The notes beneath the pieces are model-generated. The model saw only the letters and a program-made list of their open reading frames with translations, was not told the DNA's origin and did not search any database. This document shows, in pieces, positions 1-64,000 of a stretch of 64,000 bases of DNA. The position numbers were made by a program, and so were the translations under genes. Source of the stretch: Vreelandella zhuhanensis. Its GTDB lineage: Bacteria > Pseudomonadota > Gammaproteobacteria > Pseudomonadales > Halomonadaceae. Location: assembly GCF_009793355.1 (NCBI RefSeq), contig NZ_WTKP01000003.1:1-64000 (forward strand), in the 5' to 3' direction. How positions within the stretch are numbered: the stretch's first letter is position 1; every line of letters starts with the position of its first letter.

Positions 1-1
1 C

Positions 2-76
2 GACAACCAAGAAGCTGTGCTGTATGCCCACTGGCTTGTTGAAGTGCAAAGCGGCCATGTTCCTTCGCCTGAATAG
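2..76 (+). CDS. C-terminal end of an unidentified gene (partial)
   Basis: The first bases read as an open frame ending in TAG: 24 codons finishing LVEVQSGHVPSPE. The start lies outside the window and the tail is too short to identify. It could equally be a chance open frame, since only 75 bases are visible. Confidence 0.3.
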   Translation, partial: DNQEAVLYAHWLVEVQSGHVPSPE

Positions 77-429
77 GCATTCAAGGTTTTGTTATCGTAA
101 GCGCTTATTTACCTGACCATCCAGTTACCTTTCCCGAGGTCGCTGGTAACTGCAAAAGGAGCAATCCATTGACTCAATTGCTCACCGATACCTTCCCCAG
201 CCCGCCCTAGCGCACCTGCCTCCCTTTGCAACCTGTTCGCCGGCATTTTATGCGATGTCGTTCTCAAGCATTTTCTCAACCTCGATTTTTTGAACCTCAC
301 TGGAAAGATCAAGGGGGCCGGAGGAACAAATGGAATCTATCAACCAGATAATCCGAATATCTATACAATAATATCCAGGCTCTTTGGCAAGATCCTTCTG
401 ATTAGGTCGCAACCAGCAAAATAACATCC
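77..429. other. Intergenic stretch without a convincing gene
   Basis: No open frame here has a plausible ribosome-binding site or recognisable protein. The minus-strand frames look like decayed continuation of the transporter remnant to the right. I see no tRNA, clear terminator or repeat. Confidence 0.4.
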
Positions 430-810
430 CACTGGGGCTGGCCAAGTCACCTGGGAGGCGGCGATGGTTTGACCAGCATCGTCCTTTCCCAGGTGGGTGA
501 AGTTGATAAACCTGTCGGTGCAAGGGACCAGCAGAACCAACAGCACGCCGGCCTGCACGGCCAGGAAGGTCATCAGGACGCCGGGAATCACCACGAAGTC
601 CGAGCAGCAAGGCTGCCAGAAAGCGCCAATCCCTAAGCCCCTGGCCGAGCCGCGTCAATGGAACCTGGGTGAAGGTGGTATAGAACAGGCCGCCGAGCAG
701 CGTCCAGAAAGGCTTCAAGGCGTGAGGTCACGTTCGGCAGACCCAGCCCAATGGCCAGGCCCGCCAGAATACCGATCAGATAGATCAGGTATGCAGAATA
801 AATGTATTAG
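430..810 (-). pseudogene. Arsenite/bile-acid symporter-like transporter, frameshifted remnant
   Basis: Minus-strand translation in three different frames gives consecutive pieces of a BASS/ACR3-like 'arsenic resistance' transporter: YLIGILAGLAIGLGLPNV, then TTFTQVPLTRLGQGLRDWRF, then MVIPGVLMTFLAVQAGVLLV and VPCTDRFINFTHLGK. These are characteristic hydrophobic segments of that family, which has about ten membrane helices. At least two frame changes separate the pieces, and both the start and the C-terminal half are missing. No working product is possible. It probably marks old accessory DNA beside the isocitrate dehydrogenase gene. Family assignment is from recognised sequence style and was not searched. 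Confidence 0.6.
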
Positions 811-956
811 CTATTCTGCTGCAATGCAGCAGGCATCTCAGGCGCCATGCTTGCTCCGTGCTTCTGCACTACTCTAGGCAGAGTAACCCGCTGCGACATT
901 TTGGCGTACCATTGCTTCACTAAAAGAGACATTAACGAGCATGAGGAGAGCGATAG

Positions 957-1970
957 ATGAGCCAGACAGTAGCAGTGATTAAAGGCGACGGCATCGGCCC
1001 TGAGATCATGGACGCCACCCTGCAAGTGCTAGACGCCCTTGAGTGCGGGCTGAACTACAAGTTTGTCGACGCGGGCCTGGTGGCACTTGAAAAGCACGGC
1101 ACGCTGATTCCTCAAGCCTCGTTGGATGCCATTGAAAAGTACGGCATTGCCCTGAAAGGTCCGCTCACTACGCCGATTGGTAAGGGCTTCTCGTCGATCA
1201 ACGTGCAGCTACGCCGACATTTTGACCTCTATGCCAACGTTCGCCCCGCCGTTAGCTTTCCGGGCACCCGCTCTCACTACGACGACATTGATATGATCAC
1301 CGTGCGGGAAAACACCGAAGGGGCTTACCTCTCGGACGGGCAAGAGATGATTGACGACGGCAATACCGGCATCTCGGTGATCAAAGTGACCCGTAAAGGC
1401 TCCGAGCGCATCGTGCGTTACGCCTTTGAGCTGGCAAAGCAGAATGGCCGTAAGAAAGTCACCGCCATTCACAAAGCCAACATCATCAAAACCAGCTCAG
1501 GCCTGTTTTTAGACGTTGCCCGAGAAGTCGCCAGCGAATACCCCGAAATCGAATTCCAAGAGATGATCGTGGATAATGCCTGCATGCAGCTGGTAATGAA
1601 CCCTCATCAGTTCGATGTCGTCGTTACCACCAACCTGTTCGGCGATATTCTCTCTGACCTATGCGCGGGCCTAGTGGGCGGTTTGGGCCTAGCCCCAGGG
1701 GCGAACATCGGCGAAAAAGCCGCGATTTTTGAAGCGGTGCACGGCTCGGCACCGGATATTGCAGGCAAGAAAATTGCCAATCCCTGCGCGCTGCTGCTGG
1801 CCGCCGCCCAGATGCTCGACCACTTCGGCATGACTGTAAAGGGTGACGCAATTCGCCAAGGGATTCGCGCCGTGCTGGAGAACCGCCGTGATATGGTGAC
1901 TCCAGACATGGGCGGCACCGGCACCACCGATACCTTCGCCCAAGCGCTGGTGGAACACCTAAAAGGCTGA
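957..1970 (+). CDS. Isocitrate dehydrogenase (NAD+), single-subunit IDH3-like
   Basis: This 337-residue enzyme of the isocitrate/isopropylmalate dehydrogenase family oxidatively decarboxylates isocitrate to 2-oxoglutarate in the cytosolic TCA cycle. Visible hallmarks are the N-terminal IKGDGIGPEI turn, substrate-binding SSINVQLRRHFDLYANVRPA, ITVRENTEGAY, catalytic KANIIK, the metal-binding region around DNACMQLVMNP, and the cofactor loop AVHGSAPDIAGKKIANP. Length and motifs fit the NAD-dependent type homologous to eukaryotic IDH3 rather than the longer NADP enzyme. The ATG is preceded by GAGGAGAG at good spacing. It stands alone and is followed by a strong hairpin. An isopropylmalate or tartrate dehydrogenase is less likely given the ANVRP context. 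Confidence 0.9.
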   Translation: MSQTVAVIKGDGIGPEIMDATLQVLDALECGLNYKFVDAGLVALEKHGTLIPQASLDAIEKYGIALKGPLTTPIGKGFSSINVQLRRHFDLYANVRPAVSFPGTRSHYDDIDMITVRENTEGAYLSDGQEMIDDGNTGISVIKVTRKGSERIVRYAFELAKQNGRKKVTAIHKANIIKTSSGLFLDVAREVASEYPEIEFQEMIVDNACMQLVMNPHQFDVVVTTNLFGDILSDLCAGLVGGLGLAPGANIGEKAAIFEAVHGSAPDIAGKKIANPCALLLAAAQMLDHFGMTVKGDAIRQGIRAVLENRRDMVTPDMGGTGTTDTFAQALVEHLKG

Positions 1971-1998
1971 TAGCAGTTTATCGCTCTTGAACACGTAT

Positions 1999-2028
1999 AG
2001 GCCTATCTTGATGTGTCAAGATAGGCCT
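1999..2028. terminator. Perfect 13-bp hairpin after isocitrate dehydrogenase
   Basis: AGGCCTATCTTGA and its exact complement TCAAGATAGGCCT flank a TGTG loop 29 bases after the stop codon. No T-run follows, so it is terminator-like or an RNA-stabilising hairpin rather than a textbook intrinsic terminator. Confidence 0.55.
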
Positions 2029-2065
2029 CCAACTCGCCTCCCAACGCGAATATTCGGAGATATTC

Positions 2066-2317
2066 ATTGCCCACTTAGTGAGCGGCACGGCTGGTTTCAT
2101 AGGGGCCGCAGTAGCTTATCGTCTGCTAGAACGAGGCGATCATTTTATTGGTATAGATAATCACAACACCTACTACGACCCTAACTTAAAAGAAGTCCGA
2201 GTCCTCCGGTTGTCCACTTTCTCTAGTTATACACATACGCGTATAAATGTTGCTGACCAAACAGCCATGGCAACGCTATTTAAGCAGCACTCGTTTCAAC
2301 ATGTGATTCATTATTGA
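2066..2317 (+). pseudogene. NAD-dependent epimerase (UDP-glucuronate epimerase type), N-terminal stub
   Basis: The frame carries the N-terminal Rossmann segment of an extended SDR sugar-nucleotide epimerase: SGTAGFIGAAVAYRLLERGD, then the conserved IDNHNTYYDPNLKE and VADQTAMATLFKQHSFQHVIHY. In intact enzymes this continues into the catalytic domain for about 330 residues. Here it ends at a TGA after some 80 codons and the following bases do not resume the protein. A normal start is missing: GTG at 2078 falls inside the expected first strand. It is probably the stub left when the island inserted or rearranged. Confidence 0.65.
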
Positions 2318-2555
2318 CCGCATGCGACCTGTCTTTGGCTCATGCCTACCCCAATACAAGCGTGAATCTGGTATCGTTGGATCTGGATCAGCTGTCGGTA
2401 TCTCATGCTCTGCTTCACTTTGGTCGTAAAGCAGGGAGAGTACCGGCGCTGGCCCTCCTGCTTCTACCGGGTGGCCCAAAGTGCTGCAGTTATTCTATGA
2501 ATCCAGGTTTTTGACAAGATATAGAGCATTAATCACGAATCAGCAAAAGGGTGGG

Positions 2556-2800
2556 CTACGACAAAGCACACCATCGAGACAGCGCCTTCAGCGTCGAGGG
2601 GCACCATTGATCTGCCGCGGCGTCCAGCCACATCCTGATCTGGCGAGCGTGCACCGTGATTGTCGCTACCATCTTGAGCACCTGCTCCCGCAGTCGTATC
2701 AGGCTCCAGCCCTGACGCGCCTGTGTCTCGATCAGGCAATGCAGCCGGTGCAGCACCTGGTAGGCGCAGAGACTCAGCAACAGGTTGACAAGTTCCGATG
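2556..2800 (-). pseudogene. IS1380-like transposase, C-terminal remnant
   Basis: The minus strand encodes LVNLLLSLCAYQVLHRLHCL followed by GWSLIRLREQVLKMVATITV and HARQIRMWLDAA. This resembles the C-terminal helix region of IS1380-family DDE transposases (…LLSxxAYxLxxRLR…RLRLLKVAAxV…). Only about 80 residues of a roughly 450-residue protein remain and the catalytic domain is absent. No terminal inverted repeats were found. It marks past transposon activity at the left edge of the island. Confidence 0.5.
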
Positions 2801-2994
2801 CTGACGGAATAAGAAATGGGCTTCCGCCTTTTTTATGGGCGTAGCTTTCATTCGTGGTTCTGTCTGTCTTGCTGTTTCTACCACGGAAAAAAGCCTAGTC
2901 ATGGTTCTAGGGAGAAAGACCACAATAAGAGGAACAGCAGATAAGCAGATTACCGTCTCATGTGTATGCAATTCGGTGCTAGCCTCTCCAAGCG

Positions 2995-3130
2995 TTACAA
3001 CCGGCTACTACCGAACGGATGGCCGACCTGACCGATAGGCTTGGAGTACGCCTTGCACAAGTAGCTCGCCGCGTAGAATACCTCGGCGAAGGTAGTGGGA
3101 TCGTAGTGGCATTCCCAATGCGGGTTAACG
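2995..3130 (-). pseudogene. Duplicated 3' tail of the Gp2/YagK-type gene
   Basis: Minus-strand translation contains FAEVFYAASYLCKAYSKPIG, nearly identical to FHEVFYAASYLCKAYSKPIG near the C-terminus of the intact gene at 3504-4265. DNA similarity covers roughly 60-100 bases; the surrounding codons differ and no complete domain is present. It is probably the leftover end of a second, related integrated element, or a partial duplication. Confidence 0.6.
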
Positions 3131-3503
3131 GGATCGCGTTTGGGGCGGTGCTCGAAAAGGCTGGGCTGAATCATGGCGGTTTCCTGGGCTATGTCTGGAT
3201 ATGCAGACGCACGCACGGGCGAGTACCGGCCGCAGAGGGCCGTTCTCATGGGGGCGTTAGGCGTCATCAGGGAAAGCGCACCGGGCGTGTCATGCCGGTG
3301 TCGCTTGTCGGGTAGGTATCGCTAAGGCACATGAAGGATAGGCTGGCTCATGGCTGGCCAACCCATTAAGGGATGCATAAATAACCCTGTAAGAGCGAGT
3401 CATCCATCATCCCGAGCGCCCACTCCTTGTTAAGGCGCTTCTTTTTTCTACGCTGATAATCCCTCACAAGGACGCGCTGAACGCCGATCCGAGGAGGGGT
3501 GGC
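3131..3503. other. Non-coding rubble between Gp2 remnant and intact Gp2 gene
   Basis: No supported gene. The notable element is AGCGCC (3415-3420) pairing with GGCGCT (3434-3439) followed by TTCTTTTTTCT, an intrinsic-terminator-like structure read on the plus strand. The plus-strand frame across 3019-3315 is the shadow of the Gp2 remnant. Confidence 0.35.
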
Positions 3504-4265
3504 CTATTTACAAGGAAGCAGCGATAGCGCCTCACAGGCGCTCTCATCCAGGCTGCGTCGCCGGCTACCGTCGAAGCAATGCACGCCCTGGCCAATGGGT
3601 TTGGAGTAGGCCTTGCACAGGTAGCTGGCCGCGTAGAAGACCTCATGGAATGCCGCTCGGTCACCGCGATGAAAGTAACGCACCGCAGATTTCTCGGTTA
3701 AGCGGTCTTGAGTCACGTTAACCAGGCCGCCCATCTTTTCCAACGGCCAATTGATTGCCCAGGCCCACGCCCGCACCAGGCGGTGATACAGGCAATCACC
3801 GTCATAAGCTTCGTCACTCCCGTCCATGTAAGCGCTCAACGTCCCGAGGCGTCGGAGCGCGTTGCCATTGAAAAACAGCCAGGCGTGGTAGTGAGGCTTG
3901 TCGCTGGTGTCCTGTTCCCGGCACCAGATATAGCGCATGTCCGGGTCATGCGTGGTCTTGATCAGCGTCAACTCACAGCTCAAAAAATGTAGGAAACGGC
4001 TTATCACGGTATTATGGGACGTTAGGCTGCTGGCAGGCAGGGCCTCGGGGTAACGCAGATCGAGCGGTACTGCCAGAATCCGACTGTGGGCATCGCGAGC
4101 TTCCTTCATCACCCGATAGGTCTTTTCCAAATAATTGGTGATCAGGGGCCCACAAGTCATTTGTACCGACATGTTGTGAAACTTCGGGAGATGCCGGAGA
4201 CGAAGCTGAGTGTTGTCCCGATGGCGTTTACGACCGTGCAGAAAGGATTGGAAAGGTGAACTCAT
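3504..4265 (-). CDS. Inovirus Gp2-type / YagK-YfjJ C-terminal domain protein
   Basis: This 253-residue protein has the pattern of the YagK/YfjJ family ('inovirus-type Gp2'): LDLRYPEALPAS, NTVISRFLHFLSCEL, MRYIWCREQDTSDKPHYHAW, LVRAWAWAINWP, and C-terminal VFYAASYLCKAYSKP. The PHYHAW segment resembles the HUH-like metal-binding pair of rolling-circle Rep proteins; this is an inference from the motif. Such genes are common in integrative islands of gammaproteobacteria, often near AlpA and an integrase, neither of which is seen here. The chosen ATG has AGGAG nine bases upstream; an in-frame start 13 codons further upstream lacks a good site. It diverges from the recombination module across a long spacer. 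Its precise role is unproven. Confidence 0.75.
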   Translation of the reverse strand: MSSPFQSFLHGRKRHRDNTQLRLRHLPKFHNMSVQMTCGPLITNYLEKTYRVMKEARDAHSRILAVPLDLRYPEALPASSLTSHNTVISRFLHFLSCELTLIKTTHDPDMRYIWCREQDTSDKPHYHAWLFFNGNALRRLGTLSAYMDGSDEAYDGDCLYHRLVRAWAWAINWPLEKMGGLVNVTQDRLTEKSAVRYFHRGDRAAFHEVFYAASYLCKAYSKPIGQGVHCFDGSRRRSLDESACEALSLLPCK

Positions 4266-4999
4266 CGTGGTGATCTCCTGACACGCGCCCACGGGCAGGC
4301 CCACGGCGCTAGGCCGTGTCCCAGACGTGGCGGGTGTGGTGGTTAAAAGTGAAAAGGGTCATGCACGCCAGCACGAGACCGCGCTTACAGGCGGTCGTCG
4401 TTTTAAGGCGTTAGGCGGGGATGCCCCAAGGGGCGATACCCAACGTGGGGGGCGGTGCTATCAAGTTATACGTCGGCTTATGGGTAGCCACGGTAGGTGA
4501 GGGGTGACACAAGGGGACACGGTCGCTTCCAAGGCGACCGCTAATGGGCTTTCCTCATGGACCTACCGTTCTCGGTGTTGGCGAACTTTCTTACGGGTAT
4601 TGTTGGATACCTAGCAATCAACGCTGACTGCGGGTGGTGGTGATTGGTTACAGCGCTAGAGGGGATAGGTCGGAGGCTAGGGGCCTCCTTCCATGATGAT
4701 TACCCCTACGTTAGCTGATGCATATTACTATTAACCGAGCAGATATCAGGCGTGAGGCAGATAAGCCATGAAGGCGAAAGCCACGTATGGCAAGGGCTGT
4801 CAGCGTGTGTCATCCACTTTTTTGTCCTATTTGTCGTTAAAAAACAATTCCATTTTTATCAGTGAGATAACCGCAGGCTGAAAAGCCTGCCTCACGTTCA
4901 CAGGATGAGACCCGCCAGTAAAAGTTATTTCAGATCTATATCACCTAAGGGATAGCACTCGGCTATCGATGTACGTTCCGTATCTCCCAGGAGAGACCG
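4266..4999. other. Long spacer upstream of the island operon, with hairpins and a repeated motif
   Basis: No gene is well supported in this divergent spacer. Visible structures include a 7-bp hairpin at 4520-4540 (CGGTCGC/GCGACCG), a GGAGGC/GCCTCC hairpin near 4670-4687, and a 7-bp GAAA-tetraloop hairpin at 4873-4890 (GCAGGCT/AGCCTGC). A 28-codon hydrophobic frame (4557-4643, MDLPFSVLANFLTGIVGYLA…) has no ribosome-binding site. CGCCAGTAAAAGTT at 4913-4926 is repeated exactly at 5181-5194, and TTATTTCAGATCTATATCAC at 4925-4944 recurs with two changes at 5429-5448. Confidence 0.5.
4925..4944 (+). repeat. Upstream element, copy 1 (TTATTTSAGAYCTATATCAC)
   Basis: A 20-base element ending about 55 bases before the micro-protein start at 5000. 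It matches 18 of 20 bases at 5429-5448, which lies about 50 bases before the next gene. The same position relative to two starts suggests a promoter or operator shared by both genes. Confidence 0.5.
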
Positions 5000-5098
5000 A
5001 TGACACGATGCCCTTACTGCGGTGTCACGCCGCTATCCTCGCTTGCGTCCTTCGGGAAAGTGAACCACACCGGCTTTTGTGGAAGCCGTTTCATTTAA
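5000..5098 (+). CDS. 32-residue CxxC micro-protein
   Basis: ATG preceded by CCAGGAGAGACC opens a 32-codon frame beginning MTRCPYCGVTPLSSLASFGK and ending TGFCGSRFI. CPYCG is half a zinc ribbon; only one further cysteine is present, so metal binding would need a partner or a dimer. It lies upstream of another CxxC protein and shares the repeated 20-base element with it. It is followed by a TCAGGCC/GGCCTGA hairpin (5100-5118). I do not recognise a family. The strong Shine-Dalgarno sequence and conserved-looking upstream element support real translation. Confidence 0.5.
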   Translation: MTRCPYCGVTPLSSLASFGKVNHTGFCGSRFI

Positions 5099-5498
5099 GT
5101 CAGGCCGCCATGGCCTGATCAGTTTCTATCAATAAAGGTTGCGATCCAGGTTGGGTCGCAATGGCTCAGAACATGGAACACGCCAGTAAAAGTTCTCACC
5201 GGATGGAGGAATACAGCGACTTCCATCGCTGTGTGCATGCTGCGTCCTGGGCGTAGTGGTCCAATGAAACCGGACGCTAACGACCTTCAGCGGAGTAGGT
5301 GTTGTTAGATTTTGTCATGCTCAAGCATTGAGGCCATCACGAAACCCGGTGTGATTCAGACCACTGAATAACGGTAAAAACCCACCTGGTGTAAGACGCA
5401 GTCTGCGTATGCGTGACTGTGCTCAACATTATTTGAGACCTATATCACTCCTGTGACCCCAGCCCCCTGGGACCTTCTCATTCACAGGAGCGCACTCT
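5099..5498. other. Spacer between the two CxxC protein genes
   Basis: It contains a hairpin at 5100-5118 just after the micro-protein, a TTGCGA/TCGCAA stem at 5139-5161, the second copy of CGCCAGTAAAAGTT (5181-5194), and the second 20-base upstream element at 5429-5448. A 31-codon frame from ATG 5161 has no ribosome-binding site and is not called. The region looks like untranslated leader and promoter sequence. Confidence 0.4.
5429..5448 (+). repeat. Upstream element, copy 2 (TTATTTSAGAYCTATATCAC)
   Basis: TTATTTGAGACCTATATCAC differs from the copy at 4925-4944 at two positions and sits about 50 bases before the ATG at 5499. It is probably part of the promoter or operator for the downstream recombination-module transcript. 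Confidence 0.5.
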
Positions 5499-5834
5499 AT
5501 GCCCCCACCTTGTTTACGCTGCACAGCCACACGCACGCTTAATCTTGAGACAGCCCGTCACCTTGGTATTGCTAGTGGCGCACTGATCGGTGGCGCCGTC
5601 GGGGCCTATCGCGCGTTCAGTTCCGATGGCAACACTGACCCTGCTTCGCGCTTTCCACTTGCCAAATTACCTATGGCGGTCATGGGCGCAAGTACCGGTG
5701 GGTTAGCGGGCTCTCTCGCAGTACAACGCTGCTTCTCTCAATGGATGCCGCCTGGTGAAGGCACGCCCTGGCTGTGCTTGTCGTGCGGCTACGCCTTTCG
5801 TCAGCCGACGCCCTCCGTGGCCTCTCCCTCCTGA
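5499..5834 (+). CDS. Small protein with split zinc ribbon around a glycine-zipper hydrophobic core
   Basis: This 111-residue protein starts MPPPCLRCTA (CxxC) and ends near PWLCLSCGYAFRQP (CxxCG), so one zinc-ribbon half lies at each end. Between them are two glycine-rich hydrophobic stretches, LGIASGALIGGAVGAYRAF (about 23-41) and AVMGASTGGLAGSLAV (about 58-73). These resemble glycine-zipper segments that could form a membrane hairpin. AGGAG lies eight bases before the ATG. It heads the plus-strand series leading to DUF932 and ERF. Function is unknown. A zinc-capped membrane hairpin is an inference from the layout. Confidence 0.65.
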   Translation: MPPPCLRCTATRTLNLETARHLGIASGALIGGAVGAYRAFSSDGNTDPASRFPLAKLPMAVMGASTGGLAGSLAVQRCFSQWMPPGEGTPWLCLSCGYAFRQPTPSVASPS

Positions 5835-5928
5835 CCCTCTCGCCGCTTGGCGGCTAACCCTCTTTCTTGCCCAACCTAATGCGCTGGCTGTCCGCCGGCG
5901 TTTTCGTGTTTTTAAAGGAGTCATTTTC

Positions 5929-6897
5929 ATGGCACACCTCGTTGAACAAATGGCCTACGTCGGCGATACCCCCTGGCATGGCCTGGGGCAGCAGCTTTCC
6001 CGCAACCAACCGCTGGACGTCTGGCAGCAGCAAGCCGGGATGGATTGGCACATCGAAGAGGCGCCGGTGCGCTTTATTGCCGAAGGGGCGAGCCACCTGG
6101 GCAGCATTCACTCCTTCCCGGAACAGAAGGTGCTTTACCGTTCCGATTCCAAGGCGCCACTGTCGGTGGTCTCGCAGCGCTACAAGGTGGTGCAGCCCGA
6201 GGAGATTCTGGAGTTTTACCGCGACCTCACCGAGTACGCCGGGTATGAGCTGGAGACCGCTGGCGTTCTCAAGGGGGGCCGCAAGTTCTGGGCCCTAGCC
6301 CGGAGTGGCCTGAGCACCTCGCTCAAGGGCCAGGATGAGGTGAACGACTACCTGCTGCTGGCAACCTCGTGCGATGGCACGCTGGCGACCATGGCCACAC
6401 CGACCACGGTGCGGGTGGTGTGCAACAATACCCTGCAGATTGCCGTGAATGGCACCACGCAAGCGGTGAAAGTGCCCCATCGCTCGGAGTTTGACCCCAA
6501 CGCTGTGAAGCGTCAGCTGGGGATTTCGGTTTCCCAGTGGAACGACTTCATGTACCGCATGAAGGCCTTGGCCGAACGCAAGATCAGCCACCGCGAAGCC
6601 CAGCATTACTTCCAGTCGGTAATCTGCGGCACCCAGACACCCCTGGACGATCCGTCCAAGCTGCCCAACTACCGAGCGCTCAACAAGGTCCAGACGCTCT
6701 ACCACGGCGAAGGACGCGGCTCGCACCTGTCTACCGCCAAGGACACCGCCTGGGGCCTGCTCAACGCCGTGACCGAATACGTGGATCACGATAAACGCGC
6801 CCGCAGTACCGACACCCGGCTGGATTCCGCCTGGTTCGGTCAGGGTGCGCAACTCAAGCAGCAAGCATTGGATACCGCCCTTGAACTGCTCGCTTGA
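5929..6897 (+). CDS. DUF932 phage/plasmid-like protein
   Basis: This 322-residue protein matches the DUF932 (TIGR03299-like) pattern: VGDTPWHGLGQQLS near the start, FIAEGASHLGSIHSFPEQKV, the central LYRSDSKAPLSVVSQRYKVV, YELETAGVLKGGRKFWALA, and TPTTVRVVCNNTLQIAV. These proteins occur on phages, plasmids and integrative elements beside recombination genes; their activity is undetermined. The ATG at 5929 has AAAGGAG eight bases upstream, so a longer frame reaching back to 5755 is not used. It lies 94 bases after the CxxC protein and is followed by a hairpin at 6987-7013. Complete and of normal length. Confidence 0.85.
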   Translation: MAHLVEQMAYVGDTPWHGLGQQLSRNQPLDVWQQQAGMDWHIEEAPVRFIAEGASHLGSIHSFPEQKVLYRSDSKAPLSVVSQRYKVVQPEEILEFYRDLTEYAGYELETAGVLKGGRKFWALARSGLSTSLKGQDEVNDYLLLATSCDGTLATMATPTTVRVVCNNTLQIAVNGTTQAVKVPHRSEFDPNAVKRQLGISVSQWNDFMYRMKALAERKISHREAQHYFQSVICGTQTPLDDPSKLPNYRALNKVQTLYHGEGRGSHLSTAKDTAWGLLNAVTEYVDHDKRARSTDTRLDSAWFGQGAQLKQQALDTALELLA

Positions 6898-6986
6898 GGG
6901 GTTGCTGCGTGGCCTTGATGGTCCCCGGTGCCTGTGACGCCCCGCTTCTGACTTCTTTCTTCATTGTCACCCTGCTCACGGCATAA

Positions 6987-7020
6987 ACGCCCAGCTTCTA
7001 AAAGTCTGGGCGTCTTGCTG
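6987..7020 (+). terminator. Hairpin downstream of DUF932
   Basis: ACGCCCAG (6987-6994) pairs perfectly with CTGGGCGT (7006-7013) around an 11-base loop, followed by CTTGCTG. The T-tract is weak, so termination may be partial, allowing read-through into the ERF genes. Confidence 0.5.
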
Positions 7021-7047
7021 TGGGGCTTATTGCCGCGAGATTCCACG

Positions 7048-7224
7048 ATGACCTTTATTTCTCACGCGATCGAAATCGCATTAACCCGACTCACTCAGCA
7101 GCTGCTAGAGCAGCAGACGCATCAGGCTGTGTCGCTGATATGCGCCAAAGGGCAGTTTTACCGGGCGGAGGTACGCCTGGTACCGATTGATCCCCAGGCG
7201 CTGGCTGATCACTTGCCGGAATAA
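7048..7224 (+). CDS. 58-residue hypothetical protein upstream of ERF
   Basis: A short frame beginning MTFISHAIEIALTRLTQQLL and ending VPIDPQALADHLPE. It is mildly amphipathic and has no recognisable domain. It is placed in the recombination module 53 bases before the ERF gene on the same strand. A longer in-frame start at 6964 overlaps the hairpin and is rejected. There is no strong Shine-Dalgarno sequence (CGCGAGATTCCACG), so the call rests on position and codon usage. Confidence 0.5.
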   Translation: MTFISHAIEIALTRLTQQLLEQQTHQAVSLICAKGQFYRAEVRLVPIDPQALADHLPE

Positions 7225-7277
7225 CGCCATTTTCCCTGCTGGGCTCGCAAGGCCCATTGACCCCTTGGAGGTCTCCC

Positions 7278-8060
7278 ATGGCACAACAACCTCATGTAGT
7301 AAATTCGTCTGCCCGCGCAGCCACGTCACCGAAAAACGCCGCACCCACAGCGGGAACGTCAGCGACGCCGGCTCCGGTTGACGCTCAAGCCACCGTCGAC
7401 AGCACCGCGATCATTCAGGTGATCGAACGCGCGGCCATGAACCCTGACGTCGACATCGACAAGATGGAACGTCTCCTGCAAATGCAGGAACGCGTGCTGG
7501 ACCGCCAGGCCATGATGGCCTACAGCGCCGCCATGGCAGCCATGCAGACTGAGCTGCCCAGCATTGAGGAACATGGCCAGGGCAATAACGGCAAGTACGC
7601 CACCCTGGAGGATATCGTCGATACCGTGCGGCCGATCATGCAAAAGCACGGCTTTGCGGTGAGCTTTCGCATTCAGACCCAGGAACGTGGCATCGAGATC
7701 ACCGGGGTCTTGATGCATAAAGATGGTCATCGTGAAGAGACCGGCATGCTGCTGCCCGCCGACATGAGTGGTAACAAGAATGCCGTGCAGGCGTTTGGCT
7801 CCTCCACCAGCTATGGCAGGCGCTATGTGCTGTGTGCCCTGCTCAATATCACCACCCGGGGCCAGGACGACAATGGCAACCAAGCTGGGAGCATCAAAAG
7901 CGTCACCCCCTTCCAGGCGGGTCAACTCCAGCGACTGATCAGCCAATGCCCGGCCACGACCCAGGAGTGGTTCAGCGGCAAGTACGGCGCGGTGGTCCAG
8001 GTGCCGCAAGTCGACTTCGACAAGCTGCGGGCATCGCTTTCCAAGCGTGCCATTCAATAG
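7278..8060 (+). CDS. ERF-family single-strand DNA annealing protein
   Basis: This 260-residue protein has the ERF core: MMAYSAAMAAMQTELPSIEE, KYATLEDIVDTVRPIMQKHG, TGVLMHKDGHREETGMLLPA, and AVQAFGSSTSYGRRYVLCAL. ERF proteins bind single-stranded DNA and anneal complementary strands in phage-type recombination, analogous to Red-beta and RecT. The first 55 residues are Ala/Thr/Pro-rich and probably disordered. TTGGAGG precedes the ATG. Directly downstream lies a YqaJ exonuclease, the expected partner that makes the 3' overhangs, 32 bases away. The pair forms a complete two-component recombinase. Cytosolic. Confidence 0.88.
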   Translation: MAQQPHVVNSSARAATSPKNAAPTAGTSATPAPVDAQATVDSTAIIQVIERAAMNPDVDIDKMERLLQMQERVLDRQAMMAYSAAMAAMQTELPSIEEHGQGNNGKYATLEDIVDTVRPIMQKHGFAVSFRIQTQERGIEITGVLMHKDGHREETGMLLPADMSGNKNAVQAFGSSTSYGRRYVLCALLNITTRGQDDNGNQAGSIKSVTPFQAGQLQRLISQCPATTQEWFSGKYGAVVQVPQVDFDKLRASLSKRAIQ

Positions 8061-8092
8061 CCTGCCTATACCCCCCTTTAAAAGGAGACCCC

Positions 8093-8704
8093 ATGCAACT
8101 GCTGACAATGGCGCAAGGCTCCCCCGACTGGTTAGCCGCCCGCTTAGGGCGCGTCACCATGTCGGAACTCAAGACCTTGCTGGTCAACGGCAAAGGCCCC
8201 GGGGGATTTGGCACCGGGGCTTTTTCGTACATGCACCAATTGATTGGCGAACGGATTACCGGCGAATTGGCCGAGCCATTTCAGGGCAACATCCATACCC
8301 GCCGAGGGCATGAACTGGAAGGCGTGGCCCGAGAGCTCTACCACGACGCCACCAACGAGCCTGAGCCCCGGGAAGTCGGCCTCATTCTCAACCAGGGCGT
8401 GGGTTACTCGCCCGACAGTTTGGTGGGCGAGAACGGCCTGTTGGAAATCAAGACCAAATTGCCAAAGTACCAGATCGAGGTGCTGCTCAATGGCGAGATC
8501 CCTGCCGAGCACATCGCCCAATGCCAAGGCGGGCTCTGGGTCAGCGAGCGGGACTGGATCGACTTTGTGAGCTACTGGCCGGGCATGCCGCTGTTTATCA
8601 AGCGGGCATATCGAGACGACATCCTGATCCGGACCATTGCCGAACGGATCGACGCCTTTCACGAGGAAATGGACCGCCGCCTGGCACAGGTGATGGCCGC
8701 GTGA
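8093..8704 (+). CDS. YqaJ/lambda-exonuclease-family viral recombinase nuclease
   Basis: This 203-residue protein is of the PD-(D/E)XK YqaJ type. It begins QGSPDWLAARLGRVTMSEL, the family's N-terminal substrate segment, then RRGHELEGVARELY, GYSPDSLVGENGLLEIKTK with the metal-binding Asp and the ExK pair, and HIAQCQGGLWVSERDWIDFV with the conserved Gln. It should degrade one strand from double-strand ends to expose single strands for the ERF annealase upstream. AAAAGGAG precedes the ATG. A strong terminator follows at 8750-8780. All expected catalytic residues are present. Confidence 0.88.
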   Translation: MQLLTMAQGSPDWLAARLGRVTMSELKTLLVNGKGPGGFGTGAFSYMHQLIGERITGELAEPFQGNIHTRRGHELEGVARELYHDATNEPEPREVGLILNQGVGYSPDSLVGENGLLEIKTKLPKYQIEVLLNGEIPAEHIAQCQGGLWVSERDWIDFVSYWPGMPLFIKRAYRDDILIRTIAERIDAFHEEMDRRLAQVMAA

Positions 8705-8749
8705 CGCGACCCCTACACCACGATTCAACAGGCTATCTCACGCCATAGA

Positions 8750-8780
8750 CGCCGGGGCCACCACCCCGGCGTTTTTATTT
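8750..8780 (+). terminator. Intrinsic terminator after YqaJ gene
   Basis: CGCCGGGG (8750-8757) and CCCCGGCG (8764-8771) form a perfect 8-bp GC stem with a six-base loop, followed directly by TTTTTATTT. It lies between the exonuclease and the RadC-like gene, so the latter is at least partly separately expressed. Confidence 0.85.
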
Positions 8781-8793
8781 CTTGGAGGGAACC

Positions 8794-9291
8794 ATGACGC
8801 ACAGCAAACTCAAAGCCGGGGAAGTGGCCGGGACTTATCATGTCACGGCCCCGGTCACCGAGGCCGATATCATCAGCATGGCCAAGCGCTTTGCCCGCCG
8901 CCGACTGGCCAAAGGCCGCAAGATTACCCAGCCCTCGCAGGCCTTTGAGCACCTGCAGCTTCTATTACAGGATTACGAGCACGAGGTATTCAGCGTGCTA
9001 TTTCTGGATAGCCAGCACCGCGTGATCCGTTTCGAAGAAATGTTTCGGGGTACCATCGATGCTGCCAGCGTTTACCCACGTGAAGTGCTGAAGGCTGCGC
9101 TCGCCTATAACGCTGCAGCGGTGATCCTGGTTCACAACCACCCCAGTGGTGACCCCAAGCCCAGCGACGCTGATCGCCGCATCACGCAACGTCTCAAGGA
9201 AGCGCTCGGGCTGATGGAAATCCGCGTGATTGATCATGTAGTAGTGGGGAGTGAGGGGCATGTCTCGTTTGCGGAGCTGGGTATCCTCTGA
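8794..9291 (+). CDS. RadC-family JAB-domain protein
   Basis: This 165-residue protein carries the JAB/MPN domain: FLDSQHRVIRFEEMFRGTID, VYPREVLKAALAYNAAAVIL, and the zinc motif LVHNHPSGDPKPSDAD (HxH…SxxxxxD), then IRVIDHVVVG. It lacks the helix-hairpin-helix of chromosomal RadC, as is usual for copies on integrative elements. RadC is no longer considered an established repair factor, and the biochemical function is unknown. TTGGAGGGA precedes the ATG. It closes the recombination module; the sequence beyond becomes AT-rich, marking the start of cargo. Confidence 0.88.
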   Translation: MTHSKLKAGEVAGTYHVTAPVTEADIISMAKRFARRRLAKGRKITQPSQAFEHLQLLLQDYEHEVFSVLFLDSQHRVIRFEEMFRGTIDAASVYPREVLKAALAYNAAAVILVHNHPSGDPKPSDADRRITQRLKEALGLMEIRVIDHVVVGSEGHVSFAELGIL

Positions 9292-9384
9292 ATTAAATAG
9301 TTTTTCAACACGAGCGTTAGCTAATCGTATTGTTAATCATCTGCAATAATTTTGGTTGCTGAACCTGCACAGGGAATGACACTA

Positions 9385-9390
9385 TATAAT
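9385..9390 (+). promoter_or_regulatory. Possible -10 element for the NA37 pair
   Basis: TATAAT occurs within CACTATATAATTAAG about 50 bases before the leader frame at 9439. No good -35 sits at 16-18 bases. TTGCTG at 9355-9360 is too far, so an activator or another promoter may be involved. Confidence 0.3.
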
Positions 9391-9438
9391 TAAGATTTTC
9401 ATGTGCAGATCAGGAGGCTGTTAGCTTTAGGGTATATC

Positions 9439-9492
9439 ATGATCGAATTGACGTTCAGAGATCGGAAAGCTATTAGGGAATCAGCATTGTGA
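9439..9492 (+). CDS. 17-codon leader frame coupled to the NA37 gene
   Basis: ATG with TTTAGGG six bases upstream opens MIELTFRDRKAIRESAL and stops at TGA inside GTGA, whose GTG is the start of the next gene. The one-frame-over overlap is the classical geometry of translational coupling. The downstream GTG has only AGGGA at nine bases. It may simply help ribosomes reach that start. No family is recognised. Confidence 0.4.
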   Translation: MIELTFRDRKAIRESAL

Positions 9493-10616
9493 GTATATTG
9501 ACCGAAAGCGAAATTTTAGAGCTAACGATAGAAAGAATGATCTTCCATGTGGTAGATCCTGAATCAGATGATCCCGTATTTTTAGCAGAAGTTAGTCCTC
9601 CTAAATGTGCAGAGTTTTTTATAGAAAGAATAAAAGAGACCTTAAGAGGAGCACAATATCTGTTCTTACCAGGAGCTGGTGTTCCTAGTTTACTTCGTCG
9701 AGCACTACCTGGTAGAAGCAATGTTGATGAGTTTGTGAAAGTATCCCATGAGCTTTCAGAAAGATTTAAGGAAAAGGTGAAGCAAGATAAAAGACTTGCT
9801 TCAGGTGTGTTAATGTTTTTTTTGGTTAAAACTACTAGTGATGAAAATTTAGTAGCGATAGTTAAGTATGAGCACCAGCAGGTGGTTTCCTATTCTTATG
9901 CTTTGGATAAAAACGGCGATGTTGCTTTAGATGGTGAAGGTAATCCCGTTCCAGATTTAGAGACGTTAATAGAGACTTTTACGCAAGATCGTAAAGCAAT
10001 GCAAAAATCTGCAGTTGTTCGATTTTCAAACATAAATGATGTGGGGCAAGAAGTTGAAAGAGATCGCGTTGTTGTAGTTGATCACTCATCTAGAAAATAT
10101 AGAGATGCTACACAACATTTTTCTAACTTTCTTGATATAAGACGTCTGCTAGAGCCCAAGGAGCTAACAAAGCGGCTAGAAGAAGCTACTGTTGAAACTA
10201 TTAAAGCTCACGTTGATGAAGTTCCTCCTGAAGTGGCAAAAGCCCCAAAAAGATTTGTTCGAGAAACTTTTTCTAGGCTAGATGGATTCGATTTTGAAAA
10301 ACCAGAAGAATTTATTGGTGCAATTATTCATGGTGTGAGTTCTGACTCACCAATCCTCAAAACTTTTGAAAAAAATACGAAAAAGCATGGGATTAGTACA
10401 GAGGCATTTGAGTTTTCAGGAGCGGTGCCTCCCCCGGCAGAGTATAGAAGGATAGTGACAAATGAGGGTGTTTCAATTCTGTTCTCTTCAAGTCATGAGG
10501 CTGATGGTAAAGTGAAAAAGCATCCTGAGGATAATGGGGGATTTACAATTACCGTAAAATCAACTGGATTATATCGCGATGATGAACTCGAAAAAATGCC
10601 TCGCATTCCTGATTGA
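9489..10616 (+). CDS. NA37/YejK-type nucleoid-associated protein
   Basis: This 375-residue protein has the organisation of the 37-kDa nucleoid-associated family (NdpA/YejK): N-terminal LTIERMIFHVVDPESDDPVF, ECFF-like segment CAEFFIERIKETLRGAQYLF, VSHELSERFKEKVKQDKRLA, the strand LVAIVKYEHQQVVSYSYALD, SRKYRDATQHFSNFLDIRRL, and a C-terminal GGFTITVKSTGLYRD strand like YejK's final domain. Housekeeping YejK binds nucleoid DNA; divergent copies occur in islands. It starts with GTG overlapping a short leader and ends 38 bases inside the next gene. Both are clearly more AT-rich than the flanking module, which suggests separate acquisition. A DNA-binding sensor role is inferred. Confidence 0.72.
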   Translation: MSILTESEILELTIERMIFHVVDPESDDPVFLAEVSPPKCAEFFIERIKETLRGAQYLFLPGAGVPSLLRRALPGRSNVDEFVKVSHELSERFKEKVKQDKRLASGVLMFFLVKTTSDENLVAIVKYEHQQVVSYSYALDKNGDVALDGEGNPVPDLETLIETFTQDRKAMQKSAVVRFSNINDVGQEVERDRVVVVDHSSRKYRDATQHFSNFLDIRRLLEPKELTKRLEEATVETIKAHVDEVPPEVAKAPKRFVRETFSRLDGFDFEKPEEFIGAIIHGVSSDSPILKTFEKNTKKHGISTEAFEFSGAVPPPAEYRRIVTNEGVSILFSSSHEADGKVKKHPEDNGGFTITVKSTGLYRDDELEKMPRIPD

Positions 10617-12012
10617 TAACATAGACTCAGGCAGCAATGTCAAAGAGACCCTAGAAGAGCTAAGTATTTTTATTGGCTCAAATTCTGTCTCTGTTGAAAG
10701 CATTAGAAATGCTTTGTCCGAGTTTGATAATAGTGAAAATTCAGAGTGGTCGATATACATTCGCGATGGGGAATATTCGGAAATTTCTCTAGAGGATATC
10801 GATGGGGAAGACTTAAATATATTAATAAAAAAGCCTGTAGGGGGAAGGTTGTTTTTTGCGACTGTAAATGGCTTTCTTTATGAGTTGGATAAAGAGGAGT
10901 TGTTATATGTAAAAGAGATCTTAGTGCTTCAAAATTTTTCTGCATTTTGTACACGTAGATACTGTATTAAACCTTGGGATGGTGAGTTGATACATAGCTT
11001 GCCTCGACAAGAGAATGGTTCTGACGAAGTAGATCCAAGAATAGGGCTAGTTCGTGATTTGACAGCTAAAAAAGTTCCCGCTGATCCATACCGTTGGCTT
11101 TTAACCGGCCCGAGTAGTGAGGGGAAATTGTGGTCTAAGTGGCAGAATATAGCCGTGCTGAAATTGTCTACAATTTTGGTTTCAGAGGTTTGGGCTGAAG
11201 ACGTTAAAACAAAAGTGTCAATTCATGGCTCACGTAAAATTATATTTAATCTTGAAGATTTTTTAGATGATCCTAGCTTTTACGGACAACTGAAAGAAGC
11301 TATTGAGTGGCTGCTAGTACGGCAAGATGCAGATGCAAGGCATGAGGTTTTGATACGACGTTTAGCTACACTTCTTTGGCAGGATGAAGATAATAACTCT
11401 AGTTGGATTGTAGCTGCTAAAAAAGTATTAAAGGAAGCTCTTGATGGGGCGCGTCTCGATCATAAAGCTTATATAAGGTATAAATCAACCGAGGCTGTTA
11501 AAGCTGTTGCTGATTTAAGAAAAGCTGTGGGTGAAGATATTTCTAAAATAACCTCTCGAGTCCATAGGTTAGCAAACGGTTTTATTGTAGGTTTAGCTGC
11601 TCTTGCCGCAGGGTTAGGTGTTCGCCTTACTTTGATAACATCAAATGGTAGCTGGGAGTGGTCTGGTTTAGTATTTTGTATAGTAGTTTTGAGTGTAACT
11701 TGGACTGGAATATTGCTTCAACGATATATAAGCTCAAGTTCACTTGTAAGTGACCTTTGTCACATGCGGAGCTGGCATAGGAGTGTGCATGTTGCTTTAA
11801 GCAGGGCTGAATATAAGGATCTTGCTTTACGACCAATTCTTGATGCAATCCAGCTTTACAAACGTACCATAAAGTTGATGCATATTGGGCTGGTGGTTTC
11901 TTCAATAATATTCTTTTTGGGGTTTATTGGTTTACCTGCCATTCATAGCGGAGACCAAGAAGATGCGAGCAGTCAACAACAGCGTTCTGAGTCTATAAAA
12001 AAAGAAGAGTAA
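10579..12012 (+). CDS. Three-TM membrane protein paired with NA37 (unrecognised family)
   Basis: A 477-residue protein without a recognised domain. Residues 1-330 look soluble and mixed alpha/beta. They are followed by two hydrophobic helices, ANGFIVGLAALAAGLGVRLT (about 332-351) and WSGLVFCIVVLSVTWTGILL (about 361-380). A soluble loop follows, then a third helix, IGLVVSSIIFFLGFIGLPAI (about 436-455), and a charged tail rich in Q, S and E. The start overlaps the NA37 gene by 38 bases in another frame, so expression is probably coupled. Two adjacent ATGs (10579, 10582) are possible. A large soluble domain plus terminal membrane helices, in a defence-gene neighbourhood, recalls membrane effectors of anti-phage systems; this is inference only. 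Confidence 0.8.
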   Translation: MMNSKKCLAFLIDNIDSGSNVKETLEELSIFIGSNSVSVESIRNALSEFDNSENSEWSIYIRDGEYSEISLEDIDGEDLNILIKKPVGGRLFFATVNGFLYELDKEELLYVKEILVLQNFSAFCTRRYCIKPWDGELIHSLPRQENGSDEVDPRIGLVRDLTAKKVPADPYRWLLTGPSSEGKLWSKWQNIAVLKLSTILVSEVWAEDVKTKVSIHGSRKIIFNLEDFLDDPSFYGQLKEAIEWLLVRQDADARHEVLIRRLATLLWQDEDNNSSWIVAAKKVLKEALDGARLDHKAYIRYKSTEAVKAVADLRKAVGEDISKITSRVHRLANGFIVGLAALAAGLGVRLTLITSNGSWEWSGLVFCIVVLSVTWTGILLQRYISSSSLVSDLCHMRSWHRSVHVALSRAEYKDLALRPILDAIQLYKRTIKLMHIGLVVSSIIFFLGFIGLPAIHSGDQEDASSQQQRSESIKKEE

Positions 12013-12070
12013 GAAGTTTATATTGAACTTACCCCCCTACAGAAAAACTTATTCGGGAGAGGGAGCGTTT

Positions 12071-14710
12071 TTACAAAGCGTTATCAATCGCCACGCGCAC
12101 TTCCTTCGGATCACCCTTCTCAATAGTGGCCATTACAAAGACAGCCTTACCATCGGAAGCTTTTGCCCACTGCTGGCCAATGAGGTTTTTCTCACGTGAA
12201 TCGCGGTTTTCCTCGGGCGTTCGGTCTTTGCCTTTGTATTCCACGACAAGCAGTTGGTCATCGTCGAGCAGGGCGACAAAGTCTGGATAGAATTTGTCGG
12301 TGGAGGTTGGCAGCGAGAACGAATTTGGGTGCCTACTGACATTACGCGTCCAGTATTTTACCCTCGGGTGCGAATCGATCATGAAGGCACATTGTTCTTC
12401 CTCGCCATTGACCTTTTTGGAGTCAAAGACGGGCACATCGTCAGGCCCCATAAAGTGCTTTTTGAAGTGATAGCTTCCGCGATATTTCGGAATCCCCGCA
12501 TACATCTCATCGAAGAAGGTAAAGCCTTGGTCGAAGGAGACCTCAACATGGGCATCAGGCCCGAACAGGTTGGCTTGGTAGACTTTCTCGCGCTCCGCTT
12601 GGCGGAAGCCATGTATTTTTTCAGACAGCTTGCGAGCGAGAATAAATTTGCAGCGCATCAGCTGCGACAAGCTTAGCTCGCGGTCACGTGTTAGGTAGGT
12701 CACGACGTCACTTAGCCAAGCCAGTAATTCAGCTTGGCTCAGCCACGGAGTACGTATTTTGCGATCTAGCCATTGCACCAAGCTGGTTGGCGTCCAGTCG
12801 TCTACTTCGACGTTCATGATGAGCTGTTCAGCGGTATCGCCAGAGCCAATGGTGACGCGGTTGCCGTCCAAATCAATTTCAAATGTGTTTGTGGTATCCA
12901 CGATACTGAATTCGGACGCTTCCAAGCGAGCAGGGTGGTCAGCAAGCGACCACTCATGTTGCTCCATGAGAATATCAGGGTCACCAAATACCATCTCCCC
13001 CTGCACGTAGGCCATCAAGCGGGGCAGCGTGAAGGTTTCTCCCTTCTGTGATGGCGGTATGTCGTGCTGGTATTTAGTGTGGTGTTCGTTGATGCTTTGC
13101 TGAAGCTGCGGTTTAAGCGATTCAGGGGCATAGCTGATCAACGTGTCGGCTTCTTCGGGCTTGAGGAAGCCCTTTACTTCCACGTGGCTCTTGCCGCTCT
13201 CATCAAAAGTCACTTGCACCTTCGATGGCACCGCCGTGTTCATTTTGCTGGCTTCTTCCTGGCTAGCCTGAATGGCTACTTTCATCGTCGGGGTGGGCCG
13301 AGGCTGTCGTCCAAACAACCCATCATCAAGGCCGAGCTGTTCGGCTTCGATATTATCCTCTGCCTCGCTCTCTTCAAAGCCCATATCAATGAGCTTATCG
13401 CGTAGGCTGTGGGCGGCATCCATAAAGTGCTTTGAAACCAGCTTGGCGTAGGATTTATTCAGCGCTTTTTCTTTACGTTTTTGGGCGTAAGGCATGCGCA
13501 GTACGCGACCAAGAAGCTGCTCAGCATCGGTTGAGCTACGAATATTGGCCACCGAACAGAAAACATAGGCAAACGAGCAGTCCCAGCCTTCCTTGAGCGC
13601 TTCGATAGTAATGACGTACTCGATAAGACAATCAGGTTTGAATAGATTAATACCGTCTAATTCGCGTTGCGTCCCCGTTGCCACTGCGATTTTATTAGGA
13701 TCAATATTTTCGTTTTCAATCAGGTGCTGTTTCAGTACCCCTACGGTGACCTCTTCCCCTTTTTTTTGTGCCTGGAAGAGCACGATAGGACGAATATAAG
13801 CTTCGCGATCGCGTTCAGCGTGCTCTTGTAGCTCGGCTCGCTTCAAAATGGCCGAGTTAACCGCCCCTTGCCATGTCTCAGCTTCATCCAGAACCACGGG
13901 CATTTTGATCATCTCTTCATCTTTCAGCTCCTGGGCGGTCACTGAATGAAGCAGATTGTTAAACCCCTTAGGTGTGGCGGTGAATTCGATGAGCGCGGTC
14001 GGGTTAATCCGTTCGTAAACTTCTTGGCTGAGGTTGGAACCGGCCTTATGGGCTTCATCCATGATGACCAGCGGCTGGTGAAGGTGCATCAGGTTAGCGA
14101 AGCTAAATTTAATATTGCCCTTCTCAGTGCGCTCCAAATCTGGCGTTTGAGGAGAAACCGCTGAGAAATGTGGTTCCATATCCTCGTTATGCGCATAGAC
14201 TTTGCGCCCATCGGTATTGCTAACGCGCAGTGTTTGAATGGTACCTACAACCACGCAGAGATTGGAGCGAAGGTCATGCGGCTTGATGTGGGTAAAATCG
14301 CCAATATCAAAAATTCGCACGCGTCCATCGAACGCTTCATCCAAAGCTTTTCGGTAGGGATGGCGAGGGTTTTTAAGGGCCTCGGCTGTTTGCATACGAA
14401 TGGTGTTGGTGGGTACTAGCCATAGAACCAAGGGGAAGTCTTTTTCTACCCAAGAGTCTTTGGCCACTGCAATTGAGTGAGCGGCGAGAATCGTCTTACC
14501 GCCGCCGGTGGGTAGGCGTAGGCAAACATAAGGCGTATCTGGTAGCGTTTTGATCGGCGTGTATTTAGCAGGATAACCCCGAAGCCGAGTGGCTATTTCA
14601 GGCTTTTCGGTAATTTTTTTGTATGCCTCTTGCGGGCCAATCACCCGCGCCTCTTCCAAGTAGGTTTTTAGCGTATCGAGCGAGGCGTGTTGGTAATCCT
14701 TTAACTTCAT
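12071..14710 (-). CDS. res: Type III restriction endonuclease, Res subunit
   Basis: This 879-residue superfamily-2 translocase/nuclease has Walker A LPTGGGKTILAA (about 66-77), the Walker B box IMDEAHK, motif III EFTATPKG, and motif VI region AEQLLGRVLRMPY. The C-terminal PD-(D/E)XK nuclease reads YPDFVALL…LLVVEYKGK. It cuts unmodified DNA after ATP-driven communication between two inversely oriented sites, in complex with Mod. Its ATG overlaps the Mod stop in an ATGA, so the two are translationally coupled on the minus strand. It converges on the membrane-protein gene with 58 bases between stops. All motifs are intact and the length is normal, so it is presumably active. Confidence 0.92.
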   Translation of the reverse strand: MKLKDYQHASLDTLKTYLEEARVIGPQEAYKKITEKPEIATRLRGYPAKYTPIKTLPDTPYVCLRLPTGGGKTILAAHSIAVAKDSWVEKDFPLVLWLVPTNTIRMQTAEALKNPRHPYRKALDEAFDGRVRIFDIGDFTHIKPHDLRSNLCVVVGTIQTLRVSNTDGRKVYAHNEDMEPHFSAVSPQTPDLERTEKGNIKFSFANLMHLHQPLVIMDEAHKAGSNLSQEVYERINPTALIEFTATPKGFNNLLHSVTAQELKDEEMIKMPVVLDEAETWQGAVNSAILKRAELQEHAERDREAYIRPIVLFQAQKKGEEVTVGVLKQHLIENENIDPNKIAVATGTQRELDGINLFKPDCLIEYVITIEALKEGWDCSFAYVFCSVANIRSSTDAEQLLGRVLRMPYAQKRKEKALNKSYAKLVSKHFMDAAHSLRDKLIDMGFEESEAEDNIEAEQLGLDDGLFGRQPRPTPTMKVAIQASQEEASKMNTAVPSKVQVTFDESGKSHVEVKGFLKPEEADTLISYAPESLKPQLQQSINEHHTKYQHDIPPSQKGETFTLPRLMAYVQGEMVFGDPDILMEQHEWSLADHPARLEASEFSIVDTTNTFEIDLDGNRVTIGSGDTAEQLIMNVEVDDWTPTSLVQWLDRKIRTPWLSQAELLAWLSDVVTYLTRDRELSLSQLMRCKFILARKLSEKIHGFRQAEREKVYQANLFGPDAHVEVSFDQGFTFFDEMYAGIPKYRGSYHFKKHFMGPDDVPVFDSKKVNGEEEQCAFMIDSHPRVKYWTRNVSRHPNSFSLPTSTDKFYPDFVALLDDDQLLVVEYKGKDRTPEENRDSREKNLIGQQWAKASDGKAVFVMATIEKGDPKEVRVAIDNAL

Positions 14711-16239
14711 GTGCGTGCCTTAACATCGTAAGGAGTTTGCTTAAACTCGATCTGCTCAGCGTTGAGCGTTGCCTCTGATAGCATGGTGCGCTCGCCATAA
14801 ATGGTCATGGGGCCTTTAAAATCGCCTTGTGCAGCGCGAATTACGGCTAGTGTCTTGCGAGTAAGCACGTTGCCATTAGAAGCTGCTTTATCACCTAAAA
14901 TACCGTTGTATAGGAGAGCATGACCATGGCCGTTATGGCTTCCGAGGAAAGGTGTCTGGTCATTCGACTTTCCCCATGATGTACCCGTCTCGGTAAACCA
15001 AATATGCGCTGCCAGCACCGGGAATTTGATGTCGGGCTGAATTTGCCCATCTTCCGTAAACACGGGCGGGCCAAGCCGGTAAAAACGGAAGCCACCGCCG
15101 CCTTGCCAGTTGTGAGCCTCCGATATCCCGCCTTGTTCACCATCAACAACTTGCTTGAGCCTGGGAACGCAGTGTGTGACTGCGTGCTCGCCCATTTCAA
15201 TGCCGATATATCGACGGTTCATTTTGTGAGCGACGGCAGCTGTAGTGCCTGAACCGAGGAAGCTATCGAGAACGAGGTCGCCAGGATTGGTGGCTATTTG
15301 GAGAATGCGTTCGATCAAGCGCTCGGGCTTGGGAGTACCAAATGTGTCATCGTACCCAAAAAGAGCTTGGTTCTCTTTTTTACCTTCTTGGGAATGGCCG
15401 ACGTCCGTATGAGGCCACCACGTCCAAGGAACCATGCCTTGCATTTCAGCTACAAACCTTTTAACCGCAGGTGCCCCGTCGCCTTTGGGGCCAAAGTACA
15501 TCCTTTTGTCGGCTAAAAATTGCTCATACCCTGCTTTAGTGACTCGCCAACACCGTCCTCCTGGGGGTGTAACTACGCGTCCAGAAGGAAGAGTAATTTC
15601 ATACATCTGATTAGGGCGGTAACCAGGTGCTGTAAAGTCTCTAGCCTTCCAGGGGCCTCGTTGGTCTTTGTCTGGGTTTTTGAACTGTTTGGTTTGAGCT
15701 TCACTAAGCGGAATGAGATTTCGCGTTTCTTTAAATGTACGGGGCTCCATCGCATAGCAGAGCACGTACTCATGGGCATCACTGATGGCAACACGGGAGT
15801 CTGGTGCATATCGTTTCTGCCAGACGTTGGTAGTCACAAATTTTCGTCTACCAAATACTTCGTCGCAGATGATTTTTAAATAGGCATGCTCGTCTTCGTC
15901 AATACTGATCCAGATTGACCCATCCTCTGCTAGCAGATCGCGCAGTAGCTCCAAGCGGGGCCACATCATAGCTAGCCATTTGGAATGCTCTAAATTGTCG
16001 TCGTAGTGTTCGAAGGCAGAGCCGGTGTTGTAGGGTGGATCGATATAAATGCACTTAACCTGACCAGCGTAATAGGGCAAAAGTGCCTTGAGGGCGTCGA
16101 GGTTATCGCCCTGGATGAGCATATTCCCGGAATTCTGGTCACCATAGCCAAGCTCGGTAGCTTCTTCCATCAAGCGATAGGGCACCTTTTCAGCGGCGCG
16201 TACGTCTTCGTCTCGGGTCAACCATCGCAGTATGGGCAT
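14707..16239 (-). CDS. mod: Type III DNA methyltransferase, Mod subunit
   Basis: This 510-residue beta-class amino-methyltransferase has motif IV DPPYNTGSAFEHYDDN near residue 70 and motif I DSFLGSGTTAAVAHKMNRRY near residue 305, the circularly permuted order of beta-class enzymes. The intervening 130-290 region is the target-recognition domain. It methylates adenine in an asymmetric site and gives Res its specificity; the site cannot be read from sequence. Start MPILRWLTRDEDVR has AAGGA about 12 bases upstream, rather distant. No simple-sequence repeat lies inside the gene, so I see no sign of phase variation. Confidence 0.92.
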   Translation of the reverse strand: MPILRWLTRDEDVRAAEKVPYRLMEEATELGYGDQNSGNMLIQGDNLDALKALLPYYAGQVKCIYIDPPYNTGSAFEHYDDNLEHSKWLAMMWPRLELLRDLLAEDGSIWISIDEDEHAYLKIICDEVFGRRKFVTTNVWQKRYAPDSRVAISDAHEYVLCYAMEPRTFKETRNLIPLSEAQTKQFKNPDKDQRGPWKARDFTAPGYRPNQMYEITLPSGRVVTPPGGRCWRVTKAGYEQFLADKRMYFGPKGDGAPAVKRFVAEMQGMVPWTWWPHTDVGHSQEGKKENQALFGYDDTFGTPKPERLIERILQIATNPGDLVLDSFLGSGTTAAVAHKMNRRYIGIEMGEHAVTHCVPRLKQVVDGEQGGISEAHNWQGGGGFRFYRLGPPVFTEDGQIQPDIKFPVLAAHIWFTETGTSWGKSNDQTPFLGSHNGHGHALLYNGILGDKAASNGNVLTRKTLAVIRAAQGDFKGPMTIYGERTMLSEATLNAEQIEFKQTPYDVKART

Positions 16240-16445
16240 GTACTGATGTTTTCCTTAGCAGCGTATTACTCGGGCTTAGCTTATGGCGACATAATACCCT
16301 TTGTGGAGGGTAACTTCTAAAGCGGTTGGCATGCATTGATCAGTAGAAACAGAAATTAATGGCTGCGTGGATAACAGGAAAAAAGGGGAATAATCGGCTT
16401 TGCCGCAACATCGCACTGAAGGCATTCGTGAGCCAAAAAGAAACG

Positions 16446-16730
16446 CTAATGTGCGGCAAGCTCGTTGAAAAAAGTGGGATTATCCTGAATCGTCGCCAGT
16501 ACCTTAGCGGCTAACCCCGTAGGGTTACGGCGCTTGGTTTCCCAGCTTTTGATGGTGTCCACACTGGTACCCATGGCGCGGGCAAATTCCGCCTGAGAAA
16601 CATAAAGCTTGGCGCGAATGGCTTTTACATCGGCCACTTCATGGCGTGTGATGCGGCTAGCCTCTGTGTTGCCCTGTTTAATCTCAACGGCTTCTTGCAG
16701 CGATGTTTGGAGTTCGTCAAAGATGCTCAT
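16446..16730 (-). CDS. NadS/HigA-like helix-turn-helix antitoxin
   Basis: This 94-residue protein ends in an XRE-type HTH: VKAIRAKLYVSQAEFARAMG, then TSVDTIKSWETKRRNPTGLA, followed by AAKVLATIQDNPTFFNELAA. It resembles NadS antitoxins of HigBA-like modules, encoded downstream of the toxin and autoregulating the operon. The ATG overlaps the end of the toxin frame by four bases (ATGA). The adjacent toxin is broken, so this may now be an orphan repressor. It lies on the minus strand between Mod and the tRNA scar. Confidence 0.8.
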   Translation of the reverse strand: MSIFDELQTSLQEAVEIKQGNTEASRITRHEVADVKAIRAKLYVSQAEFARAMGTSVDTIKSWETKRRNPTGLAAKVLATIQDNPTFFNELAAH

Positions 16731-16905
16731 TCGGAAACCTCCCCCTTTAATTGGTGGGTCAGTGTTTTCAATGTGGCCTTTTCAGCGGGCGTCAAGCTGT
16801 CCTTCACGCTCTTGGGGTAGGCCAATATCAGGTAAATCTTTTCTGCCGTCGCTAAAAGTAAATGACCCGAGCACCGCCACGGTTGCCGCCTGGTTGTCAT
16901 CTGGC
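16727..16905 (-). pseudogene. RelE/HigB-like toxin, frameshifted and 5'-truncated
   Basis: Minus-strand reading gives GGNRGGARVIYF, the conserved central strand of HigB/RelE toxins, then a stop. One frame over, ATAEKIYLILAYPKSVKDSL and TPAEKATLKTLTHQLKG continue the C-terminal half up to the antitoxin start. Joined, they form the expected end of a toxin of about 100 residues. The N-terminal half is missing; the DNA to the right merges into the tRNA fragment. An open frame extending to 17017 uses unrelated codons upstream and is not the native N-terminus. Confidence 0.65.
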
Positions 16906-17015
16906 TGCTGACAGGGTGAAAACCGTGTGAGTAATGTAATCCATGGAAAGTGTTAACACTTTGATAATGCTTGGTTTCCGCGTTGCAGGCGCGATCCCAA
17001 AGTTTGTTTGGTTGC

Positions 17016-17061
17016 ACTCATAATCCCTTGGTCGTAGGTTCAAGTCCTACTGGGCCCACCA
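17016..17061 (+). other. tRNA(CAU) 3' half: probable attachment-site scar
   Basis: CTCATAA (anticodon loop, CAU), TCCCT stem strand, TGGTC variable loop, GTAGG-TTCAAGT-CCTAC T-arm, TGGGCCC acceptor strand and ACCA follow in order. No 5' half precedes it, so this is not a functional gene. It resembles tRNA-Ile2 or tRNA-Met of gammaproteobacteria. Integrases commonly use tRNA 3' ends, leaving such a duplicate at the far end of an island. Confidence 0.75.
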
Positions 17062-17146
17062 ATTAAATCAATAAGTTGTGTAGTTCCCCCTCGATTCCTG
17101 CGGGCGCGCCATCTGACGTTCTGCCATCCGCTCATAAATACCTTCA

Positions 17147-17290
17147 GCATTCACTAAAGATAACAAGAGCGCTACTGCAGTCAAAAAGGAACTTACGGAT
17201 GGCGAAGTCATCTGGAGAAAGCGCGCTGATGGCAGTGGTACTTGGCGGTATGACTTCCGTCTAGCGGGAAGGCGTTACAAGGGTATTCTA
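17147..17290 (+). pseudogene. Integrase N-terminal stub
   Basis: One frame reads VKKELTDGEVIWRKRADGSG then TWRYDFRLAGRRYKGILG. This resembles the N-terminal arm-binding segment of tyrosine recombinases, whose three-stranded sheet reads roughly W-Y-x-F-R-x-x-G-R-R-x-x-G-T-L-G. The similarity stops exactly where the 531-bp direct repeat begins (17291). It lies about 90 bases after the tRNA fragment, where an island integrase is expected. The catalytic domain is absent. The call rests on a short segment. Confidence 0.45.
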
Positions 17291-17344
17291 GGCACTGAGC
17301 CAAAGCTCATCAGCGAGACAGGGTCAGATCCTCTCTCAATCACG

Positions 17345-17373
17345 TTGACATCATCCCGCATATGTGTGATAAT
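17345..17373 (+). promoter_or_regulatory. Sigma-70 promoter of cold-shock gene, copy 1
   Basis: TTGACA (17345-17350), a 17-base spacer, then GATAAT (17368-17373). This predicts a transcript with a leader of about 140 bases before the ATG, as in cspA-type genes whose long leaders act in temperature-dependent translation. Confidence 0.65.
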
Positions 17374-17520
17374 TGCTCGCAGTTGGTTAGCAAGCAGTGA
17401 ATATTGTCAGTTGTAGTCGATTCTTTCGGTAGCCTGGTCATATCCCCTTGTTTTATCCGCTTCACCTCGGGGCAACACCCGGCAACTTGTATACAGCGCT
17501 AAGCGCAAAGGAATTATCAC

Positions 17521-17724
17521 ATGGCAACTGGCACAGTTAAGTGGTTTAACGACGCTAAAGGTTTCGGCTTCATTGCTCCTGCTGACGGCGGCGACGATCT
17601 GTTCGCTCACTTCTCAGAAATTCAAGCTGAAGGCTTCAAATCCTTGCAAGACGGTCAAAACGTTTCTTTTGACGTGACCCAAGGCAAGAAAGGCCTACAG
17701 GCTTCAAACATCCAGCTCGCCTAA
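17521..17724 (+). CDS. CspA-family cold-shock protein (copy 1)
   Basis: This 67-residue single cold-shock domain has [15 protein letters not shown] with RNP1 KGFGFI, and RNP2 DLFAHF. These proteins bind single-stranded RNA/DNA and act as RNA chaperones. It differs from the copy at 29612-29815 at four residues (19, 21, 22 and 65), the first three clustered just after RNP1. AAAGGAATTATCAC precedes the ATG. Promoter and terminator are contained in the repeat. Cold induction is possible from the long leader but not shown. Confidence 0.92.
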
Positions 17725-17766
17725 CTAGCATTTAGTTACGAGCTTCGAGCCGAAAGGCTTCGAAAA

Positions 17767-17798
17767 ACCAGGCCCGCTTATGCGGGCCTGGTTTTTTT
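17767..17798 (+). terminator. Intrinsic terminator of cold-shock gene, copy 1
   Basis: ACCAGGCCCGC and GCGGGCCTGGT form a perfect 11-bp stem around TTAT, followed by a run of T. It is identical in the second copy. Confidence 0.92.
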
Positions 17799-17821
17799 GT
17801 GTCTGTTTGCCAAACAGTAAC

Positions 17822-18190
17822 GACTCTCTCGGTGCGCTCCGGCGATTGTGGCTTCATTATACCGGGCCTCACGGGCCGGTGTAGGCCGTTTGTCGACCGC
17901 TAATTACCCCCTCAAAATCAAGATAAGACGGATAATCTTGAGTTCCAGGCAATGGCGAGGCGAAATTGAAAAAAAATTGGAAGGATTAAACTAAGTTAAT
18001 TTCCTCCCAAATTGGGAGGTTTATCTTAGGGATAGAGGGATCGTGAGCAAGGGTACGCTCGATTTGGCCAGGAGGCCGGCCCTCACCCATTTCCATTGTC
18101 CTGTTTTTTTTGCCTGCCCGCACGCAGGGCAATTTTTATTTCTAGGCCCTCTCAGATCCTTTCCCAAACCCGCAAATTTGGAGAATGAAC
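17822..18190 (+). other. Non-coding stretch with stacked hairpins ahead of a small gene
   Basis: No gene is supported. CTAAG (17991-17995) and CTTAG (18025-18029) enclose the palindrome CCTCCCAAATTGGGAGG (18003-18019), giving a long hairpin. TTGCCTGC (18110-18117) pairs with GCAGGGCAA (18124-18132) with one bulge, followed by TTTTTATTT, a terminator-like element only 55 bases before the next start. The succession looks like a structured leader with an attenuator. It matches no riboswitch class I can recognise. Confidence 0.4.
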
Positions 18191-18418
18191 ATGACCGATC
18201 AATCGATTCGTGTTGACCTCGCCGATGGGTCTTCCTGGTACTTTTCTTCGGAAACCACGGCAGCGGAAAGGGGCATGCTGATGCTTTCGCATATTCAGGC
18301 CATTATTGAGGATATGAGGCTGAACACCGATAAGGATCGGCCTATGCCCCACGCTCTGCGGCAGAAACTCATCGTTGAGATGGATTTTGCCATGGGACTG
18401 ATGGAAGAAGCAGCCTGA
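18191..18418 (+). CDS. 75-residue hypothetical protein
   Basis: Reads MTDQSIRVDLADGSSWYFSS, then helical ERGMLMLSHIQAIIEDMRLN and LIVEMDFAMGLMEEAA. It is acidic, soluble, and belongs to no recognised family. GGAG lies seven bases before ATG 18191, favouring it over the ATG two codons upstream. The last 18 or so codons recur in decayed form at 19846-19903, on the other side of the diguanylate cyclase gene, so the gene family was once duplicated here. Confidence 0.65.
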   Translation: MTDQSIRVDLADGSSWYFSSETTAAERGMLMLSHIQAIIEDMRLNTDKDRPMPHALRQKLIVEMDFAMGLMEEAA

Positions 18419-18639
18419 TTCCTTTCTGTTTGTTCTTCGACGGGCAAACCGGTCTGGTTTTCGCAGGCCATCTATTCACCTTTTGATCGTTTTATCAACC
18501 TGGGCTGGAGGCGATGGTGGTGGCTGTGTGTGGCCATCAGCGAGCCGGTCATGGGATGCTTGGCTTCTTGGTCTTGTCTAGCAAAGGCGGCGTAGGCACT
18601 TCCTTGGGCCTGGGCACCACGCCAGACGACTTGAAGTCT

Positions 18640-19554
18640 TCAGTTGGCCATCTCCCGGTTGCGGCCCTTGGCCTTGGCCTGATAGAGCGCTAGGTCGGCT
18701 CGTTTGACCACCTCGGTAGCCAGCTCGTCGGGACCGACCTCGACGACACCAAAGCTTGCCGTGACCGGCCCCGCTTCCGGAAAATCCGTGCCGACAATAG
18801 CCTGACGAAGCTTTTCGGCAAGCTGCACGGCTTGGGAAAGCGCGGTTTCCGGTGCCAGCACCATGAACTCGTCGCCGGCCCAGCGCGCACAGAAATCGGT
18901 CGTGCGTAGATTCTCAGAAAGTACGCGAGCGAAGTGCACCAGTACCTGATCGCCGACATCATGGCCATGAACATCGTTGATGGATTTGAAGTGGTCGATG
19001 TCGAGCATGATGAGTGACAGGGGCCGCTCGTAGCGCCTGGTACGCTCGATTTCCTTTTCAAGGTGTCGATCGAAGCTCAGCCGGTTAGCCAGGCCTGTGA
19101 GCATGTCCGTGCTGGCTATCCGCTTGAGTTCCTGCTCATGCTGCATGCGCCGGGTAATGTCACGCTGAACCGAGACAAAGTGGGTCACGACGCCAGCCTC
19201 ATTGCGCACCGGCGAGATGTTCCATTCCACCTGGTAAGGGATACCGTCCTTACGGTAGTTGACCGTGTTTGCCTCGAAATACTCACCAGCCGCCAGGGCC
19301 GCGCGCAGACGGTGGAGCATCTCGCGGTCGGTTTTCGGCCCCTGCAGCAAGCGCGGTGTGGCGCCCAGTAGTTCCTCGCGGGAATAGCCGCTCATGCTCG
19401 TCATGGCTGCGTTGACATAGACGATCTCCGGTCCGGGAAAGTCGAGGCTAGCCGTGGTGATAAGGACGGCATTGAACGACTGCTCCATGGCGGTTTCAAG
19501 CAACCGCAGGTATTCCATGTCTCGCATAAGGCTCTGATTCATTGCTGCCGTCAT
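18640..19554 (-). CDS. PAS-GGDEF diguanylate cyclase
   Basis: This 304-residue protein has a PAS domain (about 15-140) and a GGDEF domain (about 145-300). The latter contains STDMLTGLANRLSFDRHLEK, LDIDHFKSINDVHGHDVGD, and active site RWAGDEFMVL (AGDEF in place of GGDEF, generally tolerated). The inhibitory RxxD site is RTTD, five residues ahead. It should make cyclic-di-GMP from GTP. The PAS reads YSREELLGATPRLLQGPKTD, close to LOV domains (GxNCRFLQG) but without the flavin-bonding cysteine. No membrane segment. It is flanked by tandem repeats upstream. The start is uncertain; a second Met four codons in is possible. Confidence 0.85.
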   Translation of the reverse strand: MTAAMNQSLMRDMEYLRLLETAMEQSFNAVLITTASLDFPGPEIVYVNAAMTSMSGYSREELLGATPRLLQGPKTDREMLHRLRAALAAGEYFEANTVNYRKDGIPYQVEWNISPVRNEAGVVTHFVSVQRDITRRMQHEQELKRIASTDMLTGLANRLSFDRHLEKEIERTRRYERPLSLIMLDIDHFKSINDVHGHDVGDQVLVHFARVLSENLRTTDFCARWAGDEFMVLAPETALSQAVQLAEKLRQAIVGTDFPEAGPVTASFGVVEVGPDELATEVVKRADLALYQAKAKGRNREMAN

Positions 19555-19654
19555 CCAGGATCATTCAGGTAACAAGGGATTTGCCGGAGAATCGTCCGAG
19601 CTCTTGTCGCACTTAAACTAAAAAAATAAATATATTTTGGTGAAACTACACTAC

Positions 19655-19694
19655 AGCAAAGCAAAGCACAGCACAGCACAGCACAGCACAGCAA
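19655..19694 (+). repeat. Pentanucleotide tandem repeat (AGCAM x8)
   Basis: Two AGCAA units, five AGCAC units and a final AGCAA run without interruption, 100 bases upstream of the diguanylate cyclase start on its 5' side. Pentamer arrays change length by slippage. In this position the effect would be on promoter spacing, not reading frame. Confidence 0.8.
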
Positions 19695-19845
19695 GGCCAT
19701 TTCACGATGAGAATCCCCTGGATGACATCGCCTTCGCCCGAGCCGACGTTTCCGATGCCTACGCCACGGCAGAAGCATTAGACTGAAGCCCGATGACGGA
19801 CGACATATGTCCAATGATCGACGTCATCAGGGGCTCCAAAGGCTT

Positions 19846-19903
19846 ATCTCTGATATGGACTTTGCGGCGGGACTGTTGGAAGAAGCGGCCTGATTCCTTT
19901 CTG
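19846..19903 (+). pseudogene. Decayed 3' end of the 18191-type gene
   Basis: Aligns base by base to 18371-18428, including codons for DMDFAAGLLEEAA, the TGA and the ATTCCTTTCTG after it, with about a dozen changes. Upstream sequence does not continue the gene. Confidence 0.6.
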
Positions 19904-20179
19904 CTCAGTCAGCCATCAGGCCGTTTCGGATGCTTCATACCGGTGTACTGAAAGGGTATGCCCATGCAGGCACAGCGATCTACGAACTGGCCAAAAATTG
20001 CGGGCTCCCTTTCCATCAACATCTACCTTGTTTTTGAAAAGTTCATAATATGGTGCTCTCCCTAGCCTGAGGGCTGCTCATTTATCGCTAGGCTGCTAAA
20101 GTTCAGGTATTAGAAAAGTAATCAAAAGGGCCTGGCCTCCCTTAACGACTACCAAAAAACATACTAAGTGGAGCGCATT

Positions 20180-23100
20180 GTGCAAGGCAGCGATAACACA
20201 TCAGTAAATTTCGGTTTCCTGGCCGAGCATGACGCGCTTTTCGTACAGTTGGCATCGGCTGCGGAGGGAGCCTTCTCCAGCGATCCCAACACCACGTTAA
20301 TCAAGCTACGCCAGCTCGGAGAGGCGCTTGCCCAGCATCTGGCGGCGTCGTCAGGGATTGATTTCGATGACCAAACCAGTCAGTCCGATCTGCTCTATCG
20401 CCTGAATCGAGAAGTCCGCCTGGAGCCACAGGTAAAAGAGCTTTTCCATACCCTGCGCATTGAGGGCAACAAGGCAACCCACCAGTTCCGCACTCGTCAT
20501 AAAGAAGCCATGGACGGCCTGAGGCTGGCCCGTGAACTGGCCATCTGGTTTCACCGCTCCTTTGGCAACGCTGGCGCTGGATTCAAACCGGGTCCGTTCG
20601 TGCCACCGCAAGACCCCAGTGCCCAGCTACGCCAGTTGCAAGTCGACATCGAAAAGCTTCGCCATGACCTGAGGCACGCCAGCATGGAGCTGGACAGCAG
20701 TCAGCAACTTAGCCAGCTCGTTGAACAGGAAAAGACCGAGTACGAAGCCCTCGCTCTGGCTATGGAAGAAGAATCCCGAGCCAAAACGCTGGAGGCAACC
20801 GCCCACGAACAGGCACTTGTACAGCAAAAGCAGGATTACGAGCAGAAGATCAAGGCACTCCAGCAACAACTGATGGAACAGGGTGAGAAGCCAGTCTCCG
20901 CTCAACGCCAGGAAGTGGCTCAGAAGACAAAGGCGGCTAGCCAGCAGATTATTTTGAGTGAAGAACTCACTCGTATCCTGATCGACCAGCAACTGGTTGA
21001 GGCGGGCTGGGACGCCGACAGTCAGGAAATTACTTACCAGAAAGGCGCCAGGCCAGAGAAAGGCACTTACCGTGCCATTGCCGAATGGCCCACTAACCAT
21101 AACGGCAATAAAGGCCGGGCAGACTATGTACTGTTTGCAGGTCTTGCGCCCATTGCAGTGGTGGAGGCCAAGAAAGAAAACACCAACGTGGCGGGTAAAA
21201 TTCATCAGGCCGAACGTTACAGCAAAGGCTTCAAGGTAGACGCACCCCTAGTCGGTACCTGGGAGCTGGCGGGCCGCACCATCGCCTGGCCAGCCGACGA
21301 TGAAGGTCACTATATGGTGCCTTTTGTCTATTCCTGCAACGGTCGGCCCTATGTTCCCCAGCTGGCCGAACAATCGGGTACCTGGTTTCGTGATGCGCGT
21401 GATCCCAGTAACACCCGGCGCGCACTGTCACGATTTCACACCCCCGCGGGGCTGCTGGATCTACTGGAACGCGATAAAGAAAATGCCGAAAAGCTGCTCA
21501 AAAACGAACCCTTCGGTTACCTGAAACTGCGCGACTATCAACAGAAGGCCATCACGGCGACCGAAAATGCCCTGTCCCGAAACGTCCGCTCCGTACTGCT
21601 TGCCATGGCCACAGGCACCGGCAAAACCCGTACCATCATTGGCCTGATGTACCGCTTCCTGAAAACCGAACGTTACCATCGAATTCTATTCTTGGTAGAT
21701 CGCACAGCACTCGGTCAGCAGGCTATCGATGCCTTTAACGAAGCACCTCTGGAGCAGAACCAAACCTTAAGCAAGATTTACAACGTGGCGGAACTGGGCG
21801 ATATGGCCGCCGAGATGGAAACTCGCGTTCAGGTGGCCACCGTTCAGGCCATGGTCAAACGTATCTTTATGAGCGATCAGCCGCCGCCCATTGACCAGTT
21901 TGATTGCATTATCATTGACGAAGCCCACCGGGGTTACACCCTGGACCAGGAAATGACCGAAGGCGAGCTGGCGACCCGCGATGCCAGCCAATATATCTCC
22001 AGCTACCGCCGAGTGTTGGATTACTTCGATGCGGTAAAAATCGGCCTCACTGCCACACCGGCCAAACACACCAGCGAGATCTTCGGCAAACCCGTTTACA
22101 CCTATTCCTACAGGGAGGCCGTCGCAGACGATTGGCTGATCGACCACGAACCGCCTATTCGTTACGAAACTCTGCTGACCAAGAACGGCATCCAGTTCGA
22201 GAAGGGCAACCCGGTGGAAGTAATCAACACTCGGACCGGCGAAGTGGACACTACCGAGCTTGAAGACGAGCTGAGTTTTGAAGTTGAGTCCTTCAACCGT
22301 CGGGTGATCAACGAAAACTTCAACCGGGTTATCTGCGAGGAACTTGCCCAGGAGATTGACCCCTTTGGCGACGAAAAAACCCTCATATTCTGCGCCACCG
22401 ACCTGCATGCCGATATGGTCAAGCGGCTGCTGGATGATGCCTTCAAAGACCTCTATAACGGCAGCTACAATGAAGCCGCTGTGGCCAAGATTACCGGCAA
22501 AAGCGACAAAGTCGATCAGCTGATCCGTCGCTACAAAAACGAGCGTTATCCCAGTATTGCCGTCACTGTTGACCTACTGACTACCGGCATCGATGTACCC
22601 AAGATCTGCCACTTGGTATTCATGCGCCGGATACGCTCGCGCATTTTGTACGAGCAGATGATTGGCCGCGCCACACGGCGCTGCGATGAGATCGGCAAAA
22701 CCGTATTCCGTATTTACGATCCGGTCGATATCTACGCCGCGCTTGCCGAGGTCAATACCATGAAGCCCCTGGTGAGGGACCCCAATATCACCTTGGAGCA
22801 ACTGGTCGACGAACTGACCGACGAGGGCCATTTAGAAGCGGCGCTGAACAGCCCGGGCGAACAACTGGGCGAAAGCCAGGCTGATGTAGTGCTTAGCCAG
22901 CTCAGCCAGAAGGTAATGCGCGTACTGCGCAAGGCCGACAACAAAGCCGAAAGCCGACCGGCGCTGAAAGACAAGCTGGACGAACTGCACGAGCTGTGGG
23001 GAGTCGAGCCGAAAACCCTGCACCAGCACCTGCATAAACTTGGCCCTCGTGAAGCGTCGGCATTCATCCGCCAGCACAGTGGCCTGGTCAATCAGCTTAG

Positions 23101-23707
23101 CCAAGTAAAATCCCTGGTAGGCAGCGACCAAATGCCCGTGATTTCGCATCATGAAGACGAACTCATTCAGGAACCCACCCAAAGCTATGGCGTGCACCAA
23201 CGGCCAGAAGACTATCTGGACAGCTTCAATGCGTTTATCAAAGAGCAGATTAATCAATCGACCGCCTTGGCAGTGGTCGTCAACAAGCCCCGCGACCTTA
23301 CCCGCCAGCAACTTAAGGAAGTGAAAGTACTGCTGGATAACCACGGCTACTCGGAAGCCAACCTGCAAAGCGCCGTGCGCAACCAGACCAATAAAAACAT
23401 TGCCGCCAGCATCGTCGGCCATATCCGCCGCGCCGCGCTGGGCGAGCCTCTAAAGCCCTTTGAGCAGCGTGTGGCCGAAGCCATGGACCGCATCTATATC
23501 CAGCACAATTGGACATCGGCCCAGCGCAAGTGGCTAGACCGCCTGGCCAAGCAGCTTACCCATGAAGTCATCATCGATCGTGAAACGGTCAATCAGCTAC
23601 CTGCATTTCAGGGCGGTGCTAAGCAGCTGAATAAAATTCTCGGGGATGAATTGGATACCGTACTGGAAGATCTTGGCGAGGCCATGTGGCCACAGCAAAG
23701 TGCATAG
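20180..23707 (+). CDS. hsdR: Type I restriction endonuclease subunit R (HsdR)
   Basis: An HsdR of about 1175 residues. An N-terminal DUF4145-like helical domain (LIKLRQLGEALAQHLA, RIEGNKATHQ) is followed by a coiled coil rich in Q/E (about 155-245). The nuclease comes next (RADYVLFAGLAPIAVVEAKK, with D and ExK near 328), then the SF2 motor: Walker A MATGTGKTRT near 475, IIIDEAHRGYTLD near 577, GLTATPAKHT, and MIGRATRRCD. The C-terminal half is of the EcoEI R_C type. It translocates and cuts DNA with HsdM and HsdS. GTG at 20180 has GGAG six bases upstream; an in-frame GTG at 20168 lacks a site. The stop lies inside the first operator-like repeat upstream of fic. Confidence 0.92.
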   Translation: MQGSDNTSVNFGFLAEHDALFVQLASAAEGAFSSDPNTTLIKLRQLGEALAQHLAASSGIDFDDQTSQSDLLYRLNREVRLEPQVKELFHTLRIEGNKATHQFRTRHKEAMDGLRLARELAIWFHRSFGNAGAGFKPGPFVPPQDPSAQLRQLQVDIEKLRHDLRHASMELDSSQQLSQLVEQEKTEYEALALAMEEESRAKTLEATAHEQALVQQKQDYEQKIKALQQQLMEQGEKPVSAQRQEVAQKTKAASQQIILSEELTRILIDQQLVEAGWDADSQEITYQKGARPEKGTYRAIAEWPTNHNGNKGRADYVLFAGLAPIAVVEAKKENTNVAGKIHQAERYSKGFKVDAPLVGTWELAGRTIAWPADDEGHYMVPFVYSCNGRPYVPQLAEQSGTWFRDARDPSNTRRALSRFHTPAGLLDLLERDKENAEKLLKNEPFGYLKLRDYQQKAITATENALSRNVRSVLLAMATGTGKTRTIIGLMYRFLKTERYHRILFLVDRTALGQQAIDAFNEAPLEQNQTLSKIYNVAELGDMAAEMETRVQVATVQAMVKRIFMSDQPPPIDQFDCIIIDEAHRGYTLDQEMTEGELATRDASQYISSYRRVLDYFDAVKIGLTATPAKHTSEIFGKPVYTYSYREAVADDWLIDHEPPIRYETLLTKNGIQFEKGNPVEVINTRTGEVDTTELEDELSFEVESFNRRVINENFNRVICEELAQEIDPFGDEKTLIFCATDLHADMVKRLLDDAFKDLYNGSYNEAAVAKITGKSDKVDQLIRRYKNERYPSIAVTVDLLTTGIDVPKICHLVFMRRIRSRILYEQMIGRATRRCDEIGKTVFRIYDPVDIYAALAEVNTMKPLVRDPNITLEQLVDELTDEGHLEAALNSPGEQLGESQADVVLSQLSQKVMRVLRKADNKAESRPALKDKLDELHELWGVEPKTLHQHLHKLGPREASAFIRQHSGLVNQLSQVKSLVGSDQMPVISHHEDELIQEPTQSYGVHQRPEDYLDSFNAFIKEQINQSTALAVVVNKPRDLTRQQLKEVKVLLDNHGYSEANLQSAVRNQTNKNIAASIVGHIRRAALGEPLKPFEQRVAEAMDRIYIQHNWTSAQRKWLDRLAKQLTHEVIIDRETVNQLPAFQGGAKQLNKILGDELDTVLEDLGEAMWPQQSA

Positions 23708-23729
23708 ATTTTTCGATTTTCTGAACATT
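23701..23729. promoter_or_regulatory. Operator-like element, copy 1
   Basis: A 29-base sequence starting TGCATAGATTTTTCG and ending GAACATT, 24/29 identical to the element at 23784-23812. It overlaps the hsdR stop codon. It is less symmetrical than copy 2 and is probably the weaker site. Confidence 0.5.
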
Positions 23730-23738
23730 TGGGCCCTT

Positions 23739-23772
23739 ATATGCAAAGAAAAGTGCCGTTTCCTTTGCATAT
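23739..23772. promoter_or_regulatory. 10-bp inverted repeat between hsdR and fic
   Basis: ATATGCAAAG (23739-23748) and CTTTGCATAT (23763-23772) are exact complements with a 14-base spacer. It sits between the two copies of the operator-like element. It could be a protein site or an RNA hairpin; no T-run follows. Confidence 0.5.
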
Positions 23773-23783
23773 CCGCCCAGACA

Positions 23784-23812
23784 TGTATAGATTTTTGGTT
23801 TTTCTATACATT
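23784..23812. promoter_or_regulatory. Operator-like palindrome, copy 2, before fic
   Basis: TGTATAG (23784-23790) and CTATACA (23804-23810) are perfect complements around a 13-base AT-rich spacer. It ends 20 bases before the fic start. The near-repeat at 23701-23729 makes a pair 83 bases (about eight helical turns) apart, suggesting cooperative binding by an autoregulator such as the winged-helix end of Fic. Confidence 0.55.
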
Positions 23813-23832
23813 AAATGAGAAAGGGACGTTCC

Positions 23833-24903
23833 GTGCCGCCAACTCTGCCCCTTGAAGCCCTCGAACAGTGGGAAACCCGAACCGTGCTTAAGAAGGCAGC
23901 GGAGGCACACCGCTATCTAGCCGAACTCAAAGGTGTCGCGGCGACCATCCCCAACGAAGAAATTCTGATCAACACACTAACGTTGCAGGAAGCCCGGCAC
24001 AGCTCCGAAATTGAAAACATCATCACCACCCAGGATGATCTTTACCGCGCCGTTGTCGCGGATGAAGCCAGCGTTTCACCGCAAACCAAGGAAGTTCAGG
24101 ACTACGCCACGGCACTACGAGCCGGGTTCCGCAGTGTTCGACAGTCCCGACTGATTCGTCTGAACGATATCCTGCTCATTCAGGAAACCCTTGAAAAAAA
24201 TAACGCCGGCTTCAGGAAGCTACCGGGCACCGCATTGAAGAACCAGGCCACGGGGGAGGTCGTCTATGAGCCGCCTCAGTCAGCTCAGGAAATCGAAGCG
24301 TTGATGAGCAATCTGGTCGACTACATCAACGATGACGAACGGTGCGATGCCGACCCGCTGGTAAAAATGGCCATCATCCACCATCAGTTCGAGAGCATTC
24401 ACCCGTTCTATGACGGCAACGGCCGAACCGGGCGCATCATCAATATGCTTTACCTGGTCGCCAAGGACCTGCTCGACTTGCCCGTGCTGTATCTCAGCCG
24501 TTACCTGATTCAAACCAAAGCCGGCTACTACCGAGAACTACAGGCTGTGCGTGATACCGGTAACTGGGAGCCGTGGCTGCTTTATATGCTTGAGGGTATC
24601 AGCCAGACCGCCCGACAAACTATTGACCTGATTGGCCAGATCCGGGAACTGATGCAGCACACCAAACACCGTATGCGTGATGAGTGCCCGAAGATCTACC
24701 GGCAGGAACTGCTGAACAACCTGTTCAACCATCCCTATACGAAAATCGAATTCGTCATGGAGGATCTGGCCGTCAGCCGCATCACCGCGACCAAGTATCT
24801 CGATGAACTGGTCAATATCGGCCTGCTGGACAAAACCAAAGTCGGCCGCAGCAACTTCTACATCAACACACCGCTGATGGTGCTCTTCCTTGAGCGCGCA
24901 TAA
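23833..24903 (+). CDS. Fic-family AMPylase-like protein (SoFic-type) in type I locus
   Basis: This 356-residue protein has the Fic core HPFYDGNGRTGR near residue 195, preceded by HHQFESI. The N-terminal inhibitory helix carries SSEIEN, the class II (S/T)xxxE(G/N) motif that blocks ATP until relieved. C-terminal residues (VMEDLAVSRITATKYLDELV) form a winged helix. Layout and sequence resemble Shewanella SoFic, reported as an anti-phage Fic. It transfers AMP to protein targets, here unknown. GTG 23833 has AAAGGGA six bases upstream; ATG 23815 is the alternative start and lacks a site. It lies 18 bases before hsdM, so it is probably cotranscribed. Confidence 0.88.
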   Translation: MPPTLPLEALEQWETRTVLKKAAEAHRYLAELKGVAATIPNEEILINTLTLQEARHSSEIENIITTQDDLYRAVVADEASVSPQTKEVQDYATALRAGFRSVRQSRLIRLNDILLIQETLEKNNAGFRKLPGTALKNQATGEVVYEPPQSAQEIEALMSNLVDYINDDERCDADPLVKMAIIHHQFESIHPFYDGNGRTGRIINMLYLVAKDLLDLPVLYLSRYLIQTKAGYYRELQAVRDTGNWEPWLLYMLEGISQTARQTIDLIGQIRELMQHTKHRMRDECPKIYRQELLNNLFNHPYTKIEFVMEDLAVSRITATKYLDELVNIGLLDKTKVGRSNFYINTPLMVLFLERA

Positions 24904-24921
24904 AACAACCCGGAACTAACC

Positions 24922-26553
24922 ATGACCAATAACGACATCGTCCAGAAGCTCTGGAATCTTTGTGATGTGCTGCGAGATGACGGCATCAATTACTCGGACT
25001 ACGTCACCGAGCTAGTGCTGCTGCTGTTTATTAAAATGGTGCACGAAAATACCCAAGCTGAATCACTGAAGCGTCACGTGCTACCCAAAGGTTGCCGCTG
25101 GACCGACTTGAATGGCAAATCGGGCATCAATCTGCTTGATGACTACAAACGCATTCTGCTCAGCCTTTCCAGCGGCCGGGATGGTGCGGGTAGATTGGTT
25201 CATGACGACCCCTTGATCAGCGCCGTTTATGCTGATGCGCAAACCCGCCTGCGCGAGCCGCGCCACCTGGAGCAGATGATCAAAACGCTGGATCAGATCG
25301 ACTGGTTTAGTGCCCAGAAGGACGGTCTAGGGGATCTTTACGAAGGTCTGCTTGAAAAGAACGCTAATGAAACCAAGTCTGGCGCAGGCCAGTACTTCAC
25401 GCCCCGGGCGTTGATCAACACCATGGTGCGCTGCCTGAAACCCCAGCCTGGCGAGACAATTCAAGATCCGGCTGCGGGAACAGCGGGCTTTCTAATTGCC
25501 GCCGATCAATACATCAAGGATCAAACCGACGACCTGTTTGACCTGAACGCCCAGCAGCAGGCTTTTCAGAAAAATCATGCCTTTGTCGGTATCGAACTGG
25601 TGCCCGGCACCCGCCGTCTGGCGCTGATGAACTGTCTGCTGCACGGCATGGAAGGCGACGATGAAGGCGTGGTTCACCTAGGCAACGCCCTGGGCCAGAC
25701 TGGCGCCAGCCTGCCCAAAGCCGACGTCATTCTCGCCAATCCGCCCTTTGGCACCAGCAAAGGCGGTGATGCCAGCGTCACCCGCGACGACTTGACGTAT
25801 AAAACCAGCAACAAACAGCTGGCCTTTTTGCAGCACATCTACCGCAACCTGAAGCCCGGTGGCCGTGCAGCGGTGGTGTTACCGGATAACGTGCTGTTCG
25901 AAGCTGGCGTAGGCACCGATGTACGCCGGGACTTAATGAACAAGTGCAACCTGCATACACTCCTGCGTTTGCCCACCGGTATCTTCTACGCCCAGGGTGT
26001 GAAAACCAATGTGCTGTTCTTCACCAAGGGCAGCGCAGTGGACAAGTATCAGGAAGAGAACTGCACCGAAAATGTCTGGGTTTTTGATCTGCGCACCAAC
26101 ATGCCCAGCTTTGGCAAGCGCACGCCGTTTGGTGAGCCACATCTGAAGCCATTCGAGAAAGTTTTTGGAGATGATCCCAACGGTCTGAGTGTGCGACAGG
26201 AAGGTGAATACAGCTTCCATTCCGACAAGGTCGAGCTGCCGGAAGAAGCGGAAGAAAACCAGGGTATCGATCCCCGTTTGGCCCACAGTCGCTGGCGCAG
26301 CTTCAGCCGCCAGTGGATTGCTGAACACAAGGGCGACTCGCTGGATATTTCCTGGCTGAAGGACAGCGACAGCGTGGACGCTGCCAATCTGCCGGAGCCG
26401 AGTGTATTGGCGGGTGAGGCGATGGGGGAGCTGGTGCAGGCGTTGGGGGAACTGGATGCGCTGATGCGGGAATTGGGGGCTGAGGAAGAAGCTGATGGGG
26501 CTCGGGCTCTCGTTGGCGAATCCTTTGGGTTCAAGGACATAGTCAAGTTATGA
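24922..26553 (+). CDS. hsdM: Type I DNA methyltransferase subunit M (HsdM)
   Basis: This 543-residue N6-adenine methyltransferase has an N-terminal helical HsdM domain (VQKLWNLCDVLRDDGINYSD), SAM-binding motif I DPAAGTAGFLIAADQYIK, catalytic NPPF in ADVILANPPFGTSK, and GQYFTPRALINTMV ahead of motif I. It forms the M2S methylase, and the R2M2S nuclease with HsdR. The last four bases overlap hsdS (ATGA). It has a C-terminal acidic region (MGELVQALGELDALMRELGA) that probably contacts HsdS. Confidence 0.93.
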   Translation: MTNNDIVQKLWNLCDVLRDDGINYSDYVTELVLLLFIKMVHENTQAESLKRHVLPKGCRWTDLNGKSGINLLDDYKRILLSLSSGRDGAGRLVHDDPLISAVYADAQTRLREPRHLEQMIKTLDQIDWFSAQKDGLGDLYEGLLEKNANETKSGAGQYFTPRALINTMVRCLKPQPGETIQDPAAGTAGFLIAADQYIKDQTDDLFDLNAQQQAFQKNHAFVGIELVPGTRRLALMNCLLHGMEGDDEGVVHLGNALGQTGASLPKADVILANPPFGTSKGGDASVTRDDLTYKTSNKQLAFLQHIYRNLKPGGRAAVVLPDNVLFEAGVGTDVRRDLMNKCNLHTLLRLPTGIFYAQGVKTNVLFFTKGSAVDKYQEENCTENVWVFDLRTNMPSFGKRTPFGEPHLKPFEKVFGDDPNGLSVRQEGEYSFHSDKVELPEEAEENQGIDPRLAHSRWRSFSRQWIAEHKGDSLDISWLKDSDSVDAANLPEPSVLAGEAMGELVQALGELDALMRELGAEEEADGARALVGESFGFKDIVKL

Positions 26554-27917
26554 GTATAGAAAAGCCCACAATGTGGTTACAAACCAGTATCGGCAGCCTG
26601 TGTAACTTGATAAACGGAAGAGCATTCAAGCCCAAGGAATGGAGCGAGGCAGGGCTTCCGATTATCAGAATTCAGAACCTGAACAACCCAGACGCAAAGT
26701 ATAACCACTTTGACGGAGAGCTGGCAGACAAACAAAGGATTGAAACTGGTGACTTACTTTTTGCCTGGTCTGGAACCCCCGGAACATCTTTCGGTGCCCA
26801 TGTTTGGAAGGGAGAGACTGCTGCTCTCAACCAGCACATCTTCAAGATTGAATTTTCTGAGGCTCTGATTGACAAACGTTTTTTGCGATATGCAATAAAC
26901 CAAACATTGGACGAACTCATTTCCGGTGCGCATGGCGGGGTAGGGCTTCGTCACATAACCAAAGGTAAGTTTGAAGCCACCGAGATTGCATTCCCGTCTC
27001 TGACTGAACAGAAAGTCATCGCCGACAAACTCGACACCCTGCTGGCACAGGTGGAAAACACCAAAGCCCGCCTCGAACGCATCCCGAAAATTCTCAAGCG
27101 CTTCCGCCAGTCCGTGCTGGCTGCGGCGGTGAGTGGGCGATTGACGGAGGAGTGGCGAAGGGACTCTACCTACAACGGAGAAGGATATCCGGCTTCTTGG
27201 ACGTTTAAACATCTTTCCGAAGTAGGTCAGCTCGCTAGGGGCAAGTCTAAACATCGCCCTAGGAACGATCCCAGGCTATTCGGCGCTGATTACCCATTCA
27301 TTCAAACTGGCGAAGTTGCGAATGCCGCTGGCGAAATAACTTCCGCTACCCGGTTCTATAGTGAATTTGGCCTTCAACAGAGTCGTCTCTTTCCTGCCGG
27401 TACTCTGTGCATAACTATCGCGGCCAATATCGCCGATACTGCCATTCTTGGAATCGATGCCTGCTTTCCGGATAGCGTTGTTGGTTTCACGCCAAAGGAT
27501 TCGGAAGCACTTGCCTATTTTGTTAAATATTTGATCGATGTAAACAAACAGGATCTTGAATCTTTTGCCCCTGCCACGGCGCAGAAGAACATTAACTTAA
27601 AGGTTCTGAACGAGCTTCGCTTGCCATTCCCATCTTTGGAAGAACAAACCGAAATCGTCCGCCGAGTAGACCAACTCTTCGCCCACGCTGACCGCATCGA
27701 ACACCAAGTCAACAACGCCCTGACGCGCGTCAATAACCTCGCCCAGTCCGTCCTGGCCAAGGCGTTCCGGGGCGAACTCACAGAACAGTGGCGCAAGGAC
27801 AACCCCGAGCTGATCAGCGGGGAGAACAGTGCCGAGGCGTTGTTGGAGAGAATCAAGGCGGAGCGGGCGGCTGTGACGCCGATGAAGAAAACCCGCAAGC
27901 GCAAGGTCACTGCATGA
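26550..27917 (+). CDS. hsdS: Type I specificity subunit S (HsdS)
   Basis: This 455-residue protein has two target-recognition domains (about 5-150 and 215-375), each followed by a conserved helix: SLTEQKVIADKLDTLLAQVE … RFRQSVLAAAVSGRLTEEWR, and LEEQTEIVRRVDQLFAHADR … LAQSVLAKAFRGELTEQWR. It decides the bipartite recognition site. The TRD DNA differs in composition from the flanking conserved helices, as is usual from TRD exchange. Complete; no inverted or silent hsdS copy was seen nearby. The stop overlaps the next gene by four bases. Confidence 0.92.
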   Translation: MSIEKPTMWLQTSIGSLCNLINGRAFKPKEWSEAGLPIIRIQNLNNPDAKYNHFDGELADKQRIETGDLLFAWSGTPGTSFGAHVWKGETAALNQHIFKIEFSEALIDKRFLRYAINQTLDELISGAHGGVGLRHITKGKFEATEIAFPSLTEQKVIADKLDTLLAQVENTKARLERIPKILKRFRQSVLAAAVSGRLTEEWRRDSTYNGEGYPASWTFKHLSEVGQLARGKSKHRPRNDPRLFGADYPFIQTGEVANAAGEITSATRFYSEFGLQQSRLFPAGTLCITIAANIADTAILGIDACFPDSVVGFTPKDSEALAYFVKYLIDVNKQDLESFAPATAQKNINLKVLNELRLPFPSLEEQTEIVRRVDQLFAHADRIEHQVNNALTRVNNLAQSVLAKAFRGELTEQWRKDNPELISGENSAEALLERIKAERAAVTPMKKTRKRKVTA

Positions 27918-28843
27918 GCGATATCAAGTTGTTTCAACTTACCGGTACCAGTGCTACCGAACTGAGCGGTAAAAGCGCACAGCTGGAAAAGGATCTTCAA
28001 AACCATATTGAAGCGAATATGGACGCCCTGATCGGTGTGCGTTTTTTGGCCGGTGAATACAGTACCGGCAAAACGCATAAGGGCCGTATCGATTCCTTGG
28101 GGCTGGACGAGAACGGCTGCCCGGTGATTGTGGAATATAAGCGTCACAGCAACGAAAATGTCATCAACCAAGGTCTGTTTTATCTGGACTGGCTGCAGGA
28201 CCACCAGGCCGAATTCAAATGGCTGGTGATGGAGAAAATCGGTAAAACCGAGGCCAAAGATATCGAATGGAGCGGCACCCGCTTGATCTGTATTGCCTCA
28301 GATTTCAATAAATATGACGAGCACGCCGTTCAGCAGATCAACCGCAACATTGAGCTGATGCGTTATCGTTATTTCGGCGATGAGCTGCTGCTACTGGAAC
28401 TGGTAAACGCACAGACCGCCAACCAGACCGCACCCGTCGCTGGTGCGTCACTATCGCCCAAAAAACCGGCTAAAAGCATCAGCAAAGACAAAAGCCAGCA
28501 GGAACGCCTGGTTGAAGCACCGCCCACGCTGGTTGAGCTGTACCAAACCGTCTGCCATTACGTTGAGCAGCTAGGTGATGAAGTTCAGCGCAAAGAACTC
28601 AAGCTCTACACCGCATTCAAAAGCATTCGTAACTTCGTATCCATTGTGGTGCTATCAGGAAAAGATCCGCGCTTGCAGATGTACCTGAAACTGCCCGGTG
28701 CGCTCGGCGAAGAAACGGCATTCAGCCGTGACGTCACCAGCATCGGCCACTGGGGAACCGGAAACCTTGAGGTGAATATCCGCACGGCAGGAGACTGGGA
28801 GAAGGCGCGAAAGTTGGTGGACCAAGCGTATCAGGAAAGTTGA
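27914..28843 (+). CDS. DUF5655 protein with PD-(D/E)XK-like N-terminal domain
   Basis: This 309-residue protein begins MSDIKLFQLTGTSATELSGK. Residues about 25-150 resemble an endonuclease-like fold with GRIDSLGLDENG, then VIVEYKRHSNENVINQGLFY (Asp plus ExK pair). Residues about 200-305 match the DUF5655 pattern (LKLYTAFKSIRNFVSIVVLS … WGTGNLEVNI). Such proteins recur next to type I systems. It overlaps hsdS by ATGA, so it belongs to the locus. A role as accessory nuclease or regulator is inferred; no experiment is known to me. A longer in-frame start at 27788 lies inside hsdS and is rejected. Confidence 0.8.
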   Translation: MSDIKLFQLTGTSATELSGKSAQLEKDLQNHIEANMDALIGVRFLAGEYSTGKTHKGRIDSLGLDENGCPVIVEYKRHSNENVINQGLFYLDWLQDHQAEFKWLVMEKIGKTEAKDIEWSGTRLICIASDFNKYDEHAVQQINRNIELMRYRYFGDELLLLELVNAQTANQTAPVAGASLSPKKPAKSISKDKSQQERLVEAPPTLVELYQTVCHYVEQLGDEVQRKELKLYTAFKSIRNFVSIVVLSGKDPRLQMYLKLPGALGEETAFSRDVTSIGHWGTGNLEVNIRTAGDWEKARKLVDQAYQES

Positions 28844-28972
28844 AATAGAAGACTTTACCAACAGGTGGAAAACTCCTCATGCATTCAATGACGGCATGCC
28901 ATCCGTGATCGCAGAAGAAAAACTTAAAATACTGTCCGGGATTAGTTGACCACCACAGTGGAGCGAATTTTT
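28844..28972 (+). other. Short vestige after the type I locus
   Basis: The plus strand reads VEIEDFTNRWKTPHAFNDGM and ends AEEKLKILSGIS before TGA (28946-28948) in a frame overlapping the end of the DUF5655 gene. It has no start or family and looks like the tail of a gene lost at the edge of the inserted segment. Confidence 0.25.
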
Positions 28973-29287
28973 CTATCGAAAACCGGAGACAGGACCATCG
29001 TTGATCGCCGACAGCGCCTCGTTGGCTTCTAGGATCTGTGCCTCGATGCCCGTGACGCCCATGTCCTTTAAGCGGGCGGTGTGCATCCTGCAGTAGGCTT
29101 CGGCGTCCGCGCGGGTAGTGAACAGGTAGACGCCGCCCGCGCGCTTGCTCTTCGGATCTTCGGTCCAGATCTTCCAGAGTAGGCCAGGTTCGTCGTTGAT
29201 GGATTGGGCCAGCGGCGTCATCGCATCGACCATGGCCTCTCCGAAGGGGCCGTCGAAAGGAAAGTGAACCTGCAGTATCGTCGGCAT
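28973..29287 (-). CDS. YdhR-family putative monooxygenase
   Basis: This 104-residue protein is of the YdhR ferredoxin-like dimeric fold: MPTILQVHFPFDGPFGEAMV, LAQSINDEPGLLWKIWTEDP, GGVYLFTTRADAEAYCRMHT. Relatives are annotated as monooxygenases by structural likeness to antibiotic-biosynthesis monooxygenases, but no substrate is known. It is transcribed toward the type I locus. GGGAGGCTTTC lies upstream of the ATG. It sits just outside the second 531-bp repeat and may be the first core gene beyond the insertion. Confidence 0.82.
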   Translation of the reverse strand: MPTILQVHFPFDGPFGEAMVDAMTPLAQSINDEPGLLWKIWTEDPKSKRAGGVYLFTTRADAEAYCRMHTARLKDMGVTGIEAQILEANEALSAINDGPVSGFR

Positions 29288-29435
29288 GAAAGCCTCCCTG
29301 TATTAGTAGAAAACGTTACATTACGGTCTATCCTATTCATGTCATGACGGCACGGCAATCACTCAGGCCAGCAACCGCCTTGGCACTGAGCCAACGCTCA
29401 TCAGCGAGACAGTGTCAGATCCTCTCTCAATCACG

Positions 29436-29464
29436 TTGACATCATCCCGCAGATGTGTGATCAT
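29436..29464 (+). promoter_or_regulatory. Sigma-70 promoter of cold-shock gene, copy 2
   Basis: TTGACA (29436-29441), 17 bases, then GATCAT (29459-29464). The -10 differs from copy 1 (GATAAT) by one base and should be weaker. Confidence 0.6.
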
Positions 29465-29611
29465 TGCTCGCAGTTGGTTAGCAAGCAGTGAATATTGTCA
29501 GTTGTAGTCGATCCTTTCGGTAACCTGGTCATATCCCCTTGTTCTATCCGCTTCATCTCGGGGCAACACCCGGCAACTTGTATACAGCGCTAAGCGCGAA
29601 GGAATCATCAC

Positions 29612-29815
29612 ATGGCAACTGGCACAGTTAAATGGTTTAACGACGCTAAAGGTTTCGGCTTTATTACTCCTTCTGAAGGCGGCGACGATCTGTTCGCTCA
29701 CTTCTCAGAAATTCAAGCTGAAGGCTTCAAATCCTTGCAAGACGGTCAAAACGTTTCTTTTGACGTGACCCAAGGTAAAAAAGGCCTCCAGGCTTCGAAC
29801 ATTAAGCTCGCCTAA
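29612..29815 (+). CDS. CspA-family cold-shock protein (copy 2)
   Basis: This 67-residue cold-shock domain protein has RNP1 KGFGFI and RNP2 DLFAHF. It carries ITPSEGG where copy 1 has IAPADGG, and ends IKLA instead of IQLA. Both copies are intact. The nearby rlmA and ychJ genes suggest that this may be the resident copy. Leader, AAGGAATCATCAC and terminator are as in copy 1. Confidence 0.92.
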
Positions 29816-29857
29816 CTAGCATTTAGTTACGAGCTTGAAGTCGAAAGGCTTCGAAAA

Positions 29858-29889
29858 ACCAGGCCCGCTTATGCGGGCCTGGTTTTTTT
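29858..29889 (+). terminator. Intrinsic terminator of cold-shock gene, copy 2
   Basis: The same 11-bp ACCAGGCCCGC/GCGGGCCTGGT stem with TTAT loop and T-run as in copy 1. Confidence 0.92.
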
Positions 29890-30012
29890 GTGGCTGTTTG
29901 CCAAACAGTAACTGCTCAAAACGGTGCGCACCGCTTTCAGGCCTCCCCAGGCCCCATTGCCATCGACGGTTTCGGCGCCACATAGCGATATTTTTTTAAT
30001 GATGAATTGCCT

Positions 30013-30873
30013 ATGAGCATTACCCCTTTTCAAGCGCTGGCTTGCCCGCTGGACGGCGACCCGTTACAGCGAAACGGCAATGCATGGCGCTGTGCGGCAG
30101 GGCATAGCTTTGATATTGCCAAGCAGGGCCATGTGAATTTGCTGCCCGTACAGCAGAAGCGTTCAGGCGACCCCGGCGACAGCAAGGCAATGGTTGCGGC
30201 ACGCCAACGCTTTCTCGATGCCGAGCATTACCAACCCATCGCCGATGCGCTCAGCCAAGCCGTTTTGAAGAGTTTCCCCACCGATGCCACGCTCAGTTGC
30301 CTTGATGCCGGCTGCGGGGAAGGCTACTACCTGCGCGCCTTGGCGAAAGCGGCATCTGAAGAGCAAGCGCTGGCGCTGGCGGGGCTGGATATCTCCAAAT
30401 GGGCGATTCTCGCCGCCGCCAAGCAAGACAAAGGGGCCAGTTGGCTGGTGGGCAGCAACGCAAACCTGCCCGTGCAGCCCGGCACGCTCGATCGGCTGCT
30501 GTGCATGTTCGGCTTTCCTGTGTACAGCGAGTTTGCTCGCGTACTCAAGCCGGGTGGCATGCTGCTACAGGTGGATGCCGGGCCGGACCATCTGCGTGAG
30601 CTGCGCGAGATCATTTATCCCACCTTGAAGCCGGAGCGCACCAGAGAGTTCCAGATGCCGCAAGGCTTTACGCGCCTGCACACAGAAACAATCCGCTACC
30701 CGCTTGAACTGAACGGTGCAGATAGCATTGCCGATCTGCTCGCCATGACCCCGCACCTTTATCGCGCCAGCGCCGAAGGCCGGGCGGAAGCGGCGTCGCT
30801 GGAGTCGCTCGTTGTCACTGTGGATGTACGCCTGGTGCATTTCTCCCGCAATACACAACAGGCTGAATGCTGA
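30013..30873 (+). CDS. rlmA: 23S rRNA (guanine-N1)-methyltransferase RlmA-type
   Basis: This 286-residue protein has an N-terminal zinc knuckle region (ALACPLDGDPL … WRCAAGHSFDIAKQGHVNLL) and a class I SAM domain with motif I LDAGCGEGYYLRAL. It methylates N1 of a guanine in 23S rRNA (G745 in E. coli). E. coli uses Cys-Cys-Cys-His for zinc; here the second position of CxxC is Asp (CPLD), so the zinc site is altered or lost. ATG 30013 fits the family start; no strong Shine-Dalgarno precedes it. ychJ starts directly after the stop. Confidence 0.85.
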   Translation: MSITPFQALACPLDGDPLQRNGNAWRCAAGHSFDIAKQGHVNLLPVQQKRSGDPGDSKAMVAARQRFLDAEHYQPIADALSQAVLKSFPTDATLSCLDAGCGEGYYLRALAKAASEEQALALAGLDISKWAILAAAKQDKGASWLVGSNANLPVQPGTLDRLLCMFGFPVYSEFARVLKPGGMLLQVDAGPDHLRELREIIYPTLKPERTREFQMPQGFTRLHTETIRYPLELNGADSIADLLAMTPHLYRASAEGRAEAASLESLVVTVDVRLVHFSRNTQQAEC

Positions 30874-31356
30874 ATGAGCACTCTCAAAAGCCCTGCTAAA
30901 AGCCCGCTCAACGCCTCTTTGTGTCCCTGTGGTGGTGACAAGCCGTTGGCCGACTGTTGCGGGCGCTATCACGCCGGTGAGCTGGCGCCGACTCCTGAGG
31001 CGCTGATGCGTTCGCGTTACAGTGCTTTCGTGTTGAATCTTACCGACTACTTGCTGGCAAGTTGGCACCCGAGCACTCGCCCGGCAAACCTGGCGCCGGA
31101 TAGTTCGTCACGTTGGCTGCGCCTCGAAATACTCGAAAGCGCAGAGGAGGGTGGCAAGGGGCAGGTAGCGTTTCGCGCTGTCTTCAAGGAAGGGCGGCGT
31201 TGGGCGGTACTGGAAGAGACTTCTCGGTTCGTGCGCGAAGAAGGGCGTTGGTTCTATCTGGATGGTACTCCCGATATCACTCGGCTCAAGCCCGGTCGCA
31301 ACGATTATTGCCTGTGCGGGAGCTTACGCAAGTTCAAGAGCTGCTGCGGTATCTAA
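30874..31356 (+). CDS. ychJ: YchJ family SEC-C motif protein (UPF0225)
   Basis: This 160-residue protein has cysteine-rich SEC-C-like motifs at both ends, LCPCGGDKPLADCCGRYHAG and YCLCGSLRKFKSCCGI, around a small NTF2-like core containing ALMRSRYSAFVLNLTDYLLA. The zinc-bound SEC-C motif is shared with SecA, but the function of YchJ is unknown. The ATG follows the rlmA stop without a gap, so it is translated from the same message. Length is normal for the family. Confidence 0.9.
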   Translation: MSTLKSPAKSPLNASLCPCGGDKPLADCCGRYHAGELAPTPEALMRSRYSAFVLNLTDYLLASWHPSTRPANLAPDSSSRWLRLEILESAEEGGKGQVAFRAVFKEGRRWAVLEETSRFVREEGRWFYLDGTPDITRLKPGRNDYCLCGSLRKFKSCCGI

Positions 31357-31590
31357 GAAATCTTGCTGTTTTCGAGCCCGAATGCTCGCCTCACGTAGCG
31401 GTTGTGCTCCATGTCTTCATGCGCTGCAAAAAAATACCCACTGACATGCGTTGAATACTTGTCATATTGCGGGAATCTTTACCACACTCTGTAGAGCTAC
31501 GGGGAACGTTGCTGCAAAACGCCAGGTTCCGCTTCCCGTTAGCCAATTTACGTCAGGTTTAGAATCTCGAACCAGGGAGGAACTTCAGAG

Positions 31591-32040
31591 ATGGCCAATC
31601 AACCTAAAACAGAGCAGCAAGAGAAGCGTCATGAAGGGCGCACCGCTAACACCTACCACCATTTTCTCAATGAGTTGTGCACGCCCGGCGATATGAGCAA
31701 GGAAGAGGCGGAAAAAGCCACAGTAGCGGTGTTGGGTGCCTTGGAAAAACGAATCCAGCCTACCGAAACCAACAAGATGGAAGCACAACTCCCCCAGAAG
31801 CTGCGGGAACTACTGGACCATAGCGGGATCGATAAAAGCGCGGCCCCGCAACGATTCGGCAAGGATGAGTTCATTGAAATGGTCGCCTCGGACCTGGATG
31901 CCAACCCGGAAGAGGCGGAGTCGATCTCCCGTAGGGTGTTCGCCACGGTACGCGCCCAAATCAGCGACGGCGAAGCAGAGGATGTCGCCAGCCAGCTTCC
32001 TCCGGATATTGCTCAGCTGTGGCGCGAGCGGCCGACATAA
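31591..32040 (+). CDS. DUF2267 domain protein
   Basis: This 149-residue soluble, acidic protein has the DUF2267 pattern of two helical repeats: FLNELCTPGDMSKEEAEKAT … GALEKRIQPTE and FIEMVASDLDANPEEAESIS … ATVRAQISDGEAEDVASQLP. DUF2267 proteins are small and widespread, without a firm function, and some are stress-related. GGGAGGAACTT precedes the ATG. It is a single gene with a terminator-like hairpin at 32100-32126. The 230 bases upstream hold no other gene. Confidence 0.8.
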   Translation: MANQPKTEQQEKRHEGRTANTYHHFLNELCTPGDMSKEEAEKATVAVLGALEKRIQPTETNKMEAQLPQKLRELLDHSGIDKSAAPQRFGKDEFIEMVASDLDANPEEAESISRRVFATVRAQISDGEAEDVASQLPPDIAQLWRERPT

Positions 32041-32099
32041 GCAGGCCATTCCAAGCCGTTGGTTTTCTTGAAACTACATCAGCAACAGTCTTGAGATTC

Positions 32100-32133
32100 A
32101 GGCGTCACTGCAGTTGAGCGACGCCTTTCTCTC
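32100..32133 (+). terminator. Terminator-like hairpin after DUF2267 gene
   Basis: AGGCGTC (32100-32106) pairs with GACGCCT (32120-32126) across a 13-base loop, followed by TTCTCTCG. It is moderate in quality because the loop is large and the T-tract interrupted. Confidence 0.5.
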
Positions 32134-32164
32134 GTTATGCTCGATTTCAGTATGTCCGGCCCGT

Positions 32165-32338
32165 CTAATGCTTGAGGATGACGTAGAAGGCGTGAATGAT
32201 GCCTGGAATATAGCCGAATAGGGTCAAGAGAAGATTCAGCCAGAAGTGGCCTTTGAACCCGACCTCCAGAAAAACGCCCACCGGTGGCAAGAGAAGGGCA
32301 AAAATCATTTTGATGGGATCGGTCGCGGTGAAGGCCAT
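32165..32338 (-). CDS. YqaE/Pmp3-family small membrane protein
   Basis: This 57-residue protein has two membrane helices: IKMIFALLLPPVGVFLEVG and WLNLLLTLFGYIPGIIHAFY. PPVGVFLE and GYIPGIIHAF are the Pmp3/YqaE signatures. Family members modulate membrane potential and salt sensitivity in plants and yeast, and bacterial copies are stress-induced. GAGG seven bases upstream supports ATG 32338 over a longer frame starting at 32410. In the suspected halophile a role in osmotic tolerance is plausible but unproven. Confidence 0.88.
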   Translation of the reverse strand: MAFTATDPIKMIFALLLPPVGVFLEVGFKGHFWLNLLLTLFGYIPGIIHAFYVILKH

Positions 32339-32422
32339 GGTACGTTCCTCGATTGCAAATGGATGGCTACGTGATGCTTTGAGCCAATCCAGCGCTATCC
32401 GTTCAGCCACTTCCGATATTAG

Positions 32423-35044
32423 CTAGAGTCCCACGGCTTTGAGCAACTTGACGTTAATGGGGCGGGCTGCATCCAGAAAACCTTCCCAGGGATCTTCACG
32501 CAGTGCCGCAAGGCGTCGGCGCAGGTTCGAGACATCGTAGCGGTCGGGGCGCAGGGTGGCATTGAGTTCGTCCCAGCGCACCGGTACGGCGACGGGCGCG
32601 CCCTTGCGTGCACGTACGGAATAAGAAGCTACCGCCGTGTTGCCGCGTCCGTTACGCAGGTAATCGATGAACAGAAGGCCTTCGCGCTTGGTCTTGGACA
32701 TCTGAGTCGTCAGACGCTCAGGGTCGTCCTTGGCATGTAACTGCGCCACCGCCCTGGCAAAGGCTTTGGTTTGCTCCCAGTCGGCTTCGGGCACCAAGGG
32801 CACGACCAGGTGAAGCCCCTTGCCGCCGGAGGTGCGCACGAAGCTTTGCATGCCGAGTGATTCCAGGCGGTCGCGAAGTGTACCGGCCACGCGCAGGATT
32901 TCCTTCCAGTTCACCCCAGGCGAGGGGTCGAGATCGAAAATCAGCATGTCCGGATGCTCAACGTCATCGATATGGCTTCCCCAAGGGTGGATCTCCAAGG
33001 CCCCGGCCTGGACCAGGCCCACCAGGTCCGCAGCCGACTCTACATAGAGGTAGTCGGCACTGCCTCCCTTTTCGGGGATTTCGATGCGCGGCACATTGTC
33101 GGGAATGGCGCTGCGGGGATGCTTCTGAAAAAAGCATTCATCCGTGCGTCCTTGAGGGCAGCGCACCAGCGAGAGGGGCCGTCGCGCCAAGTGCGGCAAT
33201 ATCCAGTCCTGAATATCTTCGTAGAAGCGAGCCAGGTCGAGTTTGGTCAAGCCCTGCTCGGGAAACAGGATTCGATCAGGGTGGGTGAGCCGCACACCGA
33301 GTACGTCGGTTTCATCCTTTCCGGCGCGGTCTTGCGCGCGGCGTTGAGCTGAAGGCTTGGCGTTGGGTGCTTTGCCGCTCGAGGGGGGGGCGGCACTCGG
33401 CTTGCTGCGATTCATGCGAATTTCCTTTGGGTTGCGATCTTCACGCAGCCCACGAAACGATGGATGCCGTAAACGCCCGTCCCGCGTGCGCTGAGTGAAT
33501 TCCACATCGATCACCAGTTCCGGGCGTACCCAATGGACGGAACGTTCATCGGGAACCGGAGCATTGAACGGCGAGCGAGACGTTTCCAGCTTCTGTAGGG
33601 TGGCGCTCAGCGATTCAAGTTGCAGGCTACTGAAACCGGTGCCCACACGTCCGGCATACTCAAGCCGGTCGTCGTTATCGAATGCCCCCATCAATAGCGA
33701 CCCGAAACCACTGCGTGAGCCTTGCGGCTCGGTGTAGCCACCCACGACGAACTCATCCTGAAGGACACACTTGGTCTTGAGCCAATCCTTGCTGCGCTTT
33801 TCCTGATAGTGGCTAGAGGCGCGTTTGCTGATGATGCCTTCAAGTCCCTTCCGGCAGGACTCTTCATAAAATTCAGTCCCGCGGGAATCGATATGCTCGG
33901 AGTAGCGGACTTGGCTGTCATCCTTGAATCCACTGGCTTTCAGTAATTGGGAAAGGGCCTGCTTACGCTCGATAAGCGCTACCTTTTTCAGGTCATAGCC
34001 TTCCAGATAGGGCATGTCGAACACTTGGTAGACGAGGTCGTCAGTACGCTTGTCGCTCATGGCTTCCTGGAGATGGCGAAAACTGCTGATACCGTTTTTG
34101 GCCAGTGCGACGACTTCGCCATCGATTAGGGCGGATGTCACCGGAAGCTGCGCCAATAAGTCGGCAAGTTTGGGAAGGCGGTCCGCCCAGTCCTTGCCAT
34201 TGCGGGTCATCAGCCGTACTTGATTGTTTTCGATACGGGCCAAGATACGATAGCCGTCAAATTTCACTTCGTGAATCCAGGCATCGGTATCCGGGGTTTC
34301 GTGTACCAGGGTAGCCAGTTGCGGCCGGAGCTCGGCGGGAAGCTCGGCACGCCGGGCGCCTTTCAGCGAGCCGGGGTCGGGAAGGGGGGCTTCACTGCTT
34401 TGGTTTTCGTTCGTATTGCTGTTTTCGTTGCTTTGGTCATGTTGTGAGGCCCAGGTAGCGTCGCGATCTTCTGCGATCTGGGCCATGCTGCGCCCGGATA
34501 CCACGCTGCTGTCTTCCTCGACACTGACCTCGGGCGTGTCATTCTGGCCGTCATCGCTGCGTTTGATCATCAGCCACTGTTTGTCATCCTGGGTATCTTT
34601 CTGCTTGCCACCTTTCATGCGGATCAGCGTCCAGCGGCCTTTGAGCCTTTCGCCGTCGAGTTCGATGTCGAGGTGACCTTCCTTCTGCTCGCCGTGGGCC
34701 TTCCATTCGCCTCGATCCCAGATCATGACGGTGCCGCCGCCGTAAGCATCCTCAGGAATGACACCCTCGAAATCGGCATATTCCAAAGGATGATCTTCCA
34801 CCTGTATCGCCAAGCGTTTTTCGCCGGGTTCAAGGCTGGGACCCTTGGGCAGCGCCCAGCTGCGCAACACCCCCTCCTGCTCCAGCCGAAGATCAAAATG
34901 GTCATGGCTCGCTGCATGTTTATGCATCACGAAGCTGTGTCCAGAAGTGTTGTGTCCAGAAGCGTCGTCGTCATGCCGTTCCCCGGCGGGCTCGGGGGTG
35001 CTTTCGAAGTTACGCTTGAGGCGGTATTCCTTGAGCTTTGCCAT
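32423..35044 (-). CDS. ligD: Multifunctional ATP-dependent DNA ligase D
   Basis: This 873-residue non-homologous end-joining enzyme has Pseudomonas-type order. First is a 3'-phosphoesterase (about 35-175, FVMHKHAASHDHFDLRLEQE). Next is an ATP ligase (about 230-545) with nucleotidyl Lys in HEVKFDGYRIL near 262. Last is an archaeo-eukaryotic primase-type polymerase (about 580-873) with LIFDLDPSPG and SGGKGLHLVVPL. The linker near 550-580 is Ser/Pro/Lys-rich. It trims, fills and seals double-strand ends with Ku. No ku gene lies within this window, which is unusual but possible. The start has AAGGCGATGG context; AAGGAAAGGCG lies upstream. Complete. Confidence 0.94.
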   Translation of the reverse strand: MAKLKEYRLKRNFESTPEPAGERHDDDASGHNTSGHSFVMHKHAASHDHFDLRLEQEGVLRSWALPKGPSLEPGEKRLAIQVEDHPLEYADFEGVIPEDAYGGGTVMIWDRGEWKAHGEQKEGHLDIELDGERLKGRWTLIRMKGGKQKDTQDDKQWLMIKRSDDGQNDTPEVSVEEDSSVVSGRSMAQIAEDRDATWASQHDQSNENSNTNENQSSEAPLPDPGSLKGARRAELPAELRPQLATLVHETPDTDAWIHEVKFDGYRILARIENNQVRLMTRNGKDWADRLPKLADLLAQLPVTSALIDGEVVALAKNGISSFRHLQEAMSDKRTDDLVYQVFDMPYLEGYDLKKVALIERKQALSQLLKASGFKDDSQVRYSEHIDSRGTEFYEESCRKGLEGIISKRASSHYQEKRSKDWLKTKCVLQDEFVVGGYTEPQGSRSGFGSLLMGAFDNDDRLEYAGRVGTGFSSLQLESLSATLQKLETSRSPFNAPVPDERSVHWVRPELVIDVEFTQRTRDGRLRHPSFRGLREDRNPKEIRMNRSKPSAAPPSSGKAPNAKPSAQRRAQDRAGKDETDVLGVRLTHPDRILFPEQGLTKLDLARFYEDIQDWILPHLARRPLSLVRCPQGRTDECFFQKHPRSAIPDNVPRIEIPEKGGSADYLYVESAADLVGLVQAGALEIHPWGSHIDDVEHPDMLIFDLDPSPGVNWKEILRVAGTLRDRLESLGMQSFVRTSGGKGLHLVVPLVPEADWEQTKAFARAVAQLHAKDDPERLTTQMSKTKREGLLFIDYLRNGRGNTAVASYSVRARKGAPVAVPVRWDELNATLRPDRYDVSNLRRRLAALREDPWEGFLDAARPINVKLLKAVGL

Positions 35045-35236
35045 CGCCTTTCCTTGAGCCTGGATCTGCTGATTATTCAGTCAGCCTAGTCAAGCAATCC
35101 AGCGCCGCCAAGCATGGGCAAGTAATCCGGCTACAGTAAAAAAGCCATACTTTTCAGAGAAAATGGCTGAGAAAACGTGATTGAGCAAATGGTTCTTTGG
35201 CTGAGCCTGCGCCTTGGGATAATTAAGGCCATCACT

Positions 35237-35620
35237 TCACTGCAAAGAGGTAACCAATACCGGGACTGTGCCGCGTTTCAACATGCCAAGCTCTCTGGCG
35301 GCGCGCTTGGAGAGATCGATGATGCGTCCCTTGACGTAAGGACCGCGATCGTTGATCAGCACTTCCACTTCGCGGCCGTTGTCTCGCCGTGTGACCAGTA
35401 CCTTGGTACCAAACGGCAAGTCTGGATGTGCGGCGGTCAAGGCTTGCTGGTCAAAAGGCTCACCGCTGGCGGTGGTCTTGCCCTGGAAGTGGTCGCTGTA
35501 GTAGGACGCCACACCCTGCTGAAGTATTTCTGGTTCGTCGTGCGCCTGCCCTTTGCCGGCACAACCGGTCAGCATCAGGCCTGTCAGGCAACAGGTTAGA
35601 AACAGACGGGATATTTCCAT
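35237..35620 (-). CDS. RlpA-like double-psi beta-barrel lipoprotein
   Basis: This 127-residue protein has a lipoprotein signal MEISRLFLTCCLTGLMLTGC (lipobox LTGC) and a DPBB domain with GVASYYSDHFQGKTTASGEP, LPFGTKVLVTRRDNGREVEV and INDRGPYVKGRIIDLSKRAA. RlpA cleaves peptide-stripped ('naked') glycan strands at the septum. The catalytic Asp-containing INDRGPY is present, but the SPOR domain of full-length RlpA is absent, so septal targeting is doubtful. Probably anchored in the outer membrane. Single gene. Confidence 0.87.
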   Translation of the reverse strand: MEISRLFLTCCLTGLMLTGCAGKGQAHDEPEILQQGVASYYSDHFQGKTTASGEPFDQQALTAAHPDLPFGTKVLVTRRDNGREVEVLINDRGPYVKGRIIDLSKRAARELGMLKRGTVPVLVTSLQ

Positions 35621-35822
35621 AACGTTTTACCTCATCACTACCATGTTGCGCCGACTCCTGTATTCTTTTTCGCATCCATACGAGCAGGCGCGCTCGCTCT
35701 GCGCTATGTGGCTTCCCTGGCAGAATAGGGACCTAGCCTTGAAAGCTCTGACCCACACTCACTGGCAATGGTTCATTGACCACTATACTTGGTTTCTAAC
35801 TCGATGTTACGGGAAGGGTCCC

Positions 35823-36578
35823 ATGACCAAGCAGATGGCACAGAATACAGAGAATATGGGTCGATTGCGCATCGGCACATCCGGGTATCAATACCGCGAT
35901 TGGAAAGGGCGTTTCTACCCGGAAGACATGCCGCAAAAAGCATGGTTTGATTACTATGCCGAGCAATTCGGCACGGTGGAAATCAACAATACCTTTTACA
36001 ACTTGCCCACCGCCGAGACCTTCGATAACTGGCGCGAAGCGGCGCCGGAAGGCTTCAAATATTCTCTCAAGTTCAGCCGTTACGGCAGCCATATCAAGCG
36101 TCTCAAAGACCCGGAGAAGAGCATCCCGGCCTTTGTCGAGGTGGCCGAACGACTCGAAAAGCACCTTGGCCCGATCCTGCTGCAATTGCCGCCTAAATGG
36201 CGAGTAAGACCGGAACGCCTGGATGCGTTTCTGGAACAGGTGCCCGGCGAGTGGCGCTGGGCAGTCGAGCTGCGTGATCCGAGCTGGCTCAACGAGGATG
36301 TCTACGAGGTGCTGCGCAAGCATGCCACGGCGCTATGCATTCATGACATGCTTGAGGATCATCCAAGGGTAATCACCGCGGATTGGTCCTACCTACGCTT
36401 TCACGGCGATAACTACGCCGGAAATTATTCATCGCAGTTTCTGGTTGCAAAAGCTCGACAGATTGTCGAGCAGCTTCAGGGCGGCCGGGATGTCTATGTC
36501 TATTTCAACAATACCAAGCAGGCCTGCGGCGCCCAGGATGCCCTGAATCTGAAGCGTTATATCGATGACCGACTCTGA
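35823..36578 (+). CDS. DUF72 (YecE-type) TIM-barrel protein
   Basis: This 251-residue protein has DUF72 hallmarks: IGTSGYQYRDWKGRFYPED, VEINNTFYNLPTAETFDNWR, FKYSLKFSRYGSHIKRLKDP, LLQLPPKWR, YLRFHGDNYAGNYSS, and VYVYFNNTKQACGAQDA. The family is widespread with no established enzyme activity. ATG 35823 has GGGAAGGG just upstream; Mets at 35835 and 35856 are alternatives. A longer open frame upstream overlaps the divergent RlpA gene and is not used. Complete. Confidence 0.88.
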   Translation: MTKQMAQNTENMGRLRIGTSGYQYRDWKGRFYPEDMPQKAWFDYYAEQFGTVEINNTFYNLPTAETFDNWREAAPEGFKYSLKFSRYGSHIKRLKDPEKSIPAFVEVAERLEKHLGPILLQLPPKWRVRPERLDAFLEQVPGEWRWAVELRDPSWLNEDVYEVLRKHATALCIHDMLEDHPRVITADWSYLRFHGDNYAGNYSSQFLVAKARQIVEQLQGGRDVYVYFNNTKQACGAQDALNLKRYIDDRL

Positions 36579-36684
36579 CCCTAAAGACTCGAAGCATTGG
36601 ATGGCAACGCTCAATGACTGGCGAGTCTGGCAATCCTGTTCCAGTCTTGTTCTCGATACCTTCGTATTCTTTTCAGGGAGAGAA

Positions 36685-37827
36685 ATGATGCCCAATCGTC
36701 GAGAATTTCTGAGCGGTGCGGTGATTGCCGCAGCAGCCACCGCGGCATCGCCATTGTTGGCTACCGAAAAAACGGCTGGCGGGAGCAATGCTGCCAACGC
36801 CACCAGTGGCTCGGCTCTGCCTCGTAAACCTCCGCTCGCCTCCGGTCTGTTTCCCCCGGACGCTGAGTTCGGTGTGGGCGGCACTCAGCTCGGCAACATG
36901 TTCAGGGTGACGCCCGATGATGAGGCCCAACTCATGCTTGAAGCCTGCTGGAACAACGGGGTGCGCTATTTCGACACCTCGCCCTGGTACGGATTGGGAT
37001 TGTCAGAACGCCGCATGGGACATTTTCTGGATGACAAGTCGCCCGACGATTATGTGTTGTCGACCAAGGTAGGGCGGCTACTGGTGCCTGATGCCTCGGC
37101 GAACGACATCAGTATCTGGGCAGGGAGGCTGAATTTCGATTACCGCTACGACTACAGCGCCGCCGGGGTACGTCGCTCGGTGGAGGACAGCCTTCAGCGC
37201 CTGGGGCTACCCAAGATCGATATCGTCTATATTCATGATTTGGCGCCTAGTAACCAGGACATGGGCGAAGAGTGGACGCAATACCTCAAGACCGCGCTCG
37301 ACGGGGCCATGCCTGAGCTGACCCGCATGCGCGAGGAAGGCATCATCGGCGCCTGGGGAATGGGGGTCAATGACATCGAACCAAGCCTTGCCGCCATGGA
37401 TAATGCCGACCCCGATGTGATTCTGCAGGCCACGCAGTACACCCTGATCAATCACGAAGACGCCTTGAACCGCCTGTTTCCGAAGTGCCGCGATAACGAT
37501 GTGTCGCTGGTGATCGGCGCACCGCTGGGCTCGGGCTTTCTTGCCGGCACCAACTACTGGATGTACAGCAAGGATATTCCCGATGGGTACTGGAAGCAGC
37601 GTGATCGGTTGAGCGCCATGGCGCACGAGCATGGCACTGACCTGCGCACCGCCGCTCTTCAGTTCACCGCCGCGCCCGACGTGGTTGCCGCCACCATTCC
37701 CGGGGCGCGCAATGCCGTACAGGCACGGGAAAACCGCGCATCGATGGACGCCGATATCCCGGCTGAATTCTGGCAGGCGCTGAAGGAAGAAGGGCTGATC
37801 GCCGAAAATGCCCCGACACCGAGCTGA
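36685..37827 (+). CDS. Tat-exported aldo/keto reductase
   Basis: This 380-residue protein begins MMPNRREFLSGAVIAAAATA, a twin-arginine signal, followed by a Gly/Ser-rich spacer and an AKR barrel. AKR residues include FDTSPWYGLGLSERRMG (Asp and Tyr), STKVGR (Lys) and IVYIHDL (His). It resembles L-fucose/D-threo-aldose dehydrogenase-type AKRs. Export through Tat implies a cofactor loaded in the cytosol and periplasmic action, rather unusual for an NAD(P)H enzyme. AGGGAG precedes the double ATG. gshA starts three bases after the stop, so the two are probably one transcript. Confidence 0.85.
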   Translation: MMPNRREFLSGAVIAAAATAASPLLATEKTAGGSNAANATSGSALPRKPPLASGLFPPDAEFGVGGTQLGNMFRVTPDDEAQLMLEACWNNGVRYFDTSPWYGLGLSERRMGHFLDDKSPDDYVLSTKVGRLLVPDASANDISIWAGRLNFDYRYDYSAAGVRRSVEDSLQRLGLPKIDIVYIHDLAPSNQDMGEEWTQYLKTALDGAMPELTRMREEGIIGAWGMGVNDIEPSLAAMDNADPDVILQATQYTLINHEDALNRLFPKCRDNDVSLVIGAPLGSGFLAGTNYWMYSKDIPDGYWKQRDRLSAMAHEHGTDLRTAALQFTAAPDVVAATIPGARNAVQARENRASMDADIPAEFWQALKEEGLIAENAPTPS

Positions 37828-37829
37828 TC

Positions 37830-39194
37830 ATGCAGCAAATAACCGACACCCAGCGCCTAGGCGATGACCTGGCGCAGCAGTGCAGACCAAAAGCACAATG
37901 CTTGATCGGCGTGGAACACGAAAAATTCATTTTTTCGCGCTACGACAAGCACCTGTTGCGCTATGCCGGAGGTGCCGGAATTCACGCTCTGCTGGCCAAG
38001 TGGCAGCGTTTTGGATGGCAGCCGAGCTTCGAACAGGACAATCTCGTCGGCTTGAAACGTGAAGGGGCTGCCATCACGCTAGAACCTGCCGGACAGCTTG
38101 AACTTTCCGGAAGCCCTTGGGCCGATCTGCACGCTGTTTATGAGGAAATGCTCGAACATCGCCTGCAGCTTTCGGAGCTTGCCGATGAAATGGGGCTGGG
38201 CATAATGGCCTTGGGGTTCGCCCCGCAGTGGAATCGGGAGGCGGTGGACTGGATGCCGAAAAGCCGTTTTCACATCATGCGGGGCTATATGCCCAAGGTG
38301 GGCGTGCATGGCCTGGACATGATGACGCGCACCTGCTCGTTTCAGCTGAATTTCGATTTTTGCAGCGAACAGGACATGTGCGACAAGTATCGCGTGACAA
38401 TGGCCTTGCAGTCTTTGGTAATGGTGGCGTTGGCCAATTCTCCCTTCGCCGATGGTCGGGACAGCCGGCTGAACTCTTATCGTAACTACGTCTGGCTGCA
38501 CACCGATTCGGCGCGTTGCGGGATCCTTCCGCTGGTGTTTTCGCCGGAGCTGAGCTTTACCACTTATGTTCAGCGGGCGTTGGAAGTACCCATGTACTCG
38601 GTGAAAAGAAACGGTGTGCATGTGGATCTTGCCGGTCGTTCTTTCGCCGACATGATGCAAGGCGCATTGCCTGAACTGCCCGGAGAAAAACCCACGCTCA
38701 AGGACTGGAAAGACCATCTCAATACCTTGATGCATGATGTGCGGCTGAAAGATCACCTGGAATTGCGCGGCAATGACTCCCTTACCCTGGAGCACAGCAT
38801 GGCCTTGGCCGCGTTCTGGACGGGAATTCTTTACGATGATCAGGCGTTGAGCAAGGCGCTGAAGTTTATCGAAGGATGTGACGTGGCACGCCTGAATCAG
38901 CTTAGGCATCGTTTGTCCGAGGTGGGCATGGCGGAAAGCGCCGAGGTGTCCGTGGAGGGTGTTTATCCCGCTGAGTCGTTGCTTGCGGCGTTGAAATACG
39001 TGACGGCGTTGGCCCATGAAGGGCTCAAGAGACGCCAGAAAGTCGATGTGGACGGCGCGGATGAGGCGCTTTATCTGCAGCCGCTGCAGGATATTATCGA
39101 ACAAAGGCTCAGCCCGGCGGAGCGATGGCGCAAGCTTTTTAAGCACCAGTGGCAGGGTGATCTCAGCCCCCTGTATCGGCACGCTGTGTTTTGA
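37830..39194 (+). CDS. gshA: Glutamate-cysteine ligase, plant-type (GCS2-like)
   Basis: This 454-residue enzyme is the first step of glutathione synthesis (L-Glu + L-Cys + ATP). It resembles the proteobacterial/plant clade: IGVEHEKFIF, LKREGAAITLEPAGQLELSG, GIMALGFAPQWNREAVDWMP, MTRTCSFQLNFDF, NSPFADGRDSRLNSYRNYVW. The clade is often redox-regulated in plants; no such feature is claimed here. It starts three bases after the Tat reductase gene and ends near paired hairpins at 39208-39260, where it converges with the reductase on the other strand. Confidence 0.9.
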   Translation: MQQITDTQRLGDDLAQQCRPKAQCLIGVEHEKFIFSRYDKHLLRYAGGAGIHALLAKWQRFGWQPSFEQDNLVGLKREGAAITLEPAGQLELSGSPWADLHAVYEEMLEHRLQLSELADEMGLGIMALGFAPQWNREAVDWMPKSRFHIMRGYMPKVGVHGLDMMTRTCSFQLNFDFCSEQDMCDKYRVTMALQSLVMVALANSPFADGRDSRLNSYRNYVWLHTDSARCGILPLVFSPELSFTTYVQRALEVPMYSVKRNGVHVDLAGRSFADMMQGALPELPGEKPTLKDWKDHLNTLMHDVRLKDHLELRGNDSLTLEHSMALAAFWTGILYDDQALSKALKFIEGCDVARLNQLRHRLSEVGMAESAEVSVEGVYPAESLLAALKYVTALAHEGLKRRQKVDVDGADEALYLQPLQDIIEQRLSPAERWRKLFKHQWQGDLSPLYRHAVF

Positions 39195-39207
39195 AGAGGA
39201 TTTTCTT

Positions 39208-39236
39208 GCCTGGCCGCCATGAAGTGACGGCCAGGC
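39208..39236. terminator. Hairpin between convergent genes
   Basis: GCCTGGCCG (39208-39216) pairs exactly with CGGCCAGGC (39228-39236). A second stem, CGGCTGCC/GGCAGCCG with a one-base loop, follows near 39244-39260. No T-tract, but the placement between convergent stop codons suits a bidirectional terminator. Confidence 0.5.
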
Positions 39237-39293
39237 GTCCTGCGGCTGCCAGGCAGCCGGGCTATTGTAAAGGACTGCTACTACAAAGGGCTA

Positions 39294-40292
39294 TTACAGC
39301 CGCACCAGCATCTTGCCTTTGTTTGCCCCTTCAAACAGCTTGAGGAAGGCATCGGGGGTGCTTTCCAGGCCGTCTTCGATGGTTTCTTCGTAGTCGATTT
39401 CGCCCTTGGCGACTTTCGGGCCGACCTCTTCGAGAAACTGCGGATAGTGCGACCAGTGATCGAAAATGATGAAGCCCTGCATGCGCACGCGCCGAATCAG
39501 GATTATCGCCAGGTTGCCGGGTGCTGTGCTGGGCCTCGTGGCATTGTAGTCGGCGATCAACCCACATACTGCGATGCGCGCCCCTACGCGCAGGTTATCG
39601 AGTGCCGCTTCGAGGCAGTCGCCACCCACGTTTTCGTAGTACACATCGAAGCCCTCGGGACAGGCCTGCTTGAGGTCCTCGCTTAACTGCTGGGCGTCCT
39701 TGCCGCGGTAACTGACCGCCTTGATTCCGTGAGATTCCAGCCACTCAAGCTTTTCAGGCGCGCCGGCGATCCCCACCACGGTGCCGCCTTTGGCCTTTGC
39801 CAGTTGCACTGCCAAGGAGCCCACCGCACCGCTGGCGGCACTGACCAGAACATTGTCGCCTTCGCGCATCTTGGCAATCTCGTTCAGGCCCGTCCAGGCG
39901 GTCATGCCCGGCATGCCGAGCACGCCCAGATAAGCCTGTTCGGGTACCTCGATGCTTGGCAACGCTTCCAGCGTATCGGCGTCAAGCTGGGCAATATCAC
40001 GCCAGCCGCCCATGTGACGAACCTTGTCACCTTCGCTAAAACGCGGATCCCGGCTCTCGATCACTTCGCCCACTGCAGCGCCCTCAAGCGGAGCATTGAG
40101 TTCAAACGGTTCGATATAGGTGGTGACGCCACTCATTCGTCCACGCATGTAAGGGTCGACCGACAGCCAAATGTTGCGAATTCTCACTTCGCCATCTTGC
40201 AAGGCAGGCAACTCGGTGCTGTGCAGCTCGAATAGCTCGGGCTGCGGCATGCCTTGGGGATAGTCATTGATGGTGAAATAGCGTGCCTGCAT
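39294..40292 (-). CDS. NADP-dependent MDR oxidoreductase (CurA/PTGR-like)
   Basis: This 332-residue zinc-free medium-chain reductase has LSVDPYMRGRMSG, MPGMTAWTGLNEIAKMREGD, the nucleotide fold SAASGAVGSLAVQLAKAKGG, and NVGGDCLEAALDNLRVGARI. Relatives reduce the double bond of enones (leukotriene B4 dehydrogenase, curcumin reductase CurA), so a detoxifying role is likely. AAGGAG lies seven bases before ATG 40292, which is preferred to Mets at 40298 and 40328. Cytosolic. Converges on gshA. Confidence 0.88.
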   Translation of the reverse strand: MQARYFTINDYPQGMPQPELFELHSTELPALQDGEVRIRNIWLSVDPYMRGRMSGVTTYIEPFELNAPLEGAAVGEVIESRDPRFSEGDKVRHMGGWRDIAQLDADTLEALPSIEVPEQAYLGVLGMPGMTAWTGLNEIAKMREGDNVLVSAASGAVGSLAVQLAKAKGGTVVGIAGAPEKLEWLESHGIKAVSYRGKDAQQLSEDLKQACPEGFDVYYENVGGDCLEAALDNLRVGARIAVCGLIADYNATRPSTAPGNLAIILIRRVRMQGFIIFDHWSHYPQFLEEVGPKVAKGEIDYEETIEDGLESTPDAFLKLFEGANKGKMLVRL

Positions 40293-40491
40293 GGTCATGC
40301 TCCTTGCGGTTGGGGTCGTGTGTAGCAAATTGCGTTCGGCTACTGCTTCTCGATACTTGCTCTCGACATGTCTTTTCGCCAGTCGTTCCTGTCACAGCCT
40401 AGCATTGCACAATCAACGCTTGCCTCTACTAGTATGAAAGACGACTGACAGTATGAAAGGCAATTTACTTCGTCGCTTCCGGGAGAACGAT

Positions 40492-41046
40492 ATGACGGAA
40501 CTGGATCGCTATGCCTACCCGCATCGGGTGCTGCACTGGCTGGTGGCGGCCGTGCTGTTGCTGGTGTTACCCATCGGGCTTACGTTGGGCTATCTGGGTT
40601 TCGAAGGGGCTGTAAGATGGTTCGGCGAGCCCATGACCAACCTGCTTTATACGACCCACAAGACATTGGGCGTGACGATGCTGATTCTGATGACGCTGCG
40701 ACTTATCAGTCGTCTGGGCTTTGTGGTCCCGATTCACGATCCTCCGCTTCATCCCTTCCAACGTGTGCTGAGTACCAGTGTGCATCACCTGCTTTACTTG
40801 ACGCTGTTGGTGATGCCGATAATCGGCTGGCTGGCCACCGCTAGTGGCGGCTTTCCAGTGCAGTTCTTTCACTGGAACCTGCCGGGGTTGATCGGCGAAA
40901 ACGAAGCCCTGTCCGAACGTTTATTCCTTGTACATGGCTGGTTGGGCTGGGTGATTCTGGGGCTGGTGGCGTTACACATTGCCGGTGCGCTTTTTCACTG
41001 GTGGATAAAGCGTGATGGAGTGATGAAACGCATGAGCTTATTTTGA
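40492..41046 (+). CDS. Cytochrome b561-type membrane protein
   Basis: This 184-residue protein has four hydrophobic helices and conserved heme-ligand histidines in YPHRVLHWLVAAVLLLVLP, TTHKTLGVTMLILMTLRLIS, SVHHLLYLTLLVMPIIGWLA and LFLVHGWLGWVILGLVALHI. Bacterial b561 proteins such as CybB bind two hemes b and pass electrons between quinol and other carriers; the partner is unknown. GGGAG precedes ATG 40492 by six bases, favoured over ATG 40453. Next gene 29 bases downstream. Inner membrane. Confidence 0.88.
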   Translation: MTELDRYAYPHRVLHWLVAAVLLLVLPIGLTLGYLGFEGAVRWFGEPMTNLLYTTHKTLGVTMLILMTLRLISRLGFVVPIHDPPLHPFQRVLSTSVHHLLYLTLLVMPIIGWLATASGGFPVQFFHWNLPGLIGENEALSERLFLVHGWLGWVILGLVALHIAGALFHWWIKRDGVMKRMSLF

Positions 41047-41075
41047 AAAGCCTGACTTAGCCCTGTAGACGGCAT

Positions 41076-42161
41076 GTGAAACAACGACCACCAAAGCGAG
41101 TGAAGGGGAGTGATTTGGATCCATTCAATCCATCCAGTTGGTCGCTGGCCGAAAGCGTGGGAGTTTTCACGGCATGCGCTTTAGTGATTACTGTATTGGG
41201 AATATGGATTACTCAGGTGGTCGACCAGCTGGCCGATCGGACGGGGCTCGGGGAGGCGGTCGCAGGTGCCGTGCTGCTTGGGGCATCGACCTCGCTTGGC
41301 GGCTCGGTACTCTCGGTTACCGCTGCCTGGCAAGGTCATCCTGAACTGGCGGTGAGTAATGCCTTGGGCGGTATCGCCGTTCAAACCTTGTTTCTGGTGG
41401 TGGCCGACCTGGCCTATCGGCGTGCGAACCTTGAACATGCGGCCGCCTCCGCACCGAACATGTTGCAAAACGCCTTGTTGATCACTCTTCTAGGCTTGAT
41501 TCTTCTGACCCCCACACTGCCCGAGATTACATTGTGGGGCATTCATCCAGTCACGCCGATACTGCTGGGGCTTTATATCTATGGCATTCAACTGGTACGA
41601 AGCGCCCGGCTGTATCCCATGTGGAAACCTTCGGTGACGCGCGAAACGCGCGAGGACACGCCGGAAGATACTTCGGTGATGCCCACGCTTCCTCGGTTAT
41701 GCGGCACTTTTTTATTCTTGATGATCGGCCTGGGGTTTGCCGGTTGGGTGCTGGCCCCTACGGCGAACAATATTGCGATCAAGACAGGACTCAGCCACAC
41801 GGCGGTTGGGGTGTTGCTGACCGCTGTGAGTACCTCGATTCCTGAACTTGTCACCTCCATCGCCGCGGTTCGCCGGGGTGCCTTGACCTTGGCGGTGAGC
41901 GGTATCATTGGCGGCAATGCCTTCGATACCCTCTTCACGGCGGCCTCGGATATCGCTTATCGGCCGGGCTCCATCTACCACACCATGACCGCTGAAGTGA
42001 TCCTTTGGGTGTCATTGACCCTGGTGATGTCGAGTATCCTGATGATGGGGTTGATCCGCCGCCAGGAGCAGGGGCCGGGGCGTATTGGCTGGGAAAGTGT
42101 CACCATCATGGTGCTTTACTTTCTCGGTGTGCTGCTGTTGCTGATGGATATGAATGGCTAA
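41076..42161 (+). CDS. CaCA-superfamily sodium/calcium-type exchanger
   Basis: A 361-residue integral membrane protein with about ten helices. Two inverted alpha-repeats are visible: LGASTSLGGSVLSVTAAWQG … SNALGGIAVQTL, and TAVSTSIPELVTSIAAVRRG … SGIIGGNAFDTLF with the key Glu. The first repeat has Gly where many have Glu, so ion choice is uncertain. It probably exchanges Na+ or H+ for Ca2+ across the inner membrane. The GTG at 41076 lacks a clear ribosome-binding site; a start near GTG 41100 is possible. It lies 29 bases after the cytochrome gene. Confidence 0.83.
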   Translation: MKQRPPKRVKGSDLDPFNPSSWSLAESVGVFTACALVITVLGIWITQVVDQLADRTGLGEAVAGAVLLGASTSLGGSVLSVTAAWQGHPELAVSNALGGIAVQTLFLVVADLAYRRANLEHAAASAPNMLQNALLITLLGLILLTPTLPEITLWGIHPVTPILLGLYIYGIQLVRSARLYPMWKPSVTRETREDTPEDTSVMPTLPRLCGTFLFLMIGLGFAGWVLAPTANNIAIKTGLSHTAVGVLLTAVSTSIPELVTSIAAVRRGALTLAVSGIIGGNAFDTLFTAASDIAYRPGSIYHTMTAEVILWVSLTLVMSSILMMGLIRRQEQGPGRIGWESVTIMVLYFLGVLLLLMDMNG

Positions 42162-42191
42162 CGTTGTCAGCCCTTCTTATGCCCTTCGCAC

Positions 42192-42638
42192 TCAGGAATC
42201 GCTATCGTGCTTCGGTTCGGGTGGCTTGGCCAAGCGGCACTCTACTTGGCGGATGATGTCCTGGCTGAGCTTGTGCAACAGAGGTTTCGCCGCTAGTTGG
42301 ACGGCCTTTTCCATCGGCCGGTTATCCAGATGATATTCCAAGGTGAGGTGAACGCGAGTGCCGCCTTCTATGGGCGTGAAGTCGAAATGCCCCTGGTTGG
42401 AAATACCGCTCAAGGAGCGCCAGGCAAACCGCTCCGGCGGAAGCGTCTGGGTAATCTCGATATCGAAACACAAGGACTGCCCGGCGATATGGACTTCCCA
42501 TAAGTAGCGGTCGTCATTCAAGCGAACTATGTTGTCTATGGCATCGCTGTAAGAGGCGAAGCCTTCCACTTGGCTTACCAACGCAAAAACCGCTTCTCGT
42601 TCGGCCTGGATGTCGGCTTGGTGCTCAATGATGGGCAT
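42192..42638 (-). CDS. SRPBCC (START-like, COQ10/RatA-type) protein
   Basis: This 148-residue protein has the helix-grip pattern: AEREAVFALVSQVEGFASYS … IAGQSLCFDIEITQTLPPER … HFDFTPIEGGTRVHLTLEYH, and a long C-terminal helix LLHKLSQDIIRQVECRLAKP. The family binds hydrophobic ligands, and COQ10-like members bind ubiquinone. The tail is charged. No export signal. Convergent with the CaCA gene and divergent from the UbiA fusion. Which ligand it binds cannot be read. Confidence 0.82.
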   Translation of the reverse strand: MPIIEHQADIQAEREAVFALVSQVEGFASYSDAIDNIVRLNDDRYLWEVHIAGQSLCFDIEITQTLPPERFAWRSLSGISNQGHFDFTPIEGGTRVHLTLEYHLDNRPMEKAVQLAAKPLLHKLSQDIIRQVECRLAKPPEPKHDSDS

Positions 42639-42688
42639 GGCACTTCAACGTGGGAAGGGTGTTTTCAACAGTGTTCAAGGAGGATGGC

Positions 42689-42763
42689 ATGAAGGTGAAC
42701 GTTTGCAAAACCACTCGGCGCCTTTGCGTTATGAAATCATGCTTGGGTGGTGTTGACGCATGA
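42689..42763 (+). CDS. 24-codon leader peptide coupled to the flavodoxin-UbiA gene
   Basis: A near-perfect AAGGAGG five bases before ATG opens MKVNVCKTTRRLCVMKSCLG ending GVDA. Its TGA overlaps the next gene's ATG (ATGA at 42760-42763). The downstream gene itself has only a weak GGTGG, so ribosomes probably arrive from this leader. Three cysteines in 24 residues invite a cysteine- or redox-linked role, but this is inference. Confidence 0.55.
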   Translation: MKVNVCKTTRRLCVMKSCLGGVDA

Positions 42764-44301
42764 AGGTGCTGCTTATCTTGGGCCATCCGCGTGTCGAGAG
42801 TCTGTGCGGCGCCCTGGCGGATGCCTACAGTGAAGGCGCCCGGGCGGCGGGGGTGGATTTACGCCGCCTGGATCTTGCCGAACTTGATTTCGACCCGCAT
42901 GTGCATACGCTCTCACCCAACCAGCAACCGCTGGAAGCCGACCTGAGCCGGGCGCGGGAGCTGGTGGAATGGGCAGAGCATCTGGTATTTGTCTATCCCA
43001 CCTGGTGGGGCGGGACACCTGCGCTGTTCAAGGGTTTTCTGGATCGCGTCATGCTGCCGGGGTTCGCATTCACTACCTGTGAAAGCGGGATCGGTTACGA
43101 AGGGCTGTTGAAAGGGCGTTCGGCGCAGCTGATTACCACCATGGACACGCCTCCCTTGATCCACAAACTGCTGTATCGACAGCCGGGAAGAAATGCCTTG
43201 GCGAAGGCGACCCTGGGATTTTGCGGGATTCGTCCGGTGCGCTACCTGGCCTGCGGTTCGGTCAAAGACTCCACTGCCCGGCAGCGTCAGGCATGGCTGG
43301 CGCGGGCCAAGTTCCAGGGGCGGCAATTGCAGCGTGGCCGCATTTCCCCTTTCGAATGGCTGCAACACAAAGCCGGCGCCTGGCTCAAGGCGCTGCGTCT
43401 GCAGTTCTATCCCATGACCTGGGTGGCTTATGCCATCGGTGCCCTGGCGGCTTCACCCCCTGGTGATCTGTTCACCACCGGCCTCTTCTGGCTGGGTTAC
43501 CTTTGTCTATTTCTGCTGGAGGTAGCAACGGTACTCACCAACGATGTCATCGACTTGCCAAGCGATCGGCAAAATCGCTTTTACAGCACCTTCACGGGTG
43601 GCTCACGAGTATTGGTGGATGGGCTCTTGAGTCAACGTGAAGTCAAGGCTGGCATTTTCGTGTCGCTGCTGGGGTTCGCGGCCGCCTCGGCGTGGCTTGT
43701 GAATCTGGCGCCAGGGGCCGCGGGGAGCATCACTCTGGTATTGGTGGTGCTGGCGATATTAGCACTGGGGTATACGGCGGCGCCCTTGAAGCTCAGCTAT
43801 CGCGGCCTGGGTGAACTGGATGTGGCGGTCACCCACAGTATCGGCGTGCTCTTGAGCGGTTATGTGATTTTCGGAGGTGACTGGTACGCCGCCTTTCCAT
43901 GGCTTTTAAGCCTGCCTCTGCTCTTGGCGATCGTGCCTGCCATCACGCTCTCGGGCATACCCGACCTTGAGGCCGATGCGGCGGTTGCCAAGCGTACCCT
44001 GGCGGTACGTCTCGGGCGTCGCGGTGCGCTGGAGGTCGCTCTGGGTTTTACATTGGCTTCTGCAGGCGTGGCGCTCATCTGGCATCTGCTGGGCATCGCC
44101 GAGGGGGCTTACGGCGGTATTGCCTATGTGGTGGTTCCCCATGCCGCCTTGCTGGCCTTCTGTTTATATCGCCAGAGGGGAAAGGTCGAGCTTGCGGAAA
44201 GGGGCAACATTTCCTCCCGGATCGATGGGCTGATGGGTGTCTCGCTGAGTTATGTTCTGTGGTTTGGGTTGTTTCCGCTGTTTCAGTTGCTCGGTCACTG
44301 A
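42760..44301 (+). CDS. Flavodoxin-like NAD(P)H quinone reductase fused to UbiA prenyltransferase
   Basis: A 513-residue fusion. Residues 1-195 are a flavodoxin_2/NQO1-like domain (LLILGHPRVESLCGALADAY, YPTWWGGTPALFKGFLDRVM). Residues about 210-513 are a UbiA-type membrane domain with aspartate motifs NDVIDLPSDRQNRF and GIPDLEADAAVAKR, about eight helices, and KRTLAVRLGRR. UbiA enzymes prenylate aromatic rings such as quinone precursors, so joining a quinone reductase to one suggests that both act on the same membrane quinone-like substrate. Start by coupling to the leader peptide. I know no named system with this fusion. Confidence 0.82.
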   Translation: MKVLLILGHPRVESLCGALADAYSEGARAAGVDLRRLDLAELDFDPHVHTLSPNQQPLEADLSRARELVEWAEHLVFVYPTWWGGTPALFKGFLDRVMLPGFAFTTCESGIGYEGLLKGRSAQLITTMDTPPLIHKLLYRQPGRNALAKATLGFCGIRPVRYLACGSVKDSTARQRQAWLARAKFQGRQLQRGRISPFEWLQHKAGAWLKALRLQFYPMTWVAYAIGALAASPPGDLFTTGLFWLGYLCLFLLEVATVLTNDVIDLPSDRQNRFYSTFTGGSRVLVDGLLSQREVKAGIFVSLLGFAAASAWLVNLAPGAAGSITLVLVVLAILALGYTAAPLKLSYRGLGELDVAVTHSIGVLLSGYVIFGGDWYAAFPWLLSLPLLLAIVPAITLSGIPDLEADAAVAKRTLAVRLGRRGALEVALGFTLASAGVALIWHLLGIAEGAYGGIAYVVVPHAALLAFCLYRQRGKVELAERGNISSRIDGLMGVSLSYVLWFGLFPLFQLLGH

Positions 44302-44329
44302 GGCATCAGTCCAGGAGTGAGGTGAGGCG

Positions 44330-45607
44330 TTGGCTGAGCAAACGCCTGCCGGCGCTATTCTGACTACACTTCATCAGGCATCCTTACTCAAAAATCCTGA
44401 ATTGCCGGAGCACCTGCCCATGGACTACCTCGCCTATCGTCATGCCCTTGACGTTCAGCTGAAAGGCTCGGAATTACCGTTTCCAGAAGCGGAGTTCGAC
44501 CGGCGCCGCGCCAAGGTGATAGATGCCATGCAAGCCATCGGGCTGGAAGCGCTGTTACTCACCGACCCGGCGGATATCTATTACCTGACCGGCTATCACA
44601 CCTTCGAGGTCTCGGTGCATACATGTCTGGTGTTTTCCGCCAAGCGTTGTGTGCTTCAGGTACCTTCCATCGAGACCGGCCCTGCGGTAGTCACGGCCAA
44701 GGTGGATGAAATTCTCGGGTATCGCTGGGAAGGCATCGACGAGGTGGTCGAGCCGCTTTACGACGTGCTGGCCCAGTACCATTCCATCGGCCTGGACAGC
44801 TGGAGTGCCGGACTGCGCCATGGCGTGATCAGTCAGTTGCAACAGCGCTTGGGTAGTGGGCGCTTCCGGGAAGGCGGGCAAGTGCTGGATGGAGTTCGCG
44901 TCGTCAAGACACCGACGGAGATCGAATGTCTGCGGGAAAGCGCACGCATTACCTCGGCCGGACTCAAGGCGGCAATCCAGGTGATTCGACCCGGGGTGAC
45001 GGATAATGACGTGGCGGCGGAAGGCTCGCGTGCGCTGCTGGAAGCCGGGAGTGAATTCATGAGCCTGCAGCCAATTGTCACCGTCGGGCAGCGTATCAGC
45101 ATCATCCACGTCAACCATAAACGCCGTGTGATCGAGCCCAATGACCCGGTGTTTCTGGAGTTCGGTTCGGCCTATCAGCGTTACACCGCGCCGATGATGC
45201 GCACGGTGGTGGCGGGCAGGGCGACTCCGGACATGCAGGCGGTGCGCGATGTGTGCCGCCGCTTGTTCGAAGTGCTGTGCGATGCGATGCGCCCCGGCAA
45301 TACCTTCGATGATGCGGCTCGGGCAGCGGATGCCGTCTTGGCGCTATGGAGTGACAAGCTGTTTTTCTCCGGGGTCTACGGTTATGCCGTAGGGGCGCAA
45401 TTTCCACCCAGCTGGGTGGAAGGCACCGGTTTTATCGCCCGGAACCAGATGCGCGAATTCGAACCCGATATGGTTTTTCACCTGCCATTATGCCTGCGTT
45501 GGCCGGGGCAGTGGGGCATCGGTTTAAGCGATACCGTGCAAGTGACCCCGCACGGCGCCGTGCCGCTTACCGATAATGGCTGGCAGCTGGAGGAGCGCCT
45601 GGATTGA
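44330..45607 (+). CDS. M24-family hydrolase, creatinase/ectoine-hydrolase-like
   Basis: This 425-residue protein has an N-terminal creatinase domain (ADIYYLTGYHTFEVSVHTCL) and a pita-bread domain (VNHKRRVIEPNDPVFLEFGS, QRYTAPMMRTVVAGRATPDM, YGYAVGAQFPPSWVEGTGFI). Metal-binding Asp/His of aminopeptidase P are replaced, as in creatinase and ectoine hydrolase (DoeA), which need no metal. In a halophile an ectoine- or compatible-solute-type substrate is plausible. TTG 44330 is uncertain; ATG 44420 is an alternative nearer the domain start. It is 28 bases after the fusion gene. Confidence 0.72.
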   Translation: MAEQTPAGAILTTLHQASLLKNPELPEHLPMDYLAYRHALDVQLKGSELPFPEAEFDRRRAKVIDAMQAIGLEALLLTDPADIYYLTGYHTFEVSVHTCLVFSAKRCVLQVPSIETGPAVVTAKVDEILGYRWEGIDEVVEPLYDVLAQYHSIGLDSWSAGLRHGVISQLQQRLGSGRFREGGQVLDGVRVVKTPTEIECLRESARITSAGLKAAIQVIRPGVTDNDVAAEGSRALLEAGSEFMSLQPIVTVGQRISIIHVNHKRRVIEPNDPVFLEFGSAYQRYTAPMMRTVVAGRATPDMQAVRDVCRRLFEVLCDAMRPGNTFDDAARAADAVLALWSDKLFFSGVYGYAVGAQFPPSWVEGTGFIARNQMREFEPDMVFHLPLCLRWPGQWGIGLSDTVQVTPHGAVPLTDNGWQLEERLD

Positions 45608-45736
45608 CCCGGTAATCTGCCTTGTATCTGCGAGATTGGCTGTCTACGTTGAAGAGACGGCGATGCTGGTAACGGTTTAACCACTGTCGTGAAAACAGGA
45701 GCAATTACAGGAGACGTGACACAGGAGAAGTGAGTC

Positions 45737-47887
45737 ATGGCAAAAAATCCGCATACCAATCCGAACAGTGACGGGCCGCACGATACAGACGTCACTACCA
45801 ACGAATCGAGCAAGTCGGATAACCTGGAACATTACCGCAGTGATGCCGAAGGACATGATCTGCGCACCAATCAGGGAACGCGAATCTCGGACAACCACAA
45901 TTCGCTGAAAGCCGGAGAGCGTGGCCCTACTCTGCTCGAAGATTTTGTCTTTCGCGAAAAGCTCAACCATTTCGACAATGAACGCATCCCGGAGCGCATC
46001 GTGCATGCGCGTGGGGCAGCGGCACATGGCTATTTTCAGCCTTATGAAAATGCCGTCCAGTACTCCAAGGCAGGGGTGTTCAAAGACCCTGACAAGAAAA
46101 CACCGGTGTTCGTGCGCTTTTCCACGGTGCAAGGCTCTCGCGGCTCCAATGACACAGTGCGCGATGTGCGCGGTTTTGCCACCAAGTTCTACACCGACGA
46201 GGGCAACTGGGATCTGGTCGGCAACAACATGCCGGTGTTCTTCATCCAGGATGCGATCAAGTTTCCGGATTTCGTGCATGCAGTAAAGCCCGAGCCGCAT
46301 AACGAGATTCCCATGGGCCAGTCGGCTCACGATACCTTCTGGGATTTCGTGTCCTTGATGCCGGAAGCCACCCATATGGTGCTGTGGACCATGTCGGACC
46401 GGGCCTTTCCACGCCACTTTCGCAATATGGAAGGCTTCGGTGTGCACACCTTCCGGCTGATCGACAGGCAGGGCAAGTCGCGCTTCGTCAAGTTTCACTG
46501 GAAACCGGTGGCCGGCACCTGTTCGTTGATCTGGGACGAAGCCCAGAAACTCTGGGGACGTGACCCAGACTTCAACCGCCGCATGATGTGGGATGACATC
46601 GAGAGCGGCGATTTTCTCGAATACGAGCTGGGCATCCAGGTAGTGGAAGAAGAGGACGAGCATAGCTTCGATTTCGATATTCTCGACCCCACCAAGATCA
46701 TTCCTGAGGAGCAGGTGCCGGTGACGCTGATCGGCAAGATGGTGCTCAACCGCAACCCGGACAACTTCTTTGCCGAGACCGAGCAGGTTGCGTTCAACCC
46801 CGCCCACGTGGTGCCGGGAATCGACTTCAGTAACGACCCCTTGCTGCAAGGGCGGTTGTTTTCGTACACCGATACCCAGATGTTGCGCCTGGGCGGGCCG
46901 AATTTTCACGAAATTCCAATTAACCAGCCGGTATGTCCGTTCCACAACAATCAGCGCGATTCGATGCACCGTCAGACCATCGACAAAGGTCAGGCGTCCT
47001 ACGAACCGAACTCTATCGATGGCGGTTGGCCGAGTGAAACCCCACCTGCCGAGGAGAATGGCGGTTTTGAAACCCATTACGAGCGTATTGACGCCCATAA
47101 GGTGCGCGGTCGCAGCGATTCCTTCGGCGATCATTACTCCCAGGCCACATTGTTCTGGAACAGCCAGTCGGATGTCGAGAAAGAGCACATCATCGCCGCT
47201 TATACCTTCGAACTTTCCAAGGTGCAGCGACCCTGGATTCGTGAACGGATGATCAAGGAAATCCTGCCTAACATCGACCTGGAGCTGGCGCGTCGTGTCG
47301 GAGAACTGCACGGCATCGAAGCCCCGACCCAGAAGCCTGCTTCGGCGGATGAGCTGGGCCATAGCGCGCAGACCGATTCCGAGGCGCTGAGCCTGATGGC
47401 GCGCCTGCCGGGCCACATCGCCATGCGCAAGGTCGCAGTGCTGGTGGCCGATGGCGTGGATGCCGCCCAGCTGGACGAGATCAAGAGCCGGCTAGAGGGC
47501 GAAGGGGCTCAAGCCATGCTCATCGCACCGAGCATGGCGCCCGTCAAGGCAAGCGATGGCCGGATGGTGTCTCCCGACGCCATGCTCAACGGCCAGCCTT
47601 CGGTAACCATGGATGCGGTTATCGTGGCCGATGGGCAGCAGAGTATCGATGCCTTGGCGCAATCGGGCCAAGGGCGCTATTACCTCCAGGAGGCTTACAA
47701 GCACCTGAAAGTGATTGCCGCTATCGGTGAAGGGAAACGTCTTCTGGAGGCCGCCGAAATACCTGTACCGGAAGACGGAGTGATAAGTGGCGCTACGCTG
47801 CAGGACGTCTTCGCTGATTTTTGTGAAGTGCTGGGCAAGCACCGGGTCTGGACACGCGATTCCAAGGCAAACATGATGTCCGCATGA
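45737..47887 (+). CDS. katE: Catalase HPII, large-subunit type
   Basis: This 716-residue heme catalase has catalytic His in ARGAAAHGYFQPYE, RFSTVQGSRGSNDTVRDVRG, Asn in NMPVFFIQDAIKFPDFVHA, and proximal Tyr in RLFSYTDTQMLRLGGPNFHE. The C-terminal extension (about 560-716, RKVAVLVADGVDAAQLDEIK, flavodoxin/GATase-like) marks the large-subunit clade. It disproportionates hydrogen peroxide in the cytosol. Often RpoS-dependent in relatives; no site is claimed. GGAGAAGTGAGTC precedes the ATG. Large open frames on the opposite strand are shadows. Confidence 0.96.
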   Translation: MAKNPHTNPNSDGPHDTDVTTNESSKSDNLEHYRSDAEGHDLRTNQGTRISDNHNSLKAGERGPTLLEDFVFREKLNHFDNERIPERIVHARGAAAHGYFQPYENAVQYSKAGVFKDPDKKTPVFVRFSTVQGSRGSNDTVRDVRGFATKFYTDEGNWDLVGNNMPVFFIQDAIKFPDFVHAVKPEPHNEIPMGQSAHDTFWDFVSLMPEATHMVLWTMSDRAFPRHFRNMEGFGVHTFRLIDRQGKSRFVKFHWKPVAGTCSLIWDEAQKLWGRDPDFNRRMMWDDIESGDFLEYELGIQVVEEEDEHSFDFDILDPTKIIPEEQVPVTLIGKMVLNRNPDNFFAETEQVAFNPAHVVPGIDFSNDPLLQGRLFSYTDTQMLRLGGPNFHEIPINQPVCPFHNNQRDSMHRQTIDKGQASYEPNSIDGGWPSETPPAEENGGFETHYERIDAHKVRGRSDSFGDHYSQATLFWNSQSDVEKEHIIAAYTFELSKVQRPWIRERMIKEILPNIDLELARRVGELHGIEAPTQKPASADELGHSAQTDSEALSLMARLPGHIAMRKVAVLVADGVDAAQLDEIKSRLEGEGAQAMLIAPSMAPVKASDGRMVSPDAMLNGQPSVTMDAVIVADGQQSIDALAQSGQGRYYLQEAYKHLKVIAAIGEGKRLLEAAEIPVPEDGVISGATLQDVFADFCEVLGKHRVWTRDSKANMMSA

Positions 47888-47921
47888 TGTTTGCCTAAGC
47901 AATCCTTGACAAGGAACCCAG

Positions 47922-48386
47922 ATGACCCCTGCGATTCATGCCGCCAGACAGGCCGGAATGCCATTTCAGGTACATGAATACAGTCACGAGCCGGGCGCAG
48001 TCTCGTATGGCCTTGAAGCGGCCCACAAGCTGGGCGTATTGCCAGCGTGCGTGTTCAAGACCCTGGTGGTGAAGCTCGACGGCAATGCGCTTGCCGTAGG
48101 GATTGTGCCGGTGACCGCGCAGCTTGGCATGAAGCGGCTCGCCAAGGCGGCGGGAGTGAAAAAAGCGGCCATGGCCGAACCGGGCGAGGTGGAGCGCGTC
48201 ACCGGCTACGTTCTGGGCGGGGTCAGCCCTTTGGGACAGAAAAAACGCTTGGCCACCTTCATTGATGCTTCAGCACAGGTTCAAGAAAGTATCTATGTGA
48301 GTGCGGGACGTCGCGGGCTGGAAATAGAACTGAGCCCGGAAGACCTGGCCGGCCTGACCCAAGGGCGGTTCGCGCCCTTGACCTAG
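47922..48386 (+). CDS. ybaK: Cys-tRNA(Pro) deacylase YbaK-type
   Basis: This 154-residue INS-superfamily editing protein has HEYSHEPGAVSYGLEAAHKL, CVFKTLVVKLDG with the conserved Lys, MAEPGEVERVTGYVLGGVSP, and GRRGLEIELSPEDLAGLT. It hydrolyses Cys-tRNA(Pro) misacylated by prolyl-tRNA synthetase. ACAAGGAACCCAG lies before the ATG. It follows katE by 34 bases. Complete. Confidence 0.92.
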   Translation: MTPAIHAARQAGMPFQVHEYSHEPGAVSYGLEAAHKLGVLPACVFKTLVVKLDGNALAVGIVPVTAQLGMKRLAKAAGVKKAAMAEPGEVERVTGYVLGGVSPLGQKKRLATFIDASAQVQESIYVSAGRRGLEIELSPEDLAGLTQGRFAPLT

Positions 48387-48500
48387 GCGTGATGGCTGGC
48401 AACAAACAAGTTGGGCTGACTTATACCGCCAGAAAGGGCAGCGTAGAGCGGTTTCTGGTATGGTGCCGGACGTTGACAGGCACGGGTTGCCGTCCTGGGT

Positions 48501-48528
48501 CGCTGGCGCTGCCGGCGTTTGCTTTTTA
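48501..48528 (+). terminator. Terminator-like hairpin before dbpA
   Basis: CGCTGGC and GCCGGCG (one G-T pair) form a 7-bp stem with a GCT loop, followed by TTTGCTTTTT. It lies 27 bases before the dbpA start and could terminate the ybaK transcript or attenuate dbpA. Confidence 0.55.
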
Positions 48529-48554
48529 TCTTATGGCTTTTGCAGGTTGTCGTT

Positions 48555-49961
48555 GTGTCCGATGCTGATTCCCCCCGTTTTACCACACTAGCGTTGCCTT
48601 CGGCATTGCTGAGCAACCTGGATTCGTTAGGCTATCTAGCGATGACCCCGGTTCAGGCTACCGCGCTGCCTGCCATTCTGGATAAACGCGATGTGATTGC
48701 CCAAGCCAAGACCGGTTCAGGCAAGACGGCGGCCTTCGGGCTGGGGCTGCTTGCAGCACTGAATCCCGAAAGCTTTGCCGTGCAAGGCCTGGTGCTGTGC
48801 CCCACCCGAGAACTTGCCGACCAGGTAGCCGAAGAAATTCGCCGCCTGGCGCGGGCCATGCCCAACGTCAAGGTGTTGACCCTGTGCGGCGGAGCGCCGT
48901 TCGGCCCCCAGCTGGGATCGCTGGAACATGGTGCGCATATCGTGGTGGGCACGCCGGGACGCGTGGAGGAGCATTTGCGCAAAGGCTCCCTGGACCTTTC
49001 TCGCTTGACGATGCTGGTGCTCGATGAAGCGGATCGCATGCTGGATATGGGCTTTCAAGCCTCGCTTGAAGCGATCATCGGGCAGACGCCGGCTTCGCGG
49101 CAGACCTTGATGTTCAGCGCCACCTTTCCCGAAGACGAGCAGAAAGGCAGTATCCGGGCCATCGCGGCAGGGCTGATGCGTGATCCTCTGCGAGTAAAAG
49201 TGGAGGAGACCCACGACAGCACCACGATTCGCCAGCATTTTTACTTGATCGAAAGCGAGGCGGCGCGTTTTGCGGCACTGCGCCAGGTGCTGCTGCATTA
49301 TCGGCCGGTCTCGACGGTGGTGTTCTGTAATACCAAGCGTGAAACCCAGGAAGTGGCCGATGCCCTGAATGAGGCGGGTTTCAGTGCACTTGCCTTGCAT
49401 GGCGATCTGGAACAACGTGACCGTGACCGCACCTTGGTGCTATTTTCCAACCAGAGCGCTTCCATTTTGGTGGCCACCGATGTTGCCGCCCGCGGGCTGG
49501 ATATCGCCGAGCTGGATGCCGTCATCAATTACCAGATCGCCCGCGACCTGGAAGTGCATGTGCACCGGGTTGGACGCACCGGGCGGGCGGGCGCCAGCGG
49601 TGTGGCCTGTACCCTGGTCAGTGAAAAGGAAGATTATCGTCTGGCGCGGCTGGGTGAATTTCTGGAGCAGCGCCTGACCTGCGAGCCGTTGCCGCCGGCC
49701 AAGAATCGTGAGCCGTTCTCTCCGCCAATGGCGACATTGCAACTGGACGGCGGCAAGAAGGATAAACTTCGTCCCGGGGATATTCTGGGTGCCTTGACCG
49801 GCGAGCAAGGAATCCCTGGTGACCAGGTGGGCAGGATAAAAGTGCTGCAGCGTAGTGCCTTCGTGGCGGTCAAACGGGATATGGTGAACGCTGCGTTGAA
49901 CAAACTTGCCCAGGACAAACTCAAAGGACGTTCGTTTCGTGTGCGTCGCGTGAGCCGCTGA
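48555..49961 (+). CDS. dbpA: DEAD-box ATP-dependent RNA helicase DbpA
   Basis: This 468-residue helicase has Q motif MTPVQATALPAIL, Walker A AKTGSGKTAA, PTRELA, VLDEADRMLDMGFQ, SATFP, ARGLDIAELDAVINYQ, HRVGRTGRAG. A C-terminal RNA-binding domain (about 390-468, LRPGDILGALTGEQGIPGDQ, IKVLQRSAFVAVKR) anchors it to 23S rRNA hairpin 92 in 50S assembly. GTG 48555 gives the normal N-terminus; the longer frame at 48519 adds an unrelated hydrophobic stretch. It starts 168 bases after ybaK. Confidence 0.92.
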   Translation: MSDADSPRFTTLALPSALLSNLDSLGYLAMTPVQATALPAILDKRDVIAQAKTGSGKTAAFGLGLLAALNPESFAVQGLVLCPTRELADQVAEEIRRLARAMPNVKVLTLCGGAPFGPQLGSLEHGAHIVVGTPGRVEEHLRKGSLDLSRLTMLVLDEADRMLDMGFQASLEAIIGQTPASRQTLMFSATFPEDEQKGSIRAIAAGLMRDPLRVKVEETHDSTTIRQHFYLIESEAARFAALRQVLLHYRPVSTVVFCNTKRETQEVADALNEAGFSALALHGDLEQRDRDRTLVLFSNQSASILVATDVAARGLDIAELDAVINYQIARDLEVHVHRVGRTGRAGASGVACTLVSEKEDYRLARLGEFLEQRLTCEPLPPAKNREPFSPPMATLQLDGGKKDKLRPGDILGALTGEQGIPGDQVGRIKVLQRSAFVAVKRDMVNAALNKLAQDKLKGRSFRVRRVSR

Positions 49962-50043
49962 TTGCCGCTTATTTGCAAGGCTTTGAAAGGCCGCTCCCAC
50001 ACCGTCATTTTCCAAGAGCCAAGAGGAACCAAGACAGCCAGTC

Positions 50044-50901
50044 ATGAAAATACCTAAACGATTACAACCGCTGGTTGACGACGGCATGATAGACGAAGTG
50101 CTGGTGCAGTTGATGAGCGGTAAGGAAGCGCAGGTTTACGTGGTGCGTTGTGGCGAACAGGTACGCTGCGCCAAGGTGTTCAAGGAAGCCAAACAGCGCA
50201 GTTTCAAGCAGGCGGTGCAGTATCAGGAAGGGCGCAAGGAGCGCAACAGCCGGCGTTCGCGGGCAATGGCGAAAAAGACTCGCTACGGCCAGAAAGAGCA
50301 GGAAAAAGCCTGGCTCAACTCGGAAGTGGATGCTCTGTATCGCCTGGCCGCCGCCGGGGTGCGCGTGCCCGAGCCGTTCGGCTTCGTCGATGGCGTCTTG
50401 TTGATGGAGTTGATCAACGACGCGGAAGGCTATACGGCGCCGCGGCTGGATGACATCACTTTTACGCCGGAACAGGCTCGTGAGCATTACGCCACGGTGC
50501 TCCAGGAAGTGGTGCGGATGCTGTGCGCCGGTTTGATTCACGGCGACCTTTCCGAATTCAACGTCCTGTTCGATGGCCGGGTCCCGGTGATCATCGACCT
50601 GCCTCAGGCAGTGGATGCCGCCGGTAACAATGCCGCCCAGGAGATGCTGGAGCGCGATGTCGATAACATGCGCGATTATTTCGCTCGCTACGCCCCGGAG
50701 TTGCTGGAAACGCAATACGCCAAGGAGATCTGGGCACTTTACGAATCCGGCCAGCTGCATCCGGATAGCGAACTGACCGGTCAATTCGTCCTCGATACCC
50801 ATATCGCCGACGTGGATGAAGTGCTGGCGGTGATCGACGACGCCGAGGAAGAAGAGCTGGATCGACAGGCGCGCATTCACGGCGACGAGGACGACGACTA
50901 G
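50044..50901 (+). CDS. RIO1-family protein kinase (PA4780-like)
   Basis: This 285-residue kinase has P-loop-like MSGKEAQVYVVR, ATP Lys in CAKVFKEAKQ, catalytic HGDLSEFNVL, and metal motif VIIDLPQAVD, the RIO pattern. Pseudomonas and Halomonas relatives are annotated PA4780-type; the substrate is unknown. CCAAGAGGAACC precedes the ATG by about a dozen bases. The acidic tail EEEELDRQARIHGDEDDD is typical. Cytosolic. It lies between dbpA and an ABC exporter on the same strand. Confidence 0.92.
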   Translation: MKIPKRLQPLVDDGMIDEVLVQLMSGKEAQVYVVRCGEQVRCAKVFKEAKQRSFKQAVQYQEGRKERNSRRSRAMAKKTRYGQKEQEKAWLNSEVDALYRLAAAGVRVPEPFGFVDGVLLMELINDAEGYTAPRLDDITFTPEQAREHYATVLQEVVRMLCAGLIHGDLSEFNVLFDGRVPVIIDLPQAVDAAGNNAAQEMLERDVDNMRDYFARYAPELLETQYAKEIWALYESGQLHPDSELTGQFVLDTHIADVDEVLAVIDDAEEEELDRQARIHGDEDDD

Positions 50902-50946
50902 GCGGTACCTCAAGCGGTACCGTCGAATCGTCTACTGAGAGCTTCT

Positions 50947-52821
50947 ATGCTGGCGCGCGTATTTCATTACTTTGAAAGATTGGTCAATCCCTACCCCGAA
51001 GGCGAGGTCAAGACACCGCCTTCGGGGTTGTTTGCCTTCATCCTGCATTTTTCCCGCCCGGTGTTGCCGCTGCTGGTGGCGATGTCGTTGCTGACGGCAC
51101 TGGTTTCCGCCGCCGAGGTGGTGTTTTTCAGTTACATGGGCGATTTGGTGGATTGGCTTTCGACCGCCGAACGCGAAGGCTTTTTTGCCGACTACGGCTG
51201 GCGCCTGGCAGGCATGGCGGCGCTGGTGATCGTCGGCTTGCCGCTATTGGTACTCTTGCAGTCGCTGGTCACTCACCAGAGCATTTTCGGCAATTACCCG
51301 ATGATTGGCCGTTGGCTGTCACACCGGCACATGCTGGGGCAGAGCCTGGCATTCTATCAAGACGAGTTTGCCGGGCGGGTGTCACAGAAAGTCATGCAGA
51401 CCGCGCTTGCGATCCGCGAAACCGTGACCAAGCTGATGGATCTGATGGTGTATGCCCTGGTCTATTTCAGTGGTGCGATGATCCTGCTGGGCCGAGCGGA
51501 CATGTGGCTGGTGTTACCGCTGGTACTTTGGCTGGCGGGGTACCTTCTGATCATGCGGGTATTCGTGCCGCGTCTGCGCGATATCTCCATGGCCCAGGCC
51601 GATGCCCGCGCCCAGATGACCGGGCGGGTGGTCGACAGCTACAGCAATATCCAGACGCTCAAGCTGTTCGCCGATACCCAGCGCGAACAGGCCTACGCGC
51701 GGGATGCCATGGAAGGTTTCATGCAGACTGTCCATCGCCAGATGCGCCTGGTGACCCGCATGTCGGTGAGCTTGACCCTACTCAACTCCCTGCTCCTGAC
51801 CGGTACCGCGGCCATGGCCATCGGTGCCTGGTATTTCGAAGCGATCTCGCTTGGGGTGCTGGCCATTTCCATTGCCCTGGTGATGCGTATTCGCTTCATG
51901 TCCGACTGGATCCTGTGGGAAGTGGCCGGGCTATTCGAGAACATCGGCACGGTGCAGGACGGCATGAACACCATTGCCCGAGACCCCGAGGTGAAAGACG
52001 CCCCTGACGCCGATGAACTTCGCGTCACCCAAGGCGAGATTCGCTTCGAGTCGCTGCGCTTCGAATATGCCCAGGCGAAAGGGGAAACTCGGCGTGTCTT
52101 CGACGGACTGGACCTGATTATCTCTCCAGGAGAAAAGGTCGGTTTGATCGGGCGTTCCGGGGCAGGCAAATCGACCCTGGCCAACCTGCTGCTGCGTTTT
52201 TACGATCTTCAGGGCGGGCGGATTCTGATCGACGGCCAGGATATCGCCAAGGTGACGCAGACCTCTCTGCGTCATCAGATCGGCATGGTCACCCAGGACA
52301 CCTCGCTGTTGCACCGTTCGTTGCGTGACAATATCCGCTACGGCACCCCCCATGCCAGTGATGAGGCTGTCTGGGAGGCGGTGTGTCGTGCGCATGCCGA
52401 CAGCTTCATCAATGAGTTGATCGACCCCAAGGGTCGGCGTGGCCTGGACGCGCATGTAGGCGAGCGTGGTGTGAAACTCTCCGGAGGCCAGCGTCAACGT
52501 ATCGCCATCGCCAGGGTGCTGCTCAAGAATGCCCCGATACTGGTGCTGGACGAGGCAACTTCGGCTCTCGATTCCGAAGTCGAAGCCGCCATCCAGGAAC
52601 AGCTGGATACCTTGATGGAAGGCAAGACCGTGATCGCCATTGCTCACCGGCTTTCGACGATTGCAATGCTTGACCGCCTGGTGGTGGTGGATGAAGGGCG
52701 CATCGTGGAAACCGGCACGCATCAGCAATTGTTGGCCCGAGACGGAATCTACGCCGCGCTGTGGTGGCGTCAATCCGGTGGTTTTCTGGGGGTGGACGTT
52801 GCCACTGAAGCGGCACCTTGA
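50947..52821 (+). CDS. ABC exporter, fused permease-ATPase
   Basis: This 624-residue half-transporter has six membrane helices in residues about 30-330 (e.g. PVLPLLVAMSLLTALVSAAE) and a C-terminal nucleotide-binding domain with Walker A GRSGAGKSTLANLLLRF, signature LSGGQRQRIAIARVLL, Walker B ILVLDEATSALD, and the H-loop IAHRLST. It acts as a homodimer in the inner membrane. The substrate cannot be told; it resembles lipid/multidrug exporters. It starts 45 bases after the RIO kinase. Complete. Confidence 0.92.
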   Translation: MLARVFHYFERLVNPYPEGEVKTPPSGLFAFILHFSRPVLPLLVAMSLLTALVSAAEVVFFSYMGDLVDWLSTAEREGFFADYGWRLAGMAALVIVGLPLLVLLQSLVTHQSIFGNYPMIGRWLSHRHMLGQSLAFYQDEFAGRVSQKVMQTALAIRETVTKLMDLMVYALVYFSGAMILLGRADMWLVLPLVLWLAGYLLIMRVFVPRLRDISMAQADARAQMTGRVVDSYSNIQTLKLFADTQREQAYARDAMEGFMQTVHRQMRLVTRMSVSLTLLNSLLLTGTAAMAIGAWYFEAISLGVLAISIALVMRIRFMSDWILWEVAGLFENIGTVQDGMNTIARDPEVKDAPDADELRVTQGEIRFESLRFEYAQAKGETRRVFDGLDLIISPGEKVGLIGRSGAGKSTLANLLLRFYDLQGGRILIDGQDIAKVTQTSLRHQIGMVTQDTSLLHRSLRDNIRYGTPHASDEAVWEAVCRAHADSFINELIDPKGRRGLDAHVGERGVKLSGGQRQRIAIARVLLKNAPILVLDEATSALDSEVEAAIQEQLDTLMEGKTVIAIAHRLSTIAMLDRLVVVDEGRIVETGTHQQLLARDGIYAALWWRQSGGFLGVDVATEAAP

Positions 52822-52910
52822 TGAGCGAAGGGCTTATTCGTCTGCTAGTGTCTTGACAGCAATTGGCCAATTTGCCAATGCATCAATCCGACATGCACAA
52901 GGAGCTTGCG

Positions 52911-53918
52911 ATGAAAACGGTAACCCTGAAACAACCCGGTGGGCTGGATAACCTTCAGCTTCAGGATGCCCCGGCGCCGGGCGAACCCGGTCCTGGCGAG
53001 GTACGTGTGCGTATTCATGCCAGTTCGCTCAACTTTCATGATTACGCGGTAGTGGCGGGGATGATCCCTACCGAGGAAGGCCGCATTCCCATGTCCGATG
53101 GTGCCGGTGTGGTGGAGGCCGTGGGCGAGGGCGTAGCGGAATTCGCGGTAGGCGATGCGGTGGTCTCGACCTTCTTCCCCCACTGGCTGGAAGGCCCCGC
53201 CCGGGTGGGAAACTTTGCCACCACGCCGGGCGACGGCGTAGACGGCTACGCGCGCGAGCAGGTGATTCATCCAGCCGAGTGGTTTACCCATCAACCCAAG
53301 GGCTACAGCCATGCTGAATCCGCCACCCTGACCACCGCGGGCCTGACCGCCTGGCGGGCACTGGTAGTGGACGGCGGCTTGAAAGCGGGGGATAGCGTGC
53401 TGGTATTGGGCACCGGCGGCGTGTCGATATTCGCCCTGCAATTCGCCCGCATGATGGGGGCGCGGGTAATCGCCACTTCCTCGTCGGATGCCAAGATCGA
53501 GCGACTAAAGGAGCTGGGTGCCGAGCACACGCTCAACTATGAAAAAGAACCCCAGTGGGGCAAGAAGGTCAAGGAATTGACCGGTGGCCGCGGGGTGGAC
53601 CATGTGGTTGAAGTCGGCGGCCCGGTCACCTTGCCGCAATCCATCGATGCAGTGCGTATTGGTGGACATATTGCCTTGATTGGCATTCTCACCGGGCGTG
53701 AGGGTGATATCCCCACCGCCAAGCTGATGGCCAAGCAGGCGCGCTTGCAAGGCTTGATTGTGGGCAGCCGGCGCAACCAGCAGGAAATGATTCGGGCGAT
53801 TGACGCCACCGACATGCATCCGGTTATCGACCGGCGTTTCCCGTTGGAAGACATTGCGGATGCATTTCGCTATGAAGAAGCCGGGCGTCACTTCGGCAAG
53901 ATCTGCCTGGAGTTTTGA
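52911..53918 (+). CDS. MDR-family NAD(P)-dependent alcohol dehydrogenase
   Basis: This 335-residue medium-chain dehydrogenase has SLNFHDYAVVAGMIPTEEGR, SDGAGVVEAVGEGVAEFAVG, cofactor loop LVLGTGGVSIFALQFARMMG, and NYEKEPQWGKKVKELTGGRG. The Cys/His zinc ligands at the usual first site are not visible (NFHDY), so it may be a zinc-free member such as a quinone-type oxidoreductase. AAGGAG eight bases upstream supports ATG 52911. It follows the ABC exporter by 89 bases. Confidence 0.88.
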   Translation: MKTVTLKQPGGLDNLQLQDAPAPGEPGPGEVRVRIHASSLNFHDYAVVAGMIPTEEGRIPMSDGAGVVEAVGEGVAEFAVGDAVVSTFFPHWLEGPARVGNFATTPGDGVDGYAREQVIHPAEWFTHQPKGYSHAESATLTTAGLTAWRALVVDGGLKAGDSVLVLGTGGVSIFALQFARMMGARVIATSSSDAKIERLKELGAEHTLNYEKEPQWGKKVKELTGGRGVDHVVEVGGPVTLPQSIDAVRIGGHIALIGILTGREGDIPTAKLMAKQARLQGLIVGSRRNQQEMIRAIDATDMHPVIDRRFPLEDIADAFRYEEAGRHFGKICLEF

Positions 53919-53948
53919 TCTCGCGCTATCTCTCGAATCGGGGGCGTG

Positions 53949-54215
53949 TCAGTCCTGGAGTCGGCTGTAAACCACGCCCTTGATTTCCACTTCGTAAATA
54001 TCCTTGTAAGGCACGGTGATCCCCTCTACATCTCCGGGTTCGCCGTGGCTATGTTTCAGGTCGGTTTCCGGAATCACTTTCACTCCCACGAACCCCACAT
54101 GCTGTATTCGGGCACTGAACCGGTTGCCGTCATGTTCCACCAGCACACGCTCTCCGGCGAAACATTTTTCCAGCTTGGCGTGAAGTTCTTTCTCGGTGAC
54201 ATGGACGATGCTCAT
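53949..54215 (-). CDS. 88-residue hypothetical protein
   Basis: Reads MSIVHVTEKELHAKLEKCFA, ERVLVEHDGNRFSARIQHVG, DLKHSHGEPGDVEGITVPYK and KGVVYSRLQD. Short, soluble, mixed alpha/beta; no family is recognised. GGAGGGAATTC precedes the ATG, a good site. Minus strand between the dehydrogenase and YebC. I see no signal peptide or metal motif. Confidence 0.7.
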   Translation of the reverse strand: MSIVHVTEKELHAKLEKCFAGERVLVEHDGNRFSARIQHVGFVGVKVIPETDLKHSHGEPGDVEGITVPYKDIYEVEIKGVVYSRLQD

Positions 54216-54358
54216 GAATTCCCTCCTGCATTGATCAGCGACGGTATGTTATTTATCGAGAAATCAGCGTGTTCTATAAATATAAGTCTATAAACACTGC
54301 GCATCGATGCAAGATATATACATTTAGTTACCCGTCCTATGCAAGCGTAGCGCAACGT

Positions 54359-55090
54359 TCAGTGGCTGTCGTCGGGGAGTTCTGCGCTGTGATAGACGTT
54401 CTGTACATCGTCGAGCTCGTTGAGCATGCCCAACAATTTTTCAAAAACCGCGACATCATCGCCTTCCAGGGCAGTGGTGGTCTGGGGCAGGAACTGAATC
54501 TCGTCGACCTCGAAATCGATATCGCCGAAGGTTTCCAGCAGCGCCTGCTTGGCTTTGGCATAGTCGGTATGCGGGGCGAAGACGGTGATACGCCCGTCTT
54601 CCTGTTCGATATCGGTGACGTCCACATCCGCTTCCATCAATGCTTCGAGCACGGCTTCTTCGTCACTTCCGGCAAACGAGAAGATGGCGCAGTGATCGAA
54701 CATGTGGCTGACGGTACCGGGCGTGCCGATCTTGCTCTTGGTCTTGGTAAAGCAGCCGCGCACGTCACCGAAGGTACGGTTGGGGTTATCGGTCAGACAC
54801 TCGACGATGACCATGGCATTGCCTGGCCCAAAACCTTCATACCGCGCCGGTGAGAAGTCTTCACCACCGGCGCCGCTGGCCTTGTCCAGCGCTTTGTCGA
54901 TCACGTGCGAAGGCACCTGGTCTTTCTTGGCGCGCTCGATCAGGCCGCGCAGGGCCAGATTGCCATTGGGATCACTGCCGCCGGCCTTGGCGGTAACGTA
55001 AATCTCACGGCCGTACTTGCTGTACACCTTGGTCTTGGCGTCGGCCGTCTTGGCCATGGATTCCTTGCGGTTCTGAAATGCCCTACCCAT
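54359..55090 (-). CDS. yebC: YebC/PmpR-family regulatory/translation factor
   Basis: This 243-residue protein has the family start [20 protein letters not shown], then [60 protein letters not shown] and [20 protein letters not shown]. YebC proteins have been described as DNA-binding regulators (PmpR) and more recently as translation factors relieving proline stalling. AGGACAGCAAC precedes ATG 55090; a 24-codon longer frame is rejected. The sequence is close to the YeeN/YebC clade; the clade assignment is not certain. Confidence 0.9.
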
Positions 55091-55312
55091 GTTGCTGTCC
55101 TGTGCTGGTCGTTGGCCGTGCCTGCCCCATGAGGGCTGCACGCTCGTCGAGAAAAAAGACAAATATTACCCAACACAATACCATGCTAACAGCGTTATTT
55201 ACCTGTCTTGGCGTCCCTTGCCCGGCTTATCGCTTACACTAGGCAGCGTTTCTCGGCAACAATGGCCGGAGCGCCTATATCGCGCCTCAGGCGCATCAAC
55301 AGGAGGACTTGA

Positions 55313-55930
55313 ATGGCATTTTCACTGTGGCTGTCGTTAGTCGCGATCTGCATGATGGGGGCGATGTCGCCAGGGCCTAGCCTGGCGCTGGTGCTTCGCC
55401 ATACGCTTGGCGGCGGCCGCGTGCCCGGTGTGGTGGCGGCGTTGTTTCATGCGCTGGGTGTCGGGTTTTACGCGCTACTCACCGTCTGGGGATTGGGAAA
55501 GTTGATCGTGCAATTTCCGCTATTATTTCAGTTGATTACCTGGGGTGGCGCAGCATATCTGGCATGGCTCGGAATCAAGGCGCTGCGCGCCGGAAAAGGC
55601 GGGGCGATGCATCCCGGTCAAGTCATCAGCACCAATGGCCAGGCGGCTCGGGAAGGCGTGCTGGTAGCGCTGGGTAATCCTAAACTGATTCTGTTTTTCG
55701 TCGCCTTGTTGAGTCAGTTCGTCACGCCGGACATGAGCATGACGGCCAAGGTAATTATCGTATCGACAGCCATGATCATCGACGGAGGCTGGTATGTGCT
55801 GGTGGCGGTGGCTCTGTCGCATTCGCGGGTGCTGCCCTGGCTGCAGCAACGGGCGCACTGGATCAACCGAATCACCGGCGTGCTATTGATCGCCCTGGCG
55901 CTACGGGTAATAGCCGGCCCCTTGGTTTAA
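55313..55930 (+). CDS. LysE-family amino-acid exporter-like translocator
   Basis: This 205-residue protein has about six helices. MSPGPSLALVLRHTLGGGRV and VVAALFHALGVGFYALLTVW are the LysE/RhtB signature. Relatives export amino acids or other small metabolites. CAGGAGGACTTGA precedes the ATG, a strong site. The substrate is unknown. Inner membrane. Divergent from yebC. Confidence 0.9.
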   Translation: MAFSLWLSLVAICMMGAMSPGPSLALVLRHTLGGGRVPGVVAALFHALGVGFYALLTVWGLGKLIVQFPLLFQLITWGGAAYLAWLGIKALRAGKGGAMHPGQVISTNGQAAREGVLVALGNPKLILFFVALLSQFVTPDMSMTAKVIIVSTAMIIDGGWYVLVAVALSHSRVLPWLQQRAHWINRITGVLLIALALRVIAGPLV

Positions 55931-56041
55931 GCGTTGCGCTGGCGCTTGGTCGGCACTCATGGCAAGGTTGATAATAGTAGATTGATATTGAAGTGAATAA
56001 AGAACCACCTCGTTGTACCGCGGTCTGTAGTGGGAGTAACC

Positions 56042-56527
56042 ATGGCGATTCATGATCACGTTTGCTACACCCACCAGGGAGAACCCTTCAATTTGCATGC
56101 CTTGCGCGGGCAGGTACTGCTGGTGGTCAATGTCGCCAGTAAATGCGGTTTCACTCCCCAGTTAAAAGAGCTCGAGCAGCTTTATCTGCGCTATCGCGAT
56201 CACGGTTTTATCGTGCTGGGGTTTCCCTGCAACCAGTTCGGCCATCAGGCACCGGAAAGTGCGGAAGAGTTCTGTGCCTTTGGAGAAACAAAATACGGGG
56301 TGACCTTTCCGTTGATGGAAAAGGTCAAGGTCAATGGCCGGGAAACGCATCCGTTGTTTGCCGAGCTCAAGAATGCCGCCCCGGGCGTACTGGGTAGCAA
56401 GGCCATCAAATGGAATTTCACCAAATTCCTGGTGGCTCGCGATGGCCGGGTGATTGCGCGCTTCAGCCCTCGCGACCATGGCCTGCCCCTGCGTGAAGCC
56501 TTGGAAAAGGCCTTGGAAGAACATTGA
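56042..56527 (+). CDS. Thiol glutathione peroxidase (BtuE/Gpx-type)
   Basis: This 161-residue protein has peroxidatic Cys in VVNVASKCGFTPQLKELEQL, FPCNQFGHQAPESAEEFCAF with Gln, and WNFTKFLVARDGRV with Trp and Asn of the catalytic set. It reduces hydrogen peroxide and organic hydroperoxides, in bacteria mostly using thioredoxin or glutathione. GGGAGTAACC precedes ATG 56042; an upstream GTG at 56030 is not needed. Complete. Confidence 0.94.
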   Translation: MAIHDHVCYTHQGEPFNLHALRGQVLLVVNVASKCGFTPQLKELEQLYLRYRDHGFIVLGFPCNQFGHQAPESAEEFCAFGETKYGVTFPLMEKVKVNGRETHPLFAELKNAAPGVLGSKAIKWNFTKFLVARDGRVIARFSPRDHGLPLREALEKALEEH

Positions 56528-56552
56528 CGCTTGAAAATGCTTGACCCGGTTT

Positions 56553-56942
56553 TTAGCGTGGAAGCTCGCCGCGAGCCACCATCACTCGTCCCATCAACTC
56601 GTTCCAGCGGTGACGCACCATCATGGTGGTCAATCCTGAAAACAGGGCCCAGCTCTTGCGCCGCCAACCGGTCAACTTGATGTTGTGAGTGACCAACTGT
56701 TGCATCAGCTTACGGTCATCGAATTTTCGCCATTCGCTGGCCACTGACATCTGATGACGCGACATGACAGGGGCCATTTCCAGGCGAAATAGCCATTCAA
56801 GCTCTTGCAGCGTCATTTCGTGAGCCTCGATGACTGCTACCATATGGGCGTAACCGCGCTCACCGGGTTCCTTGTCCAGCCAAAGCGGTGCCAGCGCCAG
56901 CCATAGCTCACCGCGCTCATCTACCAGTTGCTGTGCGTTCAT
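56553..56942 (-). CDS. DUF7079-like hypothetical protein
   Basis: This 129-residue protein begins [40 protein letters not shown] and [19 protein letters not shown] resemble the DUF7079 pattern (regular helical small protein, no known function). Assignment is tentative. The C-terminal half is rich in W and R. The start overlaps the region upstream of fabV, which runs the other way. Soluble. Confidence 0.6.
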
Positions 56943-57091
56943 TGTCGCCTCTGTTGTTCACCGGACCTGGCTTTGGGAGCCAAGGCGCCATCGTGCCGCG
57001 AAAGTCGATTTGGCTCAAGGGCGGACACCACGGCCAAGGCTCGCTAGAATGGTGCCTATTCCACTGTCTACTTACTATTGAGAGGTTTTGC

Positions 57092-58288
57092 GTGATTATC
57101 AAACCCAAGGTCCGCGGTTTTATCTGTACCACCACCCACCCGGTGGGTTGTGAAAAGAATGTCCTGGAGCAGATCGAAGCGACGCGTTCGCGTGGCCTGG
57201 ACAAAAGCGCCGGGCCCAAGAAAGTCCTGGTGATCGGCGCTTCCAGCGGCTACGGCCTGGCGGCGCGCATTACCGCGGCTTTCGGGTATGGTGCCGATAC
57301 ATTGGGCGTGTTTTTTGAAAAGCCGCCCAGCGAGAAAAAACCGGGTACCGCCGGTTGGTACAACAGTGCGGCTTTCGACAAGTTCGCCAAGGCCGAAGGG
57401 CTCTACAGCAAATCGATCAATGGCGATGCGTTCTCCCATGAGGCGCGCAACAAGGCCATCGAGATCATCAAGCAGGACATGGGTCAGATTGATCTGGTGG
57501 TGTATTCGCTGGCTTCCCCGGTGCGCAAACTCCCGGACAGTGGCGAACTCAAGCGTTCGGCGCTCAAGCCTATCGGTGAGACCTATCGCGCCACAGCGAT
57601 CGATACCAACAAAGACAGTATTATCGAAGCCGAAGTCGAACCCGCCACCCAGCAGGAAATCGAAGACACCAAGGCGGTGATGGGTGGCGAAGACTGGGAA
57701 TTATGGATCGATGCCCTGGACAAGGCCGGCGTATTGGCGCCAGGCGCGCGCAGTGTGGCGTTCAGCTATATCGGTACCGAAATCACCTGGCCGATCTACT
57801 GGCATGGCGCTCTGGGCAAGGCCAAGGAAGACCTGGACCGCGCCGCCCATGAAATCGACCAGCGCCTGGCGAAAACCCAGGGTGGTGCCAATGTGGCGGT
57901 GCTCAAGTCGGTGGTGACCCAGGCTAGTGCCGCCATTCCGGTGATGCCGCTGTATATCGCCATGGTCTACAAGGTGATGAAGGAAAAAGGCCTGCACGAA
58001 GGCACCATCGATCAGCTCAACCGCTTGTTCGCTGACTATTTGTACGACGGAGCGCCTGCTACCGATGAGAAAGGGCGTTTGCGCCTGGATGATTGGGAGT
58101 TGCGTGATGATGTCCAGCAGGCGTGCAAGGACCTGTGGCCGAAGGTTACCACGGACAACCTCTTCGAGATTACCGACTATGCTGGGTACAAGCATGAATT
58201 CTTGAAGCTGTTCGGATTCGAGCGCGACGATGTGGATTACGAAGCCGATGTAAACCCCATGGTGGAATTCGACGTGGAGAACCTGTAA
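57092..58288 (+). CDS. fabV: Enoyl-[ACP] reductase FabV
   Basis: This 398-residue enzyme has [20 protein letters not shown], cofactor turn [14 protein letters not shown], the extended YxxxxxxxxK active site in [16 protein letters not shown], and TEITWPIYW. It catalyses the last step of fatty-acid elongation and, in relatives, also acts on enoyl-CoA. FabV proteins give intrinsic triclosan tolerance. GTG 57092 with GAGAGG six bases upstream fits the family start [10 protein letters not shown]; the longer open frame upstream overlaps the minus-strand gene and is rejected. Confidence 0.95.
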
Positions 58289-58358
58289 CACTGAACTTGA
58301 AACATCGTATTGTCTGAATGAATAGCCTTGGCTTGACCGAATAGCGAGGAGATGAAAA

Positions 58359-58568
58359 ATGGACACCAGAGAAAGCAAGACTCGGGAAGAAGAAAAGCAG
58401 CACTTAATGAACGAACGCTATCCCCAGGATGACGAGGAGATAGAATCGCATCATCAACCGGAAGCCCAGGAATCGCCCAAGGGGATGCATAAGCTGATAC
58501 CTATCGTCATCGTGATTGTCGGGATTCTTTTGGTGGGTCTGTTGCTGTTTTCCGGGGTGACGGACTGA
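58359..58568 (+). CDS. 69-residue single-pass membrane protein
   Basis: An acidic, Glu/Gln-rich N-terminus (MDTRESKTREEEKQHLMNER) and a C-terminal helix KLIPIVIVIVGILLVGLLLF with a short GVTD tail. This predicts a tail-anchored protein of the inner membrane. AGCGAGGAGATGAAAA precedes the ATG. No family is recognised. It ends 51 bases before a terminator hairpin. Confidence 0.72.
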   Translation: MDTRESKTREEEKQHLMNERYPQDDEEIESHHQPEAQESPKGMHKLIPIVIVIVGILLVGLLLFSGVTD

Positions 58569-58618
58569 CCGCGCTCTTCATAAAAAGTCACCAGTGAAAC
58601 CTTAGCCATGAGGCAATG

Positions 58619-58644
58619 ATTGCCGGGCCTTCGTGCCCGGCAAT
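58619..58644 (+). terminator. Terminator-like 10-bp hairpin
   Basis: ATTGCCGGGC pairs exactly with GCCCGGCAAT around CTTCGT, followed by TGTGTTGTT. It separates the small membrane protein gene from the ast operon. Confidence 0.75.
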
Positions 58645-58668
58645 TGTGTTGTTATACCAACTGGGTAA

Positions 58669-59955
<1,287 letters not shown>

Positions 59956-59959
59956 GCGC

Positions 59960-61024
59960 ATGCTATTGATACGTCCCGTCAAAACCGAGGATCTGCCCGC
60001 TCTTGAGCGCCTGGCGGCTCGCGCCATACCGCCCTTGACCAACCTTCCGGCCCATCGTGAGCGGCTGGTGGAGCGTATTGCACGCTCGCAAGAGGCGTTC
60101 AGCCGCGATATCGACGCCCCCGGCGATGAACAGTACACCTTCGTGCTGGAAGACGTTAAGGGGGGAGAAGTGCTGGGAACGGCAAGCATTCGTGCCCATG
60201 CCGGGGCGCAGGATGCCTATTACACCTACCGCCGGGAAACCCTTATTCACGCCTCCCAGCAGCTCAACGTGCGCCGCGAGGTCGAAACCTTGGCGCTTTC
60301 CCATGAAGTGTCCGAGGCCAGCCTGCTATGTGCGTTCACCCTGGATGCGCGCTACAAGGGAACACCCGCGGAAAGCCTGCTGCGCCGGGCACGGCTGATG
60401 TTCATCGCCCAGTACCCGGAGCGCTTTTCAACCACCCTGGCGGTGGCGTTTCCGGGTTACCTGGACGAGAAAAGCGAATCGCCGTTCTGGGCCAGCGTCG
60501 GGCAGCATTTTTTCGCCTGTGGTTATGAAGCGATCAACCATATTGCCGGGGTGCACTCGAAAAGCTTTATCGCCGAAGTGATGCCGCAGTTCCCGCTTTA
60601 TCTGCCGCTGCTCACCGATGAGGCGCGGGCCGTGATTGGTCATGAGCATCCAGCGCATGAAACAGCGCTTCGGGAAATGCTGGCGGAAGGCTTCAACCTT
60701 TCGCGTCATGTGGACATCTTCGATGCGGGGCCGTTGGTCGAGGCCCAGCGCGAACGCCTGGAAACTTGCCGAAGAGCTGCCTGGCATCCGGTGCGGTTGC
60801 GCCCGGCATCGACTTTGCCCAAGGCCGAACCGGTGATGATCGCCAACCAGAAACGTGAAGATTTTCGCTGCATCATGGCAAGCTATGCCCTGTCGCTGAC
60901 CGGCCAGTTGATGCTTACCACGAAACATGCCGAAAGGCTTGGCGTGGAAGAGGGCCGTGCTGTGCTGGCCGCGCCCTTGGCGCTGCCATCGGCGCCGAAT
61001 GTGCTCGATGAAGGAGAGATGTGA
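59960..61024 (+). CDS. aruF: Arginine N-succinyltransferase, alpha subunit
   Basis: This 354-residue GNAT-type protein starts LLIRPVKTEDLPALERLAAR, with YTFVLEDVKGGEVLGTASIR, PLYLPLL-type core and RHVDIFDAGPLVEAQRERLE. With AruG it succinylates L-arginine using succinyl-CoA, the first step of the AST pathway. It is a paralogue of the next gene; the two subunits imply a heteromer as in Pseudomonas. ATG 59960 lies four bases after the astC stop. The stop overlaps aruG. Confidence 0.92.
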   Translation: MLLIRPVKTEDLPALERLAARAIPPLTNLPAHRERLVERIARSQEAFSRDIDAPGDEQYTFVLEDVKGGEVLGTASIRAHAGAQDAYYTYRRETLIHASQQLNVRREVETLALSHEVSEASLLCAFTLDARYKGTPAESLLRRARLMFIAQYPERFSTTLAVAFPGYLDEKSESPFWASVGQHFFACGYEAINHIAGVHSKSFIAEVMPQFPLYLPLLTDEARAVIGHEHPAHETALREMLAEGFNLSRHVDIFDAGPLVEAQRERLETCRRAAWHPVRLRPASTLPKAEPVMIANQKREDFRCIMASYALSLTGQLMLTTKHAERLGVEEGRAVLAAPLALPSAPNVLDEGEM

Positions 61025-62055
61025 TGCGCATTCGACCCATCGCACGTGATGATCTGGATGGCTTGCAGGTACTCGCACGCCAGACCGGTGTCGGCTTTAC
61101 CTCGTTACCCGATAATCGTGAATTTCTTGCCGGCAAGATCGAAGCAGCCGCCTGTGCCTTCGAAGAACGGGTGCCGGTGGATGATCGGTTGTATTTTTTC
61201 GTGCTCGAAGACGAAAGCAACGGTGAGTTGGCCGGCTGTTGCGCCATCGAAGGGCAAGTGGGAAAGGGCGTGCCGTTCTACAATTACCGCCTGGGAAAAC
61301 TGGCTCACTCCTCGGTACAGCTGGAGTTGCATCGCACGTTCGAGACGCTATTTCTGAGCTCCGACCACACCGGTGATGCCGAGGTCTGTTCGCTGTTTCT
61401 GCGCCCGGAATATCGCGGCCGGGAACTTCGCCATCTGCGCAACGGCGCGCTGTTGTCCAAGGCTCGCTGGTTGTTCATCGCCCAGTTCCGTGACCGATTC
61501 CCGGAAAAGGTGCTGGCTGAAATGCGCGGGGTATTCGACGAGGACAATAAAAGCCCGTTCTGGGAAAGTCTGGGCAAGCATTTTTTCCCCATGGACTTCA
61601 GCGAAGCCGACCGGCTGACCGGTTTGGGCCGCAAAAGCTTCATCGGCGAGTTGATGCCCAAGTTTCCCCTCTACACTACCTTTATGAGCGCCGATGCCCG
61701 TGCCTGTATCGGGCAGGTTCATCGCGATACGCGTCCGGCACTGGAAATGCTCAAGAAAGAGGGGCTGCGTTGGGAAGGCTATATCGATATTTTCGATGGC
61801 GGGCCCACCGTGGAAGCCTATATCGATGAAGTGCAGGCGGTGCGCCAATCGCGCCTGTGTCAGGTAGAAGTAAGCAAACAGCTGGTGGCAGGCGAGGAGC
61901 GCCGCTGGCTGGCGGCGACCACGGACATAAAGGATTTTTACGCCGCTTGGGTAGGGCGTGGGCCTTCGGATGACCAGATTATTATGGTGAGCGAGGCAGA
62001 AGCGCGGCAATTGCAGGTCAGCACGGGCGATACCCTTCGCTTACTCGAGACTTAG
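61024..62055 (+). CDS. aruG: Arginine N-succinyltransferase, beta subunit
   Basis: This 343-residue paralogue of AruF has RIRPIARDDLDGLQVLARQT, LYFFVLEDESNGELAGCCAI, FIGELMPKFPLYTTFMSADA, and GYIDIFDGGPTVEAYIDEVQ. The ATG at 61024 overlaps the last base of the aruF stop, with AGGAG inside the end of aruF. It forms the AstA heteromer and is translated by coupling. An in-frame GTG one codon earlier is possible. Confidence 0.92.
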   Translation: MRIRPIARDDLDGLQVLARQTGVGFTSLPDNREFLAGKIEAAACAFEERVPVDDRLYFFVLEDESNGELAGCCAIEGQVGKGVPFYNYRLGKLAHSSVQLELHRTFETLFLSSDHTGDAEVCSLFLRPEYRGRELRHLRNGALLSKARWLFIAQFRDRFPEKVLAEMRGVFDEDNKSPFWESLGKHFFPMDFSEADRLTGLGRKSFIGELMPKFPLYTTFMSADARACIGQVHRDTRPALEMLKKEGLRWEGYIDIFDGGPTVEAYIDEVQAVRQSRLCQVEVSKQLVAGEERRWLAATTDIKDFYAAWVGRGPSDDQIIMVSEAEARQLQVSTGDTLRLLET

Positions 62056-62064
62056 GAGACGGTT

Positions 62065-63549
62065 ATGCACGCCAAACAACAACTATTCATCAATGGCGAC
62101 TGGATCGATGGCGGAGCGGATGCTTTCACCAAAATCGACCCTGTAGCCAGGCACGCTCTTTGGGAGGCCAAGGCGGCGAGTCCGGCACAGGTCGATCAAG
62201 CAATTGACAGTGCCCGAGAGGCATTTTCGAGCTGGGCGCGTGTTTCTTTCAATGAGCGCCAGGCGTTGGTCCAGCGTTTTGCCGAGGTGCTCAAGAGCCA
62301 CCGGGAAGCCTTGGCCGTCGCGATTGCCGGTGAAACCGGAAAACCTCTCTGGGAGGCGCGTACGGAAGTCGGTGCCATGGTCGGCAAGGTGACGTTTTCG
62401 CTGGAGGCTTACCACGAACGCACCGGAACACGCGAAAAGCCTGTGGGCGGTGCCGGCAATGGTGCGAAAGCGGTGCTGCGCCACCGCCCGCACGGCGTGA
62501 TGGCGGTGTTCGGCCCTTACAACTTCCCTGGTCACTTGCCTAACGGCCATATAGTGCCGGCACTGCTGGCGGGCAATACCGTGGTCTTCAAACCCAGTGA
62601 GCAGACACCACTGACGGCCGATCTTACGCTGCAATGCTGGGAAGAAGCCGGACTGCCGAAAGGGGTGCTCAACCTGGTACAGGGTGGCGTGGAAGTCGGC
62701 CAGGCCCTGGCGGGTAATCCGGCTATCGATGGTCTGCTGTTCACCGGTAGCGCCAAGGTGGGGGGCATCTTGCATCGACAATTTGCCGGCCAGGTGGAAA
62801 AGATTCTGGCGCTGGAGCTAGGCGGCAACAACCCCTTGGTCATCAAGGATGTGCCGGACCAGCGCGCCGCCGTGCTGACTATCCTGCAGTCGGCCTTTCT
62901 TTCCGGCGGGCAGCGTTGCACCTGCGCGCGACGCTTGATCGTACCGGAGGGTGAGGTTGGCGACCGTTTGCTCGATGCGCTGGCCGAGGCCATCGCCAAG
63001 CTGCATGTCGCCGCTCAATTCGAGGAAACACCGCAGCCTTTCTACAGTGGCCTGGTGAGCGCGGCGGCAGCCGATGGTCTGCTCAAGGCTCAGGATGACC
63101 TGGAAACCATGGGCGGTATCGTCATGGCGCGCATGCAGCGGCTCGAAGCCGATACCAGTCTGCTAAGCCCGGCGTTGATCGATGTCACTGGTCTGGATGT
63201 GCCTGACGAGGAGCATTTCGGGCCCTTGCTCAAGGTGCACCGTTATCGCGACTGGGATGATGCCATCGCGCTTGCCAACGATACCCGTTACGGGCTTTCC
63301 GCCGGGTTGATCGGTGGCGAACCCAGCGATTGGGATGATTTTCTGCTGCGGATTCGTGCGGGTATCGTCAACTGGAACCGCCAGACCACCGGGGCTGCTG
63401 GTGATGCACCCTTCGGCGGGGTGGGTGAAAGCGGCAACCACCGGCCCAGTGCTTATTATGCTGCCGATTACTGTGCTTATCCGGTGGCTTCCATGGAGTC
63501 CGATTCGCTGGAAATGCCCGATACCCTGCCGCCGGGGGTCAACCTGTGA
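62065..63549 (+). CDS. astD: Succinylglutamate-semialdehyde dehydrogenase
   Basis: This 494-residue NAD-dependent aldehyde dehydrogenase has the [20 protein letters not shown] region, the general-base Glu in [12 protein letters not shown], catalytic Cys in [15 protein letters not shown], and [13 protein letters not shown]. It oxidises N-succinylglutamate semialdehyde to N-succinylglutamate in the AST pathway. CTTAGGAGACGGTT precedes the ATG, nine bases after aruG. Its stop is overlapped by the next start. Confidence 0.94.
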
Positions 63550-64000
63550 GCGCGATGGATTATCGGGAAGTCAACTTCGATGGCCTGGTCGGCCCCACGC
63601 ACAACTACGCCGGGCTGGCGGTGGGTAACCTGGCCTCGATGAGTCATGAAGGTCGAGTGGCCAACCCCAGAGAAGGCGCCTTGCAGGGCTTGGCCAAGAT
63701 GAAGTCGCTACTGGATGCCGGCTACGCTCAGGGCGTGCTGCCGCCCCAGCAGCGCCCCGATATCGGGGCCTTGCGTGCTCTTGGCTTCAGCGGCTCGACC
63801 ATGGAGGTATTGTCGCGGGCGGCAAAAGAAGCGCCTCAACTGCTACGCGCGGTGTGCTCGGCATCGAGCATGTGGACGGCCAATGCTGCCACCGTGACCC
63901 CGAGTGTGGATGCGCCGAACGGCCGAATGCACATGACCCCGGCCAACTTGCAGTCAAGCTTTCACCGCTTTCTCGAGCCCGAAACCACCGGGCGTGTGCT
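63546..64000 (+). CDS. astB: N-succinylarginine dihydrolase (partial, runs off the end)
   Basis: The first 151 residues are present: [60 protein letters not shown], and [20 protein letters not shown] (Asn region). AstB removes the guanidino group of succinylarginine as ammonia and CO2. GTG 63546 overlaps the astD stop (GTGA); ATG 63555 three codons on is an alternative. The C-terminal two thirds lie beyond the window. Confidence 0.93.

Follow-up and report, generated by a model that had tools for sequence, protein, structure and literature searches.

A predicted three-site operator array ahead of a SoFic-family fic gene in a type I restriction-modification locus of Vreelandella zhuhanensis

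Organization of the hsd-fic locus

The window, that is, the whole 64,000-nucleotide stretch of DNA analysed here, contains a type I restriction-modification (RM) locus in which a fic gene lies between hsdR and hsdM. The relevant features are as follows (positions in the window; palindromic sites carry no strand).

20168-23707, plus strand: hsdR, EcoEI-like type I restriction subunit, upstream of the array
23700-23728: P1, operator-like, GTGCATAGA-N11-TCTGAACAT, degenerate and the weakest site, overlapping the end of hsdR and its stop codon (23705-23707)
23739-23772: P2, putative operator, ATATGCAAAG...CTTTGCATAT, a perfect 10-bp inverted repeat for which relatives have palindromic variants at the equivalent position
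23783-23811: P3, putative operator, ATGTATAGA-N11-TCTATACAT, perfect, the site closest to fic
23816-23826, plus strand: Shine-Dalgarno-like TGAGAAAGGGA before the GTG start, recognized by eye
23833-24903, plus strand: fic, SoFic family, probable GTG start at 23833 rather than ATG at 23815
24778-24804, plus strand: RITATKYLD, codons 322-330 of the open reading frame (ORF) counted from 23815, start of helix 3 of the winged helix-turn-helix (wHTH), the putative recognition helix
24922-26553, plus strand: hsdM, type I methylase, starting 18 bp past fic
26550-27917, plus strand: hsdS, specificity subunit, overlapping hsdM by 4 bp
27788-28843, plus strand: DUF5655/NucS-like ORF, PADLOC candidate PDC-S18, with a provisional start, which may close the operon

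The GTG at 23833 is common to all seven close relatives listed, none of which has an ATG at the position of 23815 (L041 has TTG there). The fic product matches PF13784, PF02661 and PF21248 (Fic_N, Fic and SoFic-like_C) above the curated Pfam cut-offs and the PADLOC SoFic profile at 9.7e-121, and carries an intact FIC motif, HPFYDGNGRTGR, and the class II inhibitory motif SSEIEN. Its predicted structure (mean pLDDT 84.6) superimposes on SoFic 3eqx with Z 40.5 and rmsd 2.7 over 350 aligned residues at 41% identity. The C-terminal part of the model has the order helix-strand-helix-helix-strand-strand of a winged helix, with the third helix at residues 316-328 of the 356-residue model, corresponding to residues 322-334 of the 23815 ORF. 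Judging from its sequence, the fic product is a SoFic-family protein and a putative AMPylation toxin. None of the 50 fold-comparison entries listed is, by its title, a SoFic-DNA complex; the SoFic entries 9tb0, 9tc4, 9tch and 9tcl fall outside these 50.

A small HTH-only controller gene has no room in the gaps of the cluster (125 bp between hsdR and fic, 18 bp between fic and hsdM, and an overlap between hsdM and hsdS). The nearest HTH_3 gene (16446-16730, minus strand) is located about 3.4 kb upstream of hsdR. It adjoins, together with a 96-residue ORF, a type III-like methyltransferase gene (14707-16239, minus strand; PADLOC MTase_III), and the three are possibly a second defence cluster.

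The sequence-only reading of this region had reported a 29-base element present twice, 83 bases apart. Both copies were recovered (23701-23729 and 23784-23812; 83-bp offset, 83% identity), with the downstream copy an exact match to TGTATAGA-N11-TCTATACA and the upstream copy off at three of the 16 defined bases. At up to three mismatches, this pattern has no third site in the 64-kb window, and two such sites appeared in none of 100 dinucleotide shuffles. The 10-bp inverted repeat that had been placed between the two copies is present and perfect (10 of 10 bp; its 9-bp core occurs in 0 of 100 shuffles), but rather than being an accessory to a pair, it appears to be an operator site of its own, P2, in an array of three. 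The centres of P1, P2 and P3 (23714, 23755.5 and 23797) are evenly phased in steps of 41.5 bp, and P2/P3 is the sole pair in the window of palindromes matching at 8 or more of 9 positions at an offset of 40-43 bp, with none in 20 shuffles. The 3.25-Mb genome contains two more places matching the pattern at three mismatches, which are meaningless because the reversed control pattern matches more often (6).

The left arm of P1 doubles as the C-terminus of hsdR (Ser-Ala-stop), so that selection on P1 itself is uncertain. The middle site of relatives, for example TGCATAGAAAA...TTTTCTTTGCA in L042, bridges the forms of P2 and P3, and the three sites were therefore taken as one operator family. Thus, from comparison of the sites, P1-P3 is a single predicted three-site operator array, and the region, as previously suggested, looks like a control region that separates hsdR from fic-hsdM-hsdS. 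A scan of the array with the sigma-70 promoter consensus produced no match.

Conservation of the array and covariation with the putative recognition helix of Fic

Relatives were collected through a protein scan, which yielded 80 named loci, and from related genomes, 105 of 196 of which have a Fic relative, with 30 loci fetched. Loci with less than 150 nt upstream were excluded; removal of duplicates reduced the other 104 to 94 distinct ones. These 94 upstream regions contain 108 palindromes of any sequence matching at 8 or more of 9 positions, compared to 7.9 expected from shuffles. Such palindromes are enriched in the 39 hsd-linked loci (59 vs 2.8 expected; at least one in 35 of 39) and in the 55 loci without an hsd match within the 1.5 to 5 kb, sometimes less, scanned on each side (49 vs 5.1 expected; at least one in 31 of 55). 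Because the array also precedes fic without hsd nearby, it travels with fic and not with hsd alone. Conservation of the palindrome upstream of homologous fic genes, to which the sequence-only reading had looked, is accordingly seen in many relatives, with hsd near or not.

Where the helix is of the R[ILMV] type, 68 of 77 distinct loci carry the operator at up to four mismatches. Successive operators in the R[ILMV] loci are spaced by 40-42 bp in 58 of 75 cases and by 80-83 bp in 8 of 75 (63 and 13 of 89, respectively, with duplicate loci kept). In a survey of hsdM relatives (30 loci, 24 scored, the six with hsdM less than 70% identical being dropped), all eight hsd loci with SoFic-A, the present one included, have P3 at no more than one mismatch, and none of the three with SoFic-B or Fic-C has a TGTATAG site at up to four mismatches. 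A different RM arrangement is found on an Azotobacter plasmid (L302), where a fic gene with TGTATAG-type palindromes is flanked by a DNA methyltransferase gene on one side and an hsdS-like gene on the other.

Covariation between operator and protein was analysed on loci with about 200 nt upstream (193, reduced to 168 distinct ones), 111 of which have a palindrome matching at 8 of 8 positions. In the comparison of Fic proteins, matches that stopped early or were shorter than 300 residues were dropped. In 57 of the 168, no 8/8 palindrome was found, and several distant Fic proteins have no visible array, which speaks against Fic autorepression. For a motif-free comparison, pairwise distances between operator arms were correlated with distances in nine-residue windows of Fic, moved in steps of three and corrected for divergence of the part preceding the wHTH. 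Of 118 windows, with a median of 0.002, the best was 322-330 (0.22); 325-333 and 319-327 came next at 0.20 each, and then the windows starting at 256 and 253 at 0.16, which are not part of the wHTH and count against Fic as the reader. For residues 320-328, the partial correlation was 0.23, or 0.24 after correction for the rest of the wHTH, a value matched in none of 2000 permutations (largest 0.17), which model the phylogeny only partly. The effect size is modest. The suggestion that the array is read by the winged-helix end of Fic gains from these comparisons, which point to helix 3.

With arm motifs that were picked for each helix class after inspecting the sequences, TGTATAR arms were found in 46 of 54 RI loci (1.81 per locus vs 0.06 in shuffles) and 17 of 21 RL loci (2.52 vs 0.06). 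The other classes have distinct arms, namely TGTAAAG for RP (1.50 vs 0.05), TGTCGA for RQ (2.88 vs 0.08), TGCACAA for RN (1.50 vs 0.08), CGGAAGA for DK (1.67 vs 0) and TGATAGA for WQ (3.00 vs 0). Of six loci with [ST]RKTA helices, which come from two distant Fic lineages, five have GGGTAAA or GCGTAAA arms. In one lineage, L094 (Moraxella), L097 (Psychrobacter) and L221 combine TRKTA helices with these arms, and their [ST]RITATK relatives, 72-81% identical outside the wHTH, have TGTATAG arms. In the other, L285 and L290, from genomes sampled starting with a Saprospiraceae MAG, combine SRKTA with the same arms; they are 52-54% identical to the first three outside the wHTH and, among the non-K proteins, nearest to I/L-helix relatives. 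The recurrence of this helix-arm pairing in both lineages is apparently due to convergence. Lysine at position 323 is not sufficient, as L107 (TRKTAA) and all seven ERKAA loci lack GGGTAAA-type arms by motif.

As a hold-out, 13 plasmid or phage loci were scored with the class motifs fixed beforehand. The class predicted from the helix was matched in 6 of 13 (L298, L299, L301, L302, L308 and L309) vs 0.75 expected from shuffles, with L298 and L308 matching a second class too; L300 and L310 matched the wrong class only, and 5 of 13 matched none. The fixed RQ motif failed in all four of its loci, of which L305 and L306 show, by eye, TGTTAA arms resembling those of L089, the other SRQ-type protein.

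Arrays without fic and the reader of the operators

The main difficulty for Fic as the reader is posed by the arrays in loci that lack fic. In the hsdM survey, 6 of the 13 hsd loci without fic carry the array, with a TGTATAG palindrome at up to three mismatches located before hsdM in five (L141, L147, L152, L154 and L161) and before an AbiL-like pair in the sixth (L153, of which L199 is a longer version); the remaining seven have no array within the stretches scanned. L141, L152 and L161 are closely related by eye and therefore count about once. Across 390 genomes, the exact pattern occurs at 26 places in 23 genomes, compared to at least three genomes with the reversed control pattern among those listed; 14 of these places are near fic, four in hsd loci without fic, one beside an hsdR remnant, and seven elsewhere. 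Perfect P2 palindromes persist in the fic-less L121 and L199, which looks like selection, and perfect palindromes in some fic-less loci may leave room for another reader.

Such a reader would be a host-encoded or other trans-acting regulator that controls hsd along with other defence genes, Fic being one target among several. The fic-less hsd arrays and the perfect P2 variants of L121 and L199 favour this explanation, as does the occurrence of arrays or lone sites ahead of AbiD-like, AbiL-like and AbiEii-like genes. We nevertheless consider it quite unlikely. In five fic-less relatives (G059, G012, G034, G011 and G016), matches at up to two mismatches are confined to hsd, which leaves no wider regulon of this sort, although G319 and G127 have a second place. 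The operators track Fic over distant hosts and shift with helix 3 even in close relatives, and the three surveyed loci in which this hsd backbone holds SoFic-B or Fic-C lack TGTATAG at up to four mismatches. The search for stand-alone SoFic-like_C domains, the only regulator family covered, also argues against it: of the ten genomes tested for PF21248, all chosen for a fic-less array, nine (G059, G012, G034, G011, G016, G439, G368, G422 and G260) have no match, and the tenth, G394, has one elsewhere in the genome, so that this family was rejected as the source of a stand-alone wHTH regulator of the fic-less loci. The nine genomes that have a fic-less array and no SoFic-like_C match also count against Fic as the reader. 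LexA or another global regulator was rejected as well, the sites being few and the spacing of the array palindromes different from that of LexA sites; one match, in L124, is upstream of an apparent recA (recognized by eye) and was set aside.

A rather more probable explanation, which we favour for the fic-less arrays, is that most of them are relics of a Fic that once occupied the slot between hsdR and hsdM, its gene having since disappeared or given way to AbiL, AbiD or another fic. In L205, a TGTCGA array and SoFic-B come immediately after a TGTATAG array; in L088 (3100-3260), intact P2 and P3 are joined to a fic gene from which roughly the first 113 codons are missing; and decayed arrays are found in L154 (3 and 5 mismatches) and L147 (2 and 3). 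Arms of the opposite class also exceed shuffles, with TGTCGA at 0.33 vs 0.03 per locus in RI loci and TGTATAR at 0.29 vs 0.06 in RQ loci. The perfect palindromes kept by several fic-less loci, L141, L152 and L161 among them, speak against relics. The relic explanation complements autorepression by Fic rather than opposing it. As for the alternative that the palindromes act in the RNA between hsdR and fic, as a transcription terminator or other structure, their position just past the hsdR stop codon and their T-rich spacers would suit this, yet it is highly improbable given the fixed phasing of about 41 bp, the long loops of 11 bp, the presence of arrays where fic is not behind hsdR, the covariation with the DNA-binding helix, and a terminator scan of the array that found nothing.

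The hsdR-hsdM slot of this type I family is occupied, by PADLOC, by SoFic-A, SoFic-B, Fic-C, AbiLi/AbiLii or AbiD-like modules (seen in L187, L188, L193, L195-L199, L189 and L205). A conserved stretch, AACACACCCGCCAAGCCTATG...GCGGGTTTTTTTATG, lies upstream of the AbiD-like gene (L187, about 10000-10140; L188; L200) and persists in L202, in which no AbiD-like gene separates hsdR from hsdM. This stretch looks like a structured RNA; an Rfam search with eight sources, including the stretch before the AbiD-like gene, produced no match at the gathering score, and a known RNA element was rejected. AbiL-like modules (L189, L192 and L199) have their own palindrome, AATCAACGAAATTTCGTTGATT, immediately 5' of the ATPase gene (AbiLi-like start). 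In L186, two TGTATAG operators about 41 bp apart lie upstream of the gene at 10339-10896, minus strand (corresponding to L118, about 1500-1570), preceding a 186-residue protein and an AbiEii-like nucleotidyltransferase close to a SoFic-B gene.

Predicted autorepression by Fic and comparison with known systems

We consider it likely that the three sites are operators of Fic itself, through which the toxin would autorepress fic-hsdM-hsdS apart from hsdR. The C-terminal winged helix of Fic would bind the ATGTATAGA-N11-TCTATACAT palindromes as a dimer, one per palindrome, with about four helical turns from one dimer to the next. Occupancy of P2 and P3, and more weakly of P1, would cover the putative fic promoter and repress fic, hsdM and hsdS, presumably a single operon, in a negative autoregulatory loop, with hsdR transcribed separately upstream, outside the control of the array. 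In a newly entered cell that contains no Fic, the operon would start out unrepressed and be expressed in a burst that ends as Fic builds up; the methylase could then lead in such a naive cell, as the sequence-only reading had proposed. The layout allows this methylase-first order because hsdR is outside the operon that the array would control. More speculatively, and in our estimate improbable, SoFic proteins might be fast-diversifying toxin-repressors with matched helix-operator pairs, so that one module can replace another in the hsd slot, with no repression across modules, and operator fossils stay behind; docking on the operator would also keep the toxin inactive, and a phage that degrades or takes over the host DNA, for instance, would free and arm it by ending the bound state.

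In type II RM systems, small HTH-only C proteins encoded in the cluster control the RM genes through paired operators. The present Fic is likewise an HTH protein encoded in the cluster, but it is an enzyme toxin and not HTH-only. We know of no operator-based self-repression of PrrC, a toxin that, like the present fic, is linked to an hsd locus. PrrC is reported to be silenced by the linked type I RM enzyme (PMC2610378), a different arrangement. A likeness to the array is seen in the RptR system (NAR 2025), in which three repeated operators at one promoter precede a type I RM operon (PMC12255303). However, RptR is a dedicated 9-kDa repressor that recognizes TAGCTA direct repeats (PMC12255303), whereas here the toxin would be the repressor and the palindromes are wide; TAGCTA is absent from 23600-23832, and the first gene past the array is fic, not rptR.

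The anti-phage toxins SoFic and EcSofic (PDB 3eqx, 3zcn, 3zec) belong to the same family as the present Fic, and PADLOC includes SoFic among known and candidate anti-phage genes. EcSofic is a dimer whose toxicity requires the C-terminal domain and whose wild type was hard to clone; the Results of that paper treat this domain without DNA (PMC12249575). A 47-residue antitoxin, AS1, is encoded downstream of EcSofic (PMC12249575), and the present fic instead has hsdM 18 bp downstream. According to a 2023 paper, DNA binding by SoFic had not been demonstrated (PMC10628234).

A precedent for autorepression is CccR of Yersinia pseudotuberculosis (Nat Commun 2022), which resembles the present Fic in being a Fic toxin with a C-terminal HTH and palindromes upstream of its own gene. 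CccR represses its own promoter via inverted repeats near -35/-10, which requires the dimer and the HTH (PMC9755527). A Fic-HTH dimer can therefore repress its own promoter. The CccR footprint is one 46-bp site, AGATAATCAT-N26-ATGATAATCT, whereas the 29-bp palindromes with 11-bp spacers described here repeat about every 41 bp; CccR is, moreover, a T6SS effector with 29% identity at 45% coverage to SoFic (PMC9755527). Fic autorepression as such is thus already known, with another operator. What appears to be new are the multi-site arrays and the apparent helix-operator code in the SoFic defence family, inside a type I RM operon; a literature search through titles and the openings of abstracts, which covered few subscription papers, found no paper on SoFic operators.

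The C-terminal domain of SoFic, for which the portions of the literature covered describe only an effect on toxicity, gains a candidate DNA target, and the natural table of helices and operators may amount to a recognition code. Autorepression would help to explain how natural hosts tolerate a toxin that, under a leaky promoter, is difficult to clone. More broadly, these observations suggest that a toxin sitting in the operon of a type I restriction locus can run that locus, and that relic operators record the defence modules that formerly occupied the slot between hsdR and hsdM.
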